NCBI RefSeq assembly: GCF_900492205.1
Contig: NZ_UEYQ01000007.1
Coordinates: 124,001 to 188,000 of the forward strand
DNA length: 64,000 nucleotides
Reading direction: 5' to 3'
Source: Ciceribacter sp. T2.26MG-112.2
GTDB lineage: Bacteria > Pseudomonadota > Alphaproteobacteria > Rhizobiales > Rhizobiaceae
The notes beneath the pieces are model-generated. The model did not search any database. It worked only from the letters and a program-made list of their open reading frames with translations, and was not told the DNA's origin. Both the position numbers and the translations under genes were made by a program. This document shows positions 1-64,000 of this stretch, in pieces (the first letter of the stretch is position 1; every line of letters begins with the position of its first letter).

Positions 1-120
1 AAGCCGCGCGCCGTCGATGTCACAGAGCGCGGCAAGCTGCACGTCATGGCGCACCACCTGGGGGAGAAGCATCTGGGTTGCGTGCACGCCGCAACCGATC
101 CAGCCGATTTTCAATGTCAT
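1..120 (-). CDS. Gfo/Idh/MocA family oxidoreductase, N-terminal 40 residues (runs off window)
   Basis: The reading frame begins with ATG at 118-120 and leaves the window at base 1. The peptide opens MTLKIGWIGCGVHA, a Rossmann GxGxxx dinucleotide-binding motif, and continues to a CDIDGARL stretch, the usual end of the second beta strand in the Gfo/Idh/MocA family of NAD(P)-dependent sugar dehydrogenases. Its ATG overlaps the TGA of the upstream epimerase gene (ATGA), so it is the last gene seen of the sugar operon transcribed leftward from about 5.9 kb. The substrate cannot be inferred from this fragment. The family call is fairly safe; the exact enzyme is not. Confidence 0.8.
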   Translation of the reverse strand, partial: MTLKIGWIGCGVHATQMLLPQVVRHDVQLAALCDIDGARL

Positions 121-998
121 CTGCGATATTCCGTCAACATGATGTGGGATTTGATGAAGTCGGCGCTGGCGCTAAGCCGTTCGCTTTCATCCTCATGCGG
201 CGGGCGCCACTGGGCGAAGGGAACGCCGAAGCGATCGTCGTTTCGGCGGAAAGGCTCAAGCGAAACCGGCCCCTTGTAGCCGATCTGATGCAACGCCCGG
301 AACACGGCGACCCAATCGGTTGCGCCGGTGCCGGGAAAGCCGCGATGGTTTTCGTTGGCCTGGAAATGCACCAGCCTGTCGCCGGCGAGCAGGATCGCTT
401 CGGCCAGGCTCGCCTCTTCCATGTGCATGTGGAAGGTGTCGAGCATCATCTTCACGGCCGGATGGGAGACGGCATCGAGCAGTTCCATCGCCTGCTGCGT
501 GGTGCACAGCACATCGCTTTCGAAGCGGTTGAGCGGTTCCACGGCGAGCGTTACGCCGATCTTGGCCGCGTGGTCGCCCGCTTGGCGCAGCCCCGCCACG
601 CAACGGGCCTTGCGGGCCTGGCGCTCGGTCTCCTCGACAGGCTTCGGCGCGCGGCCGGCAAACACCAGCGGATTACCGGTCAACGGTCCGCCGACGATGG
701 CGGCGCCGAGTGCTGCGGCCGTATCGGCGGCATATTTGAGGTACTCGACCCCGCCGCGATAGGCGGCCTGGTCTTCCGACGACAGATTTCGCTCCAGGTT
801 GACGCGGGCGGCGAGCACAACACCGAGACCGGCATCTTCCAGCGCCTTGCGGGTGTCGGCGAGATCCAGTTCGCCGGGCTCGGGCACCAAAAGCTCGACG
901 AAGTCGTAGCCGAGCTCGCGCATGCGGGAAAAGAGATGGAAATGCTCGGCCGTGAAGGGCCTGGCATACTGCATTGAAATCAACCCGACGGGGTTCAT
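117..998 (-). CDS. Sugar phosphate isomerase/epimerase family protein (D-tagatose/psicose 3-epimerase-like)
   Basis: A 293-residue TIM-barrel protein of the xylose-isomerase-like family. The EPLNRFE motif in mid-protein, the following LDTFHMHMEE and the late SLEPFRR supply the Glu, Asp/His and Glu ligands of the metal site, as in ketose 3-epimerases. It probably interconverts a ketose or keto-sugar imported by the adjacent ABC system. A start two codons upstream at 1004 is possible. It would abut the AAAGGA ribosome site directly, whereas ATG at 996-998 gives a six-base spacing and is preferred. It sits between the permease genes and a Gfo/Idh dehydrogenase. The substrate is unknown. Confidence 0.82.
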   Translation of the reverse strand: MNPVGLISMQYARPFTAEHFHLFSRMRELGYDFVELLVPEPGELDLADTRKALEDAGLGVVLAARVNLERNLSSEDQAAYRGGVEYLKYAADTAAALGAAIVGGPLTGNPLVFAGRAPKPVEETERQARKARCVAGLRQAGDHAAKIGVTLAVEPLNRFESDVLCTTQQAMELLDAVSHPAVKMMLDTFHMHMEEASLAEAILLAGDRLVHFQANENHRGFPGTGATDWVAVFRALHQIGYKGPVSLEPFRRNDDRFGVPFAQWRPPHEDESERLSASADFIKSHIMLTEYRR

Positions 999-1023
999 GA
1001 TCATTCCTTTACTTCTAAAAAAC

Positions 1024-1857
1024 TCAGCCCTTGACGGCCCCTTGGGTAAGCCCGCCGATCAGGCGACGCTGGACAATGAGAAACAGGATGGTGGCCGGCA
1101 TGGCGCCGACGACAGCGCCGGCCGAGAGCAGGCCCCACTCGATCTGGTATTCGCCGATCAGCGTCTGGATCGCCACCGTGACTGGCCGGACGTTTCGCCC
1201 GCCCAGCGTCAGCGCATAGAGATATTCGTTCCAGGCGGTGATGAAGATGTAGATGCCGGTGGAGATGATGCCCGGCATTGTCAGCGGCAGCACGACCCGG
1301 CGCAACGCGGTGAGCCGCGAGCAACCGTCGATCATGGCTGCCTCGTCGAGGCTTTTCGGGATGGCGCCGATATAGCTGGTCAGCATCCACACCGCGAAGG
1401 GAATGGCGACCGTGGCATTGGCCAGGATCAGGCCGAAATGCGTGTCGAGAATGCCGGCTTTGCGCATCAGCATGAACAAGGGCAGGATCAAGAGCACGAT
1501 CGGGAACATGTTGATCAGCAGGAACTGCAGCATGACCAGCTTGCGACCGGGAAAACGGAACCGCGAGAACGAATAGGCCGCGGTAACCGAGACCGCGAGC
1601 CCGATGACGACGGTGCCGCCGGCGATGATCAGGCTGTCCAGCATGTTGTCGAGAAAGCTCGTCTGGCGGAACAGTCTCGAATAGTTGTCGATGCTCCAGC
1701 CGGTAGGCGAGAGCGAGACGCCGGTGGCGTTCAGGATCGCCGTCGGCGTCAGCGATGTCAGGATGATCCAGGCGAACGGCGCCATGGCGAACAGCACGAT
1801 GAGCGCGACCGGCAGGTCGGTGGTCAGGATACGCCGGATCGTCGAGGGAGTGTTCAT
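1024..1857 (-). CDS. Carbohydrate ABC transporter permease (MalG/UgpE type)
   Basis: A 277-residue inner-membrane permease of the CUT1 family with about six membrane segments. The cytoplasmic EAA loop reads EAAMIDGCSRLTALRRV, followed by LPLTMPGI, the ATPase contact helix. The start MNTPSTIRRI at 1857 was chosen because its ATG overlaps the TGA of the other permease gene (ATGA); a longer in-frame extension upstream only shadows that gene. With its partner it forms the channel for the sugar delivered by the binding protein at 3012-4211. It is energised by the ATPase encoded divergently at 6022. Confidence 0.9.
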   Translation of the reverse strand: MNTPSTIRRILTTDLPVALIVLFAMAPFAWIILTSLTPTAILNATGVSLSPTGWSIDNYSRLFRQTSFLDNMLDSLIIAGGTVVIGLAVSVTAAYSFSRFRFPGRKLVMLQFLLINMFPIVLLILPLFMLMRKAGILDTHFGLILANATVAIPFAVWMLTSYIGAIPKSLDEAAMIDGCSRLTALRRVVLPLTMPGIISTGIYIFITAWNEYLYALTLGGRNVRPVTVAIQTLIGEYQIEWGLLSAGAVVGAMPATILFLIVQRRLIGGLTQGAVKG

Positions 1858-2777
1858 CGTTCGACCTCCTTCATGGTGCGCATCAGGTAGATGGCGACGA
1901 CGGCGCCGAGCAGCAGGGTGAAGGTGACCGCGATCGCCGTACCATAACCGAAATCGAGGTTCTGCCGGGCGCGGACAAAGGCATAGAGCGGCAGCGTATG
2001 GGTCGCGTAGCCGGGGCCGCCACCGGTCATGACGAAGATCACGTCCATGGAATTGGCCACCCAGATGACACGCAGCAGTCCGGCGGTCGCCAGCACCGGC
2101 GCGATACCGGGCAGGGTGATGTGGCGGAACTGCCGCCACGCGGTGGCGCCATCGATAGACGCCGCCTCGTACTGGCTTTTCGGAATGCCCTGCAGACCGG
2201 CAAGGATCATGACGGCGAAGAAAGGGAAGCCTTGCCAGGTCAGCGTGGCGATGATGGCGTAGAGCGCGAGATCTGGATCGGCCAGCCACGGCACGGCCGT
2301 CTGGATGACCGACAGATGCAGCAGGATGTCGTTCAGCACGCCGGTATTGGGATCGTAGATCCAGCGCCACATCAGCGCGATGACCACGCTCGGCAGGGCC
2401 CAGGGGATGATGATCAGCGCCCGCGCCAGGCCGCGCCAGGGAAACTCGCGGTTCAGCAGCAGGGCCGCGACAAGTCCAAGCCCCATCTGCAAGGGTACGG
2501 TGAGGCCGATCCACACGGCGGTATGGCCGAGTGCGGTCCAGAACACCGGATCCTTGAACAGCTTGATGTAATTGCCGAAACCGACGAATTTAGAGGCGTT
2601 GGGCTTCCACAGGATCAGATCGAAGAAACTGGTATAGACCGCCTGCGCCATGGGGAAGAAGACGATGAAGAGCGTGACCAGGAAGGCCGGCGCGAGAAGC
2701 GCATAGGGCATCAGCCGGGTCGACAGCGCGGGCGCGATGACCACACGGGACTGATGGGGTGAAACGACGGTCGACAT
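1854..2777 (-). CDS. Carbohydrate ABC transporter permease (MalF/UgpA type)
   Basis: A 307-residue permease with six predicted membrane helices and an EAA loop (YEAASIDGATAWRQF) that contacts the ATPase. The start at 2777 (MSTVVSPHQS) has a GCGAGG ribosome site about nine bases upstream; the open frame extends further upstream but without transporter character. It is the second membrane subunit of the sugar importer, translationally coupled to the downstream permease by ATGA. The 234-base spacer to the binding-protein gene contains a stem-loop (2902-2925). Confidence 0.9.
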   Translation of the reverse strand: MSTVVSPHQSRVVIAPALSTRLMPYALLAPAFLVTLFIVFFPMAQAVYTSFFDLILWKPNASKFVGFGNYIKLFKDPVFWTALGHTAVWIGLTVPLQMGLGLVAALLLNREFPWRGLARALIIIPWALPSVVIALMWRWIYDPNTGVLNDILLHLSVIQTAVPWLADPDLALYAIIATLTWQGFPFFAVMILAGLQGIPKSQYEAASIDGATAWRQFRHITLPGIAPVLATAGLLRVIWVANSMDVIFVMTGGGPGYATHTLPLYAFVRARQNLDFGYGTAIAVTFTLLLGAVVAIYLMRTMKEVER

Positions 2778-2901
2778 GATCTTGATCCTCGCCTTGCGGC
2801 TGGTGGGACGAACCGTCCGGCCAGGGCCGGGCGGGTATGATTTCAGGACAAACCCCTCTCCGGCCGCGTGCGAAAGCCGCCAGACCATCCGCGGGACCTT
2901 T

Positions 2902-2925
2902 GACGGCACTCCGCCAAGTGCCGTC
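2902..2925 (-). promoter_or_regulatory. Stem-loop between binding-protein and permease genes
   Basis: GACGGCACT (2902-2910) and AGTGCCGTC (2917-2925) form a perfect nine-base-pair hairpin with a six-base loop in the spacer downstream of the binding-protein gene. There is no U-tract on the transcribed strand, so it is more likely an mRNA-stabilising or partially terminating structure than a strong terminator. The rest of the 2778-3011 spacer holds no recognisable gene. Confidence 0.5.
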
Positions 2926-3011
2926 CCCCTTGCCACCACCGTGCTTCCGCCGTCATCGGCCCCCTGCCCCGACGGAGCGCGGCCGGAAACCGGACGACGG
3001 AGCAAGGCCGG

Positions 3012-4211
3012 TCACTGCACGAACAGGGCTTCCAGCTGCTCCATCATCTGCCTGGAGGTGATCTGACCGGTCAGCGCCTGCTGCATGCTGGTCTGCCACG
3101 CGGTGTTGACGAATTCCGACGTCGCGGTGTTCTGCGGCAGCACATGGGCAAAGGGCAGCGAGTTGACCGTGGCGTCGACGAAACGGCGCTCATGCAGCTT
3201 CCAGTCGGCCGCGCCGCTCTGGGTCACCGTCATCTGGCCGGTTGCCTTGTTGAACGCCACGTTGTTTTCGCCCTCGGCGAGGAAGGAGATCCATTTCCAA
3301 GCGGAGTCCTTTGCCTGAGATGACGAAAAGATCGCGAGAGATTCGTCGCCATAGGAGGTCCAGCGGCCGCCGCCGCATTCCGGTACCGGCACCGCCGAGA
3401 CCTTGTCGCCGAGCGCCTTCACCATGTCGTTGGACGAGCCGATATGGTGGATCGTCATGGCCGTCTTGCCGCTCTTGAAGGCGCCGGTGATTTCCTGGAA
3501 ACCGTCATTGGGGGCGGAAGGCGGAATGACCTTGTCCTTCTGGAACAGGTCGATCAGCCACTGGTTGGCGGCAACCGCCTTGTCGCTGGTGAGCCCGCCG
3601 GCCTTCAGTTCGGCGCCCTGGGAAAGCACGAAGGCGCCCCACTGGTCCCAGCCGCCCTTGCCGCCGCGCAGGCCGAAACCGTAGGTATCGGGCGCCTTGG
3701 TCAGCTTGATCGCCGCGTCGCGAAAATCCTCGCAGGTGGCTGGCGGCTTCAACCCGGCCTCCTCGAACAGGTCGGCGCGATAGTAGAGGTACAGCACGAC
3801 ATATTGGATCGGCAGATAATATTGGTTGCCGTCGGCACCCTTGTTGAGCTCGAGAAGATTGTCGAGCAGGTCCGCCTTGCCCGCCCAGGCATCGATGCGC
3901 TCGCCGATCGGCTCGAGCGCGCCCATTTCAGCCAGGCGCGGCTGGGCAAACAGCTTCACCATGGCCGCATCGGGGGCGTTGCCGCCCACCAGCGACGTGT
4001 AGAGCTGGTCATAGTAACTGTTCCACGGAACGTTTTCCGCCTCGATCTTGATGTCCGGATTGGCCGCCTCGAACTTCTTCACGAGATCCGCCATCGGGTT
4101 TTCCGGATTGTCGAAGTGATACCAGAAACGCACGGTATCGGCCTGAGCGGACCCTGCCGCCAGCATTGCGCCAAGGGCGACACCCAAGGTCAGTTTCTTC
4201 CAGTAGTTCAT
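3012..4211 (-). CDS. Extracellular sugar-binding protein of ABC transporter
   Basis: A 399-residue periplasmic solute-binding protein (SBP_bac_1 family). Residues 1-24 form a signal peptide ending AGSAQA, followed by TVRFWYHFDNPENP, the usual start of the mature CUT1 binding fold. It should capture a mono- or oligosaccharide in the periplasm and deliver it to the two permeases encoded downstream. The ATG at 4211 has a GAGGAGGAAAG ribosome site just upstream, so the start is firm. It lies immediately downstream of an esterase gene in the same transcript, an unusual placement that hints at an acylated or lactonised substrate (inference). Confidence 0.92.
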   Translation of the reverse strand: MNYWKKLTLGVALGAMLAAGSAQADTVRFWYHFDNPENPMADLVKKFEAANPDIKIEAENVPWNSYYDQLYTSLVGGNAPDAAMVKLFAQPRLAEMGALEPIGERIDAWAGKADLLDNLLELNKGADGNQYYLPIQYVVLYLYYRADLFEEAGLKPPATCEDFRDAAIKLTKAPDTYGFGLRGGKGGWDQWGAFVLSQGAELKAGGLTSDKAVAANQWLIDLFQKDKVIPPSAPNDGFQEITGAFKSGKTAMTIHHIGSSNDMVKALGDKVSAVPVPECGGGRWTSYGDESLAIFSSSQAKDSAWKWISFLAEGENNVAFNKATGQMTVTQSGAADWKLHERRFVDATVNSLPFAHVLPQNTATSEFVNTAWQTSMQQALTGQITSRQMMEQLEALFVQ

Positions 4212-4237
4212 ACTTTCCTCCTCCTCAAATGATTGGA

Positions 4238-5233
4238 CTACGCTTTTGAAGCCATCCGTCTTGCTTGCCCGCCCGCGAGCCTGAGCGCCTCCCGCGCCGC
4301 CTCGAGGTCGATGCTGTGTTGCAGAAATCCATGCACCACGCCCGGATGGATCGTGGTGGTCTCCGAGCGACCGAGCGCGCCGAGCCGCGCCTCGAGCCTG
4401 AGCGTGTCGGACAGCAGCGGATCAATGCCCGCCGCCATCAGGTAAAGCGGCGGCAGCCGGGACAGCGCCTCGTCGGATGCCTTGAGCGGCGAGGCCAGAA
4501 CGTCAGCCGCGAGCCTCTCGACATGTCGGCCACCGGCATAGGCCGACCAGTAGCGCTGCATCTTGGCCTGCGTCAGCCCCGGTCCGTCGGCAAATGCCGC
4601 ATAGGACGGCGTGGCGAAGTCACAGCCATAGGTGCCGTAGAACAGCAAGGCCCCGGCAATGTGCGGCTGGCCGGCAGCCTGTTCGTGCAACAGGGCGGCA
4701 AGCGCCAGGTTGGCACCGGCGGAATCGCCCGCGACCAGCAAGGGACCGGCCTTAACACCCAGATGTCGCGTGGCCTTGAAGGCATTGCGCAAGGCCACGA
4801 TCACATCATGAAGACCGGCGGGAAACGAGTCTTCCGGCGCAAGCCGGTAATCGGGCACCAGAACAGGCAGGCCGCTCTCGACGGCCATCAGCCGGGCGCA
4901 GCGTTCATGCGTGGCGGGACTGCAGAAGCAGAAGCCACCGCCATGGACGAAGATCAACGCCCCGGGGCGAGCATTTTCCGGCACGATCACCTCGAGCTTC
5001 CGGCGGGCGGACCCGAGCACGGGGTCGGCGTCGACGACCACCGTCTCGCGAAGCGCAAGCGGCGGCAGGTCCCTGTTCCACCGGGCATTGGCGCGCTCGA
5101 CAAGGGCGCGGCCTTCGGCCCACGGCATCAGCGTCGCATCCGGCTGAGCCCCATCCTCCGCCAGAACACGGGCGGAAAGCGCCGCCATTTCGGCCGAAAG
5201 CTCACGGGGAAAATCACAAGGTTCCTGCATCAT
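4238..5233 (-). CDS. Alpha/beta hydrolase, hormone-sensitive-lipase (HSL) type esterase
   Basis: A 331-residue carboxylesterase-like protein without a signal peptide, hence cytoplasmic. It has the HGGG oxyanion motif (about residues 97-100), the nucleophile elbow GDSAG (Ser171), a late Asp in AGIDPLLSD and a His in GVVHGF, giving a complete triad. HSL-family enzymes hydrolyse short acyl esters. The first ATG overlaps the TAA of the GntR gene (TAATG) and a second ATG follows at once, so the start is either 5233 or 5230. As the second gene of a sugar-uptake operon it may deacylate or open an imported sugar derivative. The substrate is unknown. Confidence 0.85.
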   Translation of the reverse strand: MMQEPCDFPRELSAEMAALSARVLAEDGAQPDATLMPWAEGRALVERANARWNRDLPPLALRETVVVDADPVLGSARRKLEVIVPENARPGALIFVHGGGFCFCSPATHERCARLMAVESGLPVLVPDYRLAPEDSFPAGLHDVIVALRNAFKATRHLGVKAGPLLVAGDSAGANLALAALLHEQAAGQPHIAGALLFYGTYGCDFATPSYAAFADGPGLTQAKMQRYWSAYAGGRHVERLAADVLASPLKASDEALSRLPPLYLMAAGIDPLLSDTLRLEARLGALGRSETTTIHPGVVHGFLQHSIDLEAAREALRLAGGQARRMASKA

Positions 5234-5919
5234 TACGTCGCATCCGGAAAGATGTTCGGCCCCAGATCGACGATCGTTGCGATGTGATGGCGCAGCGCAT
5301 CGCGAGCGGCAGCGACATCGCCTTCGGCGATCACATCAATGATGGCGCCATGACGACGCGCGGTCGCCACGAGATCGCGCGGCGCCGAGGAGCGCGAAAT
5401 CTTGAAGCGGTGATTGTGGATCAGGCAACGATGCAGGATAGGATCGAGCGCCGGCAGCTCGGCATCGCGCAGGATCCGGCGGTGAAAATCGCGGTCGTGC
5501 GAGGCAAGCTCCAATTCATCTCCGGCCTTGGCGGCCTCGACCATTTCGGCGAGGAGCCCGCGCAGATCGGCGACCAGCGACATGCGCCGCGCGCCCATCA
5601 CACGGGCCACGCCGCTGCATTCGATCTGCTGGCGAACGCGAAACATTTCCACCGCCTCAGCTTCGGTGCACTGCGACACCTGCGTGCCGCGATGACCATT
5701 GCGCAGAACCAGCCCCTCCTCCTGCAACTGCAGCAACGCCTCGCGTACGGTGCCCTGGCTGCAGCCGAAATGCGCGGCAAGTTCCAGCTCGGTGAGCGCT
5801 GCTCCCGCCGGGAGCAGGCCAAGCATGATCTCGCGCTTCAGCCCGTTGAAGGCCGCAGCCGATTTAGCCGGCTTTCCCGGGTTCGCCCGTCCATTGCTGC
5901 GTTCTGAAAAATACGACAT
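5233..5919 (-). CDS. GntR-family transcriptional regulator, FadR/FCD subfamily
   Basis: A 228-residue regulator with an N-terminal winged helix-turn-helix (about residues 24-80, including CSQGTVREALLQLQEEG) and an all-helical FCD effector domain. That domain carries the DRDFHRRI motif and later His residues (RHHIATI) that bind metal in this subfamily. It is the first gene of the leftward sugar operon and is divergent from the ATPase gene at 6022, with a nested palindrome between them. It probably represses both transcripts until a sugar-acid-like ligand binds (inference from family and position). Confidence 0.9.
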   Translation of the reverse strand: MSYFSERSNGRANPGKPAKSAAAFNGLKREIMLGLLPAGAALTELELAAHFGCSQGTVREALLQLQEEGLVLRNGHRGTQVSQCTEAEAVEMFRVRQQIECSGVARVMGARRMSLVADLRGLLAEMVEAAKAGDELELASHDRDFHRRILRDAELPALDPILHRCLIHNHRFKISRSSAPRDLVATARRHGAIIDVIAEGDVAAARDALRHHIATIVDLGPNIFPDAT

Positions 5920-5942
5920 TCGATTTCACTCGAAGGAGTTGC

Positions 5943-5991
5943 TTGACGTCTCGTTGTCATTATCGATAATGATATCGATAAACGACGTCAA
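5943..5991. promoter_or_regulatory. Nested palindromic operator in divergent gntR/ATPase promoter region
   Basis: The 102-base divergent spacer holds three nested symmetries. TTGACGTC (5943-5950) and GACGTCAA (5984-5991) are outer inverted arms. CATTATCGATAATG (5958-5971) is a perfect 14-base palindrome. The octamer TATCGATA occurs twice, at 5961-5968 and 5973-5980, twelve bases apart. Their position between the GntR gene and the ATPase gene makes them the likely operator for autoregulation and co-control of the importer. Confidence 0.6.
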
Positions 5992-6021
5992 GGCCTGTTT
6001 TGGCCATGGGAGGAGACAAGG

Positions 6022-7113
<1,092 letters not shown>

Positions 7114-7253
7114 TTGAAACGGATGATACAAGCGGACGTTTTCACTGAAGAGCAGATGCGCATGAGCGTGGTCGCCGCAGCGGTAACGAATCCGCCGCAA
7201 AGCCTGTCACTCGCGCAACGAAACCCGCCAGGACGTGTTCGATCCCAGATCTG

Positions 7254-7721
7254 CTAGTTATCGATCGGAAACGCAAAACCTGCCTTCACTCGGTCCATGA
7301 CAACCATGGTCTTGAACCCTTTGATATCGTGGTTTTCGTAAAAGAAGCGCCGGGTGAACGCTTCGTAATCCTCCATGTCCTTTGCGGTAATCACGAGGAT
7401 GAAGTCGGCGTCACCCGTGACGTAGTACCCGATCATCACTTCCTTCGTGCCCCGGATTGCAGCCTTGAACCGATCGACGATGTCGGCGCGTTCGCGCTCC
7501 AGCGACACCAGAACGATCATCGTGATGCCCCGCCCGACGGCTTTGGGCGATACAATTGAGACATCCGCCTCGATCACCCCCTCCTCCCGCAGCCGCTTCA
7601 GCCGCCGTTGGCAGGCCGTCGGCGATAGATTGACGATGCGCGCCAGCTCTTCCGACGTCAGGCGATTGTTCTTTTGAACAGCGTCCAAGAGCGCTTTGTC
7701 CGCTCGATCCAGTGAAGTCAT
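7254..7721 (-). CDS. asnC: Lrp/AsnC-family regulator of ectoine catabolism
   Basis: A 155-residue feast/famine regulator: N-terminal helix-turn-helix (LTSEELARIVNLSPTACQRRL, residues 22-42) and a C-terminal RAM ligand-binding domain. It diverges from doeC, the position this gene takes in many ectoine-degradation clusters, where an AsnC/Lrp protein accompanies EnuR. It most likely controls the doeCD genes in response to an ectoine breakdown product or amino acid. The assignment to ectoine control rests on context; the family call is firm. The 140-base stretch downstream (7114-7253) shows nothing recognisable. Confidence 0.85.
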   Translation of the reverse strand: MTSLDRADKALLDAVQKNNRLTSEELARIVNLSPTACQRRLKRLREEGVIEADVSIVSPKAVGRGITMIVLVSLERERADIVDRFKAAIRGTKEVMIGYYVTGDADFILVITAKDMEDYEAFTRRFFYENHDIKGFKTMVVMDRVKAGFAFPIDN

Positions 7722-7841
7722 GCAGCAATCCTGCGCCCAATGGCAAAAAGAAGTCTTCTTTCTGCATAGGGTCCATCGACTACGCAGTCAAACGATCACG
7801 GCTCGCGGCTAGACTACGACACATCGTATGAGGAGAGACGC

Positions 7842-9320
7842 ATGAAAGGTATCGCCAGCACTGCGCTGAAATCGCTGAAGCAACCCGGGCTGCTCGAGCA
7901 CCGTGCCTTTCTCGACGGCGCCTGGGTCGAGCGCGCCAAAACACTATCCGTCACCGACCCGGCCACCGAAGAGCATCTTGCGGATGTCGCCGCCTGTTCA
8001 CCCGAGGACGCCGATGATGCTGTCGAGGCTGCCAGCCGGGCTTTCCTTGTCTGGCGCGACATGATGCCGGTCGAACGCGGCGGTATTCTGCGCACTTGGG
8101 CAAAGCTCATGCGCGACAATAAGCGGGATCTTGCCGTCATTATGACAGCGGAACAGGGAAAGCCGCTGGCCGAGTCGGAGGGTGAGATTTCGTATGCAGC
8201 GAATTTCCTCGACTGGTTCGCCGCCGAGGGCGAGCGTGCCTATGGCGAGACAATCCCGAGCCACCTGCCCGGAGGCCGCGTCTCGGTGCAGATGCAACCG
8301 GTCGGCGTTACTGTGGCCATCACGCCGTGGAATTTCCCCTCGGCCATGATCACCCGCAAGGCCGGCGCGGCACTCGCCGCCGGCTGCACCATGATCGTCA
8401 AACCAGCGCCGGAGACACCACTCTCGGCTCTTGCCCTTGCGAAACTAGCTGACGACGCGGGCATGCCGGCAGGTGTATTCCAGGTCTTGACCGGCGAGGC
8501 TGCGCCACTTGCGGGCCGTCTGCTGGAGCATGCGGACGTGCGGGCATTTTCCTTCACAGGCTCCACCGAAGTTGGCCGAATTCTGCTGACCCAGTCGGCA
8601 GCGACAATCAAGAAGGCCTCGCTCGAACTGGGCGGCAATGCGCCCTTCATCCTTTTTGACGATGCCGATCTGACGGCAGCGGTAAAGGGATGCATGGGTG
8701 CAAAGTTTGCAACGTCAGGACAGGATTGCCTCGCAGCAAACCGCATTTATGTCCAGCGCGGGCTCTACGAGCGCTTCGTTGACGCTTTCGCCAGGGCAAC
8801 ATCTGGACTCAAGGTAGGACATGGCCTTGAGCCGGACGTCGACATCGGACCGATGACTCGTCCTTCTGTTGCCGAAAAATGCCGCAAGCAAATCTCTCAG
8901 GCACTGTCTGCCGGCGCGCGCCTCGTGTGCGGCGGACAGGACAGTCCGTTAGGGGGCAATTTCGTCATGCCGACCGTGCTGGCCGATGTCGACGACGACA
9001 TGCTGATCGCACGGGAAGAAACCTTCGGTCCTGTCGCCGCGATATTGCCATTCGACGACGAACTCGAGGTGCTCGCGCGCGCCAATGACACCGAGATGGG
9101 GCTGGCAGCCTATGTCTACACCCGTGATCTCGGTCGAGCGATGCGTCTCACGGACAGGCTCGAATACGGGATGGTCGCTGTCAATACGCCGAAGTTCACC
9201 GGAGCGCCGGTACCGTTCGGTGGGTGGAAGCAATCCGGCCTTGGTCGTGAAGGCTCCCGCCACGGTCTCCTGGAATATCTCGAGGCAAAATACGTCTGCT
9301 TCGGAAATCTCGCTGCTTGA
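7842..9320 (+). CDS. doeC: NAD(P)-dependent aldehyde dehydrogenase, aspartate-semialdehyde type (DoeC)
   Basis: A 492-residue aldehyde dehydrogenase close to GabD/succinate-semialdehyde dehydrogenases. It shows TPWNFPSAM (near 162), FTGSTEVG (238-245), the general base Glu262 in LELGG and catalytic Cys296 in SGQDC. In ectoine catabolism DoeC oxidises L-aspartate-beta-semialdehyde to aspartate. That role is assigned from the adjacent transaminase and the downstream ectoine genes; sequence alone would also allow succinate semialdehyde. A GAGGAGAG ribosome site precedes ATG at 7842. It is followed directly by doeD. Confidence 0.85.
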   Translation: MKGIASTALKSLKQPGLLEHRAFLDGAWVERAKTLSVTDPATEEHLADVAACSPEDADDAVEAASRAFLVWRDMMPVERGGILRTWAKLMRDNKRDLAVIMTAEQGKPLAESEGEISYAANFLDWFAAEGERAYGETIPSHLPGGRVSVQMQPVGVTVAITPWNFPSAMITRKAGAALAAGCTMIVKPAPETPLSALALAKLADDAGMPAGVFQVLTGEAAPLAGRLLEHADVRAFSFTGSTEVGRILLTQSAATIKKASLELGGNAPFILFDDADLTAAVKGCMGAKFATSGQDCLAANRIYVQRGLYERFVDAFARATSGLKVGHGLEPDVDIGPMTRPSVAEKCRKQISQALSAGARLVCGGQDSPLGGNFVMPTVLADVDDDMLIAREETFGPVAAILPFDDELEVLARANDTEMGLAAYVYTRDLGRAMRLTDRLEYGMVAVNTPKFTGAPVPFGGWKQSGLGREGSRHGLLEYLEAKYVCFGNLAA

Positions 9321-9334
9321 AAGGAACTTGCGCC

Positions 9335-10738
9335 ATGAATGCCAATCTGAACCAGATCGCCGAGATGGACCGAAATTCTGTCCTCCACCCCTTCACGCAA
9401 CTCAAGGATTTTGCCAGCGGCAAGCTGGGCGATCCCACGATCGTCGAGACCGGCAAGGGTATCCGTATTCAGGATGCGCACGGAAACCAGTTCATCGACG
9501 GCTTTGCGGGGCTTTATTGCGTCAACGTCGGATATGGCCGGACCGAGGTCGCGGAAGCCATTTCCCGACAGGCCTATCGCCTCGCCTATTATCACTCCTA
9601 TGCGGCTCACACGACCGATGAACTTGCAATCCTCTCCGACCGCCTGGTCAGGATGGCGCCGGGCAAGATGAGCAAGGTCTTCTACGGCATGTCGGGTTCC
9701 GATGCGAACGAGACGCAGGCCAAGCTCGTCTGGTACTACAACAATCTTCGCGGCAAGCCGCTCAAGAAGAAGATCATTTCCCGGGAGCGGGGCTACCACG
9801 GATGCAGCGTCGTTTCGGGATCCATGACAGGAATGAGCTTCTATCATGACCATATGGACCTGCCGCGAGCGGGCATCCTGCATACCGGTGTCCCGCATCA
9901 TTATTGGGGCGCTGAAGCGGGCGAAACGGAGCTCGAATTCTCCAGGCGTCGTGCGAGCGAACTCGAAGAACTCATTCTGCGTGAAGATCCCGATACGATC
10001 GGCGCCTTCATCGCCGAACCTGTTCTGGGAACCGGTGGCATTACACCGCCGCCAGAGGGTTATTGGGAGGAGGTTCAGAAGGTTCTCCGGAAATACGACA
10101 TCCTGCTGATTGCTGATGAAGTCATCACCGGTTTCGGTCGCACTGGCTCGATGTTCGGATCGGAGCACTACGGCATCGAACCCGACCTCATTACCGTCGC
10201 CAAGGGCCTGACCTCCGCCTACTTCCCTCTCTCCGGCGCAATCGTCGGCGAGAAGGTCTACAAGGTCATGGAAGAAGGCGCCGATCGCGTCGGCGCCTTT
10301 TCCCATGGCTATACCTATTCGGGCCACCCAATCGGCGCGGCAGCTGCCAATGCGGTTCTCGACATCGTCGAGAAGGAAGATCTCCCGGGCAATGCCCACA
10401 AGGTCGGCGGCTATTTCCAGGCGCAGCTGAAGGAAAAGTTCGCGCAACTCCCGATTGTCGGCGAGGTTCGCGGTGTCGGCCTGATGGGTGCGATCGAGTT
10501 CGTGGCGGACCGCGAAAGGAAGACGCGTTTTTCCCCATCGCTTTCCGTGGGCGCGCGCGTCTCGAAGGCAGCCCGGAGCCGCGGGCTCATTGCGCGTGCG
10601 ATGCCGCACGGCGACATTTTAGGCTTTGCCCCTCCGCTCGTCACGACAAAGGAAGAGATCGACGAAATCGTCACTATCGCCGAATCCGCCGTACGCTCCG
10701 TCATGGATGAGCTGGTAAAGGCCGGCGAGAAGCTCTGA
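9335..10738 (+). CDS. doeD: Class III PLP aminotransferase, diaminobutyrate transaminase (DoeD)
   Basis: A 467-residue fold-type I aminotransferase. The PLP-binding Asp lies in LIADEVITGFGRTG (about Asp261) and the Schiff-base lysine in TVAKGLTSAY (about Lys290). ATG at 9335 is preferred over an in-frame start at 9317, because AAAGGA at 9320-9325 is correctly spaced for 9335 and would fall inside the longer version. In ectoine breakdown DoeD converts 2,4-diaminobutyrate to aspartate semialdehyde, which DoeC oxidises. The gene is followed by an 11-base-pair stem-loop that separates doeCD from enuR. Confidence 0.85.
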   Translation: MNANLNQIAEMDRNSVLHPFTQLKDFASGKLGDPTIVETGKGIRIQDAHGNQFIDGFAGLYCVNVGYGRTEVAEAISRQAYRLAYYHSYAAHTTDELAILSDRLVRMAPGKMSKVFYGMSGSDANETQAKLVWYYNNLRGKPLKKKIISRERGYHGCSVVSGSMTGMSFYHDHMDLPRAGILHTGVPHHYWGAEAGETELEFSRRRASELEELILREDPDTIGAFIAEPVLGTGGITPPPEGYWEEVQKVLRKYDILLIADEVITGFGRTGSMFGSEHYGIEPDLITVAKGLTSAYFPLSGAIVGEKVYKVMEEGADRVGAFSHGYTYSGHPIGAAAANAVLDIVEKEDLPGNAHKVGGYFQAQLKEKFAQLPIVGEVRGVGLMGAIEFVADRERKTRFSPSLSVGARVSKAARSRGLIARAMPHGDILGFAPPLVTTKEEIDEIVTIAESAVRSVMDELVKAGEKL

Positions 10739-10802
10739 CGAGCGCCGGGACAAGCCGGCCGGCCAGACCATACAGGCGACTGCTGGGGCCCAGGTCCGAA
10801 AG

Positions 10803-10828
10803 AATCTGAGGCGATTACGCCTCAGATT
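10803..10828 (+). terminator. Stem-loop terminator after doeD
   Basis: AATCTGAGGCG (10803-10813) and CGCCTCAGATT (10818-10828) form a perfect 11-base-pair stem with an ATTA loop, 65 bases after the doeD stop. No long U-tract follows, so termination efficiency is uncertain. It still separates doeCD from the enuR-eut-doe-ehu transcript. Confidence 0.6.
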
Positions 10829-10857
10829 GCTTATCGCTTCATTTTCTGTGGCGACAC

Positions 10858-12351
10858 GTGCATAATGTCATGAAATTTACGCCGATCAAGCGAGACAATT
10901 TCATGCGCCAGCAATCCAATCCCTTTAGTCGCGAACCGATATCCGTTGCCAAGCCGGTAGCTTGGCGACCTCAGCTCGCCAAGCAGAAGGGAGGCACGAA
11001 GCAGGCGGCCCTGACGGAACGTATCCTGGCGGATATCGACGCCGGCGTTCTCAAGCCCATGGATCGAATGCCAACGCATCGGGATCTGGCGCGCGACCTC
11101 GGGCTCTCCGTCCAGACCGTGAGCCTCTCCTACAAGGAGGCAGAACGTCTTGGATATCTGAGCGGAGAGATCGGGCGCGGCACCTTCGTCAAGGCACGTG
11201 TCACAGATCGGGCCGGTCGCATGATGCTCGATCACAGCACCAATGAGGTGCTCGATCTTTCCATCATCCGCGGCGTTTATCTAGACGTGCACGAGAGCGC
11301 ATCCCGCGACGTCCTTCGGGAACTTTCAGAAGGGGACAATGCGAGCTTCATGAGGCCCTGCCGCCCGATCGCGGGGCTGGATCGCCATCGGGAAACCGCC
11401 CGCAACTGGCTGCGAACACTGAACGTTGACGCGGCTGTCGAACGCATTCTCATCACCAATGGTGCCGCCCACGGCATCTTTCTCGCGTTGAGCTGTATCG
11501 TGCGGCCCGGCGACGTTGTGCTGTGCGAGAACCTGACCGACCATGGCATCATCGGGCTTTCGAACGTGCTCGGCTTTGCCCTGAAGGGCTTGCCGACGGA
11601 CGACGAAGGGATCTTGCCAGAAGCCCTGGCTGCTGCCTGTGCGGGCGGCGGAGTGCGCGCGCTGGTGCTCATTCCGACTCTGAACAACCCGACAAGCCAC
11701 GTGGCGGGTGCTGAACGACGGCGCGAAATTGCGGCGATCGCCGAGCAATACGGGGTCTTTGTCGTGGAGGACGAAGTGTATCGGCCGATGATCGAGGAAG
11801 ACCTGCCCTCGATCTGCGACATGATCCCGGACCTCGGCTTCTTCGTCACCAGCTTCACAAAGACCGTTCTTACCGGGCTGCGCGTAGGCTATCTCGTCGT
11901 GCCGCGCTCCTATTCCATCCGAGCAGCCTCCATCCTGCGTGTCACGAGTTGGAGCGGCACCTATCTCGCCGGCGAAATCGCAACCCGCTGGGTCGAGAAT
12001 GGCATGGCGCAGAACTTAGTCCGCATCCAGCGCGAGGAAGCGCGAAAGCGCCAGCAAGTGGCCGCCGATATTCTGGGCGATCATATCGCGTCGAGCCATC
12101 CGCTCTCGCTTTGTGCCTGGCTCAAGCTGCCCCCTCACTGGACCGAAGAGAGCCTCATCCGCTCGCTCGCCAATCAGAACGTCGCGGTCACTCCGTCGGA
12201 GCCTTTCATTGCCGGACCGGGCCATGGTGGCGGAATTCGTATCTGCCTGGGCGGACGCCTCAACGAGGTCAGTCTTGTCAAAGCATTGACGACCGTACGC
12301 CAAGCGTTCGAACAATTGCCACCGGTCTACGACATTGGTTCGATAGGCTGA
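10858..12351 (+). CDS. enuR: MocR/GntR-type PLP-dependent regulator of ectoine utilisation (EnuR)
   Basis: A chimeric regulator of about 497 residues: N-terminal GntR winged helix (about 45-115, MPTHRDLARDLGLSVQTV) joined to a class I aminotransferase-like domain. Its PLP lysine sits in SFTKTVLTGLRVGY (about Lys335). EnuR proteins bind PLP, and the ectoine breakdown product alpha-ADABA releases their repression of ectoine genes; placement directly before eutB-eutC-doeA-doeB-ehu supports this identity. The start is uncertain: GTG at 10858, ATG at 10870 or ATG at 10903 are all in frame and none has a strong ribosome site. Confidence 0.85.
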   Translation: MHNVMKFTPIKRDNFMRQQSNPFSREPISVAKPVAWRPQLAKQKGGTKQAALTERILADIDAGVLKPMDRMPTHRDLARDLGLSVQTVSLSYKEAERLGYLSGEIGRGTFVKARVTDRAGRMMLDHSTNEVLDLSIIRGVYLDVHESASRDVLRELSEGDNASFMRPCRPIAGLDRHRETARNWLRTLNVDAAVERILITNGAAHGIFLALSCIVRPGDVVLCENLTDHGIIGLSNVLGFALKGLPTDDEGILPEALAAACAGGGVRALVLIPTLNNPTSHVAGAERRREIAAIAEQYGVFVVEDEVYRPMIEEDLPSICDMIPDLGFFVTSFTKTVLTGLRVGYLVVPRSYSIRAASILRVTSWSGTYLAGEIATRWVENGMAQNLVRIQREEARKRQQVAADILGDHIASSHPLSLCAWLKLPPHWTEESLIRSLANQNVAVTPSEPFIAGPGHGGGIRICLGGRLNEVSLVKALTTVRQAFEQLPPVYDIGSIG

Positions 12352-12418
12352 GACAGTGGCACGCCATCATTGAATCATTACAATATAATAATTGACATGC
12401 TTTTGTTTCGCTCTCAAC

Positions 12419-13438
12419 ATGACAATCATGAAGCGCGAAAATATTCCCCGATTGACCGACACGGACATCCTGCCAGTGACCCTGGCGGACATTCGAAGGG
12501 CGTCGGCAAGAATAGATGGTCGCGTCGCGCGCACCCCACTTGTTCGCTCCAGCACACTGTCCGGCCTTGCTGGCCAGCCGGTGCATCTGAAGCTCGAAAC
12601 CCTTCAGCCTATCGGCGCTTTCAAGCTGCGCGGCGCGATGAATGCCATCCTCTCGCTCGACGACGCTTGCCGCCGACAGGGGCTCGTGACGGCATCCACC
12701 GGCAATCACGGGCGCGCGGTCGCCTATGCGGCAAGCGAGCTTGGGGTGCCGGCAATCATCTGCATGTCTTCGCTCGTTCCCGCCAACAAGGTCGACGCCA
12801 TCCGCGCCCTTGGTGCGGAGGTCCACATTGTCGGCGTCTCACAGGACGATGCCCAGGAAGAGGCCGAACGACTGGTTGTGGAACGAGGCCTGACCTCAAT
12901 TCCGCCTTTCGACAATGTGGACGTCGTCGCCGGTCAGGGCACGATCGGTCTCGAAATCATCAGCGACAGCCCGGATCTTGCCGCCGTACTGGTTCCCCTG
13001 TCCGGTGGTGGACTGGCTGGCGGCATTGCCGTCGCCGTAAAGGCCTTGCGTCCTCAGGCACGCCTCATCGGCATTTCCATGGAACGCGGCGCCGCCATGA
13101 ACGCCTCGATCACGGCCGGACGGCCAGTGGCGGTCCGCGAGGAGGAAACACTGGCCGATTCTCTTGGCGGCGGGGTTGGCCTGAAGAACCGCATCACTTT
13201 TGCGCTGTGCAGCTCGCTTCTCGATGACGTCATCCTCCTCAGTGAAGACGAAATCGCCCAAGGCATCCGCCATGCCTGGCACCAGGAGGCTTTGACGGTC
13301 GAAGGCGCCGGAGCGGTCGGCATCGCAGCCATCCTGGCGAAAAAGGTCGAGCTGCCAGGCCCCGCTGCGATCATCGTGTCGGGTGCAAACATTGATCCGA
13401 AGCTTCATCAGAGAATCCTGGAAGGAGCCGAGGCATGA
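12419..13438 (+). CDS. eutB: Hydroxyectoine utilisation dehydratase EutB
   Basis: A 339-residue fold-type II PLP enzyme of the threonine dehydratase group. The PLP lysine lies in PIGAFKLRGA (about Lys69), the phosphate-binding loop is SGGGLAGG, and STGNHG holds the cofactor ring. EutB acts in the hydroxyectoine branch of ectoine catabolism, probably removing the hydroxyl group as water or ammonia. ATG at 12419 or 12428 is the start. A TATAAT hexamer lies at 12384-12389 and TTGACA at 12392-12397, so a promoter in the 67-base spacer after enuR is possible but not resolved. Its stop overlaps the eutC start (ATGA). Confidence 0.86.
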   Translation: MTIMKRENIPRLTDTDILPVTLADIRRASARIDGRVARTPLVRSSTLSGLAGQPVHLKLETLQPIGAFKLRGAMNAILSLDDACRRQGLVTASTGNHGRAVAYAASELGVPAIICMSSLVPANKVDAIRALGAEVHIVGVSQDDAQEEAERLVVERGLTSIPPFDNVDVVAGQGTIGLEIISDSPDLAAVLVPLSGGGLAGGIAVAVKALRPQARLIGISMERGAAMNASITAGRPVAVREEETLADSLGGGVGLKNRITFALCSSLLDDVILLSEDEIAQGIRHAWHQEALTVEGAGAVGIAAILAKKVELPGPAAIIVSGANIDPKLHQRILEGAEA

Positions 13439-14448
13439 GCCGCATCAGCATCCTGACGGAAAGCGATCTCCGTTCCATCGTTCAGCTGGACAAATCCGCT
13501 GTCGATTGTGTCGAGCAAGCATTTGCAGCGCTGGCCACCAAGGCCGTGGCCATGCCGCCGATCCTGCGGCTCGACATCCCCGAATTTCGCGGCGAAGTCG
13601 ACGTCAAGACGGCTTATGTGCCAGGCTTTGATGGTTTCGCGATCAAGGTCAGCCCCGGCTTCTTCGACAATCCCAGGCTCGGTCTTCCCAGCCTCAACGG
13701 ACTGATGATCCTCTTCAGCGCCAGGACGGGACTGGTTGAAGCACTTCTGCTCGACAATGGTTATCTCACCGATGTGCGCACGGCGGCGGCCGGAGCGGTT
13801 GCAGCGCGCCACCTGTCACGGAACGACTCCTCTCTCGCTGCAATTTTCGGCGCTGGCATGCAGGCGCGCCTGCAGCTTGAGGCCCTCATGCTGGTTCGCC
13901 CACTGAAATCAGCACGCATCTGGGCACGCGCTCATGCAAAGGCAAGCAGACTGGCCGCTGAATTGACCCGGAAATTTGGCATCGAGGTCTCGGCCGTAGC
14001 CGACCCGCGGGATGCCGTGAGAAACGCGGATATCATCGTCACGACGACACCTGCCGAAAACCCCCTTCTGATGGTCGACTGGTTGGAACCCGGCCAACAT
14101 CTGACGGCGATGGGATCCGATGCGGAACACAAGAACGAAATTGATCCTGCCGTTTTCGCCAAGGCCAGATACGTCGCCGATCGCATCACTCAGACGCGCG
14201 TTCTCGGCGAGCTGCATCACGCTATCAAGGCTGGAGCGGCAATGGCAGACCAGCATTTCGACGAGTTGGGTGCCGTCGTCGCCGGCAAGGCACCCGGGCG
14301 ATCAAGCGCCGACGAGATAACCTTCGCAGACCTGACAGGCACGGGCGTGCAGGATACCGCCATTGCCAATCTGGCCGTCAGCCGAGCGCGGGACGCCGGA
14401 TACGGACAGACAGTCGACAACAAAATAGACAAGGGAGACGCCGCGTGA
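13435..14448 (+). CDS. eutC: Ornithine cyclodeaminase-family protein EutC
   Basis: A 337-residue member of the ornithine cyclodeaminase/mu-crystallin family: FAIKVSPGFFDNP in the substrate half, DVRTAAAGAVAARHL, and an NAD-binding loop FGAGMQARLQL. EutC is the partner of EutB in hydroxyectoine use and is thought to complete conversion of the hydroxylated intermediate into the common ectoine route. The gene overlaps eutB upstream and doeA downstream by four bases each, so it is tightly coupled in one transcript. The biochemical role is known only in outline for the family. Confidence 0.86.
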   Translation: MSRISILTESDLRSIVQLDKSAVDCVEQAFAALATKAVAMPPILRLDIPEFRGEVDVKTAYVPGFDGFAIKVSPGFFDNPRLGLPSLNGLMILFSARTGLVEALLLDNGYLTDVRTAAAGAVAARHLSRNDSSLAAIFGAGMQARLQLEALMLVRPLKSARIWARAHAKASRLAAELTRKFGIEVSAVADPRDAVRNADIIVTTTPAENPLLMVDWLEPGQHLTAMGSDAEHKNEIDPAVFAKARYVADRITQTRVLGELHHAIKAGAAMADQHFDELGAVVAGKAPGRSSADEITFADLTGTGVQDTAIANLAVSRARDAGYGQTVDNKIDKGDAA

Positions 14449-15623
14449 GCGTGACGCTGAACTTTACGCGCGAGGAGTATGCCGAGCGCCTTTCCAAAAC
14501 CCGTCAGGCCATGGAGGCTGCGGGGATCGATCTTCTGATCGTCACCGACCCGTCCAACATGCATTGGCTGACGGGCTATGATGGCTGGTCCTTCTATGTG
14601 CATCAATGCGTGCTGGTTCCCCCGAGCGGAGAACCTATCTGGTACGGCCGCAAGCAGGATGCAAATGGTGCCAAGCGCACCGCCTACCTCGACCACGCCA
14701 ACATCTTCGGTTACCCGGATCACTACGTGCAGTCGACCGAGCGCCATCCCATGGATCTGCTCTCGCAGATCATCGATGAGCGCAAATGGTCGAACCTCAC
14801 GGTCGGCGTAGAGATGGACAACTACTACTTCTCCGCCGCGGCTTTCGCTTCACTTCAAAAGCACCTGCCCAATGCCCGCTTCAAGGATGCAGCCGGCCTC
14901 GTCAACTGGCAGCGCTCCATCAAGAGCCTGACCGAGCTCGACTACATGCGCAAGGCCGGCAAGATCGTCGAGTTGATGCACAAGCGGATCGTCGATGTTG
15001 TCGAGCCCGGCATGCGCAAGTGCGACCTCGTCGCCGAGATCTATGACGCCGGCATTCGCGGGACGTCGGAATTCGGCGGTGATTATCCAGCGATCGTACC
15101 GCTCCTGCCATCCGGTGCAGACGCTTCCGCGCCCCATCTGACATGGGATGACAAACCCTTGCGCCTGGGCGAAGGGACCTTCTTCGAGATCGCCGGCGCC
15201 TACAAACGCTACCATTGCCCCCTCTCCCGTACGGTCTTTCTGGGCAAGCCGACACAGGCATTTCTCGATGCAGAGAAGGCGACGCTCGAAGGCATGGAAG
15301 CGGGATTGGCCGCCGCCAGACCCGGCAACACGTGCGAAGACATCGCCAACGCCTTCTTTGCCGTGCTGAAGAAGTACGGAATCATCAAGGACAACCGGAC
15401 CGGCTATCCCATTGGTCTTTCCTATCCGCCGGATTGGGGCGAACGCACCATGAGCCTGCGCCCCGGCGATCGCACCGAGCTGAAGCCTGGCATGACCTTC
15501 CATTTCATGACCGGCCTCTGGCTGGAGGACATGGGGCTGGAAATCACAGAAAGCATCGCGATTACCGAAACCGGTGTCGAATGCCTTTCGAATGTTCCAC
15601 GCCAGCTGTTCGTGAAGGGCTGA
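14445..15623 (+). CDS. doeA: Ectoine hydrolase DoeA (M24 peptidase-like)
   Basis: A 392-residue pita-bread-fold hydrolase related to creatinase and prolidase. It has an N-terminal creatinase-like domain (to about residue 165) and a C-terminal M24 catalytic domain. In ectoine degraders DoeA (EutD) opens the ectoine ring to N-acetyl-2,4-diaminobutyrate. The protein is collinear with the family and its neighbours doeB and ehu confirm the pathway. Its GTG start overlaps the eutC stop, and doeB begins five bases after the stop. Confidence 0.9.
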   Translation: MSVTLNFTREEYAERLSKTRQAMEAAGIDLLIVTDPSNMHWLTGYDGWSFYVHQCVLVPPSGEPIWYGRKQDANGAKRTAYLDHANIFGYPDHYVQSTERHPMDLLSQIIDERKWSNLTVGVEMDNYYFSAAAFASLQKHLPNARFKDAAGLVNWQRSIKSLTELDYMRKAGKIVELMHKRIVDVVEPGMRKCDLVAEIYDAGIRGTSEFGGDYPAIVPLLPSGADASAPHLTWDDKPLRLGEGTFFEIAGAYKRYHCPLSRTVFLGKPTQAFLDAEKATLEGMEAGLAAARPGNTCEDIANAFFAVLKKYGIIKDNRTGYPIGLSYPPDWGERTMSLRPGDRTELKPGMTFHFMTGLWLEDMGLEITESIAITETGVECLSNVPRQLFVKG

Positions 15624-15627
15624 CACC

Positions 15628-16647
15628 ATGTTGACCGCCCTACCCCGCCCGTCGCCGATCACGCCTTCCGTCGACTTCAGCGCGAAGGGCGTGCAGCACG
15701 GTCATCTGCGACTGCCCTATAGCCGCGACGACAGCGCCTGGGGTTCGGTAATGATCCCGATCTGCGTCATCGCCAACGGGCAAGGGCCGACCGCCCTGCT
15801 CACGGGAGCCAATCATGGCGACGAATATGAGGGACCGGCAGCTCTCTTCGAATTGGCGCAGACGCTTGATCCGGCTGAGGTAAACGGCCGTGTCATCATT
15901 GTTCCCGCGCTCAATTATCCAGCCTTTCGTGCCGGCACACGCACCTCGCCGATCGATCGCGGAAATCTCAATCGCAGCTTTCCAGGTCGACCCGACGGAT
16001 CGGTGACGGAAAAGATCGCCGACTACGTGACCCGCTATCTGGCACCCCTCGCCGACTTCGTCCTCGATTTCCACTCTGGCGGTAAGACGCTCGACTTCCT
16101 GCCTTATGCCGCGGCCCACGAACTGCCGGACAAGTACCAGGAAGCGCGCTGCTTTGACGCCGTGGCGGCTTTTGCCGCACCTTACGCGATGAAGATGTTG
16201 GAGATCGATGCGGTCGGGATGCTCGACACGACCGTCGAAGACATGGGTAAGGTGTTCGTCACCACGGAACTGGGCGGGGCCGGCACGGCAAGTGCTGCCT
16301 CCATCCAGATCGCCCGCAAGGGCAGCATCAACCTGCTACGCCATGCAGGCATCCTGCACGGCGCTCCAGATGTTCAGCCGACCCAGTGGCTGGACATGCC
16401 GTCGGACGACTGCTTCGCCTTCGCCGAGGATGATGGTCTCGTCGCCTTTGTGCGTGACCTTGGCGAACCGGTCAAAGCTGGCGAAACCATTGCTCGCATC
16501 TATCCCGTCGGCAAGACCGGTCTTACGCCGGTCGACTATCGAGCCGCCATGGATGGCGTGCTTGCAGCACGTCACGTGCCCGGCCTGATCAAGGCCGGCG
16601 ACTGCCTTTCCGTAATCGCTACGATTACGGGAGAACCTGGCCGGTAA
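15628..16647 (+). CDS. doeB: N-alpha-acetyl-L-2,4-diaminobutyrate deacetylase DoeB
   Basis: A 339-residue zinc hydrolase of the succinylglutamate desuccinylase/aspartoacylase family. Zinc ligands are visible in GANHGDEYEGP (His and Glu) and LDFHSGG (His). DoeB (EutE) removes the acetyl group from the DoeA product, giving diaminobutyrate for DoeD. It has the usual family length and directly follows doeA. A 58-base spacer leads to ehuB, so enzymes and importer are probably one transcript. Confidence 0.9.
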   Translation: MLTALPRPSPITPSVDFSAKGVQHGHLRLPYSRDDSAWGSVMIPICVIANGQGPTALLTGANHGDEYEGPAALFELAQTLDPAEVNGRVIIVPALNYPAFRAGTRTSPIDRGNLNRSFPGRPDGSVTEKIADYVTRYLAPLADFVLDFHSGGKTLDFLPYAAAHELPDKYQEARCFDAVAAFAAPYAMKMLEIDAVGMLDTTVEDMGKVFVTTELGGAGTASAASIQIARKGSINLLRHAGILHGAPDVQPTQWLDMPSDDCFAFAEDDGLVAFVRDLGEPVKAGETIARIYPVGKTGLTPVDYRAAMDGVLAARHVPGLIKAGDCLSVIATITGEPGR

Positions 16648-16705
16648 AGAACGCCACAAGATCCGAAATGGACAGGCAAAAACAATGAACCAGAGGAGAA
16701 TTCAA

Positions 16706-17557
16706 ATGCACATCACCAAGATCACGGGGCTTTCCGCTCTCGCACTGATCGCATCGATCACATCAGCAGGAGCCCTCACCCTCGAAGAGGTCAAGGAGCA
16801 GGGCTACATCCGTGCGGCCACGGCCAACGAAGTGCCCTACTCCTATATGCAGCCGGACGGCACCTCCGCCGGCATCGGTCCAGATGTCGCAAACGCGGTG
16901 TTGAAGAGTATCGGGATTGAAGAGGTCAACTGGACAGTCACGCCCTTTGGCACGCTCATTCCGGGCCTCAAGGCCCGCCGTTTCGATTTCGCCGCTGCCG
17001 AGCAGAACATCTCGCCCGAACGCTGCAAGCAGGTCTCCTTCACCGAGCCGAACTCGTCCTATGGTGAAGGACTTCTGGTGAAGAAGGGCAACCCGAAGGG
17101 CCTGACCACCTATGCCGACATCGCCAAGGACCCGTCGCTGAAGGTCGCCGTCGTATCCGGTGCGAACAATGTCGACTTTCTTCGGGCAGTCGGCGTCAAG
17201 GACGACCAGATCGTCTTCATTCCGGCCAATGCCGATGCGATCCCGACGGTAGAAAGCCGCGTGGATGCCTATGCCGCCACCGAGTTGACCGTTTCGGCGC
17301 TGGCCAAGGATCAGGCGAATGTCGAGCAGGTCGCCCCTTTCGAAGACCCGATCGTCAATGATGCACCGGTTCGCAACTATGGCGGCTTTGCATTCCGGCC
17401 GGAAGACCAGGAATTGCGCGATGCCTTCAACGCTGCCCTTGTCGAGTTCCGCAAGACGGACGAGTACAAGGCGATCCTTGCGAAATATGGCGTTTCCGAA
17501 GCGAGCATCGCGGCAGCTGCGGCAAAGAACGTGGCCGATCTTTGCACCGGCAAGTAA
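16706..17557 (+). CDS. ehuB: Ectoine/hydroxyectoine-binding protein EhuB
   Basis: A 283-residue periplasmic binding protein of the polar amino acid class (SBP_bac_3). ATG at 16706 is preceded by GAGGAG at an eight-base spacing; an earlier in-frame ATG at 16685 lacks such a site and would spoil the signal peptide. Signal residues 1-24 end near SAGA. EhuB of Sinorhizobium binds ectoine and hydroxyectoine through stacked aromatic residues; the call here rests on gene order with doeA/doeB and on length. A strong stem-loop follows at 17563-17590. Confidence 0.9.
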   Translation: MHITKITGLSALALIASITSAGALTLEEVKEQGYIRAATANEVPYSYMQPDGTSAGIGPDVANAVLKSIGIEEVNWTVTPFGTLIPGLKARRFDFAAAEQNISPERCKQVSFTEPNSSYGEGLLVKKGNPKGLTTYADIAKDPSLKVAVVSGANNVDFLRAVGVKDDQIVFIPANADAIPTVESRVDAYAATELTVSALAKDQANVEQVAPFEDPIVNDAPVRNYGGFAFRPEDQELRDAFNAALVEFRKTDEYKAILAKYGVSEASIAAAAAKNVADLCTGK

Positions 17558-17562
17558 CGGTA

Positions 17563-17590
17563 ATGGCGCCCGGTCAATACCGGGCGCCAT
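17563..17590 (+). promoter_or_regulatory. Perfect 12-bp stem-loop between ehuB and ehuC
   Basis: ATGGCGCCCGGT (17563-17574) and ACCGGGCGCCAT (17579-17590) pair perfectly around a CAAT loop, six bases after the ehuB stop; AAAA follows rather than a U-tract. Such structures after binding-protein genes usually protect the upstream mRNA or attenuate transcription, giving more binding protein than permease. Confidence 0.7.
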
Positions 17591-17617
17591 AAAACCTGAA
17601 ACCGGGAGAGTTCACGG

Positions 17618-18283
17618 ATGGATTGGACAGCCTATCTGCCTATGCTCTGGAAAGGCGCGACCGTCACGATGACGATCACACTCGCGGCGATTGCCGTCGG
17701 AGTGGCACTCGCCTTCTTCTTCGGCATCTTGCGTGTCGAGGGCGGTGCGATCCTGTCCAGGATAGCGCTTTGTTATACGGAGGTGTTTCGCGGCACCTCG
17801 CTCTTCGTTCAGCTTTTCTGGTTTTATTACGCTCTGCCCTTGGTCGGCCTCAGTTTCGAGCCGATCGCGACAGGCATTCTCGTACTGGCTGCGCATGTTG
17901 GCGGCTATGGCGCCGAGATCGTTCGAGGTGCGCTTTCCTCCGTCTCCCCGCAGCAACTGGAAGCCGCGCGCGCATTGAATTTCAACCGGTTCCAGACGCT
18001 GTTTCGGATTTCATTGCCCCAGGCAGTCGTCGAGATGATGCCCGCTTTCGGCAATCTGGCCATCGAGACGCTCAAGCTCTCCTCCCTCGTCTCGCTGATT
18101 TCCATCGCGGATCTGACATTCGCGGCCCAGTCGATCCGCAACCTGACCCTTGACAGCACAAGCATCTACTCGATCACGCTCGTCTGCTATTTCGCGATGT
18201 CGCTGGTATTGATGATCGCAATCAAGGGGATCGAATACTTCGTGCGACGCGGTGACGTCATGCCGCGTCCGGGCCAATCGTGA
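17618..18283 (+). CDS. ehuC: Ectoine/hydroxyectoine ABC transporter permease EhuC
   Basis: A 221-residue polar-amino-acid-type permease with five predicted membrane segments. The hallmarks are TEVFRGTSLFVQLFWFYYALP near residues 49-69 and the EAA-like loop QQLEAARALNFNRFQ that meets EhuA. It starts at ATG 17618 after GGGAGAG. With EhuD it forms the heteromeric channel for ectoine. The next gene begins 13 bases after its stop. Confidence 0.9.
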   Translation: MDWTAYLPMLWKGATVTMTITLAAIAVGVALAFFFGILRVEGGAILSRIALCYTEVFRGTSLFVQLFWFYYALPLVGLSFEPIATGILVLAAHVGGYGAEIVRGALSSVSPQQLEAARALNFNRFQTLFRISLPQAVVEMMPAFGNLAIETLKLSSLVSLISIADLTFAAQSIRNLTLDSTSIYSITLVCYFAMSLVLMIAIKGIEYFVRRGDVMPRPGQS

Positions 18284-18296
18284 GGAGCCGGCTTCC

Positions 18297-18989
18297 ATGA
18301 TGTATGGTTATGAATGGGACACCACGACCTGGCTCACCTACACGATCTCGATCCTGCCGATCATCCTAATCGGCCTGACCGTGACGTTGAAGGCAGCGGC
18401 TGCTGGCTTCGCCATTGCGCTCTCACTCGGGCTGGCCTTCGCCCTGCTGCGCCGTAGCCGGGTCAAGGCGATCTCCTGGACGACCGCCTTTGTCGTCGAG
18501 TTTCTCCGCGACACCCCACTTCTGGTGCAACTCTTTTTCCTCTATTACGTGCTTCCCGAGTTCGGCATCGTCCTGCCGGCCTTTCTCACAGGCGCATTGG
18601 CGCTAGGATTGCAGTACGCAGCCTACACCTCGGAAGTCTATCGCGGCGGCATAGAGGCCGTGCACCGCGGTCAATGGGAGGCAGCAACCGCACTCAATCT
18701 GACGCGCATGCAAGCCTATCGAGACATCATCCTCCCCCAGGCCGTCCCGCGCATCGTGCCGGCGATGGGCAACTATATGGTTGCGATGATCAAGGAAACG
18801 CCCATTCTTTCCGTCGTCACCGTTCTCGAGATGATGGGCCTCGCCAACATGATCGGCGAACGCACGTTCGAATACCTCGTGCCGCTGACGCTTGTCGGCC
18901 TCATCTTCCTCCTCCTGACGTTGATCTGCTCGGCAGGCCTCCATCGCCTGCAGAAAGCTCTTCCAAAAGCAGGGATACCCATGCGATGA
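18297..18989 (+). CDS. ehuD: Ectoine/hydroxyectoine ABC transporter permease EhuD
   Basis: A 230-residue polar-amino-acid-type permease. It shows [21 protein letters not shown] and the ATPase-contact loop [14 protein letters not shown]. The start at 18297 (MMYGYEWD) was chosen because GAGGAG at 18282-18287 is well spaced; the in-frame ATG at 18252 lies inside ehuC. Its TGA overlaps the ehuA ATG. Confidence 0.9.
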
Positions 18990-19759
18990 CCGATAACAAA
19001 CCCATCATAGAATTTTCCAATGTCACGAAACGCTTCGGCATTCTGACGGTGCTCGACCAGTTCAATTTCAGCGTGGCGAAGGGCGAGAAGGTCACGCTCA
19101 TCGGCCCGTCCGGATCGGGGAAATCCACTGTCTTGCGCATCCTGATGACGCTCGAGCCCTTCCAGGAAGGTAGCTTGAAGCTCGCCGACATGTCCTACCA
19201 TGAAGAGCGCGGCAAAGGCCCATTTCAGGCGTCGGAAAAACATCTGCGCGAGATCCGTGGACATGTGGGCATGGTCTTCCAGAGCTTTAATCTTTTCCCT
19301 CACATGACTGTTCTGCGCAATGTGGTTGAAGCCCCGGTCCGAGTCCTCGGCATGTCGCGGGCCGAAGCGGAAGCACGCGCTATCGAACTGCTCGACATGG
19401 TGGGATTGGCGGACAAGAAGGACCACTACCCGGTACAGCTATCCGGCGGACAGCAGCAGCGCGTCGCGATCGCCCGCGCGCTCGCCATGCGCCCGCGCGT
19501 TCTCCTCTTTGATGAACCGACATCGGCGCTGGATCCTCAATTGGTCGGCGAAGTGCTTTCAGTCATCCGCGGTCTCGCACATGAGCACGATTTGACCATG
19601 CTGCTCGTCACTCACGAGATGCGTTTTGCGCGCGAGGTGTCGGACCGGGTCTGCTTCTTCGACAAGGGTCGCATCTGCGAACAGGGTACACCCGAGGAGA
19701 TTTTCGGAACGCCCAAGGAGGAGCGAACGCGCGAGTTTCTGTCCTCGGTGCTGGCCTAG
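18986..19759 (+). CDS. ehuA: Ectoine/hydroxyectoine ABC transporter ATP-binding protein EhuA
   Basis: A 257-residue amino-acid-type ABC ATPase: Walker [11 protein letters not shown]-loop QSFNLFPHM, signature LSGGQQQR, Walker [13 protein letters not shown], switch VTHEM. It starts by ATGA overlap with ehuD; a longer open frame upstream merely reads through ehuD. It is the last gene of the enuR-to-ehuA unit. A nine-base-pair stem-loop at 19854-19883 may mark the end of the transcript. Confidence 0.9.
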
Positions 19760-19853
19760 ACATTCAGAGCATTGATCGGTTCTATCCCGGGAATTTTTGC
19801 ACAGGAGCTGAGAATCTTGGTGGTCTGCCAGCAGCGACTAAGCGATTTGCTCG

Positions 19854-19883
19854 GGCGGCGATTTTCGACTGGTCATCGCCGCC
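19854..19883 (+). terminator. Possible terminator stem-loop after ehuA
   Basis: GGCGGCGAT (19854-19862) and ATCGCCGCC (19875-19883) are perfect nine-base arms with a 12-base loop, 95 bases after the ehuA stop and between two convergent genes. There is no U-tract, so this is a tentative end-of-transcript signal. Nothing else is recognisable in 19760-19986. Confidence 0.4.
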
Positions 19884-19986
19884 GAAGTGTTCATCGGAAA
19901 ACCAAGGAGGTGCCGAGAACCTCCGCAGCACCGATTTGCGTGCGTCTTCCGACCACGCCAGTAGCGGTCCTGGTCGACAAGAACAG

Positions 19987-20466
19987 TCAGCCGAACCTCG
20001 CCGCCTCGATTGCCGCGACATCGATTTTCGTCATCTCCAACATCGCCTCAAACGCGCGTTTTGCCTCGTCACCTCCGATAGCCATCGCCTCGGTCAACAC
20101 GCGCGGCGTGATTTGCCAGGAGATGCCCCACTTGTCCTTGCACCAGCCGCACACGCTTTCCTCGCCGCCATTGCCGACAAGGGCGTTCCAGTAGCGGTCC
20201 GTCTCCTCCTGATCATTCGTGGCGATCTGGAAGGAAAAGGCTTCGTTGTGCTTGAATGTGGGGCCACCATTGAGGCCGATGCAGGGAATGCCGGCGACGG
20301 TGAATTCGACCGTCAGCACGTCGCCGGCCTTGCCGGATGGATAGTCACTGGGAGCGCGCAGGATCGCGCCCACCGAGCTGTCGGGAAACGTCTCTGCGTA
20401 AAAACCGGCAGCAGCCTCGGCGTCCTTGTCGAACCAGAGGCAGATCGTGTTTTTTGCGGTCAGCAT
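19987..20466 (-). CDS. VOC superfamily protein (PhnB-like)
   Basis: A 159-residue vicinal-oxygen-chelate protein of the PhnB-like group (often labelled 3-demethylubiquinone methyltransferase-like). It has an ICLWFDKDAEAAAGFYAETFPDS opening, an FKHNEAFSFQI strand and a GWCKDKWGISWQITP ending typical of this group. VOC members bind or transform small molecules, often with a metal; no specific substrate can be given. It lies upstream of no obvious partner, but the neighbouring gene on the same strand encodes an AHSA1-type protein, a pairing common in bacteria. Confidence 0.85.
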   Translation of the reverse strand: MLTAKNTICLWFDKDAEAAAGFYAETFPDSSVGAILRAPSDYPSGKAGDVLTVEFTVAGIPCIGLNGGPTFKHNEAFSFQIATNDQEETDRYWNALVGNGGEESVCGWCKDKWGISWQITPRVLTEAMAIGGDEAKRAFEAMLEMTKIDVAAIEAARFG

Positions 20467-20573
20467 TGCTCAGCCTTTCTGTACCAAGTGAAGTCAGATC
20501 AGTTCCACACGGGATTACATGTCGTGATCCTGCGCGGTTCCGTTGTCGCTTCGGAACCGTAGGCGGGCAGCGC

Positions 20574-21014
20574 CTACGGGATCTCTGGCTCGACGAGTTT
20601 CTTGAGCTTGTGCAGGGAATCCTGCCAGCCGAGATAGCACGCCTCCGCGGGGATGATATCCGGCACGCCCTGCTGCTCGATGTGCATCTCGGTGCCGACA
20701 GATACAGCCTTCAGGTTCACCGTGACCATCATCTCGCCCGGCAGGTTGGGATCGTCGAACCTGTCGGTGTAGACGAGACGTTCACCTGGAACGAGTTCGA
20801 GATAAGTCCCGCCGAAAGAGTGGCCGTGGCCCGTCGTGAAGTTGCGGAACGACATCCTGTGATGGCCACCAACCTTCGGTTCCAGCTCATGGACGGTGCA
20901 GATGAACCCATAGGGCGGAAGCCAGCTCGCCACCGCGTCCGGTTCGAGGAACGCGCGGTAGAGCTTATCGGGTTTGGCGGCGATGACGCGGTGTAGACGG
21001 ATCGTACTGGGCAT
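20574..21014 (-). CDS. SRPBCC/AHSA1-family protein
   Basis: A 146-residue START-like (Bet v 1 fold) protein. VIAAKPDKLYRAFLEPDAVASWLPP is the family's typical first helix region, followed by GGTYLELVPGERLVYTDRF. ATG at 21014 has an AAGGAGAAAA ribosome site; the open frame continues upstream without family character. AHSA1-like proteins bind hydrophobic ligands and are commonly paired with VOC or ArsR genes. The function is unknown. Confidence 0.85.
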   Translation of the reverse strand: MPSTIRLHRVIAAKPDKLYRAFLEPDAVASWLPPYGFICTVHELEPKVGGHHRMSFRNFTTGHGHSFGGTYLELVPGERLVYTDRFDDPNLPGEMMVTVNLKAVSVGTEMHIEQQGVPDIIPAEACYLGWQDSLHKLKKLVEPEIP

Positions 21015-21129
21015 GGTTTTCTCCTTCTGATTCGGTTTCTTTGGTTTGGGCAGGCTTATGGTCATGACGAACGGAGACCCGTGGAATCGACATGGGGTTA
21101 TAAAGATCCGACAGCTCACCCGATTTGCT

Positions 21130-22281
21130 TCACCGGCCCACAGTTTGCCGCGGATATTCCAACTGCATGGCAACCACATCGGTGGTGCCGAGGCCGAGAC
21201 GCGTCGCGATTGCATCAAGCGTGAGATCAAGCGCCTCTGCCGGCTTGCGGTCGGGAAACGTCGACACTTGGCGGCTATCCGGCCAGTCCGCCTCCGCCTT
21301 GTCGGGCACGATGCGGACGCCGTTCATGGTCGTCACAGCGTCCGGCGACGCGGCGAAACTTGTCGCATGCGAACGATAGGTCCGTGACCAGGCGTCTGCC
21401 ACCAACGCCAAGGACACTTCGTCCATGCCCGATTGAAGCCTGATGCCGAGTTCTTCCCGGTTCCAGAAGGCCAACCTGTTGGCAAGCACTGTTCTCGCGA
21501 AGGGGCGGGTGAGCCTGAACCTGCCGCTCGCATGCCGCGCGCTCCATTGTTCGACGCCAAGCTCGCGGGCGGTCGATTCGGCCTTAGTGCGGCCGGCGAT
21601 CGCTTCGATCAGCGTCAGCATCATCGGTATCGAGGCAGAGATGCCAGTCGTCGTCACGACCCCTTCGTCGGCCACCATCCGGCGATCCGGGACATAGCGG
21701 ATGGTCGGGCTGTGCGTCAGCATCTCGTCGAGATAGTACCAGTGCGTCGTCGCACGCTTGTCGTTGAGCAAGCCGGCCGCCCCAACGACCTTCGCGCCAG
21801 CACAGATGCCAATGATTTTCGCGCCTTTCTTCGCCTGCTCCCACAGCCAAGCCAGCGCCATGGGATCGTCATCGCGGCTCATAGCGGGTACGATGACAAA
21901 GTCGGCACCCTCGGGATGCGCGGCATCGAACTGTGCGATCGTCGCATCCGGTTCGACCGTAAGCGCCGGAAAGAGCCGCACCGGGCCTGAATCGATGGCT
22001 AACATTGTCACGTCAGCCACGCCGGCACGTCGCAGGATGCCGGTAGGCACGATGTAGTCTGTCGTCTCGGTGGCATTGTTGATGCCGACCACCGCGATCA
22101 ACGGGCGCTCTCGTTTCATCGGCCGGAGCGAAGCGAGCATGGCGTCTGCCTCTTCCCGCGGAACAGCCGGCGCCACTGCCGTCTCCGTCGCGGCCGGCAG
22201 AGCGAGCATCCAGCCTGCGAAGCCCACCATGGACAGGAGCACCAGGATGACACCGGCCCAGATCAGATACGTCTTGAACAT
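21130..22281 (-). CDS. Membrane-anchored DJ-1/PfpI (ThiJ) family protein
   Basis: A 383-residue protein with one N-terminal membrane segment (about residues 5-27) followed by a DJ-1/PfpI domain whose nucleophile elbow is GICAGAK (Cys160). The start MFKTYLIWAG at 22281 has a GGAGAGA ribosome site. The C-terminal 180 residues contain no visible helix-turn-helix, unlike GlxA regulators, so this is not simply an AraC protein. It is divergent from a GlxA-type regulator across a 137-base spacer with a long inverted repeat, suggesting that the regulator controls it. The activity is unknown. Confidence 0.75.
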   Translation of the reverse strand: MFKTYLIWAGVILVLLSMVGFAGWMLALPAATETAVAPAVPREEADAMLASLRPMKRERPLIAVVGINNATETTDYIVPTGILRRAGVADVTMLAIDSGPVRLFPALTVEPDATIAQFDAAHPEGADFVIVPAMSRDDDPMALAWLWEQAKKGAKIIGICAGAKVVGAAGLLNDKRATTHWYYLDEMLTHSPTIRYVPDRRMVADEGVVTTTGISASIPMMLTLIEAIAGRTKAESTARELGVEQWSARHASGRFRLTRPFARTVLANRLAFWNREELGIRLQSGMDEVSLALVADAWSRTYRSHATSFAASPDAVTTMNGVRIVPDKAEADWPDSRQVSTFPDRKPAEALDLTLDAIATRLGLGTTDVVAMQLEYPRQTVGR

Positions 22282-22382
22282 GGCTCTGTCTCTCCATGTA
22301 AGCAGGAGTGGGAATGGCCTTTGAGCGGTCGGTCGCTCGCCCCTTTGTCGCCTCTGCGGTCTCATCATAGCAGTGGGCTCAC

Positions 22383-22419
22383 TTGGCAGAAATGACAAAG
22401 ACATGCTATTTTCTGCCAA
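22383..22419. promoter_or_regulatory. 10-bp inverted repeat, probable operator
   Basis: TTGGCAGAAA (22383-22392) and TTTCTGCCAA (22410-22419) are perfect inverted arms 17 bases apart. They lie in the spacer between the DJ-1 gene and the divergent GlxA-type regulator, and the right arm touches the regulator's probable ATG at 22419. This fits autorepression by the regulator. Confidence 0.55.
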
Positions 22420-23390
22420 TGCATCATGTTGTCTTCATCGTCTATCCGGGCTTCGAGCTGCTCGACGTTTCGGGGCCGACTTCGGTCTTCAACGGCGCCA
22501 ATCGCGCCCTTGACCAGCGCGGAGAGCCCGTATTCTACAGAGTAGAGCTCGCATCGGCTCAAGGTGGCGCAGTCGAAAGCAGTAGCGGTCTCAGGATGGA
22601 GACCCGGCCGATCCCCGATTTGCGGTCTGCAGAAGTCGGAACGGTGCTGATCGCGGGAGCCGAGCGCGAGAGCCTTCTTTGCGCCGTTGGAGACACGGTC
22701 CTGCGGAAGGCCGTGCCGAAGCTGGCCGCGACAGCGGATCGGTTTGGCGCAGTTTGTTCCGGAGGCTTTTTGCTTGCGGCGCTCGGATTACTCGACGGGT
22801 GTCGCATCGCGACCCACTGGGATTCCTGCAAGCCCCTGGCCCGGGCCTTTCCAGGGGTCACGGTAGATCCGGACTCGCTCTATGTCGTCGACGGCAGGCT
22901 CTGGACATCGGCCGGAGTAACGACCGGCATCGACATGGCGCTGGCGATGGTCGCGCGCGATCTTGACGCAGCGATTGCCGGCGAAGTCGCCAAACGGCTG
23001 GTGCTCTATGCCCGACGCCCCGGCCACCAATCGCAGTTCAGCCCGGTGCTCAACGCGCAGGCAAAGGGAGACAGCCCGTTTGCCGAACTGATCGGCTGGA
23101 TAAACTCAAACCTCGACGCGCCCCTGGACGTCCCCTCGCTCGCCGCTCGCGCGTGCCTCAGCGAACGCACCTTCCACCGCAAGTTCGTTGCAGCGACCGG
23201 CGAGACGCCGGCGCGCTTCGTCGAGACCGCCCGGCTCGACACCGCCCGCATGCTTCTCACGCGCGGGCTATCACTGAAATCGGTCGCGGCGCAGGTCGGC
23301 CTCTTCCCGCCCGCGCGTCTCACAGAAGCCTTCGAGCGCCGCTTTGGCATGAAGCCGCGCCTTTTTCGCGACATGCACGCTGAGCTGTAA
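22419..23390 (+). CDS. GlxA-family AraC-type transcriptional regulator (DJ-1 domain plus HTH)
   Basis: A 323-residue regulator with an N-terminal DJ-1/PfpI domain (VVFIVYPGFELLDVSGP; elbow AVCSGG, Cys113) and a C-terminal AraC double helix-turn-helix (about 225-318, including ACLSERTFHRKF). An open frame extends upstream to 22383, but its TTG and ATG lie inside the inverted repeat; MHHVVFIVYP at 22419 matches the usual family start. It is divergent from the membrane-anchored DJ-1 protein. The ligand is unknown. Confidence 0.85.
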   Translation: MHHVVFIVYPGFELLDVSGPTSVFNGANRALDQRGEPVFYRVELASAQGGAVESSSGLRMETRPIPDLRSAEVGTVLIAGAERESLLCAVGDTVLRKAVPKLAATADRFGAVCSGGFLLAALGLLDGCRIATHWDSCKPLARAFPGVTVDPDSLYVVDGRLWTSAGVTTGIDMALAMVARDLDAAIAGEVAKRLVLYARRPGHQSQFSPVLNAQAKGDSPFAELIGWINSNLDAPLDVPSLAARACLSERTFHRKFVAATGETPARFVETARLDTARMLLTRGLSLKSVAAQVGLFPPARLTEAFERRFGMKPRLFRDMHAEL

Positions 23391-23749
23391 ACGCGCGCGC
23401 CCGGCGAAACGTGCCATGGCCGGCAACTATCCAGCCTTAATGACGGCACAGGCAGAACAGCCAACAAGCTTGCCTACGGCAGCGACCACCGCATTGCGGC
23501 GCTCCACTTCACCGCATGAACAGGGCGGAGACGGCATGGAGAACGACTGCGACTGCCAAAGCGCGCTCGACAATTCCACCAGCCGCGAAGGTTCGGCCGA
23601 AAGAGCATCTCCGCATCGAACCCTTCTGACATAAGGCGATCAGCAGCTGTCATGCCGAAAGCAGCGCTTCCGCAAGCGATGTAACACACAGCGTCGAAGA
23701 ACAGATTGACTGGATTTCGTCTGCCCTCAATATCGGAAGAAGGGTAAAT
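23391..23749. other. Gene-poor stretch
   Basis: I see no convincing gene here. Short open frames exist on both strands (23416-23634 plus, 23474-23689 minus), but none has a family motif or a ribosome site worth trusting. Confidence 0.5.
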
Positions 23750-24121
23750 TCAAGCCCCTGCGACTTCACCCACGTCATCCAACAGGAAGTGGATCACGAC
23801 GTAACGGGTCGAATACGTTCTGCCGCTCTCCGTGACACTTTTCACAATTCCTCCGTCAGCCGGATGCCACCTGCTGTAGTGAGGATTGTTGACGATCAGC
23901 GTGACAGCCTTGCCCGCGAATTTTCCTTGGAGTCGATGACGGGCCTCTGCGAATGGCCAAATGCGCTCGTAGTCTTCCTGTGAGAGGCGAACTTTCAATG
24001 CCAGCCGATGTATCGCCTCACTGGCAGAACCGTCATCGCGTTTACCCGCATCACTGTCGAGCGTTACTTCCTCTGCCTCGTCGAAAATGAAGCTAAATTC
24101 ATCGGGCCACATGCGTCTCAT
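23750..24121 (-). CDS. Hypothetical protein, 123 residues
   Basis: I do not recognise this protein. ATG at 24121 is preceded by a strong GGGAGGAG ribosome site, which supports translation of MRRMWPDEFSFIFDEAEE onward; the open frame extends 19 codons further but without such a site. It is soluble with an acidic N-terminal half, then basic and hydrophobic strands (GKAVTLIVNNPHYSRWHP, STRYVVIHFLLDDVGEV). No signal peptide or membrane segment is seen. Confidence 0.5.
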   Translation of the reverse strand: MRRMWPDEFSFIFDEAEEVTLDSDAGKRDDGSASEAIHRLALKVRLSQEDYERIWPFAEARHRLQGKFAGKAVTLIVNNPHYSRWHPADGGIVKSVTESGRTYSTRYVVIHFLLDDVGEVAGA

Positions 24122-24392
24122 CAAATTGCTCCTCCCGAGCGTTTCTCTGAAGTGTATCGCGTCTGGCAATGGAAACAACGGATGAATGCATCGACTGCTT
24201 CAACCCAACAGAGATGCGCGCGTAGCGCCTCGTTTGACCAGGGACGCGGAAGCGGCCCGCGAGATCCCGCTCGACTTCATCAGCCATGGCCTTTGGCCGA
24301 GCATCCGAGCGCCCATCAGGAACAAATCGCCCCTGATCGGGTTCCATCTTCGCCACTACTGAGGCGAAAGCTCATGAATGAAGGAGGCTGAC

Positions 24393-24659
24393 GTGAGTGA
24401 ATCCAAGCAGACAACCGATCGAAAGACCATCCAGTCCTGGGTAGAAGCCCGTGGCGGCCGGCCTTCCAAGGTCAAGGGCAGCAAGGAGGGTGGCATCCTG
24501 CGCATCGACTTCGGCGAGGCGGAAGACGATTTGGTGGAAATCCAATGGGACGAATTCTTCGAGATCTTCGACCACTCGAAGCTCGCCTTCCTGTATCAGG
24601 AAGAGGTTGGCAGCGGCAAGAAAAGCCGGTTCAACAAGTTCGTTTCCCGCGAACAGTGA
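24393..24659 (+). CDS. Small conserved acidic protein, 88 residues
   Basis: The frame reads from GTG at 24393, five bases after AAGGAGG (24381-24387); an ATG at 24378 would overlap that site and is rejected. The protein contains SWVEARGGRPSKVKG, GGILRIDFGEAEDDL and a tail SRFNKFVSREQ, resembling small bacterial proteins of unknown function in which a Glu/Asp-rich strand precedes FEIFDHSKLAFLYQ. It lies upstream of the FdhF/YdeP gene on the same strand, separated by 215 bases without other features. No function can be assigned. Confidence 0.65.
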   Translation: MSESKQTTDRKTIQSWVEARGGRPSKVKGSKEGGILRIDFGEAEDDLVEIQWDEFFEIFDHSKLAFLYQEEVGSGKKSRFNKFVSREQ

Positions 24660-24874
24660 GTGTTGAGGCGGTGAAACTCTTCTTGATCGCGCTCAAGGCC
24701 GTGTTCGCCTGCGCGGCCACTGCCGAACCCAGCCCACGTACGGCATTTCATTCGTTTGCCGGCCCTGCCAGTTCCATTTTTTGATCGCGGCACCGGTGCA
24801 TCCGATCATTGGCCGACGGGAAATGCCGGCGCCAGCGCTCGACACCCGCAGCCGTCCAGAGAAAGCATGACCCT

Positions 24875-27154
24875 ATGGCAGACACCATCCCGAATCCGGA
24901 ATCCGAAGGACCTGCCGGTGGGTGGGGATCGCTCAAGTCCATTATTCGGATCTATGGCGACAATCATCCACCCGTATCCGTACTCCAGACGCTGTCGCAG
25001 CAGAACAAGCCCGGCGGTGTCATGTGCGTATCCTGCGCTTGGCCAAAACCGGCCAACTATCACCCCTTCGAATTTTGCGAGAATGGCGCAAAAGCAACTC
25101 TTTCGGACCTGACGAGTGCTCGCTGCACGCCGGATTTCTGGAACGACCACACGGTCAGTGAACTCAGAGAATGGAGGGACTACGATCTCGAGCAGACGGG
25201 ACGACTGACGCATCCTTTGCGCTATGACGTCGGGACTGATCGGTATGTCGCGGTTACTTGGGATGAAGCCTTCAGCGAGATCGGCCGCGTGCTGAAACCA
25301 CTTCCGCCCGAAAGAGTCGTCTTTTACGCTTCTGGCCATGCGGGGCTGGAAGCCTCCTATCTCTATGCTTTGCTGGCGCGTGCTTATGGCAATAACAACC
25401 TGCCGCAGAGTTCCAACATGTGCCATGAGACAACTTCGGTTGGTCTGACCAAGGTGATAGGCTCACCTGTCGGAACGATCATATGGGATGATCTCCAACA
25501 GGCCGATGCCTTCTTCTTTTTCGGCCAGAACCCCGGCTCAAACAGCCCTCGCTTCTTGCACCCCCTTCAGGATGCAAAGAAGCGCGGAGCCCGGATCGTC
25601 ACCTTCAATCCGGTGGTGGAACAGGGGCTGGTATCGTTCGTCAACCCGCAGAATCCTTTCGACATGCTGACCGGCCAAGAGACGAAGATTTCCGATGAAT
25701 ATCTTCAGGTTCAGGCTGGCGGGGATATCGCCGCGATCCTCGGCCTTTGCAAGGTCGTCATCGAAGCCGACGATGCGGCGCTCGCCCGCGGAGGCAAGCG
25801 TGTACTGGACGTCGATTTCATCGCCGAGCATACCACGGGTATCGATCGGTTCATCGATCTGGTGCGGACGACACCTTGGAGCGAAATCGAGCGGGAGAGC
25901 GGCCTTGAGGAGAGCGCCCTTCGCCGCGCCGGAGAGATCTATGTCACTTCGGAGCGGGTGATCGGCGTCTATGGAATGGGCCTGACGCAGCATGTGCAGG
26001 GCTCCCTGAATATCGGCATGCTGGTCAACCTTCTGCTCCTACGTGGCAATATCGGTCGCGAAGGCGCAGGCTGCTGTCCTGTACGGGGCCACTCGAATGT
26101 CCAGGGCCAGCGCACCGTGGGAATCGCCGAGAAGACCGAGCTCGTTCCAATGGATAAGCTCCGGCAACTGTTCGACTTCGATCCGCCCACCGAAGACGGC
26201 ACGACGATCGTCGATGCGGTGAAGGGTCTCATGGAAGGCCGGATCAGGGCGACGATCTCGCTGGGCGGCAACCTGTTGCGGGCTGTGCCGGACCAAGAGG
26301 AGATGGAGCGGGTCTGGCCTCGGCAGGAACTGACGGTCATGATATCGACCAAGCTCAACCGCAGTCATTTGTTTCCGGGAAGACATGCCTATATCCTGCC
26401 CTGCCTGTCGCGCCTGGAGGAGGATCGCCAGGCTTCGGGCGTTCAGTCGGTCACGACCGAGGACAGCTTTTCCCACATCTCCGGCTCGATCGGGAAGCGC
26501 AGCCCGGCCTCCCGTCACCTCAAAAGCGAGCTTGCCATCATCGCCGGCATTGCCAAGGCAACGCTTGCGCCAAACCCGAAGCTGCGTTGGGACGATTGGA
26601 CCGCCGATTACAGTCTGGTCCGCGATCTCATCGAATACACCTATCCCGACGACTTCAAGGACTACAACGCCCGCATATTCGAGCCGGGCGGCTTTTATCG
26701 CGGCAACGATGCCCGCAACCGCGTCTGGAACACGGAGGAGAAAAAGGCCGTGTTCACCACGCCCTCCCAGCTGAATGCCCTGTCGTTCAAGGATGATGCC
26801 GGTCGGTACCGGCTGGTGACGCTGCGGTCCAACGACCAGTTCAACACGACAATCTATGGCTATTCGGACCGCTTCCGCGGCATAGAGGATACCCGCGACG
26901 TGGTCTTGATGAGCGAGGCGGACATGCGTGCGGCCGGTCTTGCCGAGGGCCAAAACGTTACGCTCGTCAGCGATTTCGGTGACGGTGTCAGGCGCGAACT
27001 CGGCGGTCTGGCGGTAAGGGCGCACAATTTGCCTGAGGGGACGATCTGCGCCTATTATCCTGAGGCGAATGTGCTGAACGCCATCGACCACCACGACGAA
27101 CTGTCGCAGACGCCCGCCTCCAAGGCAATCCCGGTCAGGATCGAGCCTTCTTGA
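24875..27154 (+). CDS. FdhF/YdeP-family molybdopterin oxidoreductase
   Basis: A 759-residue member of the FdhF/YdeP branch of the DMSO-reductase superfamily. It has the N-terminal MCVSCAW cysteine pair, the cofactor region SSNMCHETTSVGL, the GQNPGSNSPRFLHPL molybdopterin motif, and a C-terminal cofactor domain (DQFNTTIYGYSDRFRGI). The family is named after formate dehydrogenase, but its substrate is mostly unknown; E. coli YdeP is linked to acid resistance. ATG at 24875 (MADTIPNPES) is taken as the start, although a longer open frame begins at 24809. No export signal is visible, so it is probably cytoplasmic. Its 3' end overlaps the convergent ctaG gene by 20 bases. Confidence 0.88.
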   Translation: MADTIPNPESEGPAGGWGSLKSIIRIYGDNHPPVSVLQTLSQQNKPGGVMCVSCAWPKPANYHPFEFCENGAKATLSDLTSARCTPDFWNDHTVSELREWRDYDLEQTGRLTHPLRYDVGTDRYVAVTWDEAFSEIGRVLKPLPPERVVFYASGHAGLEASYLYALLARAYGNNNLPQSSNMCHETTSVGLTKVIGSPVGTIIWDDLQQADAFFFFGQNPGSNSPRFLHPLQDAKKRGARIVTFNPVVEQGLVSFVNPQNPFDMLTGQETKISDEYLQVQAGGDIAAILGLCKVVIEADDAALARGGKRVLDVDFIAEHTTGIDRFIDLVRTTPWSEIERESGLEESALRRAGEIYVTSERVIGVYGMGLTQHVQGSLNIGMLVNLLLLRGNIGREGAGCCPVRGHSNVQGQRTVGIAEKTELVPMDKLRQLFDFDPPTEDGTTIVDAVKGLMEGRIRATISLGGNLLRAVPDQEEMERVWPRQELTVMISTKLNRSHLFPGRHAYILPCLSRLEEDRQASGVQSVTTEDSFSHISGSIGKRSPASRHLKSELAIIAGIAKATLAPNPKLRWDDWTADYSLVRDLIEYTYPDDFKDYNARIFEPGGFYRGNDARNRVWNTEEKKAVFTTPSQLNALSFKDDAGRYRLVTLRSNDQFNTTIYGYSDRFRGIEDTRDVVLMSEADMRAAGLAEGQNVTLVSDFGDGVRRELGGLAVRAHNLPEGTICAYYPEANVLNAIDHHDELSQTPASKAIPVRIEPS

Positions 27155-27788
27155 CCGGCGCATCCGCCGCCGCGGCGGGCTCCTCCACCAGCCGCGTCGC
27201 CAGCCAGACCCCGCCGGCCAGATACACGATGGCGCCGACCAGCAGCATGATGATGCCGCCCAGCTGCTGGTCCTGCTGGGCGCCCAGGACGATCCCGAAG
27301 CAGGTCACCTCGCCCTCGCCGTAGAGCGGCCGCTGGCTGAGCGACAGCAGCGCGCCGAGCAGGGTCATGTGGATCGAGGTCAACAGCAGCGCGCCCGCGC
27401 CGATCGCCGCATGGATCCTGTTTTGAGGTTGCGATATTGCGGTCCACCAGAGCAGCATGCCTGCCAGGAGGAAAGTCGCTTGTTCGATGACGGCCGCCGT
27501 CACCGAGGCTTCCGCGAGCCGTCGCATGGCAGGTGCATGCCAGCCCCAAACGGTCACCAGTTCCAGAGCCGAGGCGATCACCGGCAGCGCCAAGGGCATC
27601 GGTGTCCGCTGCTTCCAGCGTTGCGACAGACCGATGGCAATCAGCGGTGCGGCAATGCCGACAACGCCCATATGCGCCACCATATGCGCCGAAAACGAGG
27701 CCCGCCAACTATCCAGCAGGGGCCCAAACCAGACGAGTGCCAGCAAGATGAGGCCCGCCGGCAGCGCGATGCGGCTCACCGGATGCAC
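27135..27788 (-). CDS. ctaG: Cytochrome c oxidase assembly protein, CtaG/caa3 type
   Basis: A 217-residue integral membrane protein with about seven hydrophobic segments. It has the histidine-rich SAHMVAHMGVVGIAAPL, a VWGWHAPAM loop and a later TSIHMTLLGALLSLS segment, as in the Caa3_CtaG family that helps insert copper in caa3-type oxidases. It is the last gene of the coxB-coxAC cluster. Its start overlaps the preceding small membrane-protein gene by 13 bases. Confidence 0.85.
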   Translation of the reverse strand: MHPVSRIALPAGLILLALVWFGPLLDSWRASFSAHMVAHMGVVGIAAPLIAIGLSQRWKQRTPMPLALPVIASALELVTVWGWHAPAMRRLAEASVTAAVIEQATFLLAGMLLWWTAISQPQNRIHAAIGAGALLLTSIHMTLLGALLSLSQRPLYGEGEVTCFGIVLGAQQDQQLGGIIMLLVGAIVYLAGGVWLATRLVEEPAAAADAPVKKARS

Positions 27789-28159
27789 TCCGTGATGAAC
27801 AGTGCCGGCAGCGCGGTGAAGATCACGGCAACGAAGCTGAGCCCCGACAGCAGAAGAGTCGCATAGCCCTGAAACAGCAGCCGGTCCCGGCGGCTCGGGT
27901 CGTCATGTGGCGGATCATCGGTGCCGAATTCCCATTGACGCCAGGCCAGCGTGGCCGAGACCAAGATCATGATGAGCGCCGGAACGGTGATGATACCGAT
28001 GGCGACCCTGAGGTTGTTGAAACTCAGCCCGAGAAAATCCGGCTTCTCGCAGAAGATCGCGGCGCCAATATAGCAGAACAGGAAATGCAGCGCCCAGATG
28101 ACGGGCGCGGTAAAGAGCGTCCAGAGGGATTCAATCTCGCGCGGAAGAAGATGCCACAT
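27776..28159 (-). CDS. Small membrane protein of the cytochrome oxidase cluster
   Basis: A 127-residue protein with three hydrophobic segments (near residues 15-38, 50-72 and 103-125). The start at 28159 (MWHLLPREI) overlaps the TGA of the coxA-coxC fusion gene (TGATG). I do not recognise a named family. Its fixed place between oxidase subunit I/III and ctaG suggests a small oxidase subunit or an assembly factor (inference). Confidence 0.7.
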   Translation of the reverse strand: MWHLLPREIESLWTLFTAPVIWALHFLFCYIGAAIFCEKPDFLGLSFNNLRVAIGIITVPALIMILVSATLAWRQWEFGTDDPPHDDPSRRDRLLFQGYATLLLSGLSFVAVIFTALPALFITECIR

Positions 28160-30666
28160 CACAGCGCCTCCGGGAAAAGGCCAACGACGCCGAAGGTTAT
28201 AAGGGCCGTGACCAGCGTGAAGTGCCAATAGAGCGCGACATTGCGGATTTCCATGTCGTGACGGGGTGTCATGCGGCCGGCAAGGCTGCGCGCCAGGCAA
28301 TAGACCTGCATGATCACACCCACTGCGCCGTGAACCGCAGTCCAGATGACCAGGACCCAGACGATCGCCGGGTAGACATGCGCGGTCGGGTCCATGCCAG
28401 ATGTCCACGGTCCCGCAAGTGCCGCGCCGCATCCGGCCAAGGCCGAGACGGCGCCGATCACGATCAGCGCCCGCGCCAATCCGACATATCCGCGCCGGTT
28501 CACCTCCCTTGCGCCAACCGTCGCGGCCCAGGCCGCAGCAAACAGGCCAAGCGCCATCATCGGCCAGAAGACGCCGGGACCGCTCAGCCCACCCGTGAAA
28601 TCCTGATGGATCGTCCAGAAGAAGAAGTATCCGAAGACAAGGCTACCGAACGCAGTGCCGTCTCCGACCATGGTGATGAACATGGCCCACCATCCCACGG
28701 ACTTTACCCCGGAGGCATAGAGCGGCAGGCTGAGGCCCCGGCCGACATCCTTCTCTTCCTTTTCCGGAATATGCCCCGTTCCGGTCCACAGCCAGTAGAG
28801 GATGGCCACCAGGAAGGCGACGCCCGAGACGAGCGAGACCATCCACCATTTGAAGGTGAGCGCCACAAAGACGATGCCGAGCGTGACGGCGCTGATGATG
28901 GTGATATAGGACGTGCCGCCCACGCGCAGCACCTGTTCCGGCTCCGCATCAAGGACCGAGGTCACCAGCGTTTCCCGCCGTCCCTCCCTGGCGTGAGGCA
29001 GATACCAGTCGCCCCGCTTGACTTCCTCGGCAAGCCCCTTCTGGTGCCATAGCGGATATCGGCTGGTGATCCTTGGGATGGAGCGCATTCCCCATTTCTC
29101 CTCGGGCTCACTGATCCATTCCAGCGTGCCTGCATTCCAGGGATTGACCTCGCCACGCGGCTGACGGCGGCGATGCAGGGTGACGTCCACGACGACGGCG
29201 AACATGCCAATCCCGAGCACCACCGCTCCCATGGTGGACATGAGGTTCAGCCAATCCCAGCCGAGATCGCCTGGATAGGTGAAGACCCTTCTTGGCATCC
29301 CGCGGAGTCCCGCAATATGCATCGGGAAGAAGGTGATGTTGAAGCCGACGAACATCATCCAGAAGGCAAACCGGCCCACTCGCTCGGACATATGTTTGCC
29401 GTCGATCAGGGGATAGTAATAATAGAGCCCGGCAAAGACGGGAAACAACATGCCGCCGATGAGCACATAATGCAGGTGCGCCACGACGAAATAGGTGTCA
29501 TGCGCCTGCCAGTCGAAGGGGACCAGCGCCACCATGACGCCGGTGAGGCCCCCCATGACGAAGATCGCGATGCCGCCCATGGCAAACAGCATGGGAATCG
29601 AGAAGACCACCCTGCCCGCCAGCATCGTGGCGACGAAGACGAAAATCTGCACGCCGGTGGGAATGGCAACCGCTTCTGACGCAGCCGAAAAGAAGGCGAG
29701 CGAGATCTGCGGCAGGCCCGTCGCGAACATATGGTGCACCCACAGCCCGAACGACAGGAAACCGGTGCCCACGGCGGCGAGCACGATCCAGGAATAGCCG
29801 ACGATAGGACGGCCGGCGAAGGTCGGAATGATCATCGCCAGGAGCGCGATTGCAGGCAGGAAGATGATGTAGACTTCGGGGTGCCCGAAAATCCAGAACA
29901 GATGTTGCCACAGGAGCGGGTCGCCGCCGCGCTCGGGATCGAAAAACGGCCAGTCGAACATGCGTTGCATTTCGAACAACAGATCGCCGGCGATCAACGG
30001 CGGAAACGCAAACAGGATCATGCCTGCCACGATCAGCAGATACCAGGCGAAGAGCGGCATGATGTTCACGCGCATTCCAGGTGCGCGGCACTTCATGATG
30101 CCGACTATCAGTTCGACGGCGGCCGCGAGCGAGGCGACCTCGATGAAGGAAAGCCCCAGCAGCCAGATATCCGCGCCGATGCCCGCCTGCTCGCTGGTAG
30201 CGAGCGGCGGATACATGAACCAGCCGGCATTCGGAGCGGCATTGAAGAATATCGAACCGCAGACGAATACGCCACCGATCAGGAAGCTCCAAAATCCGAA
30301 GGCGCCGAGCCTCGGGAATGGGAGTTCGCGGGCACCCAGCATCGATGGCAATAGAAAGATCGCCACCGCCTCAAAGATCGGCACCGCAAACAGAAACATC
30401 ATGACGGTGCCGTGGAGCGTGTAGACCTGGTTGTAGAACTCGGCCGACAGCAGATCGTTTTCTGGAACGGCAAGCTGAGCGCGCACGAGCAGGCCCAGCA
30501 AACCGGCAAACAACATAAAGGCAAACGCGGTCGAGCCGTACCAGAGACCGACCTCGGTATTGTTGACCGAGGTCCAGTAGCGCCATCCCGACGGGTTGGA
30601 CCACACGGCGCGCAGTTGCTTCTCTTCGGCGCTGGTGTCTTGGCCATGCATCTCGTCAGCGCTCAT
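28159..30666 (-). CDS. Fused cytochrome c oxidase subunits I and III
   Basis: An 835-residue membrane protein joining subunit I (about residues 20-560) to subunit III (from about 620). Subunit I ligands are all visible: His85 for low-spin heme, His262/Glu264/Tyr266 in GHPEVY (CuB His, proton-path Glu, cross-linked Tyr), His311-His312 (CuB) and His397/His399 in AHLHY (hemes). The subunit III part has SVGWWAMFITMVGDGTAFG and a late ALYWHF. ATG at 30666 overlaps the coxB stop and has a GAAGGGA site, so a longer start at 30684 is rejected. The enzyme should reduce oxygen with electrons from cytochrome c. Confidence 0.93.
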   Translation of the reverse strand: MSADEMHGQDTSAEEKQLRAVWSNPSGWRYWTSVNNTEVGLWYGSTAFAFMLFAGLLGLLVRAQLAVPENDLLSAEFYNQVYTLHGTVMMFLFAVPIFEAVAIFLLPSMLGARELPFPRLGAFGFWSFLIGGVFVCGSIFFNAAPNAGWFMYPPLATSEQAGIGADIWLLGLSFIEVASLAAAVELIVGIMKCRAPGMRVNIMPLFAWYLLIVAGMILFAFPPLIAGDLLFEMQRMFDWPFFDPERGGDPLLWQHLFWIFGHPEVYIIFLPAIALLAMIIPTFAGRPIVGYSWIVLAAVGTGFLSFGLWVHHMFATGLPQISLAFFSAASEAVAIPTGVQIFVFVATMLAGRVVFSIPMLFAMGGIAIFVMGGLTGVMVALVPFDWQAHDTYFVVAHLHYVLIGGMLFPVFAGLYYYYPLIDGKHMSERVGRFAFWMMFVGFNITFFPMHIAGLRGMPRRVFTYPGDLGWDWLNLMSTMGAVVLGIGMFAVVVDVTLHRRRQPRGEVNPWNAGTLEWISEPEEKWGMRSIPRITSRYPLWHQKGLAEEVKRGDWYLPHAREGRRETLVTSVLDAEPEQVLRVGGTSYITIISAVTLGIVFVALTFKWWMVSLVSGVAFLVAILYWLWTGTGHIPEKEEKDVGRGLSLPLYASGVKSVGWWAMFITMVGDGTAFGSLVFGYFFFWTIHQDFTGGLSGPGVFWPMMALGLFAAAWAATVGAREVNRRGYVGLARALIVIGAVSALAGCGAALAGPWTSGMDPTAHVYPAIVWVLVIWTAVHGAVGVIMQVYCLARSLAGRMTPRHDMEIRNVALYWHFTLVTALITFGVVGLFPEAL

Positions 30667-31661
30667 CGCAATCCCTTCAGCCAATTGGCCACGTCGGACA
30701 GTTCATCCTCCGACAGGCCAGGATAGCCCGGCATGTGGCTACCGGGTTTGATCGACACGGGATCGGCGATGAAGCGTGCCATGTTGGTCTCGCTGTTTTC
30801 CATCCGCCCGGCGCCAAGTGTCAAACGTGACCCCACATGGGATAGGTCGGGGCCTGCTGTCCCCTTCGCTTCCGTACCGGCTATTTTGTGGCAGTCGCCG
30901 CATTTCTCGCGGAAAAACACGCCCCGTCCGGCATGTTCGGCGTCAGACGTTGCCGGAACACGGCGCTTGTCGAGCCATGCTTCGAAGTCTGCTGGCTCCA
31001 TGGCCACCGCGGGAAAGGCCATCAGTGCATGGGAGGTGCCGCAAAATTCCGCGCATTGGCCGCGATAGGTGCCGGGACGCTTGGCAAGCAGAGACAGGCG
31101 ATTGGTGCGGCCGGGGATAAGATCCATCTTGCCGCCAAGCGCGGGAATCCAGAAGGAGTGGATCATGTTGGCGCTCTTCAGCGAGAACTCGACACGCTCA
31201 CCGACAGGGAGGCGTATCTCGTTCGCCGACGACACGGCGCTGCCATCGGGCCGATGGTAGACGACATGCCACCAGAACTGGTGTCCTACAACCTCGATGC
31301 GCGTGCTTGCCGCTTCCGCCTGCGCAAAGGGGCGCAGGAAGGGCATCAGCCAGAGCGCATAACCAAGGAGCGCTGTCAGAACGACGATCGGAAAGACCGC
31401 TCCACCCCATAGGATCACCTGGCCGGCCGCCGTCTCCGATATGGTCTTGCGCTTCCACCTTGCGGCATATTGAGCGACGACCACAACGAAGGCCCAGATA
31501 ACCAGACCAGCGGCGGTCATCACCCAAAACAGTGTGGCTACGCTTTCCGCCTCTTCCCCCGCGGGGTCCAGCGCGGACTGTACGCCGGCGCAGGACACGA
31601 CCACGGGACAGAGGCACAAGCATAGTGCCACCGCCCGCCGTCGCACCCACAACGCGCCCAT
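30663..31661 (-). CDS. Cytochrome c oxidase subunit II with C-terminal cytochrome c domain (caa3 type)
   Basis: A 332-residue protein. Cys24 in VVVSCAG resembles a lipobox, and two membrane helices follow (about 43-65, 82-104). The CuA site is complete: His168, Cys203, Glu205, Cys207, His211, Met214. A cytochrome c domain is fused at the end, with CGDCH (254-258) and axial Met310 in HMPGY. The subunit accepts electrons directly through its own heme c. The start at 31661 is the most sensible ATG for the signal sequence, but the ribosome site (GGGAG, one base away) is poor. It is the first gene of the oxidase cluster. Confidence 0.9.
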   Translation of the reverse strand: MGALWVRRRAVALCLCLCPVVVSCAGVQSALDPAGEEAESVATLFWVMTAAGLVIWAFVVVVAQYAARWKRKTISETAAGQVILWGGAVFPIVVLTALLGYALWLMPFLRPFAQAEAASTRIEVVGHQFWWHVVYHRPDGSAVSSANEIRLPVGERVEFSLKSANMIHSFWIPALGGKMDLIPGRTNRLSLLAKRPGTYRGQCAEFCGTSHALMAFPAVAMEPADFEAWLDKRRVPATSDAEHAGRGVFFREKCGDCHKIAGTEAKGTAGPDLSHVGSRLTLGAGRMENSETNMARFIADPVSIKPGSHMPGYPGLSEDELSDVANWLKGLR

Positions 31662-31880
31662 ACTCCCACCGAAACTTTTGGGCCCTGATCTGATGGTCAA
31701 TCTGCTCTGTCCCCGACAATCGACTTTGCGACCTATCAGCTCATCTAGTGCGACAATTGCCGCCCTGTAGGGGCAAGCGGTGGAAGTTTGTGCACTCTCG
31801 GCCACTGAGCCGGCGACGCGGAACTTCCTGTGGCCGCAAACGTTCACACATTAAGTTGGGCGGCGCTTTGGAGCACACCG

Positions 31881-32384
31881 ATGGCAGAAAGGGTATGTGG
31901 TTACTCTCGCATCCAGGTGGGCCTCCATTGGGCAGTCGTGATCCTTGTGGCTTTTCAATTTCTCGCGCATAACGCGATCGAAGCGGCCTTCAAAGCATTC
32001 ACAGATGGGGATCCGTCGCCCCAGGGACCCACCCTACTCAGCCTTATGCATATAGCCGCAGGTATGCTGATCCTGGCCTTGGCTCTATGGCGGATCTATC
32101 TACGCATCACGCGCGGCGCCCCCGCCCCCCCTGCCGACGAGCCTATTCTCATGAAGTTCATATCCGAAACCGTACATCGGCTGATCTATGTCATGCTTTT
32201 ATCGCTGCCGGCATCGGGCGCCCTTGCATGGTTTTTTAATATTGGTTCGGCAGCGGTGGTGCATGAATATCTGCAAGCATTGCTTCTCGGGCTTATTGCT
32301 GCCCATATCGCCGGCGCCTTGTTCCAGCACCTGATCCGCCGTTCCAATGTCATGATGCGAATGTTCGCACCGGAAGAAGTCTAG
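31881..32384 (+). CDS. Cytochrome b561-family protein
   Basis: A 167-residue four-helix membrane protein. Candidate heme-ligand histidines occur in LHWAVVILV, LMHIAAGML, VHRLIYVML and AHIAGALFQH, one or two per helix as in bacterial cytochrome b561. It would move electrons from the quinone pool to a periplasmic acceptor. The start is uncertain: ATG at 31881 is used, but an upstream GTG at 31830 is in frame. It diverges from coxB. Confidence 0.8.
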   Translation: MAERVCGYSRIQVGLHWAVVILVAFQFLAHNAIEAAFKAFTDGDPSPQGPTLLSLMHIAAGMLILALALWRIYLRITRGAPAPPADEPILMKFISETVHRLIYVMLLSLPASGALAWFFNIGSAAVVHEYLQALLLGLIAAHIAGALFQHLIRRSNVMMRMFAPEEV

Positions 32385-32515
32385 GCCCCGTCGCCCGGAG
32401 CATCGGCCTCGCTTATAATCCTCTCCGACATGTGGCGGGATCGCGAATAAGGCTGCGCTTTGCAGCCTTTGTGTAAGACAAGGGTGTCGTCCTGTGCTTA
32501 GTAAATAACGCCTTT

Positions 32516-33379
32516 CTAAAGAACGCGCTTCAGAAAACCGAGGAGCGCATCTGCAAGTTCCAAAGGCGCCTCCTCGGCCATATGATGGCCGCAGTCTATT
32601 CCGTGGCCCGCAAGCCCGGTCGTCCATGGTTGCCAGACCTGCAGAACATCACCATAGATTTTCTCCAGATCATCCCGTCGTGACCAGAGAACGAGAGTGT
32701 CGCATTCAACCCGCCGCCCCTCTGCACGGTCCGCCTCATCGTGGGCTCTGTCGATTCCCAGGCCTGCCCTGTAATCCTCCAGCATTCCGTGTACGGTGCC
32801 GGGATCGTGAATAGCACGTAGAAAGTCGGCGTAGTTTTCCAGGCCCATTCGATCCGGCGAGCCTTGATACCAGCGATCTGGATCTGCCAGGATCGCCTGC
32901 TCGGGTTTGTCAGGTTGCGCATAAAAAAACCAATGCCACCAGGCTGCGGCAAAACCGGCGTCACACCGCTCCAGAGCTTCGACGATGGGAACCCCGTCAA
33001 GAATTGCAAGCGCCCTCACGTGGCGAGGAAAATCCATCGCCGTGCGGAAGGCTGTATAGCTGCCCCGGTCATGGCCGATGATCGCGAACTCACCAAAACC
33101 CAACTGTTGCATCAGCGCGACGCAATCGCGCGCCTTTGCGCGCTTGGATGATCCGGAATGGTCGGGACTGTCGAGCGGTTTTGAAGAAAGGCCGAATCCC
33201 CTGAGGTCAGGGCAGACAACATAGTAGTGTTGGCTCAACAGGGGGGCCACCTGGTACCATGTCATATGTGTCCGTGGATGCCCGTGCAGGAGGAGGACCG
33301 GCGTTCCTCTGCCTCCGTGGCGCACCCGGAGCGTCGCCTCCGGCAGCTCGAGCATTTCAAGAGTGAAATCAGCGAACAT
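32516..33379 (-). CDS. Alpha/beta hydrolase, fluoroacetate-dehalogenase-like
   Basis: A 287-residue hydrolase close to haloacetate dehalogenases. HGHPRTHMTW is the oxyanion strand, the nucleophile is Asp104 in GHDRGS, Arg105 is one substrate-carboxylate ligand, HWFF (149-152) supplies the halide-binding His-Trp, and the catalytic His lies in CGHHMAEEAP. In true fluoroacetate dehalogenases a second Arg follows three residues after the first; here that position is Tyr108. It may therefore be a dehalogenase with altered specificity or an epoxide-hydrolase-like enzyme. It is a single gene with no obvious operon partner. Confidence 0.85.
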   Translation of the reverse strand: MFADFTLEMLELPEATLRVRHGGRGTPVLLLHGHPRTHMTWYQVAPLLSQHYYVVCPDLRGFGLSSKPLDSPDHSGSSKRAKARDCVALMQQLGFGEFAIIGHDRGSYTAFRTAMDFPRHVRALAILDGVPIVEALERCDAGFAAAWWHWFFYAQPDKPEQAILADPDRWYQGSPDRMGLENYADFLRAIHDPGTVHGMLEDYRAGLGIDRAHDEADRAEGRRVECDTLVLWSRRDDLEKIYGDVLQVWQPWTTGLAGHGIDCGHHMAEEAPLELADALLGFLKRVL

Positions 33380-33593
33380 GATAACCTCCAGCTATCAAAG
33401 CCTGCACCGGCCGCCGTGGGCGTGTTCGATTTCATGCTGCGCATGTAGCGGACCGCAAGGACGCTTGCTTATTACAGCGCCCAGATCGCCGCCAATTGCC
33501 GAAGTGGTCACGGCCCGTATCAGCTCGATAGAGCCTGTCATTTCGTCGGCAGAGCAGGCCTCTGAACCGGTTGTGCCCACTCATCGCTCGCAT

Positions 33594-33881
33594 CTATCTG
33601 ACCGGAAGGTGCCCCACATGGTGCAGCGGGTTGGTACCGTCGCCGGCTTGTACGGGATCCTCAGGACGCTCCGACTTGCCCATTCTCACAGGGGGAACAT
33701 CCTGTTCCTCGGTCCCGCTTTGGGGAGCCTCCGGACCCAGCGGCATAACGGCATCCGCGGCGGGGCCATCGATGTCCGCCTCGGCGCGAAGCCAATGGTC
33801 TTGCCTGCGACCCTCCACCTGACCCTCGGCAAGCCAAAGGTGGTAGGCCCTGTCCCTTATCCGGTCTTCCCTGCTATTCAT
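33594..33881 (-). CDS. DUF2934 domain protein
   Basis: A 95-residue protein. ATG at 33881 has a GGAGGG ribosome site eight bases upstream, whereas the longer frame from 33944 does not. Residues 3-36 (REDRIRDRAYHLWLAEG, then DHWLRAEAD) match the DUF2934 signature, a short helical motif common in rhizobial accessory regions. The remainder is charged and low in complexity. The function is unknown. The 214 bases between this gene and the hydrolase upstream hold nothing I recognise. Confidence 0.75.
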   Translation of the reverse strand: MNSREDRIRDRAYHLWLAEGQVEGRRQDHWLRAEADIDGPAADAVMPLGPEAPQSGTEEQDVPPVRMGKSERPEDPVQAGDGTNPLHHVGHLPVR

Positions 33882-34020
33882 CGAATACCCTCCGGGTTGT
33901 AGTTTGTGGGGAAACTGGCCAAGCCCCCGAATGTTCCGGCACAACCGCTCAGCCCATCAAGGTTCGATACGCTCTCTGGCTGGCAGTCCAAGACCGGCGT
34001 AGAGGCGTGCGAAACAGCAT

Positions 34021-34944
34021 TCACTCCTGGCGCAGCAAGGGGTTCTCACTACAAAGGTCATTACGGATGGCCGTCGCCGCAATACTTGCTTGGCCGATCG
34101 CCACCGCGATCTGATCGAGGCCCTCGGTCACGTCGCCAGCAGCGTAAAGCCCCTGCACCGTTGTTCGCTGATGGCGATCGACGACCAGACAACCCTCTGG
34201 TGTTGTCTGGGCGCCTGCCGCCGCGCCGAGGCTTGACTGGGCGTCGGATCCCATGACCACGTAGAGGGTATCGAACCTTCTGACACGATCGGCAAATCCA
34301 ATATCCATGAAATCCGAACCAGCGGCATAATCGACGATCGGCACATCGACAACTTCGACACCGAGTTCCGCGAGCTGGCGATACTGGGCCGGGGAAAGTC
34401 CCAGGTTCCCGCTCTCCGAGGCGACGGTAACACGGGAGGAAAAGCTGCGGAGGAACCTAGCCTCGCCGAGAAGCCTCGGCCCGTGCCCAACGACGATCAC
34501 GGCCTTGTCAGTGACCTCGTAACCATCACAGATGGGACAGTATCTCAAAGTTCCGTTCTCAAGAGCGGCGGTGTGGACTTCATTCGGCATACTGGGCCGG
34601 CGATCGCGCGTGCCCGTTGCCAAAAGAACGGCCTCTGCAGCGATAGCGACTTCACCGTGTTGAATGACGAAGCGCCCCTCCTCATTTCTAATTTTGCGCA
34701 CGTCGGTCTGTACAAGCTCGATGCCGTATTGCCGGACCTGATTTCGCATGCGCCGAAGCAGGTCGGGTCCGGAAATGCCTCCGGCACACCCCGGCTGATT
34801 GTGTGAGCACGCGATAAGTTCGGCCCGGCTCTGTCCCGCGTCGGCCAATATTACTGATACGTGAAAGCGTGCCAAATAGAGTGCAGCCGTCAATCCTGCT
34901 GGTCCCCCACCAACTATGATGACTTTCTTTGTGACGATCATCAT
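34021..34944 (-). CDS. Thioredoxin-reductase-like FAD/NAD(P) oxidoreductase
   Basis: A 307-residue flavoprotein with an FAD-binding GGGPAGLTAALYLA at the N-terminus, a redox-active CPICD (Cys-x-x-Cys-Asp) in the centre, a second nucleotide-binding region VVGHGPRLLGEA, and GLYAAGDV near the end. It is shorter and more divergent than TrxB, so the disulfide partner is unknown. It starts at 34944, overlapping by ATGA the restored reading frame of the DUF6766 gene upstream, so the two were once a coupled operon. Confidence 0.88.
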   Translation of the reverse strand: MMIVTKKVIIVGGGPAGLTAALYLARFHVSVILADAGQSRAELIACSHNQPGCAGGISGPDLLRRMRNQVRQYGIELVQTDVRKIRNEEGRFVIQHGEVAIAAEAVLLATGTRDRRPSMPNEVHTAALENGTLRYCPICDGYEVTDKAVIVVGHGPRLLGEARFLRSFSSRVTVASESGNLGLSPAQYRQLAELGVEVVDVPIVDYAAGSDFMDIGFADRVRRFDTLYVVMGSDAQSSLGAAAGAQTTPEGCLVVDRHQRTTVQGLYAAGDVTEGLDQIAVAIGQASIAATAIRNDLCSENPLLRQE

Positions 34945-35601
34945 GCACCCCTTTCCGCATGCGGTGCCGCGACCGGCTTGGATTCAGGCGAACCTCTGAA
35001 CCGCAGAAAGATCGAGAACAAGACGAGGACAGCAGTTGAAAAGAACTCCGATTGCCAGTTCTGAAAAGACCCGAACCAGAATTGTGCGCTCAGCAGATGG
35101 GTGTTGACTTGATGGCGGCAGCCTCCCATGCGTCGCGGTATCAACCGCCTGACCAGCGCCGCTTTGCCACAGATGAAGGAAGAAACTCAAAACAAAGAGC
35201 CCAAACAGGGCCAGGCTCAGCGAGTAGCTGTAGCGCGTTCTGAGAAATTTGCCGGAGCGCACGATGGCTGGTGCGCCAAATCGGTGCATTTCCAATACCG
35301 GGCCGACTTCTTGCGCCGTCTCTTCGTCGGGGTCCTTGGCGCCAGCTGAGCCGCGTTGATACAGAAATGCCGTTAGGACGACATAGGCCGACATCTGCAG
35401 GAATTCGCTCTCCCAGTTTTCGGACAACGCGGAGAGGAGATGTCCTGAACGCGCGTATTGGCTTGCGGACACCGCCGCGTGTCCTTGCTTGACCAGTTCC
35501 TGATTGTAGGCAGCAAGACCGGCCAGAATCATGCCAAGTAGGCACGCAAAAGTGACGAGTGACAGAATGATCGCCAGCCCATTCTCTTTGATAAATCTCA
35601 C
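34941..35601 (-). pseudogene. DUF6766 family membrane protein, frameshifted
   Basis: The first frame, from 35601, gives MRFIKENGLAII, a membrane helix, NWESEFLQMSAYVVLTAFLYQRG, a second hydrophobic segment and HGRLPPSSQH, all as in DUF6766 proteins. The family's second copy of the motif (FQNWQSEFFSTAVLVLFSIFL) lies in another frame that ends at 34941. The switch falls near 35095-35115 and needs one extra or two missing bases. The restored end overlaps the reductase start by ATGA, showing which end is ancestral. Unrepaired, the product has a wrong tail ending at 34984. It could be a true mutation or a sequencing error. Confidence 0.7.
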
Positions 35602-35829
35602 CGAGTAAGCTCCTGGTTACTTCAGAGGAGGCCGTGACGGATACCTGTATGTCGTCCCGCCGCTCAAACCCTGCACGATCGATAAATGTTCCAGCGCTGC
35701 TGGCGGGCTGTCACGCCTCTCACTGTTAAGCGACGTCCGGCGCCGCCATTCAGGAGGAGCGAAGATCATAAGGTCACCGACCATTCCGATCATCGGAACG
35801 CAGAGCTTCCGGCTTTGCCGCGAGAGGGG

Positions 35830-36205
35830 GTGCGTGCGAATCAGCGCGCTCGGATTGCTTACGCGAGCCCTCGGACTGGCTATCTCGCCCTTCTGGACCG
35901 CGAGGCCTTCGATCTGACGATGGGCATTCTTTGGACCTCCAAGGATGCCGAGGACGCGCTCAGTCATCACCCGAAAGAGGTCGAGCGGTTGATGAGGCAA
36001 TTCAGGCAGGCCGGCTATACGACCCGCAGGTCGCTGGTCCAGCCGCGCAATTCGAAAACGATCGCGTTCCCATTATCGGCAAGGCGGCAGCATGCTCGCC
36101 ACGATAGGTCTCACCTATTTCAAGTCGGCACTTGCCGCGGACCAACAGGCCATCAACCGCTGTGCCCCCGTCCTAAAAATCTGCGGCATTCGCAGTCGCG
36201 GAGGA
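35830..36205 (+). pseudogene. Decayed IclR-family regulator, effector domain only
   Basis: Three frames must be joined to read an IclR effector domain: TGYLALLDREAFDL then EVERLMRQFRQAGY and IAFP in the first frame, IIGK in the second (from about 36070), and GGSMLATIGLTYFKSALA then APVLK in the third (from about 36083). These match the conserved AvP/GG/LTYF core of IclR domains. No helix-turn-helix could be found upstream, and at least two single-base shifts are needed, so the gene is dead. The rest of 35602-36356 shows no other gene. Confidence 0.6.
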
Positions 36206-36356
36206 TGTCTAGCGCCTGTCGAGCAAGCTTGCCATCGACGAGACGGGGATGCTAGCTTGGGTTGAATGCCAAAACGGCCGAGATCCCGGTTCTCAATAGC
36301 TTCGTAATATGATGAGTGGTGTTCGCCAAAACCCTGCTCAGAGGACAGGCCATCAG

Positions 36357-37295
36357 CTACATGAGCTTTCCCGAGTATCCGCCGATCACGGACTTCGCCC
36401 TGATGCGGGCCGCTTTGCGATAGTCTCGAGGTGTGAGGCCCGTTTCCATTCGGAAGTAGCGGTTGAAGTTCGAGAGGTTGTTGAAGCCGGCCTCGAAGCA
36501 GATATCGGTGATCGAAGTCTCCGTCTCCGCAAGCAGTGTGCGGGCGCGCCAAACGCGGACCGAGCGGCTGTAGTCGGAGAAGTTCATGCCGGTGAGGCGC
36601 CGAAAGGCACGGGAGAAGGCAGAAGGCTCGAAACCGACCTGTTCCGCCACTTCATGCATCTGGGCACCAGGATCCGATTGCAGGATCTGGATCGCCTGGT
36701 CGATGCGCCGGTGTCTGCGGTCCGACACCTGATTGTAGATCGAGATGAAGTGTTCACTGGCGAGCAGCCGCTTTTCAGGAGCAGCTTCGATTGCCTCTAG
36801 GATTTCCAGCAACAGTCCGAGTCCGTTGCGATGTTCCAAAGCATGAAGCTTAAGAATCTTCTCTCCGATCGCAAAGGCGTTGGGGCCTAGAATCTCGATT
36901 CCGCGCTGTGCGAGCGGCTTCAGCCGGTGCAGCACGTCAAACTCAGGACAGATCGCGCGGACACCGATCAAGGCATCCGCATCGAATTGCAGGACCATGT
37001 CGCGGCCGGGAAGTGGCGGTGCACCCGGTGTGATCCAGTTATGCGGCAGATTGGTGCCCGTCAACATCAGATGCCCCGGCCGAAAGGGGCCGATATAGTC
37101 ACCGACATAGGCAAAGCCACTCGCATCCGGGATGAAGTGGATCTCCCATTCGGGATGGTAGTTCCAGATGCAGATCGGATTGGGGTAGTCGTCGCGGCGG
37201 ATCAGGTAGGAGGCGCCTCCGGGCAGCACGATCTGCTCGCGCGTCGCGGTGAAGGTTTCCGAGATCGACTGCGGAAAATCTGATGCAATAGGCAT
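36357..37295 (-). CDS. AraC-family transcriptional regulator of polyol operon
   Basis: A 312-residue regulator. It has an N-terminal cupin-type sensing domain (WNYHPEWEIHFIP, GDYIGPFRPGHLMLTG) and a C-terminal AraC double helix-turn-helix (about 195-295; VAEQVGFEPSAFSRAFRRLTG and ICFEAGFNNLSNFNRYFR). It is divergent from the polyol ABC operon that starts at 37431, across a 135-base spacer, and most likely activates it when a sugar or polyol binds. Confidence 0.9.
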   Translation of the reverse strand: MPIASDFPQSISETFTATREQIVLPGGASYLIRRDDYPNPICIWNYHPEWEIHFIPDASGFAYVGDYIGPFRPGHLMLTGTNLPHNWITPGAPPLPGRDMVLQFDADALIGVRAICPEFDVLHRLKPLAQRGIEILGPNAFAIGEKILKLHALEHRNGLGLLLEILEAIEAAPEKRLLASEHFISIYNQVSDRRHRRIDQAIQILQSDPGAQMHEVAEQVGFEPSAFSRAFRRLTGMNFSDYSRSVRVWRARTLLAETETSITDICFEAGFNNLSNFNRYFRMETGLTPRDYRKAARIRAKSVIGGYSGKLM

Positions 37296-37430
37296 TCAAT
37301 GCCTCGTGTTGTGGCGCACAAATGTCAAAATAATACCAGTTCTGCGACAAAGGCAAACTAGTTCGTGGTGAACGCTTGCGCAAAAGTGCCCCCGTCGATG
37401 GCGAGGGAGTTGCCATCAAGGGAGGAAATC

Positions 37431-38681
37431 ATGAAATTCAATGCTCTCCGCGCCGGTTGCGCGGTCATCGCCCTGCTTGCCGCATCCAACGCCTATGCCG
37501 CTGCACAATGCACGGACGATGTCCGTGTGCTGGCGCAACCGCGCGACGGGCTGACACTGCTCGAAGACTATGTCGATGAGTTCGAGGAACTCTCGGGCGC
37601 CGGCTTTGAGATCAATTATCTCAACGAAAATGACCGCCGCGCGAAGTCGCAGGCCGACGCCTCAACCGTCGGCAGCTTCGACGTCTACTATGTCGATGAA
37701 GCCAATCTCGCGCTCTTTGCCTCGTCCGGCTGGATCGTGCCGCTCGACGGCTTCTATCCGACCGAATACGACTACGACGACTTCGACGCCGGTATGCGTG
37801 CTGCCGCCACCTATGACGGCAAGCAGTGGTTTGCGCCGATCCAGGGCGGCGGCGACCTGATGGTCTACCGCACGGATCTTCTGGAGAAGGCCGGCATTCA
37901 GCCGCCGAAGACATGGGATGAATATTTCGCCGCCGTCCAGAAGCTGCATGATCCCGACAACGGCATTTATGGCACGGCTCTGCGCGGCCAGCGCGGCTCG
38001 GGTGCCAATGTCTGGCGCTGGATGCCCTTCTTCAAGGCGAATGGCGGCGAGTGGTTCAAGGACGGCAAGCCGGCCTTCAACTCGGAAGCGGCCGTGAAGG
38101 CGACCGAGACCTATCTCGAGCTCTTCAAGTATTCGGCGCCTGGCACGCAGACTGGTTCCTGGGATGAATCGACCGGCGCCTTCCGTTCTGGCAAGGTTGC
38201 GATCATCATCGAATCCGCACCGCTCGGCGGCATGTCCGTGGACAAGGCGCAGAGCCAGGTCGCCGACAAGGTTGCCTTCTCCGTGCCGCCGTCGCCGCTG
38301 CCGGGTGGCGGTTATGCTCACGGCTTTGCAATCGCCTCCAAGGCCAATGCAACGGATGAGGAAAAGGCCTGCGCCGGCCTCTTCGTCGCCTGGGCAACCT
38401 CCAAGGAGCAGGAGGCCCGCCGCCTCGCCGCCGGTCAGCCGGGCGAACTGACCCGCACCAGCACCTATCAGAGCCCCGAATACGCCAAGACCTTTGGCCA
38501 GAACCTGGCGGATGCCATGGCGGCGACCGGTGAGAAGACCACCGTCACCTTCTGGCAGGATCCGCGCTGGCAGGAACTGGGCAACCAGTGGGGCATCATG
38601 CTCGAAGAGCTGATCACCGGCAGCCGCACCGACATCAAGGCGACGCTTGCCGAACTCGAAGCCTTTGCCGCCAAGCTCTAA
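37431..38681 (+). CDS. Polyol/sugar-binding protein of ABC transporter
   Basis: A 416-residue periplasmic binding protein (SBP_bac_1) with a signal peptide over residues 1-24 (ending AYAAA) and a mature domain starting CTDDVRVL. It has the GGGDLMVYRTDLLEKAGI and FRSGKVAIIIESAP signatures of polyol binders such as those for sorbitol or mannitol. ATG at 37431 follows GGGAGGAAATC. It is the first gene of a five-gene operon that ends with the ATPase. An intrinsic terminator directly after the gene (38703-38730) should reduce readthrough into the permeases. Confidence 0.9.
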   Translation: MKFNALRAGCAVIALLAASNAYAAAQCTDDVRVLAQPRDGLTLLEDYVDEFEELSGAGFEINYLNENDRRAKSQADASTVGSFDVYYVDEANLALFASSGWIVPLDGFYPTEYDYDDFDAGMRAAATYDGKQWFAPIQGGGDLMVYRTDLLEKAGIQPPKTWDEYFAAVQKLHDPDNGIYGTALRGQRGSGANVWRWMPFFKANGGEWFKDGKPAFNSEAAVKATETYLELFKYSAPGTQTGSWDESTGAFRSGKVAIIIESAPLGGMSVDKAQSQVADKVAFSVPPSPLPGGGYAHGFAIASKANATDEEKACAGLFVAWATSKEQEARRLAAGQPGELTRTSTYQSPEYAKTFGQNLADAMAATGEKTTVTFWQDPRWQELGNQWGIMLEELITGSRTDIKATLAELEAFAAKL

Positions 38682-38702
38682 GACCTCCCAAGCAGCCACC
38701 TT

Positions 38703-38730
38703 GGGCGCGTCTCGTGGCGCGCCCTTTTTT
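38703..38730 (+). terminator. Intrinsic terminator/attenuator after binding-protein gene
   Basis: GGGCGCG (38703-38709) and CGCGCCC (38718-38724) form a GC-rich stem with an eight-base loop, followed at once by six T residues (38725-38730). It lies 22 bases after the stop of the binding protein and 20 bases before the permease start, so it should act as a partial terminator that lowers permease relative to binding protein. Confidence 0.8.
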
Positions 38731-38749
38731 GCCCATTCGAGGATCTGCC

Positions 38750-39613
38750 ATGCGCCGCGGCCACTCGTTGCCTTACGTCTTTCTTGGGCCCACTCTGGGT
38801 ATCCTGATCATCCTGGCCCTGGTGCCGACCCTCTATGCGATCAACATATCGCTGCAAAACCGCACGCTCTCGGCGCCCGATGCAGACTATGTCTGGTTCG
38901 CCAATTATTTGGCACTGTTTTCCGATGCCCGCTTCCTGAATGCGCTCTGGGTGTCGTTCAAGTGGGAAATCATCAGCGTCACCGCGACCATGGTGACGGG
39001 GTTGGCGCTCGGAATTGCCATGTTCGAGGCGGCGAGCCCACGCATGCGCAATATGCTTTGCGTGCTCTTCATCATTCCGGTTCTCTTGCCACGTGTCTGC
39101 GCTGCCTTTGTCTGGAAGTTCGCCTTCCATCCGCTCTATGGCGCGCTGACCTGGCCGGTTCGTGAACTCACCGGCATCACGCCGGACATTCTCTCCACCC
39201 CGCTCGGCGCGCTTCTCGCTGTCGCCTTTGTCGATGTCTGGCAGTGGGGCCTGTTCTTTGCCGTCATCATCCTCAAGCTTCTGGAATCTCTGCCGCCGCA
39301 ACCTCTTGAAGCCGCACGCATCGATCGCGCGACGCGCTTTGAGATTCACCGTTTCGTGACGCTCCCGATGCTCAAAGCGCCGCTGATCAGCCTGCTGCTG
39401 GTCAAGGCCATCGAAAGCCTGCGCTCCTTTGACCTCGTCTATGTGATGACCCGCGGCGGTCCCGGCATCTCCACAGAGACGCTCGACATGTATGCCTATT
39501 CGCAAGGCTTCATCGAAGCCGGCAAAATCTCTTATGCCTCGTCCATGGCCGTCATCATGATGGTGCTCACCATCGTCACCTTCACCTTTACCTGGAAGAG
39601 GCTGAACCGATGA
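38750..39613 (+). CDS. Polyol ABC transporter permease (UgpA/MalF type)
   Basis: A 287-residue six-helix permease with EAA loop PLEAARIDRATRFEIHRFVTLP. ATG at 38750 (MRRGHSLPY) has a CGAGG site; the longer open frame begins inside the preceding gene and the terminator, so it is rejected. It forms the polyol channel together with the downstream permease, which overlaps by ATGA. Confidence 0.9.
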   Translation: MRRGHSLPYVFLGPTLGILIILALVPTLYAINISLQNRTLSAPDADYVWFANYLALFSDARFLNALWVSFKWEIISVTATMVTGLALGIAMFEAASPRMRNMLCVLFIIPVLLPRVCAAFVWKFAFHPLYGALTWPVRELTGITPDILSTPLGALLAVAFVDVWQWGLFFAVIILKLLESLPPQPLEAARIDRATRFEIHRFVTLPMLKAPLISLLLVKAIESLRSFDLVYVMTRGGPGISTETLDMYAYSQGFIEAGKISYASSMAVIMMVLTIVTFTFTWKRLNR

Positions 39614-40428
39614 AGCTCTCGACGCTTTTGCTCAAGCTTCTCTTAGCTGTCGCAGCCGCCCTCGTCGTGCTGCCGCTGCTGTGGACCTTGCTCAACGCCT
39701 TCAAGACAAATGCCGACCTTCTGGTGTCGACGCCGAAGCTCTTCTTCCAGCCGGTCTGGGACAATATGAGCTATGTGCTGAACCGCCGTTCGGTCGCCCG
39801 CGCACTCACCAATTCGCTGATCATCTGCTCGAGCGCGGTCGTACTCGGTGCCGTCCTCGGCGTTCCCGCGGCCTATGTGATCGCTCGGTTCAAGAACCGG
39901 ATCACGGCGGAAGCGCAATTTTTCGTACTGTCGCTGCGCTTCCTGCCACCCGTCGCGATCGCCATCCCAATGCTGGTCATCTGGCTCGGCCTCGATCTCT
40001 ACGACACCCATTTGTCGCTGATCGTCACCTATCTGATCGTGACCGTCTCGATCACCATCTGGCTGTCGGTGCCGGCCTTTGAGCGCGTCAGCCTTCATGT
40101 CGAGGAAGCCGCTCGCGTCGATGGCCTTGGGCCATACGCAACCTTCTTCCGCATCGCGCTGCCGATTGCCCGGTTCCAGGTGTTCGGCGCCATCGCCTTC
40201 TCCTTCGTGCTGGTCTGGAACGAGTTTCTCCTCGCCATGATGCTCACGACCTCGAAGGCAAAGACGCTGCCCATCATCGCCTCGGAGATGTCGCAGCTCG
40301 GCATGAATGTTCCCTGGGGCATCCTGAACGCTGCCGTCGTCCTTCTGTCTTTGCCGCCGCTGATCCTGCTCGGGGTCCTGGCCGGTGGCCTCAACGCCGC
40401 ATTTTCCAAGAAATCTGATCAAGGTTGA
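39610..40428 (+). CDS. Polyol ABC transporter permease (UgpE/MalG type)
   Basis: A 272-residue permease with about six membrane helices and an EAA loop [22 protein letters not shown]. It is coupled to the previous permease by ATGA overlap. Seven bases separate its stop from the polyol dehydrogenase gene, so the operon is continuous. Confidence 0.9.
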
Positions 40429-40435
40429 TAGATCC

Positions 40436-41481
40436 ATGAAAGCACTTGTCCTCGAACGTGTCGGCGAACTCTCCCTGCGCGACATCGATCTGCCGCAGGC
40501 GATGGGAACGGACGACGTTCGCATCCGCATCCACACCGTCGGCGTCTGCGGCAGCGATGTGCATTATTACACCCATGGCCGCATCGGCGACTTCATCGTC
40601 AACGAGCCCATGGTTCTCGGTCATGAGGCCGCAGGAACCGTGGTCGAAGTGGGTGCGAACGTCACCCATCTGAAGCCTGGTGATCGGGTCTGCATGGAGC
40701 CCGGTATTCCGGATCCGAAGTCGCGCGCCTCGCGGCTCGGTCTCTACAATGTCGATCCCGCCGTCACCTTCTGGGCCACGCCGCCGGTGCATGGCGTGCT
40801 CTGCCCCGAGACGGTGCATCCGGCTAGTTTCACCTACAAATTGCCGGATAATGTCTCATTTGCAGAAGGTGCGATGGTCGAGCCTTTTGCGGTCGGCATG
40901 CAGGCGGCCGCCCGGGCGAAGATCACGCCCGGCGACACGGCTGTGGTCACCGGCTGCGGCACGATCGGCATCATGGTGGCGCTGGCCGCCCTTGCCGGCG
41001 GTTGCTCGCGCGTCCTGATCTCCGACATTTCCGAGACGAAGCTAAGGCTTGCGGAAAGCTATGGCGGCATCACGGGCGTCAATCTGAAAGAGGTCGATCT
41101 CATCGAGACGGTCAACAAGGCGACAGAAGGCTGGGGTGCCGATATCGTCTTTGAATGCTCAGGCGCGCCCGCCGCGATCCGCGATCTCTTCAAGCTCGTG
41201 CGTCCGGGTGGGACGGTGGTTCTTGTCGGCCTGCCGCCGGAACCCGTTGCCGTCGATCTCGCCGCTGCCTGCTTTCGCGAATGCCGCATCGAGACCGTAT
41301 TCCGCTACGCCAACGTCTTCGACCGGGCGCTGGCCCTGATTGCCGCCGGCAAGGTCGACCTCAAGCCTCTGGTTTCAGGTACCTACGGTTTCGAAAAATC
41401 CATCGCAGCCTTCAAGCGCGCGGCGGAAGGCCGGCCGGAAGATGTGAAGCTGCAAATCATCCTGGACGGGGAGGAGAACTG

Positions 41482-41482
<1 letters not shown>
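40436..41482 (+). CDS. Zinc-dependent polyol dehydrogenase (xylitol/sorbitol dehydrogenase type)
   Basis: A 348-residue medium-chain dehydrogenase. Catalytic zinc ligands are Cys in [10 protein letters not shown], His in [12 protein letters not shown] and the Glu after it; the usual structural-zinc cysteine cluster is absent, replaced by [14 protein letters not shown], which is typical of sorbitol/xylitol dehydrogenases. The NAD-binding loop is [14 protein letters not shown]. It oxidises an imported polyol to a ketose. The start at 40436 has only a weak AAGG site. The gene's TGA overlaps the next start (TGATG). The precise polyol is not determinable. Confidence 0.87.
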
Positions 41483-42527
<1,045 letters not shown>

Positions 42528-42531
<4 letters not shown>

Positions 42532-42851
42532 GATCGAGGCTGTCGGGTCGTTGGATCCAACGTCCCGTTCGCCCTGCACAATTCCTGTGGCGCAACCTGC
42601 CAGCAGAACCCCCCTCGAGTTGCGAGAATAGCATCGCCGGCCTTTGCGTCACTTCGCGGGCCGCCGTCTTGCAACTCCCCTATCTGTCCTTCCGGCGATA
42701 AAGCTTGCGGGTCGCGCGGGGCCATGATCCGTCGCTCTTCCGCCTTTCCCGCCCCGTAGTACCAGAGAGTGAGCTCGGTTTGGGCGCCGGCAGAAATGGC
42801 GAGCAAAGCAATTAGAACGCCGGCCGCGGCCGCAATGGCAGATCCGCACAT
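42528..42851 (-). pseudogene. Possible remnant of an ABC binding-protein gene (N-terminal end)
   Basis: ATG at 42851 follows a GGAGGACC site. The product begins MCGSAIAAAAGVLIALL, a credible signal peptide, then AQTELTLWYYGAGKAEE, the way many sugar-binding proteins begin. After that the sequence loses family character and stops at 108 residues. It may be a decayed binding-protein gene facing the polyol operon, or a chance open frame. The remaining bases up to 43000 show nothing. Confidence 0.3.
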
Positions 42852-43000
42852 CTCTTGGTCCTCCGCGAACCCCAAACCATCCAAGGAGCCGTTTGTCCAA
42901 GCCCAGGCACGATCAGTTCGGCCGCGAAGCCTTCGAGACTTCTACCGGCGACACGTCTGAAGCGATACGCTCTGGATTCGTCAACTCCTGAAACGACAGT

Positions 43001-44653
43001 TCAGACCTTGGGTTTGCGCTCACGCAGCCGGCTTTCGCGCAACATTCCGCTGTCGTCGAGAATGGGATGGGCGACGGAGACGAGGTGCGCATTGATACGC
43101 TTTAGGTCACGCAGCATGTCGAGATGAAGCGAACTCGTCTGCAGGCTCTCGGTGCGTCCGTCGCGAAGACGCTCCAGATGACGCTCAGCGGAAAGCTTTT
43201 CCGCCTTTCGCACATCGACCTTTATCTCCATCAGGCGTAGCGCCAGGTTTAGATCGCCGGTGACGATGATGGTCTGCGCCGCGCGCAGGTTTTCGATTGT
43301 CAGGTCGAAGAGGTTCTTGAGTTCCTGATATCCAGCATCAGAGAATTTCAGTCTGTTTGACACCTTCTTACGCACCTGCTCGCTCAGGCCCTTTTCGATG
43401 ATGTCGCCCACATGTTCGAGATTGATTGCATAGTCAATAATGGCGATCGAACGGCGGCCATTGTCGCCGTCGGCGCGTTCGCGGCCAAGCTTTGACAGGT
43501 AGACCTTCACGTCCTGCTGCAACCGGTCAACCCGCTTTTCCAACGCCTCAATCTCAGACAGCGGCGCCAGATCATTGTTCCTGAATGCGCTTTCGACCCT
43601 GACCAGCATTCGTTCGACCAGATCGCCAACGCCCAAGACTTCTCGCGTGGCGTTGGCCAGGGCCACCACCGGGGTTGAAAGCGCCTCCGGATCCAGGAAC
43701 TTTGGACCGGTGTCGGGATCTTCCTCTGCCGGGATCCAGCGCTTCATGGCGTCGGACAGCAGGCCGGAGAAGGGCCAGGCCAAGAGAGCAAGCGCCATGT
43801 TGAAGGCGAGATGCACATCGACCGGCAGGCCTTCCCGTTCAAACTGCAGCATCTCGAGGCCTTGCGCTGCGTAACTGACAAGCGGCAGGACGATCAGGCA
43901 TCCGACGGCGCGAACGACCAGGTTGCCGGTGGTGATCCGCCGCGCCGAAGCTGGGGCAGACAGCGTAGCCAGCACAGGCGGAACGGCGCCGCCGAGATTG
44001 GCACCAAGGATCAGAACGATGATGAGCTCGGTCGACAGGATGCCGGTCGAGGCGAGCGAGAGAACCAGCACGACAACTGCAAGGCTCGACGAGGAGATGA
44101 TGGCGAGACCCGCGGTCAACGCAAGTGCCACGGGCCAGGCGCCGCCAAGCAGCTTGATGAAGGCCGCGAGAGCGGGAGAATCGCGCATGGGCTCGGTGGC
44201 AGCCGAGAGCAGGTGGAGCGACAGGAGCATCAGCCCAATGCCGATCAACGCCGCGCCGCCCCCCTTGCGCGCAGTTGCGCCGCTCTTCTGGAGTGCGACG
44301 CCTCCGAGGATCAACAGCGGCGACAGCCATTCGATGCCGGTTGCGACGATCCAAGCGGTGACGGCCGTGCCGACGTTAGCGCCAAGCAGCACGATCTGCG
44401 CCATGCGGGCGCGGATCAGGTCGCGCTCGACGAAGGATGCAACGGTCAAGGCGGTGGCCGTGGAGCTCTGCAGTGCGATCGTGGCAAAGAAGCCGGAAAT
44501 GAAGGAGCGCAGACCACTTTGCGTGCCAGAGGCAAGCCCGGTCCGCAGCTTGGTTCCGAAGGCACGGGTAACGCCGTCCTTCACCTGGGCCAGCCCGAAG
44601 AGCAACAAGGCTACCGCGCCAAAGAGATTGATGATGACGATCGTCGATTGCAT
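43001..44653 (-). CDS. Na/Pi cotransporter family protein with PhoU-like domain
   Basis: A 550-residue protein. The N-terminal half holds two inverted-repeat Na/Pi-cotransporter units with the Q-S-S-T signatures (ALQSSTATALTV and SSSSLAVVVLVLS) and GANVGTAVTAW/GANLGGAVPP. The C-terminal 200 residues form helical PhoU-like repeats. It probably moves phosphate with sodium, and the PhoU region may regulate it. ATG at 44653 is used, as the upstream TTG is weak. It lies near the ugp operon, another phosphorus uptake route. Confidence 0.88.
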   Translation of the reverse strand: MQSTIVIINLFGAVALLLFGLAQVKDGVTRAFGTKLRTGLASGTQSGLRSFISGFFATIALQSSTATALTVASFVERDLIRARMAQIVLLGANVGTAVTAWIVATGIEWLSPLLILGGVALQKSGATARKGGGAALIGIGLMLLSLHLLSAATEPMRDSPALAAFIKLLGGAWPVALALTAGLAIISSSSLAVVVLVLSLASTGILSTELIIVLILGANLGGAVPPVLATLSAPASARRITTGNLVVRAVGCLIVLPLVSYAAQGLEMLQFEREGLPVDVHLAFNMALALLAWPFSGLLSDAMKRWIPAEEDPDTGPKFLDPEALSTPVVALANATREVLGVGDLVERMLVRVESAFRNNDLAPLSEIEALEKRVDRLQQDVKVYLSKLGRERADGDNGRRSIAIIDYAINLEHVGDIIEKGLSEQVRKKVSNRLKFSDAGYQELKNLFDLTIENLRAAQTIIVTGDLNLALRLMEIKVDVRKAEKLSAERHLERLRDGRTESLQTSSLHLDMLRDLKRINAHLVSVAHPILDDSGMLRESRLRERKPKV

Positions 44654-45003
44654 TTCCGATTCCAATCGTCTGGCAGGGTAAAATCAGCCGCCGGCTAACT
44701 AAATATGTCCTATCCGCCGGATAATGAAAGGTGCTTTGCGGGAATTCACGCCCGTGCTGGATTCGCATGTCGAGATCGAGATCAACGTTGCCCGCAAGCC
44801 CGAAGAAGCTGCCCGCCAGGCATAGGTTGATCGCCTAGTTTCGGCTCACACATCACCGGCATCGATGAAGATGCCTTCGTCGGGAAGACGTCTGCGATCA
44901 GGACACAGGCCAGGATCAAGTCGACGACTTCCTCCGCAACCAGACATGAAAAGGCCCGGGCCACGGCCAGGATTTTCGCCTCTCCGTCCCCCGCTTTGCC
45001 AGG
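44654..45003. other. Gene-poor stretch with scattered coding-like fragments
   Basis: No intact gene is seen in these 350 bases. A plus-strand ATG near 44724 reads about 33 codons (ending EEAARQA) and another frame near 44850 reads HITGIDEDAF, which faintly recalls OsmC-type proteins. Neither is supported by a full domain, so they are left uncalled. Confidence 0.4.
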
Positions 45004-46056
45004 TCAGACAAGGCGCTTGCCGGTTTCATCGAACATGTGGATGTTAGAATGGGCAGCCGCGATGCGAATGGTCTCGCCGATGCCGATGCGCGAGCGACCC
45101 GGCACGCGAAAGACGATCGGGCTGCCATCGGCGAGCGAGGCATGGACATAGCTCTCAGCTCCTACCAGCTCCACCGCGTCGACCTGCACCTGCCCCGAGA
45201 AGTCCGAGGGGGAGTTTTCATCGGCAATCACGATGTCCTCGGGGCGGATGCCGACGGTATCGACACTCGTCGCAACGCCGGAATTCGTAGCGAGCACCCA
45301 GCCACTGCCCTCAACCGCCTTGCGCTTCAGGAGGTTCATCGACGGAGAGCCGATGAAGGTGGCGACAAAGGTAGAGGCTGGCCGCTCGTAAAGCTCGATC
45401 GGCGTGCCAACCTGCTCGATGCGCCCGCCGTTCAGCACCACCAGCCGATCGGCGAGCGTCATGGCCTCCATCTGGTCATGGGTGACGTAGACGCTGGTTG
45501 TGGCGAGCGACCTCTGCAGTCTGCGGATCTCGACGCGCATCTGCACCCGGAGCTTGGCGTCGAGGTTGGACAGCGGCTCGTCGAAGAGGAAGGCCGCGGG
45601 CTTGCGGACAATCGCCCGGCCCATGGCCACGCGCTGACGCTGGCCGCCCGACAGCTGGCGCGGTTTGCGCTCCAGGAACTGCTCGATCTCAAGCGCAGTC
45701 GCGGCTTCCGAGACCCGCCGGTCGATCTCATCCTTGGGCGTGTTGCGGTTTTTGAGACCGTAGGACAGGTTCTGCCTGACGGTCATGTGCGGGTAGAGCG
45801 CATAGTTTTGGAAGACCATGGCGATGTCGCGCTCGGCCGGTTCCAGATTGTTGATGACGCGGCCACCCAGCACGATCTGTCCGGAGGAGATCCCCTCGAG
45901 GCCGGCGATCATGCGCAACAGGGTAGATTTTCCGCAGCCCGAGGGACCGACGAGTACGATCATCTCACCGTCGGCGATATGCAGCGACACACCCTTGATT
46001 GCTTCAATATTGCCGCCATAGACCTTGCGGACATCCTTGAGTTCAATTTCGGCCAT
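45004..46056 (-). CDS. ugpC: sn-Glycerol-3-phosphate ABC transporter ATP-binding protein UgpC
   Basis: A 350-residue CUT1 ATPase with Walker [10 protein letters not shown] (about 36-44), signature LSGGQRQRV, Walker [12 protein letters not shown] and the TOBE region with SPSMNLL. The gene order ugpB-A-E-C on this strand identifies it as UgpC; alone it could be any sugar ATPase. Its ATG overlaps the ugpE stop by one base (TAATG). It is the last gene of the operon. Confidence 0.9.
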
Positions 46057-46904
46057 TATTTTTCAGTCTCCACAAGACCTTTGACGAACCAGCGCTGCAT
46101 CAGCACGACGACCAGGACGGGCGGGATGATGGCGAGGATCGCGGTAACCATGACGTAGTTCCACGGCGTGGACGCGTCGGTGAAATCGACCATGCGCCGC
46201 AGCCCGATGATGATCGTGTTCATCTCCGCGTCATTGGTGACGAGGAGCGGCCAGAGGTACTGGGTCCAGCCGTAGATGAAGAGGATCACAAAGAGCGCAG
46301 CGATATTGGTCTTCGAAAGGGGCAGGAGGATATCCTTCATGAAGCGGAACGGACCGGCATTGTCGAGACGGGCTGCTTCCACCATTTCTCCCGGGATGGT
46401 CAGGAAGAACTGGCGGAAGAGGAAGGTCGCGGTCGCAGAGGCCATGAGCGGCAAGGTCAGGCCGGCATAGCTGTCGAGAAGCCCGAGATCGACGATCACC
46501 TTATAGGTCGGCAGGATGCGGACCTCCACCGGCAGCATCAGGGTGATGAATATCATCCAGAAGAAGCCCATCCGGAACGGGAATCGGAAGAACACGATTG
46601 CGAAGGCGGACAGGAAAGAGATGACGATCTTGCCGACCGCGATCGCCATCGCGACCACGAAGGTGTTGAAGAGCAGCCGCTCGAGACTGACGCCTACGAC
46701 CTGCTCGACGCCGCCGGAGAGCGCGCCGGAATAGTTTTCGATGAACTGGTCGCCCGGAAGAAGCGACATGGGCGGGCGGATGATGTCGATCGACGACATC
46801 GTCGAGGCAATGAAGGTATAATAGATCGGAAAGGCCACGACGATGATGCCGAGCACCAGCAAGAGATGGCCGAGGAGTGTCGCAACGGGGCGGTTTTCAA
46901 TCAT
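46056..46904 (-). CDS. ugpE: sn-Glycerol-3-phosphate ABC transporter permease UgpE
   Basis: A 282-residue permease with six predicted helices and a [26 protein letters not shown] contact loop. It follows ugpA with a nine-base gap. With UgpA it forms the glycerol-3-phosphate channel. The start [10 protein letters not shown] is the only sensible one. Confidence 0.9.
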
Positions 46905-46913
46905 GACCGGACC

Positions 46914-47795
46914 TCAACCATAGTGAACCTTCTTCTCCACAAAGCGGAACTGGAAGGCCGTCAATGCAATGACGATGATCATCAGCACAACCGACTGGGC
47001 CGCCGACGAGCCGAGGTTCAGGTTCACGAAGCCGTCATTGTACACCTTGTAGACCAGCGTCTCGGTCGCCTTGGCCGGGCCGCCGCCGGTGACGGCGTGG
47101 ATGATGCCGAACGTATCGAAGAAGGCGTAGACCGTGTTGACCACGAGGAGGAAGAATGTGGTCGGCGCCAACAGCGGGAAGACGATTGTCCAGAACCGTC
47201 GTGCACCCCTGGCTCCGTCGATGGCCGCGGCCTCCAGAAGCGACTTCGGGATAGCCTGCAAGCCGGCGACGAAGAACAGGAAATTGTAGCTGATCTGCTT
47301 CCATGCGGCGGCCGCGACCACCAGCGTCATGGCCTGGTTTCCGTCGAGCAGCGGGTCCCACATGATGCCGTTGCGGCGAAGCAGGTAGGCGAAAGTCCCC
47401 ATGGCGGGGTTGAACATGAAGAGCCACAGCATGCCGGCCACCGCAGGCGCTACGGCATAAGGAATGATCAAGAATGTGCGATAGAAGCCACGGCCGCGGA
47501 CAACGAGATCCGCAGCCGTTGCCAGAAAGAGGGCCGTGCCCATGGCCACGGCTGCCGTCAGGACGCTGAAGACGACCGTCACCTGCAGCGAATGCAGATA
47601 GTTCGGGTCGGAGAAGATCGCCTGGAAGTTAGCCAGACCGACGAAGGCGCTGCGCAACCCGAACGGGTCCTCGCGCATGGCAGACTGATATAGAGCCTGA
47701 CTTGCCGGCCAGAAGAAGAAGATCACCGTCAGGATAATCTGCGGCGCGACCAGGAAATAGGGAAGTATCTTATTGGGAAAGACGACGTTCTGCAC
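46914..47795 (-). CDS. ugpA: sn-Glycerol-3-phosphate ABC transporter permease UgpA
   Basis: A 293-residue permease. GTG at 47795 ([19 protein letters not shown]) matches the UgpA N-terminus and has GCGAGGG nine bases upstream; the longer open frame would start inside ugpB and the stem-loop region, so it is rejected. The contact loop is [25 protein letters not shown] stem-loop at 47824-47847 precedes the gene. Confidence 0.88.
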
Positions 47796-47823
47796 AGCAA
47801 ATGCCCTCGCCGGGATGAAAAGA

Positions 47824-47847
47824 CCGCCCGGACATCGGTCCGGGCGG
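47824..47847 (-). terminator. Stem-loop with U-rich tail between ugpB and ugpA
   Basis: CCGCCCGGAC (47824-47833) and GTCCGGGCGG (47838-47847) pair perfectly around a four-base loop. On the minus strand TCTTTTC follows, so it is a partial terminator in the 70-base spacer between ugpB and ugpA. Confidence 0.7.
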
Positions 47848-47865
47848 CGTTGCGAGCGCGTTCTG

Positions 47866-49176
47866 TTAGTTGCCGAGCGCCTGCTGGATGGCGGCGTTAC
47901 CACGCTCGACGGCCTTGTCGAGTGCTGCCTTGGCATCCTGTTGGCCTGACAGCATGGACTCGAATTCCTCGTTCATGATGTCGCGGACCTGCGGCAGGTT
48001 GATGAGACGTACACCCTTTGAGTTCTCGGTGGGTGCCTTGCCCATCATCTGCTGGATTGGCGTCTCACGGCCCGGGTTCTTCTCATAGAAGCCGGAGTCC
48101 TTGGTGGCCTTGTATGCCTCCATGGTGACGGGCAAGTAGCCGGAGACCTGGTGCAGACGGGCCTGGACTTCCGTCTGCGAAAGGAAATTGAAGAACTCGG
48201 CGATGCCCTTGTATTCTTCGTCGCTCTTGCCGCCAAAGACCCAGAGGCTGGCGCCGCCGGGGATGGTATTTTGTGGACGGCCGTCACCTTCGTAATATGG
48301 CAACTGGCCGATGCCATAGTTCATGCCGCTCTTGACGATATCGCCGAGCCCACCTGAAGACTCGGTCAGGATGGCGCATTCGCCGGAGAGGAAGAGGTTC
48401 TTGGCTTCAGAGGTCCTGCCGCCGTAACGGAAGACGCCTTCCTTGGCGAGGTCGGCAATCGACTGGAAGTGCTGGACAAATTCAGGCGAATTGAACTTCA
48501 GCTCGACATCGGTGTCCGCGAGGCCATTCTCGTTGTTGGCGTAGGACAGGTTGTTCCAGGCGGCAAAGTTCTCGGTCTGGATCCAGGTCAGCCACGTCGA
48601 CGTGTAGCCACACTCCGCGGCACCGCTCGTCTTGATCTTGCGGGCGGCCTCCCAGACTTGCGGCCATGTCTTCGGCGGGTTGTTGACATCCAGTCCCGCC
48701 TTCTCGAAGAGGTCCTTGTTGTAAAAGAGTATCGGCGAGGACGAGTTGTACGGGAAGGACAGCATGGTGCCGTCAGGCTTGGAGTAATAGGCCACGATGC
48801 CGGCCAGGTACTTGGCCTTGTCGAAGGTGTAACCACCCTTCTCGAGCACTTCGGCGACCGGCATGACTGCGCCTTCGGCACCCATCATTACGCCGGTACC
48901 GACGTCGAAGACCTGAATGATCGCCGGTGTCTGCTTGGCGCGGAACGCCGCGATGCCGGCATTGAGGGTTTCCGGATAGGTACCCTTGAAGACGGGCACA
49001 ATCTTGTAGTCGCTCTGCGTCTCGTTGAATTCCTTCGCCAGCGTGTCCACGACCTCGTTGTTGGCGCCGGTCATGGCGTGCCACCACTGCAGTTCCGTCA
49101 CTGCAAGCGCGCTCGACGCCCAAAGAAGCGACATGCTGGCTGCGACTGCCGAAAGAGCGATAATTTTCGTGGACAT
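47866..49176 (-). CDS. ugpB: sn-Glycerol-3-phosphate-binding protein UgpB
   Basis: A 436-residue periplasmic protein. Its signal peptide covers residues 1-24 (ending SSALA), then comes [12 protein letters not shown], the UgpB hallmark, and later [15 protein letters not shown] and [13 protein letters not shown] at 49176 follows GGGAGGAAACC; a longer open frame to 49425 is untranslated leader. It captures glycerol-3-phosphate and its diesters. As a Pho-regulon gene in many bacteria it may be phosphate controlled, but only weak half-sites resembling a PHO box were seen upstream (near 49290-49345). Confidence 0.92.
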
Positions 49177-49658
49177 GGTTTCCTCCCATTTGCCATTCAA
49201 ATCTGGTCTTTGTGGGCCCAATCCCGGCAAGCATCCCGTCAGGGTTGCCGACGATAGTTGAAGCCTCACATCAGCTAAACCAAATTTAGGTGCAATGACA
49301 ATGGGATATTTCCGTCCCATATGGACGAACCTGCCTGTCACACAACCCGCCCGACTAAATCCTGCGCAAAGGGGACAGCGCCATTCGTTCGTGAACGTCC
49401 GGAAAGCCAGCGCCTGATCCCTCAACTAACTCCTTGCGACTTCGACCTCGCTGCGAGATGATCATTGCCTATGTCGACACCGAGAGCATCGGGACACCGA
49501 TCCTCTATGGCCACGACGCCTTCCTAAAACGCAGGATGCGGACCAGAAACGACACCTGGCCGCAATTCGGCATCCATCCTTAAGCCCGCAGCCATAGGCA
49601 CTTCGTCGATGACGGCGGGTCGAGTTGCTTGAGTGTGTTACGGCGTGCCGATTATCAC
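49177..49658. other. Gene-free stretch upstream of ugpB and downstream of hipA
   Basis: This region holds the ugpB promoter region. A short inverted repeat, ATGGGA (49301-49306) and TCCCAT (49315-49320), may be a regulator site. A plus-strand open frame of 41 codons (49458-49583, beginning MIIAYVDTESIG) has no recognisable family and is not called. No other gene is visible. Confidence 0.45.
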
Positions 49659-50912
49659 CTAACCCGCGCAGGTACCGAGGATGGGGGTCATGAGTTGGAC
49701 ATGCGCATCGATACGCTCAAGAACCTTTTCCGGAACGACTTCGCGCTCGGGCAGCAACCACCAAAGCTGATTGACGCGCTCAACGGTATCGGACACCGCC
49801 TTGAGAACGGCGGCCTCGGGCAGGCGGGCACGATTGGCGAAGGCCTTCCAGCGTTGTACGTCCATCGCCTTGAAGGAACGTTCGCCGGAGAGTGACAGCG
49901 CCATGGCATCCGCCGGGATGTAAGGGATCGTCGAGAGCACGTCGTAGACGGGCGCAAATTCCGGCCTGTCCCCTGCCCCGCGATAAATCAGCGACCAGTT
50001 CTTCAAGTGCATGTCGCCATTGCCGGTCACGGCAGCCAAAGCCAACCGGCGGACGAATTCGAGCGCGGCGCCCGACGAGACGGCAACATTCAAAGCCGCG
50101 GCAATATCGTGATAGGCGGCTCCTTCATATTTTCTGGAAGGATGGACGCCAAACACCTGCGCGAAATCCTCGATATGGATCCGCTCTCCCCCGGCTCCCC
50201 GATCGAAACGTCGGAGGAGCAGAACGCTTCCGTCCGATAGCGTCCTGAACTCTTCCGGAATACCATCGAATTCTGACTGCTCAACAAGCTCGCGTTCGGG
50301 GACGTCCATGCCAATCGCTTCAGCAAGAGCGAGATTGGCATATTCGTTTTCCGACACGCCGGGAAACGCTGTCGATGGAAACTTGGCGATGTAGGAGCCC
50401 TGCTCATCTCCCAGCGGCAGTGTAAGGCCGCCGCCTTTGCCCGTGTTCTTGATGACAGAGAGCTTCATCTGAACGCCGGCGAGCGAAAATCGAGCTTTCG
50501 ACTTTGGGACAGGCAGGCCGTCGTGGCGAGCAATCGTTCTGTCACTTGGGACCACGCGGACAGCACCCGGAAGATCCGACCCTAGTGCTACGAGCAGATC
50601 GAAATCATTACCCGAGCGAACGCTGCCCGCGTGGTGCTTCTCCATGGCTTCACGCAGTTTGTCTTCGGGAAGGAGATTGGCAAAGAATGCCGGTAGCGCT
50701 CGGGCGACAGGCTTGGGGTCCTTACGAAGCCCTCCGCTCGCCGCGCGGAAGGACAGGCTCAGCACGGGGAATCCGCCTGTTGCACGATAGCTTCCCTCGA
50801 AACTGAACGCATTGAAGTCGCCGGGCGTCCTGACGATCGTCCCGACTTTCAGGTCGTTCAATAGAACGTCAAGCGACCAAATGGACCTTGCATCGGAAGA
50901 TGGCTCAAGCAT
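49659..50912 (-). CDS. hipA: HipA-family serine/threonine kinase toxin
   Basis: A 417-residue kinase of the HipA type. It shows AGVQMKLSV (about 145-153), catalytic GNGDMHLKN (about 297-305, Asp300) and the metal-binding Asp in APVYDVLST. HipA toxins phosphorylate glutamyl-tRNA synthetase or related targets and are blocked by HipB. ATG at 50912 overlaps the hipB end by eight bases and has GGGGA nearby; ATGs at 50918 and 50924 are alternatives. Residues appear intact, so the toxin may be active. Confidence 0.85.
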   Translation of the reverse strand: MLEPSSDARSIWSLDVLLNDLKVGTIVRTPGDFNAFSFEGSYRATGGFPVLSLSFRAASGGLRKDPKPVARALPAFFANLLPEDKLREAMEKHHAGSVRSGNDFDLLVALGSDLPGAVRVVPSDRTIARHDGLPVPKSKARFSLAGVQMKLSVIKNTGKGGGLTLPLGDEQGSYIAKFPSTAFPGVSENEYANLALAEAIGMDVPERELVEQSEFDGIPEEFRTLSDGSVLLLRRFDRGAGGERIHIEDFAQVFGVHPSRKYEGAAYHDIAAALNVAVSSGAALEFVRRLALAAVTGNGDMHLKNWSLIYRGAGDRPEFAPVYDVLSTIPYIPADAMALSLSGERSFKAMDVQRWKAFANRARLPEAAVLKAVSDTVERVNQLWWLLPEREVVPEKVLERIDAHVQLMTPILGTCAG

Positions 50913-51216
50913 TAGCATCCCCATCGGGGTGGGAAATGAAAGCTGGCAGATCATCGTAGTCATCATGCGGCCGTAGCAGGGCGTCAACTGCTGGGACCAT
51001 CGCCTGAGGGATCAACATCAACTCAAGCCCAAGCGCCCGTGAAATGTTGATCAAGGTGGTCGTCCTGGCAGCACTGCTCCCCGCCTCGATCTCGCGATAC
51101 CGAGGACGCGACAGTCCCGCCATGTCCGCCACCTGCTCTTGCGTGAGTCCCAGCCCCTTACGGGTCGCCTTCAACAGATCGCCGATTTCCAGCAATGCCT
51201 CTGATGCCGCCTCCAT
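50905..51216 (-). CDS. hipB: HipB-like antitoxin, XRE family
   Basis: A 103-residue DNA-binding protein with an XRE helix-turn-helix (residues 10-65, including LTQEQVADMAGLSRPRYREIE) and an acidic tail. It is the antitoxin to the adjacent HipA and should repress their shared promoter. Repeated ATGATA/TATCAT sites lie just upstream (51230-51298). Confidence 0.87.
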   Translation of the reverse strand: MEAASEALLEIGDLLKATRKGLGLTQEQVADMAGLSRPRYREIEAGSSAARTTTLINISRALGLELMLIPQAMVPAVDALLRPHDDYDDLPAFISHPDGDANA

Positions 51217-51229
51217 TGATCTCTATACC

Positions 51230-51298
51230 TATCATATTCCGAGTAAATGATATGCCTTTGTATCATTACGACCGGCGTTGAGTCAAGCTAATGATATG
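51230..51298. promoter_or_regulatory. Repeated inverted operator sites upstream of hipBA
   Basis: TATCAT (51230-51235) pairs with ATGATA (51247-51252), and TATCATTA (51261-51268) pairs with TAATGATA (51289-51296). AATGATATG is also repeated directly at 51246-51254 and 51290-51298. These are good candidates for HipB autoregulation. Confidence 0.55.
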
Positions 51299-51463
51299 TT
51301 AACGGATCACATAGCGAACACATGATCTGTTTACGGCTCTTATCCTTAAATGGCCCTTGGGGGTATCGCGGCCAAATTGCCCCTGTTCGGCTCGCCCCTG
51401 GCAAACATATGCGGCCCATCTGGAGTACTGCCTCGAAATGGCGGCCTCCGGACCGGAGCACTT

Positions 51464-51482
51464 CAAGCTCATTATGAGCTTG
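51464..51482. repeat. Perfect 19-base palindrome in intergenic sequence
   Basis: CAAGCTCAT (51464-51472) and ATGAGCTTG (51474-51482) are perfect arms around one base. The surrounding 51299-51599 sequence holds no recognisable gene. It could be a protein-binding site or part of a dispersed intergenic repeat. Confidence 0.5.
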
Positions 51483-51599
51483 TGCCGAAATTTGTCGGAC
51501 ATAGGCACATTTGATGGGCGTGGCTGGTCGGGGTCACCCCTTCCTCGCTCAGCGAGCAAGAACCGCAGCTCGCTCCCGAGCCTATGATGTGACGGTCCT

Positions 51600-51735
51600 G
51601 AAAACGAAAAAGCCTGCCGCAGGAGGAGGTGCGGCAGGTTTTCCGAAAAGAACCGAACAGACACTCAAGAGGACGAGCGCCGGCTCCGACAGAGGCCCCA
51701 TGGGAGGAGGAGCGGGCCGTCTGAATTCGAAGATT
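51600..51735 (-). ncRNA. Candidate sRNA with two anti-Shine-Dalgarno hairpin loops (CcsR/alpha-r14-like)
   Basis: On the minus strand two hairpins present CUCCUCC-type loops. The first stem is GGCCC/GGGCC (51694-51698, 51714-51718), with loop GCTCCTCCTCCCATG. The second is CCTGCCGC/GCGGCAGG (51613-51620, 51631-51638), with loop ACCTCCTCCT, followed by a T-rich CTTTTTCGTTTT tail, a good intrinsic terminator. Two such loops plus terminator is the layout of rhizobial alpha-r14/NfeR1 and Rhodobacter CcsR RNAs, which pair with ribosome-binding sites. A DUF1127 gene lies upstream on the same strand, as for CcsR. The 5' end is estimated. Confidence 0.7.
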
Positions 51736-51888
51736 TGCGGGGGGAAGCGCATCGCTTCGGTCAAAACCAAGATACCCATGCCCGCTGCACATTAAACAGA
51801 CTTTGCTGCAGTGCAGCCATGTGAAGAATGCAGGAGTTAATCCTGACGAGAGCGATCTCCAGCACAGCGCCTCGCTCCGGCCAGACAT

Positions 51889-51914
51889 AGAAACGCCCGC
51901 GTCATCAGCGGGCG
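51889..51914 (-). terminator. Stem-loop after the DUF1127 gene
   Basis: CGCCCGC (51894-51900) and GCGGGCG (51908-51914) form a seven-base-pair stem with a seven-base loop; TTTCTAT follows on the minus strand. It lies 34 bases after the DUF1127 stop and may be a weak terminator or a processing site ahead of the sRNA. Confidence 0.5.
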
Positions 51915-51947
51915 CAGTATCACTCAGGGTGAGCAGGAAAAGGCTGT

Positions 51948-52094
51948 TTAGCGAGCAACCGACTGGCGAGCAACGCTGGGAATGTCGGCGCGATTGATAC
52001 CGAGGTCCTGCAGTTCGCGCGAACTCATGCGGCCAAGTTCAATAACGGTCTGACGATACTTGCGCCAGTTGTTGAAGGAGCGTGCTACGTTCAT
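51948..52094 (-). CDS. DUF1127 small protein, 48 residues
   Basis: The frame from ATG 52094 gives MNVARSFNNWRKYRQTVIEL, then GRMSSRELQDLGINRADIP, the full arginine-rich DUF1127 domain. AAGGGG stands seven bases upstream. Such proteins are too short for most gene finders. In Rhodobacter a DUF1127 protein is co-transcribed with CcsR sRNAs and takes part in RNA metabolism and stress adaptation; in Agrobacterium they affect phosphate and stress responses. It lies upstream of the anti-SD sRNA on the same strand, so a common transcript is likely. Confidence 0.88.
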   Translation of the reverse strand: MNVARSFNNWRKYRQTVIELGRMSSRELQDLGINRADIPSVARQSVAR

Positions 52095-52263
52095 GATGAT
52101 CCCCTTTCATGAGGTCTCTTGACGCCAGCAACCGAGCTTCGGTTCCAACGTCGTTTCTATGATTTGAATATGGGCTCTTGTGCGGTCCTCGATAAGGCAC
52201 AAGGTTTCAAGTCGGTCATGCGCTCAAAGCATGGGTCCAATCAGAGACGAGCTGAAAAAACTA

Positions 52264-52986
52264 TCAGACCCGGAACCGGTCGAAGGCGGTCAGTCGTTTG
52301 ATTGGAGGATCGGCGTACGAATAACGGTAGATTTCGGCCCTGATATAGCGGAGTTCACCATCGAGCGCGTCTTCGCCAACCTCGATCCACCAGGATTTCG
52401 GGCGGCCGTCACTTCCGTCGGACCAGCAATAGCCTCGCGCCTTCAGGTGATCTTTCATGTCAAAGGGACTGTTCTCTGCGAAAATATGGACACGCGACCG
52501 CTGGCTTGCTTCATAGAGCTCGGCAAAAGCGGAGCACGCCGATTCATCGACGTCCCGGGCGAGGACCTCCAGTAGCGCGAAACAATCGTCGACAGCGCGA
52601 TGACCTTCATGAAAATAGCCTGCCTGCCCGATCAGATATCCGAGCTTGGTGCCTTCATATCCTCGCGACGACCAGTCGATCTCGGAGTTAGAGCAAGCCC
52701 AGGCCTTGCCAGAAAACGGGTGAGAAAATGCCTCGCAGAATGGCCGGTCGAGGCCGGCATTGTGAGCGATCAGTAGATCGGCAGGCTCGATCAGCGCTTG
52801 TATCGCCGCCATGTCAATCAACTCCCCAGCGACCATATCGTCGGTGATCCCGGTGAGTCTGGTGATGTCGGAAGGAATCGAAACGCTCGGCTGCTGAAGC
52901 CCACCGTAAATCCCGGTCACGTCACCATCGATTGCCGCTGGAAAGGGGCTGCCACCATCCGTGCCGACCTTTTCAGGCGAGAACAA
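52264..52986 (-). pseudogene. DEDD 3'-5' exonuclease, truncated at its 5' end
   Basis: From TTG at 52986 the frame encodes 240 residues matching the central and C-terminal parts of a DnaQ/RNase T-like exonuclease: PSDITRLTGITDDMVAG, ExoII AHNAGLDRPFC and ExoIII HRAVDDC. The N-terminal Exo I motif (DxExT), needed for metal binding, is absent and replaced by unrelated sequence up to the TetR gene. The protein should be inactive unless a start or frame upstream is missed. A deletion joining the TetR gene to this fragment would explain it. Confidence 0.6.
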
Positions 52987-52997
52987 AGGGGCGTCCT

Positions 52998-53657
52998 TCA
53001 GTATCTTGCGGAAGAAGCGCTTTGCGGCCGACTGCGGATGCCGTCGATCTGGGTCGTGACAATCCGCTCTGCCAATACCTGTCGATCTACTTCTGTCTCG
53101 CCGGGCGCGGGCCGATACCAGACGGAGAGCCAGTTGACGGCGCCCAGCATTGCCTTCGCGCTTATCGAGATATCGATATCGCGGATAGATCCATCGGCGA
53201 CTCCTTCCTGCAGAACCTGCTTGAAAAGATTCTCGAAGCGTCGGCGGATGGCGATGAGATCGTCCAGCGTGCGCCGCTGATCCGGGGTCGTGGCAGCCAT
53301 ACGGTGCATGTGCACACCTTGCACGACTACAGCCTCGAAGGCCGCATTTGTCATCATCGCCATGGCATGCGCGGTCAGCATCGCCCTGAGGCGGGCAACA
53401 CCCGTTCCTTCAATTTCCATCGAAGGTTCGACCGCCCGAAAGAGCCGTTCCATGCCCTCGCGATGGACGTCGAAGAAGAGGTCGGTCTTGGAGGAATAGT
53501 AGTGGTAGATACGACCTTTAGTAGCGCCGAGGCGGCGTGCCACATCATCAATGCTCGTGGCAGAAAAGCCCTGCTCCATGAAGCATTGCGCCGCTGTCTC
53601 CAGGATATCCGCATTGCCGGTGCCGTCTGTCCTGATCTGGCGGCGATTCTGGACCAT
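52998..53657 (-). CDS. TetR-family regulator of acyl-CoA island
   Basis: A 219-residue regulator. The N-terminal helix-turn-helix is ATSIDDVARRLGATKGRIYHYYSSKTDLF, followed by an all-helical ligand domain. ATG at 53657 (MVQNRRQIR) has AAGGAG eight bases upstream; a longer frame is not supported. It diverges from the MaoC gene. The palindrome CATACT-N4-AGTATG stands in this spacer and again at 62837-62852 in front of the crotonase and ligase genes, so this protein is the probable repressor of the whole island, with an acyl-CoA as likely inducer. Confidence 0.87.
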   Translation of the reverse strand: MVQNRRQIRTDGTGNADILETAAQCFMEQGFSATSIDDVARRLGATKGRIYHYYSSKTDLFFDVHREGMERLFRAVEPSMEIEGTGVARLRAMLTAHAMAMMTNAAFEAVVVQGVHMHRMAATTPDQRRTLDDLIAIRRRFENLFKQVLQEGVADGSIRDIDISISAKAMLGAVNWLSVWYRPAPGETEVDRQVLAERIVTTQIDGIRSRPQSASSARY

Positions 53658-53760
53658 GGGCAGTTCTCCTTTGTATTCACTATAGTTATGGCCCGCCCGG
53701 GAAGGCAACTGCCTGCGTCTCTCGCCTAAAAATGCCACTGGACAAACTGAGTCGCAAGTG

Positions 53761-53776
53761 CATACTACCCAGTATG
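53761..53776. promoter_or_regulatory. TetR-type operator, first copy
   Basis: CATACT (53761-53766), four bases, and AGTATG (53771-53776) form a 16-base palindrome between the TetR gene and the MaoC gene. The same arms recur at 62837-62852, so it is a regulon site, not chance. Confidence 0.7.
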
Positions 53777-53840
53777 TTGTAACGGTGTGCGATATTTCGC
53801 AGACCTATCGCGCCGTATGAGTTTCAGGAGAAACAGGATT

Positions 53841-54299
53841 TTGGACACTCTCCCCCCAGCCAAGAACTGCGTGCGAGTCGATTCCGCGGCACCCCTCGTC
53901 ACAGACTGGATGCAGGTCGACCAGGACTTGATCGATCGCTTTGCCGACGTCGTTGACGACCATCAGTTCATTCATGTCGATCCCTTGCGCGCGACCAATG
54001 AAAGCGTCTTCGGTGGCACGATTGCCCATGGCTTTCTCGTTCTCTCTCTGTTGACGAAGCTCAGCCGGCAAGTTTTTGCCGAACCTGCAACTGGAGTAGT
54101 CGAGATCAATTACGGCTTCAACAAGGTTCGCTTCCTGGCGCCAGTGAGGTCCGGTGCCCGCATTCGCGCGCGCTTTGATCTCGTCGCCAGCCAACAGAAG
54201 GGAAGCGGCACCCTCGCCTCCTACGTTGCCACCATCGATATCCAAGGCCAGTCAAAGCCCGCACTTGCCGCAGACTGGCTCGTGTTGACAACGAATTGA
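53841..54299 (+). CDS. MaoC-like acyl-CoA hydratase
   Basis: A 152-residue hot-dog protein with the R-hydratase/MaoC signature: MQVDQDLIDRFADVVDDHQFIHVD, and catalytic Asp and His in the DDHQFIHVDP and GTIAHGFLVLSLL segments. It hydrates a 2-enoyl-CoA. The start is uncertain: TTG at 53841 has AGGAG ten bases upstream, and ATG at 53817 is in frame but precedes that site. It is the first gene of the plus-strand operon with the SDR, thioesterase and thiolase. Confidence 0.82.
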   Translation: MDTLPPAKNCVRVDSAAPLVTDWMQVDQDLIDRFADVVDDHQFIHVDPLRATNESVFGGTIAHGFLVLSLLTKLSRQVFAEPATGVVEINYGFNKVRFLAPVRSGARIRARFDLVASQQKGSGTLASYVATIDIQGQSKPALAADWLVLTTN

Positions 54300-54310
54300 G
54301 GACTGGAGCT

Positions 54311-55225
54311 ATGAGCATCTCATTCAAAAACCGCGTTGCCATCGTGACAGGGGCCGGAGGCGGCCTCGGCCGCGCTTACGCGCTCGAACTCGCCGCTCGC
54401 GGCGCTACGGTCGTCATCAACGACTTCGGCGGGTCGCGCGACGGGAGGGGCGGTTCGAGCGAGGCGGCTGAAAAGGTTGTGGCGGAGATCCGCGAAAAGG
54501 GCGGGCAGGCGATAGCCGACGGTGGTAACGTCACCCGCTTCGAGGACATGCAGGCGCTTGTTGCCCGCACGCTGGCGGAATTTGGCCGTATCGATGTGCT
54601 GATCAACAATGCCGGCATCCTGCGCGACAAGACTTTTGCGAAAATGTCGACGGAAGATTTCCGCGCTGTCGTCGACGTGCATCTCATCGGATCGGCCAAT
54701 GCGACGAAGGCTGTCTGGGAAGTCATGCGCGGACAGAACTATGGCCGCATTCTTATGACCTCCTCCACCTCCGGGGTCTACGGCAATTTCGGCCAGTCGA
54801 ACTACGGCGCCGCCAAGGCCGGGCTCATCGGCTTGATGAACGTCCTGCATTTCGAAGGCGCCCGCTACGGCATCAAGGTCAACGCCGTGTTGCCGACGGC
54901 AGCGACCCGAATGACCGGCGACATGATGGACGAGGAGATGCTGCACCACCTCGCGCCGGAAAACGTCGTTCCGGCCGCACTCTTCCTCGTCGGCGAGGAG
55001 GCTCCGAGCCGCGTTGCGCTCCTGGCTGGAGCCGGCACCGTGGCGCGCATGGCTATTGTTGAAAGCCAGGGTGTCTACCTGCCGGCAGACAAGCGCACAC
55101 CGGAGGCGGTTGCCGAAACCTTCACGACCATATCCAGCCTCGATAGTTCAATAGAGACCGAAGCCGGGCTCGCGCATGTCGATCGCATCATCGCCAACGC
55201 ACGGACCGCGGTAGCCAAGGCATGA
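54311..55225 (+). CDS. SDR-family 3-hydroxyacyl-CoA dehydrogenase-like protein
   Basis: A 304-residue short-chain dehydrogenase resembling the dehydrogenase part of peroxisomal multifunctional enzyme type 2. It has TGAGGGLG (13-20), NNAG (about 99-102), Ser151/152 and YGAAK (Tyr165, Lys169). The MaoC hydratase is encoded just upstream, so a hydratase-dehydrogenase pair for R-3-hydroxyacyl-CoA is likely. Its stop overlaps the next gene by ATGA. Confidence 0.88.
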   Translation: MSISFKNRVAIVTGAGGGLGRAYALELAARGATVVINDFGGSRDGRGGSSEAAEKVVAEIREKGGQAIADGGNVTRFEDMQALVARTLAEFGRIDVLINNAGILRDKTFAKMSTEDFRAVVDVHLIGSANATKAVWEVMRGQNYGRILMTSSTSGVYGNFGQSNYGAAKAGLIGLMNVLHFEGARYGIKVNAVLPTAATRMTGDMMDEEMLHHLAPENVVPAALFLVGEEAPSRVALLAGAGTVARMAIVESQGVYLPADKRTPEAVAETFTTISSLDSSIETEAGLAHVDRIIANARTAVAKA

Positions 55226-55677
55226 CGGCAGTACCGGCGCGGGCGACCGCACAACACAGGCAGGAATATCGCCGGTTCTTCGACATGGAGACCCGTTGGA
55301 ACGACATGGACTGCTACGGCCACATGAACAATGTCGTCTACATGGAATACTTCGATTCCGCACTCAACCGCGTGCTGATCGAGGGTGGCGCGCTTGATCT
55401 TCATGGCGAAGGGCCGATCGGCGTGGTGGCTCAGAGCTACACGAATTACTTCTCCGAGGTTACCTATCCCGACCGCGTCACGGTCGGGGTTCGGGTCGAT
55501 CGGATCGGCAATACCAGCCTGTCCTGGGGCTTCGCGCTTTTCCGCGAGAATGAGGATCACGCGGCAGCGCAGGGTAGTTACGTCCACGTCTATGTCGATC
55601 GCACAACACGCCGGCCGGTCGCCCTTGGCCCGCAGCATCGGGCTTTGGCGGAACGCCTGCTGTTTTCGAAGAATTGA
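55222..55677 (+). CDS. Acyl-CoA thioesterase (4-hydroxybenzoyl-CoA thioesterase family)
   Basis: A 151-residue hot-dog-fold thioesterase with the motif [23 protein letters not shown], whose Asp and Asn-rich turn is the family's active-site region. It hydrolyses acyl-CoA to acid and CoA, perhaps to free CoA during catabolism. It is coupled to the SDR upstream by ATGA. The thiolase start lies 13 bases downstream. Confidence 0.87.
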
Positions 55678-55690
55678 GGAGGAGATCGTC

Positions 55691-56893
<1,203 letters not shown>

Positions 56894-56935
56894 CAGCTTG
56901 GAGCGTTGCTGCGGCGTCGGTTCTCGCCATCAACG

Positions 56936-56974
56936 ACAATGCCCCGGACACTTTGGGTGTGTCCGGGGCATTGT
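56936..56974. terminator. Bidirectional terminator between convergent operons
   Basis: ACAATGCCCCGGACAC (56936-56951) and GTGTCCGGGGCATTGT (56959-56974) form a perfect 16-base-pair stem with a seven-base loop. It sits between the convergent thiolase and thioesterase genes, so it can end both transcripts. No long U-tract is present on either side. Confidence 0.75.
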
Positions 56975-56997
56975 GGCTTTCAGTACCTTGAGGAACA

Positions 56998-57474
56998 TCA
57001 GCCGCGCGACAGACCGACCCGCCGGTTGAGCCAGGGGGCGCGCTCGATATCCCGATGCGCTTTGAGATCGGCCATCACCTGCTCAAGCGATGGACCGGGC
57101 AGCGGTGCAGAACGTGGTAATCCGTCCGCACGGGACACATGCATCAGTAGCTGCTCACACAGAGCCAACTCGTCGTTCGCGGCATTGCTCAGGCGCATGA
57201 AGAGATGCAGGCGTTTCGCGTCGGCCGCGAGCACGACAAGGTCAACGTGGAGGGCTTCTCCGGCATGACATTCCCTGAGGAAACCGATGCGACTGTCGAG
57301 GGTATAAAGTGTCGCCGCGGTCTCTGCCCTGTAGCCTGCATTGATACCGATCCGGTCCATATAGGCGGTCGCGGCGTTGGAAAACACGATACCGTAGGCG
57401 TAGTCGCCCATATGGCCGTTGTAGTCCACCCACGCATCGCAAACCGTGGCTGAGAGAATGCGCGTCGGACTCAT
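56998..57474 (-). CDS. Hot-dog fold thioesterase family protein
   Basis: A 158-residue protein resembling acyl-CoA thioesterases: VCDAWVDYNGHMGDYAYGIVFSNAATAYM, then RIGFLRECHAGEALHVDL. ATG at 57474 overlaps the LivM stop (ATGA), so it is the last gene of the leftward transporter operon; a longer frame upstream lacks support. Similar proteins occur beside carnitine/betainyl-CoA pathways, but the substrate is not determinable here. Confidence 0.8.
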   Translation of the reverse strand: MSPTRILSATVCDAWVDYNGHMGDYAYGIVFSNAATAYMDRIGINAGYRAETAATLYTLDSRIGFLRECHAGEALHVDLVVLAADAKRLHLFMRLSNAANDELALCEQLLMHVSRADGLPRSAPLPGPSLEQVMADLKAHRDIERAPWLNRRVGLSRG

Positions 57475-58448
57475 CGGCGGTTCCAGCGGAGGATGGCAGC
57501 CTCGATTTCGCCGACGATGCCGCGGCGGAAGGCGAGGACGCACAGCATGAATGTTGCGCCAGTGATCACTGTGACCGGGAATTCGGAGGTGGCAAGCACG
57601 TTCTGCAAGATCACCACGAGACCTGCCCCGACCACCGGTCCGAGAAATGTACCGATGCCGCCCATTAGCGTCATCAGGATCACCTCGCCGGACATCTGCC
57701 AGGTAACGTCGGTCAGCGTCGCGAACTGGAAGATCAGCGCCTTTGTCGATCCTGCAAGGCCGGCAATTGCCGCCGACATCACGAAAGCCGACAGCTTATA
57801 GGCGTTGACGGATAGACCAAGCGAAATCGCCCGCGTCTCGTTTTCGCGGATCGATTTCAGGACCACACCGAAGGGCGAGTTGACAATCCGCCAGATGGCG
57901 AACATGCCCAGCAGGAAAATTGCGAGAACGAAATAGTACATGTTCATCGTTTGGCTGAGATCGATCAAGCCAAAGAGCGTTCCGCGTTTCACGCCCTGGA
58001 TACCGTCTTCGCCGCCGGTAAACGGGGCCTGCAGGCAGAAGAAGTAAAACATTTGCGACAGGGCGAGCGTGATCATCGCGAAATAGATGCCTTGCCTTCT
58101 AATAGCGAAGAAGCCGATCACCGCACCGATTACGATGGCGCTTAAAACACCGGCCAGCATGGCAAGTTCGGGCGGAAACCCCCATATTTTCGCCGCGTGG
58201 GCCGTCACATAGGCGGCACCTCCGAAGAACGCCGCATGGCCGAAGGACAAAAGTCCCGTGTAGCCGAGCAGCAGGTTGAAGGCCGAGGCGAACAGCGCAA
58301 AACAAAGGATCTTCATCAAGAAGATGGGGTAGAAGAACATCGGCGCAGCGACGAGTGAGACAATGCCGATGAAAACACCGAGGAGCCGTAAGGGAGCGCG
58401 GCCCGCGGCCGGCCCAGTAACGGGCTGGGACAAGCACGTTTCAGTCAT
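57471..58448 (-). CDS. Branched-chain-amino-acid-type ABC permease LivM
   Basis: A 325-residue permease of the LivM family with eight to ten hydrophobic segments. It has the LLGYTGLLSFGHAAFFGGAAY and GGIGTFLGPVVGAGLVVI motifs. It pairs with the LivH-type permease whose gene ends just one base before its own start. The importer serves the adjacent acyl-CoA catabolic genes and so probably carries an organic acid rather than amino acids (inference). Confidence 0.88.
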   Translation of the reverse strand: MTETCLSQPVTGPAAGRAPLRLLGVFIGIVSLVAAPMFFYPIFLMKILCFALFASAFNLLLGYTGLLSFGHAAFFGGAAYVTAHAAKIWGFPPELAMLAGVLSAIVIGAVIGFFAIRRQGIYFAMITLALSQMFYFFCLQAPFTGGEDGIQGVKRGTLFGLIDLSQTMNMYYFVLAIFLLGMFAIWRIVNSPFGVVLKSIRENETRAISLGLSVNAYKLSAFVMSAAIAGLAGSTKALIFQFATLTDVTWQMSGEVILMTLMGGIGTFLGPVVGAGLVVILQNVLATSEFPVTVITGATFMLCVLAFRRGIVGEIEAAILRWNRR

Positions 58449-58449
58449 A

Positions 58450-59337
58450 TCACGCTTCCTTTCCGAAAAGTCCGGCCGGGCGGATGAGAAGCACCACTGC
58501 CATGATGACGAAGACGATGATGTTCGATGCTTCCGGATAGATGACTTTGGTCAGCCCCTCTGCGAGCCCGAGCAGGTATCCTGTCGCAATCGCGCCTAAA
58601 ACCGAGCCCATTCCACCGACAACCACCACGGCAAAGACGATGATGATAATGTTAGAGCCCATGACCGGGCTCACCTGGTAGATTGGCGCGGCGAGAATGC
58701 CGGTGAACCCGGCCAATGCACAGCCGAAGGCATAGGTGAAGGTCAGCAGAAACGGCACGTTGACACCGAACGCCTGAACGAGCGTCGGGTTTTCCGTTGC
58801 AGCCCGCAGATAGGAACCGAGCTTCGTCCGCTCGATCAGAAACCAAGTGCCTATGCACACTGCAAACGATGCGATGACCACCCAGGCGCGATAATTCGGC
58901 AGGAACATGAAGCCGAGATTGGTGCCGCCGGCCAAGCTCGGTGGAACTGCGTATGGTTGCCCGGATGAACCGTAGAAATAACGGAACGTGCCCTCGATGA
59001 AGAGCGCGAGACCGAACGTGAACAGCAGGCCGTAGAGATGATCAAGCTTATAGAGGCGCGACAGCATAGTACGCTCGAGCACGGCGCCGAGGAGGCCGAC
59101 GACCAGCGGCACGCCGATCAACGCCGGCCAGTAGCCGATGCCCGCAAAGGCGAGCAAAAGGTAACCGACAAATGCCCCCAGCATATAAAGTGCGCCATGG
59201 GCGAAATTGATGATACGCAGCAGACCGAAGATGACGGCGAGGCCGAGGCTCAGGACGGCATAAAACGAACCGTTGATCAGACCGACCAGAAGCTGGCCCA
59301 AAAGAGCTTGCACTGGAATTCCGAAAATCATCGTCAT
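58450..59337 (-). CDS. Branched-chain-amino-acid-type ABC permease LivH
   Basis: A 295-residue permease. It has the GLINGSFYAVLSLGLAVIFG opening and NFAHGALYMLGAFVGY, both standard for LivH, with GGMGSVLGAIATGYLLG near the end. It lies between the livF and livM-type genes with gaps of one to two bases. Confidence 0.88.
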   Translation of the reverse strand: MTMIFGIPVQALLGQLLVGLINGSFYAVLSLGLAVIFGLLRIINFAHGALYMLGAFVGYLLLAFAGIGYWPALIGVPLVVGLLGAVLERTMLSRLYKLDHLYGLLFTFGLALFIEGTFRYFYGSSGQPYAVPPSLAGGTNLGFMFLPNYRAWVVIASFAVCIGTWFLIERTKLGSYLRAATENPTLVQAFGVNVPFLLTFTYAFGCALAGFTGILAAPIYQVSPVMGSNIIIIVFAVVVVGGMGSVLGAIATGYLLGLAEGLTKVIYPEASNIIVFVIMAVVLLIRPAGLFGKEA

Positions 59338-59339
59338 GA

Positions 59340-60050
59340 TTAAACTCCCAGCGCCCGATTGAGTGACTGGATACGATCCGGCAGTTGTGCCGTAGTGAAG
59401 GTATCGGTGACCTGGCCGTGATCCATCACATAGAATCGATCGGCGATCTTGGCCGCAAAGCGGAAGTTCTGCTCGACCAACAGCACGGTCAGCCCCCGCT
59501 GTTTGAGGGCAAGCAGCGTTTCTCCGATGCGCTGGACAATGACGGGCGCAAGTCCTTCGGTCGGCTCGTCGAGCAGGATCAGCTTGACACCGGTGCGCAG
59601 GATGCGGGCGATGGCCAGCATCTGCTGTTCGCCACCGGAAAGCTTCGTTCCGGGGCTGGACCGGCGCTCCAGCAGGTTGGGAAACAGCGTGTAGATTTCA
59701 TCGAGCGACATGCCGCCCTTGTCCACGACCGGCGGCAGTAGCAGGTTTTCTTCGACGGTCAGTGTCGCAAAGATGCCGCGCTCTTCCGGCACAAAGCCAA
59801 TGCCGGCGTGGGCGATGCGGTGCAGCGGCAGCTTGAACACATCGTGGCCATCGAAGGCGACCGAACCGGTGCGCTTGCTTAGAATGCCCATGATCGCGCG
59901 CAACGTTGTCGTCTTGCCAACACCGTTACGACCGAGAAGGGTCACGGTTTCTCCCGGCCAGATATCCAGATCGATGCCATGTAGCGCATGGCTTTCGCCG
60001 TACCAGGCATTGAGCCGGCGTACGGAAAGAAGCGGTTGCGAACTATGCAT
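59340..60050 (-). CDS. Liv-type ABC ATP-binding protein LivF
   Basis: A 236-residue ATPase: Walker A GRNGVGKTT, LSGGEQQMLAIAR signature and Walker B LILLDEPTEGLAP. ATG at 60050 (MHSSQPLL) is preferred over 60056, because the GGGAG ribosome site is six bases upstream of it. It overlaps the livG-type gene by a few bases. Confidence 0.88.
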   Translation of the reverse strand: MHSSQPLLSVRRLNAWYGESHALHGIDLDIWPGETVTLLGRNGVGKTTTLRAIMGILSKRTGSVAFDGHDVFKLPLHRIAHAGIGFVPEERGIFATLTVEENLLLPPVVDKGGMSLDEIYTLFPNLLERRSSPGTKLSGGEQQMLAIARILRTGVKLILLDEPTEGLAPVIVQRIGETLLALKQRGLTVLLVEQNFRFAAKIADRFYVMDHGQVTDTFTTAQLPDRIQSLNRALGV

Positions 60051-60837
60051 CGTCATCTCCCATATAGGCGGCGCGAACGCGCGCATCGTTGCTGACGGTC
60101 TCGTAGTCACCGGTCGTCAAAATCTCTCCCCGCTGAAGGACGGTCACGTCGTGACAGATCTCGGCGACGACCTTCAGATTGTGCTCGACCATCAGCACGG
60201 CGCGGTCCTTTGCCACTTCGCTGATCAGGCCGGCCATCACGGAGACGTCCTCCTGCCCCATGCCGGCCAGCGGCTCATCGAGCAGAAGTACTTTTGGATC
60301 GAGCGCCAGCGTCGTCGCGATCTCCAGTGCCCGCTTACGACCGTAGGAAAGGTCCGAGGCGAGGCGATGGCGCATATCCTGCAAGCCAACCCGTTCAAGA
60401 AGTTCAAGCGCCTGCCGGTCGAGGTTGCGAAGCGAGCCAAGTGAACGCCAGAACTGGACAGCCTGGCCGTTCGGGCGCTGCAGGGCCACCCGGACATTCT
60501 CGAGTAGGGTCATCTGTGGAAAGGTCGCGGAGATTTGGAAGGAACGCACCAGCCCCATGCGGGCGACCTTTGCTGGCGCGGTGCGGGTAATGTCGGTCCC
60601 ATCCAGACTGATGGTGCCTGCCGTCGACGGAATGAACTTCGTTAACAGGTTGAAAACGGTCGTTTTTCCGGCTCCATTAGGCCCGATCAAAGCATGTACG
60701 CGGGCGTGGTGGACGTCGAGATCGACGTTCCCGACTGCTTGGAAACCGCCGAATGTCTTGGACAAACCCCGTGCCGACAAAACGGCACGGTGCTTTTCGA
60801 CATGGGCGTCTACGAAGGGGCGCACCACAGCAGTCAT
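60043..60837 (-). CDS. Liv-type ABC ATP-binding protein LivG
   Basis: A 264-residue ATPase: Walker A GPNGAGKTT, the LSYGRKRALEIA signature of LivG and Walker B VLLLDEPLAGMG. ATG at 60837 overlaps the binding-protein stop (ATGA); the longer open frame to 61182 is a shadow of the binding-protein gene. It ends inside the livF-type start region. Confidence 0.88.
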   Translation of the reverse strand: MTAVVRPFVDAHVEKHRAVLSARGLSKTFGGFQAVGNVDLDVHHARVHALIGPNGAGKTTVFNLLTKFIPSTAGTISLDGTDITRTAPAKVARMGLVRSFQISATFPQMTLLENVRVALQRPNGQAVQFWRSLGSLRNLDRQALELLERVGLQDMRHRLASDLSYGRKRALEIATTLALDPKVLLLDEPLAGMGQEDVSVMAGLISEVAKDRAVLMVEHNLKVVAEICHDVTVLQRGEILTTGDYETVSNDARVRAAYMGDDDA

Positions 60838-62036
60838 TTTTTGACCAGCGGGCATTCGCTCTTGTCGAGCGGGCGGAATGCCTGATCGCCGGGGATCGTG
60901 CGGATGACTTTGTAGTAGTCCCACGGACCCTTGGACTCTTCGGGCGTTTTGACCTGTACGAGGTACATGTCGTGGACCATCCGACCGTCTTCGCGCAGAT
61001 GGGCGTTGCGGGCAAAGAAGTCGTTGATGTCCATGGTGCGCATCTTGTCGATGGCAGCCTTGCCGCTGACGCTGCCGGCCGCTTCCGCAGCCTTGAGGTA
61101 ATTCATGACCGAGGAATAGACGCCAGCGTGTACCATGGTCGGCATCTTGCCGTTCATCCGATCGCCGAAGCGCTTGGACCAAGCGCGGGTCTGATCATCG
61201 AGATCCCAGTAGAAGCCCGTGGTCAGGGTCAGGCCCTGGGCGGTCTCGAGCCCAACGGCATGAACGTCCGAAAGAAACAGGAGCATGCCGGCGATACGTT
61301 GGCCCGAGGTGGTGATGCCGTATTCGCTTGCCTGCTTGAGAGCCGTCATCGTGTCGCCTGACGAGTTCGCCAGAGCTACGACGTCAGCACCCGAAGACTG
61401 GGCCTGCAGCAGATAAGACGAGAAGTCCGTCGTTTCGCGCGGATGGCGCACCGTGCCAACCACTTCGCCACCCACCGCAAGCACGGCCTCAGACGTGTCA
61501 CGCTCAAGCGCATGGCCGAAGGTATAGTCGACGGTGATGAAATACCACTTCCTGCCGCCTTCTTCGGTTATCGCCCGACCCGTTCCGTTAGCTAGTGCGT
61601 AGGTGTCCCAGGTCCACTGGGCCGTCGTCGGAGAGCAGGCTTTGCCCGTCAGGTCAGAGGAACCAGCTGTCGATACCAGGAAAGCAGTGTCCGAGTTGCG
61701 GGTGATTTCCTGAACCGCCATGGCAACCGACGAGGTCGGCACGTCGACAATAGCCTTGACGTTCTGTTCGTCGATCCAGCGGCGGGCGAGCGTCGAGCCG
61801 ATATCAGGTTTATTCTGATGGTCGCCGACAATCACCTCGACGGGTTCGCCCAGAAGCTTGCCGCCAAAATCCTCGACCGCCATCTGCGCGGCCACCACTG
61901 AGCCCTGACCAGCCAGGTCAAAATTCATCCCCGACATGTCGGTCAGGACTCCGAGACGATAGGGCTCCGCGAGAGCCGGGGTGCCCGCCAACAGGGCTGC
62001 CGTGGCTGCGGCAAGGATCGTTGATTTGAATTGCAT
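60834..62036 (-). CDS. Periplasmic substrate-binding protein, LivK type
   Basis: A 400-residue binding protein with a signal peptide (residues 1-23, ending ALA), a mature start EPYRLGVLTDMSG and a VDVPTSSVAMAVQEI region as in Peripla_BP_6 proteins for aromatic or aliphatic acids and amides. GAGGAGGAAACGC precedes ATG at 62036. It is the first gene of the transporter set in the leftward transcript. Unlike the four other binding proteins in this window, it overlaps the next gene and has no stem-loop behind it. Confidence 0.88.
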   Translation of the reverse strand: MQFKSTILAAATAALLAGTPALAEPYRLGVLTDMSGMNFDLAGQGSVVAAQMAVEDFGGKLLGEPVEVIVGDHQNKPDIGSTLARRWIDEQNVKAIVDVPTSSVAMAVQEITRNSDTAFLVSTAGSSDLTGKACSPTTAQWTWDTYALANGTGRAITEEGGRKWYFITVDYTFGHALERDTSEAVLAVGGEVVGTVRHPRETTDFSSYLLQAQSSGADVVALANSSGDTMTALKQASEYGITTSGQRIAGMLLFLSDVHAVGLETAQGLTLTTGFYWDLDDQTRAWSKRFGDRMNGKMPTMVHAGVYSSVMNYLKAAEAAGSVSGKAAIDKMRTMDINDFFARNAHLREDGRMVHDMYLVQVKTPEESKGPWDYYKVIRTIPGDQAFRPLDKSECPLVKK

Positions 62037-62075
62037 GCGTTTCCTCCTCTTGAATTGATCAGTGTTGCAGCACCT

Positions 62076-62807
62076 TCAGCCACCCTGCTCCATCAGGGTG
62101 CGTGACAGGTAGAATTGGTCCTGCTCGAAACCGGCGGCCCAACTTGTTCTGAGGCTGGCGTCGATAGAGCGCTTGGTCATGCGAAGCGCCCCAGGCGGAC
62201 AAAGAGCGATCTTTGCCGCTAGTGCGCGGGCGGCATTTACCGCTTCGCCCTTGCCAGCAAGTTCGTCGCAAAGGCCCATGGAAAGCGTCTGGGCAGCCTC
62301 GATGCGCTGATCGGTGAAAAGCGCGAGCTTGGCCCGGGACGCGCCGATCAGGTCCGACAGCAGGGGCAGTCCGCCCCAGCCCAGCGTCATGCCGAGCTTT
62401 ACCTCTGGAAAACGAAAATAGGCCCCTTCGCCGGCGATACGAAAATCCGCCGCCAGAGCGAGGATTGCGCCACCTCCGATGGCGGCTCCCTCGATGGCCG
62501 CGATCGTGATCTGGGGCAGGCGTAACCAGCGTTCGCACATGCGTCCGCCCGCTGCCATGGCATGACTGCGTACAACTTGGTCGGCCCCCCCCCGCCACAG
62601 GCGATCATCATCGAGATCGACACCGGCCGAGAAGTGCGTCTCCGTTCCGGTCAGAACCACAACCTGCACCGCGGTATCTGCGGCAAGCACATCTGCCGCT
62701 TCTGTCAGAGCGCCGATCGCTGCCATATTGAGGGCATTTGCCTTGCCTCTACGATCGTAGCGCACCAGTGCCAACGGCCCCTCGCGTTCGATGCTGACGA
62801 TGGTCAA
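62076..62807 (-). CDS. Enoyl-CoA hydratase/isomerase (crotonase) family protein
   Basis: A 243-residue crotonase with oxyanion-hole segments FSAGVDLDDD and IEGAAIGGGAILALAADFRIA and a glutamate in RFPEVKLGM. TTG at 62807 is the likely start, five bases after GGGAGG (62813-62818); no ATG or GTG in frame has such a site. It probably hydrates an enoyl-CoA formed after the ligase step. It is divergent from the ligase gene across the second TetR-type operator. Confidence 0.84.
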   Translation of the reverse strand: MTIVSIEREGPLALVRYDRRGKANALNMAAIGALTEAADVLAADTAVQVVVLTGTETHFSAGVDLDDDRLWRGGADQVVRSHAMAAGGRMCERWLRLPQITIAAIEGAAIGGGAILALAADFRIAGEGAYFRFPEVKLGMTLGWGGLPLLSDLIGASRAKLALFTDQRIEAAQTLSMGLCDELAGKGEAVNAARALAAKIALCPPGALRMTKRSIDASLRTSWAAGFEQDQFYLSRTLMEQGG

Positions 62808-62836
62808 AAGAACCTCCCGCGGCAAAACCGCTTTGA

Positions 62837-62852
62837 CATACTACCGAGTATG
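62837..62852. promoter_or_regulatory. TetR-type operator, second copy, overlapping a promoter
   Basis: CATACT (62837-62842), four bases, and AGTATG (62847-62852). A plus-strand promoter TTGACA (62833-62838), a 17-base spacer and CATATT (62856-62861) enclose it, so repressor binding would block transcription of the ligase gene. The arms equal those at 53761-53776. Confidence 0.75.
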
Positions 62853-62927
62853 TTGCATATTCATTTCGACTTTGCAACGGGTTCTTTTCGTGCTTTGTCG
62901 CGAACGCTCTGGAGGAGGATTTTGAGA

Positions 62928-64000
62928 ATGACGGACGTGGAAAACGCGCTAAACCGCGATCGATCGGTGTTACGCTATCTGCTGGATCGCTATGCACAAG
63001 AAACGCCGGACGCCCCGTTCGCGCATTTTTGGCCTTCGGTGAAATGGGACTACCGCACCACGCGCGAACAGGTGCGCCGTCGTGCGGCGACGCTTCATGC
63101 CCATGGCGTTCGTCGGGGCGACCACGTTCTGTGCTTCATGGGAAATGGCCCGAACCTCCTCTCCACCTGGTTTGCGATCAACTATCTCGGCGCGGTCTAT
63201 GTGCCGATAAATACTGGCGCACGAGGTCGACCGCTCGAACATATCCTATCGGACGCAGATGCACCGCTGATGGTCGCTGAAGAAGCCTTGCTCGACAGGC
63301 TGGACGGCATCTCGCCGGGCAGGCTGAAGAAGGTGCTGACCGTGGCAGGCGAAGGCGCTTCCGCCGTGAGGCAAGGCGTGGAAATTCTGCCGCTGACAGA
63401 CGTCTCGGAGATCGACGATGCCGCATTGACACTCGATCGGCCGATTGAGCCATGGGACACCCTGGCAATCATGTACACGTCCGGAACCACCGGCAACGCC
63501 AAAGGGGTCGTTACCTCCTATGTCCAGCTCTACACGATGGGACCCGACGCCTTCGACTGCGTCGAGCCGGACGATCGCTGCTTGATATGCGGGCCGATCT
63601 TCCACTGCGGATCGACCCTTTACGTCTACGCGATGCTTGCCCGTGGCGGCTCTATCGGCATGATGCGCGAATTCAAGACGCAGGATTTCTGGGCCGCAGT
63701 CCGCGATACTGGCTCGACCTTCGCGCTTCTGCTCGGGGTGATGGCGAGCTTCCTCCTGAAACAGCCGGAATCGGCAGATGACCGGAACCACCCGCTGCGC
63801 CGGGTTTTCATCACACCCTTCGGCGAGGATGGGCCGCTCTTTGCAGAGCGTTTCGGCGTGGATGCATGGACGATCTACAACATGACCGAGATCGCAAGTC
63901 CACTGCATGCCGGCCCTGGCATCACTGAAAAAGGGATCACCGGAAAGCCACGCCCTTGGTATGAGCTGCGCGTTGTTGACGAGAACGACATGGAGGTTCC
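62928..64000 (+). CDS. AMP-binding acyl-CoA ligase, partial (runs off window)
   Basis: An open frame from ATG 62928, preceded by GGAGGAGG (62911-62918), continues to the right edge (357 codons). The P-loop YTSGTTGNAKG begins at about residue 183, and the later MTEI segment fits the A5 adenylate-site motif. The N-terminus MTDVENALNRDRSVLRYLLDRYA resembles carnitine/crotonobetaine-type and other ATP-dependent acyl-CoA ligases. It should activate the acid imported by the Liv-type system. The C-terminal lid domain lies outside the window. Confidence 0.88.
   Translation, partial: MTDVENALNRDRSVLRYLLDRYAQETPDAPFAHFWPSVKWDYRTTREQVRRRAATLHAHGVRRGDHVLCFMGNGPNLLSTWFAINYLGAVYVPINTGARGRPLEHILSDADAPLMVAEEALLDRLDGISPGRLKKVLTVAGEGASAVRQGVEILPLTDVSEIDDAALTLDRPIEPWDTLAIMYTSGTTGNAKGVVTSYVQLYTMGPDAFDCVEPDDRCLICGPIFHCGSTLYVYAMLARGGSIGMMREFKTQDFWAAVRDTGSTFALLLGVMASFLLKQPESADDRNHPLRRVFITPFGEDGPLFAERFGVDAWTIYNMTEIASPLHAGPGITEKGITGKPRPWYELRVVDENDMEV

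Follow-up and report, generated by a model that had tools for sequence, protein, structure and literature searches.

Introduction

Anti-Shine–Dalgarno (aSD) loop motifs mimic the ribosome's own mRNA-docking sequence. In the ar14 family, NfeR1 (Smr14C2) is encoded on the chromosome of one rhizobium, where it has been described as regulating nitrogen metabolism (PMC10746234, PMC7143759). Its three motifs act redundantly (PMC7143759), and it possesses a sigma70 promoter with an LsrB site, TGCA-N6-GCAT (PMC10746234). RNAs with four hairpins and the aSD motif are known from the SmelA099 group (PMC3927594). Genes of the DUF1127 type have been found next to such RNAs: in the CIN1 locus, or cuckoo RNA family, a short DUF1127 gene lies beside a CcsR-like RNA (Reinkensmeier and Giegerich 2015, cited in PMC10253847), and in Rhodobacter sphaeroides an RpoHI/HII promoter drives the co-transcription of CcsR1–4 with CcaF1, the RNAs then being processed by RNase E (PMC10253847). 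Regulation of another kind has been reported for duf1127_1 of S. meliloti, where a uORF attenuator forms a regulatory element upstream of the DUF1127 gene (PMC12218461).

Here we analysed a 64,000-nt stretch of DNA from Ciceribacter sp. T2.26MG-112.2 (NZ_UEYQ01000007.1, positions 124,001 to 188,000), referred to as the window, in which a DUF1127 gene and a downstream minus-strand RNA had been predicted. The window RNA resembles ar14/NfeR1 in its aSD loops, its final terminator hairpin and the presence of several copies per genome, and it may share with NfeR1 a sigma70 promoter of its own with an LsrB-type box (PMC10746234); it differs in two altered loops and in having DUF1127 and an exonuclease as neighbours. 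As in CIN1/cuckoo, a short DUF1127 gene adjoins an RNA with CCUCCUCCC loops, the CcsR-like aSD motif (PMC10253847), and the DUF1127–RNA neighbourhood as such is thus already described. Compared with what the available extract on CIN1/cuckoo describes, a DEDDh exonuclease is a third part of the module to which the window locus belongs, and the window copy is truncated. With CcsR1–4/CcaF1 the locus shares the DUF1127 gene upstream of loop-motif RNAs (PMC10253847), while an intervening terminator and a separate promoter region set it apart.

Results and discussion

A diverged ar14 RNA

The original prediction had placed the RNA among the rhizobial ar14 and Rhodobacter CcsR types. A scan with Rfam covariance models supported the former assignment: ar14 (RF02344) matched at 51605–51728 on the minus strand with 62.3 bits against a gathering score of 58.8 (E-value 7e-9 across the 64-kb window), and no family other than ar14 reached its own gathering score within the window. 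The CcsR1 model (RF02791) scored 16.8 bits against 65.3, and membership of CcsR was therefore rejected. The fold has a z-score of –3.84 and was equalled in stability by none of 200 shuffles; the ar14 signal thus exceeds chance. The 48-codon frame was correctly recognised as DUF1127 (Table 1), and its protein shares 95.8% identity with its DUF1127 counterpart in a Rhizobium plasmid module.

Two hairpins had been predicted. Both loops are as proposed (CTCCTCCTCCC, 51712–51702, and ACCTCCTCCT, 51630–51621), and the latter sits in an intrinsic terminator whose T-rich tail ends at about 51601; comparison with 36 other loci, however, revealed four hairpins. Loop 1 reads CUUCCCCCC on a mostly kept stem, and hairpin 3 folds as an 8-bp hairpin. 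Loops 2 and 4 hence keep the aSD motif whole; in loop 1 it is altered and in loop 3 shortened, so the window RNA does not present it unpaired in every loop. Intact copies, L142 among them, present it in all four. Since the score passes the cut-off but the motif is intact only in loops 2 and 4, the window RNA is a diverged rather than a typical ar14 member. In homologous loci the loops are conserved as CUCCUCC, as anticipated, and the window's versions of loops 1 and 3 occurred in none of the 36 other aligned loci. The original prediction had missed both this alteration of two of four loops and the truncation of the window copy. A UCUUGAG variant of hairpin 3 is common to the window copy and L193 (L193:5281–5462), a three-part module with dinB, hinting at common origin or recombination.

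The consensus over 37 sequences comprises four hairpins with 38 pairs, 11 of which show changes on both sides, a count reached by none of 500 shuffles and by no slid control; two circumstances favour the structure here, namely that it was derived from the alignment also used for this count and that the sequences are related to one another. L161, whose row is cut within hairpin 1, was left out of the count for that hairpin. Whereas the Rfam ar14 model has three hairpins, the window's branch adds a fourth at the 5′ end, and in possessing four hairpins with the aSD motif this branch resembles the SmelA099 group (PMC3927594). Two loci of one genome (L177 and L178, G014 C1 and C4) lack the same segment between the loop 2 and loop 3 motifs, so that three hairpins remain; the repetition of aSD motifs may favour losses of this kind.

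Table 1 Features of the locus (positions in the window)
Feature	Position	Strand	Basis or remark
dinB 3′ end remnant, ~25 codons with gaps	51522..51587	+	DNA alignment to own copy L161
ar14-family four-hairpin sRNA	51601..51762	-	Rfam core 51605–51728; covariation in relatives
Hairpin 4/terminator	51601..51645	-	aSD loop ACCTCCTCCT intact
Hairpin 3	51660..51681	-	re-formed; loop UCCUCU, a shortened aSD
Hairpin 2	51690..51723	-	aSD loop CTCCTCCTCCC intact; one stem pair lost
Hairpin 1	51728..51759	-	loop CTTCCCCCC, an altered aSD; one stem pair lost
Probable -10 element TATCTT	51769..51774	-	position conserved in alignment
LsrB-like dyad TGCATTCTTCACAT	51819..51832	-	one base off TGCA-N6-GCAT
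Intrinsic terminator after DUF1127	51886..51914	-	cgcccgc-tgatgac-gcgggcg and T tail
DUF1127 gene, 48 codons	51948..52094	-	Pfam PF06568, 57.7 bits, cut-off 23.3
DEDDh 3′-5′ exonuclease gene 3′ part (PRK09182/NF006615 type), 5′-truncated	52264..52926	-	tblastn, NF006615

Truncated flanks and intact copies in the same genome

Upstream of DUF1127 lies part of an exonuclease gene, for which the NCBIfam name is PRK09182, 3′-5′ exonuclease. By tblastn the fragment covers residues 107–320 of 326 with 88% identity (52926–52285); the ORF extends to 52986, and its residues before about 52926 are unrelated to the family. NF006615 gave 345.4 bits (cut-off 207) over positions 87–304 of 307, and 422.4 bits on the genome's own C45 copy. 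In the alignment, catalytic motif I (DxE; DTETTGL) is missing from the window fragment and is present as DTETTGL or DVETTGL in all 15 other exonuclease sequences. The exonuclease of the window copy has thus lost its catalytic N-terminus, and dinB has lost all but its last codons. The dinB remnant, which by protein match alone is not significant (E 2.4), is convergent with the RNA, and in L161 dinB residues 289–360 end at this place. A hipBA-type pair (HTH plus HipA N- and C-terminal domains, 49659–51216) starts some 300 nt past the remnant; the position beside hipBA is thus as predicted, but this neighbour is particular to the window copy, the C46 copy having dinB in its place. An anti-phage role was considered as well: the exonuclease matches a CRISPR-associated DEDDh model and, less strongly, the candidate family PDC-S48, but such matches are expected for this fold.

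A whole-genome search returned five ar14 genes over the cut-off, the window's being the weakest (62.3 vs 98.5–114.5 bits), together with four exonuclease matches in all and seven DUF1127 matches over the cut-off, five of them on the same strand within 1 kb of an ar14 gene. Over 1.4 kb, two of the ar14 loci (C45:390–515 and C46:29287–29412) align to the window (87.4% and 83.55% identity, respectively), and both carry a complete exonuclease and DUF1127 upstream of the RNA. Downstream, the C46 copy has a full dinB and an SOS-associated peptidase gene; the C45 copy lies near a contig end, where the last 72 codons of dinB and no more were aligned. The 1.4-kb homology begins inside the exonuclease, at residue 107 of 326; its other end, in the comparison with the C45 copy, falls inside the last dinB codons. 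Further 3′ fragments of the exonuclease gene occur in other genomes of the genus (L063, L067, L068), which suggests that worn module copies are not rare.

An exonuclease–DUF1127–RNA module in relatives and on plasmids

Genomes of named species were scanned by exonuclease alignment; 419 relatives were found, and the analysis was restricted to the 80 best-matching ones, a sample that favours close relatives. Among these best 80 of 419, 38 have DUF1127 and three or more aSD motifs after the exonuclease; the remainder have such an RNA without DUF1127 (14), DUF1127 without such an RNA (7) or neither (21, of which three had less than 900 nt of sequence remaining). The three-motif rule would score the window's own two-motif RNA as missing, and L215 and L217 keep one motif each, so some of the seven DUF1127-only loci may be worn copies. 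Spacing in the 38 loci is tight: the start of DUF1127 lies 147–175 nt past the exonuclease (median 173), and a first full motif follows DUF1127 by 187–253 nt, with L235 as the exception (34 nt). All aSD clusters at exonuclease loci were downstream and on the same strand, with none upstream or on the opposite strand within the flanks. RNA-bearing loci occur in Rhizobium, Neorhizobium, Agrobacterium, Allorhizobium, Shinella and Aquamicrobium, among others, and several genomes carry two or three. In 26 of the best 80 loci dinB, an SOS peptidase gene or imuA comes next; many three-part loci are without those genes, and the three parts can thus persist without them.

In a plasmid collection, near or far relatives of the exonuclease were present in 485 records, 20 at 90–95% identity, and 183 were predicted to be conjugative. 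All four plasmids examined, each typed as conjugative, have an annotated exonuclease and DUF1127 with four aSD motifs downstream. In bacteria of soil and plants, intact relatives of the window locus hence adjoin a nuclease gene and are often plasmid-borne. What was least expected in the module is its conserved exonuclease; no mention of it as a partner of a DUF1127–RNA pair was found in the limited literature collection searched.

GTTC-N7-GTTC is the SOS site motif. Control of the module by the SOS response was not supported: the strict motif was located upstream of the exonuclease in one of 80 loci, between the parts in none and near the would-be dinB start in two of 80; the window has no such site.

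Probable wear of the window copy

Divergence was measured as differences from the relatives' majority over 33 sequences (three own and 30 of the 80 named), a distance from consensus with no tree; for two of the 33 the aligned part of the RNA was shorter than 40 columns. The window RNA is off consensus at 20 of 159 columns (12.6%), about five times the median of 2.5%, and is exceeded by L215 alone (16 of 110 columns), a locus without a full RNA. The exonuclease fragment deviates at 11.0% compared with a median of 9.2%, and the window's DUF1127 is outside the eight most divergent (median 6.3%). By this comparison the RNA is normally the best-kept part of the module, which does not hold here. The window copy is therefore most likely under relaxed constraint, and we consider it probable that the locus represents an additional, truncated copy of a plasmid-associated module with a worn RNA, redundant with intact copies. 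As a counterpoint to wear, DUF1127 is without sign of decay, and the re-formed stem of hairpin 3 could represent retuning.

We picture the intact module as a DEDDh exonuclease, a DUF1127 gene with its own terminator and a four-hairpin ar14 RNA, often facing dinB; the RNA presumably has a sigma70-type promoter of its own, together with an LsrB-like site for an activator. If expressed, the window RNA would probably act as NfeR1 does (PMC10746234, PMC7143759), its C-rich loops pairing with the Shine–Dalgarno region of mRNAs and blocking ribosome loading. Its effect would presumably be weakened and would duplicate that of intact copies at other sites in the genome. By analogy with the motif redundancy of NfeR1 (PMC7143759), two intact motifs may suffice. 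Repression of importer genes in the window, which the original prediction had put forward, would be a generic possibility: pairing of the RNA with the Shine–Dalgarno region of a substrate-binding gene (47866–49425) is predicted at –16.2 kcal/mol, and 26 of 53 long ORFs in the window reach –10, so the scan is unspecific here.

Should the locus instead be a dead remnant, neither the RNA nor DUF1127 would be expressed. Both flanking genes are truncated and two of four loops altered, as that would entail, yet the DUF1127 frame is open and close to the plasmid protein, the -10 element, terminator and fold are kept and the RNA still scores above the ar14 cut-off, which makes this reading unlikely; the RNA is, judging from these elements, probably still transcribed. 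We regard it as about equally unlikely that the RNA is a specialised paralogue, in which altered loops 1 and 3 confer different targets and are kept by selection. Such a role would suit the refolding of hairpin 3 with its UCCUCU loop, the related variant in the full module L193 and the apparently intact promoter and terminator; it fits poorly with a fragment truncated at both ends, with loops 1 and 3 that recur in none of the 36 other aligned loci, and with an RNA divergence near that of the exonuclease DNA, as expected in the absence of constraint.

Promoter, terminator and linkage to DUF1127

The truncated extra copy, as we read the locus, retains a conserved region upstream of the RNA that looks like the promoter region of NfeR1 (PMC10746234): the dyad is one base off, a probable -10 element is present, and transcription would start at about 51762. 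The pattern TGC-N7-GCAT lies within 105 nt upstream of the RNA in 44 of 52 loci, and appeared in 0.9% of 2000 shuffles of one such sequence. The window's GCAT-to-ACAT variant recurs in L213, a module that is intact, and therefore does not necessarily make the promoter weaker. A terminator separates DUF1127 from the RNA in 16 of the 17 same-genus loci of the window's layout, the window counted, and in 35 of the 38 named three-part loci; L209 and L205 narrowly fail the criterion, and in L235 the entire interval is missing. In this last locus (L235:4955–5209, a Rhizobium MAG) the promoter is gone as well and the RNA follows straight after the DUF1127 stop, so that it appears, by its arrangement, to be a natural CcsR-like fusion. 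A match to the Trp leader at 51887–51978 (23.7 vs 41 bits) was discarded, the hairpin being the DUF1127 terminator. A uORF attenuator was likewise rejected for these downstream hairpins, as the element of duf1127_1 lies upstream of its DUF1127 gene (PMC12218461).

Over the cut-off, ar14 was found in 37 of 60 genomes searched, the window's own included. Linkage was assessed for 115 of the 136 ar14 hits listed (at least 52 bits, with 2 kb per side unless the contig ended earlier). The search for DUF1127 used a small profile of three own or near sequences, which diverged members may escape, and a same-strand gene was present within 700 nt of 54 of the 115 hits; three others had an exonuclease without DUF1127 and 58 had neither. 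All 73 DUF1127 matches are on the strand of the RNA (the DUF1127 of G050 being counted twice). Given seven DUF1127 genes per 5 Mb, we estimate the chance expectation at about one in a thousand; the linkage is real. The RNA lies downstream of DUF1127 in 19 of the linked loci (two of them being one distant locus, G050), eight of which also hold the exonuclease, and upstream in 35. In these reverse-order loci (e.g., L112) the ar14 RNA is located some 220–520 nt ahead of one or two same-strand DUF1127 genes. The distant locus (L180, G050 C16), from another family, has two tandem ar14-like units closely after DUF1127 in a CcsR-like layout; a terminator was called at neither of its two ar14 hits.

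That DUF1127 and the RNA form a CcsR-like operon, as originally proposed, with a single RNase E-processed transcript and DUF1127 as RNA-binding partner, is improbable: the strong, strand-specific linkage, the RNA directly after the DUF1127 stop in L235 and the first G050 unit about 10 nt past the DUF1127 match would fit, but terminators between the genes, the conserved, NfeR1-like promoter region upstream of the RNA and the reverse order in 35 of 115 loci argue against it. Partial read-through from DUF1127 into the RNA is possible.

Conclusions

NfeR1 is described as a chromosomal regulator in one rhizobium; our data place a distinct four-hairpin ar14 branch on plasmids, beside a nuclease gene and partly near DNA-repair polymerase genes, and suggest that linkage to DUF1127 need not mean co-transcription. 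It is a doubtful but conceivable extension that exonuclease, DUF1127 and the four-hairpin aSD RNA work together as a mobile post-transcriptional module. The RNA would then be shaped or turned over by the nuclease and by DUF1127 as presumed RNA-binding protein, and conjugative plasmids would hold a portable brake on host translation, the window recording erosion after loss of the nuclease. If the three parts cooperate, plasmids would bring their own translation regulator; if they do not, their near-constant order and spacing across genera demands explanation. The window copy itself offers a natural loss-of-loop variant for asking how many aSD loops such an RNA needs.
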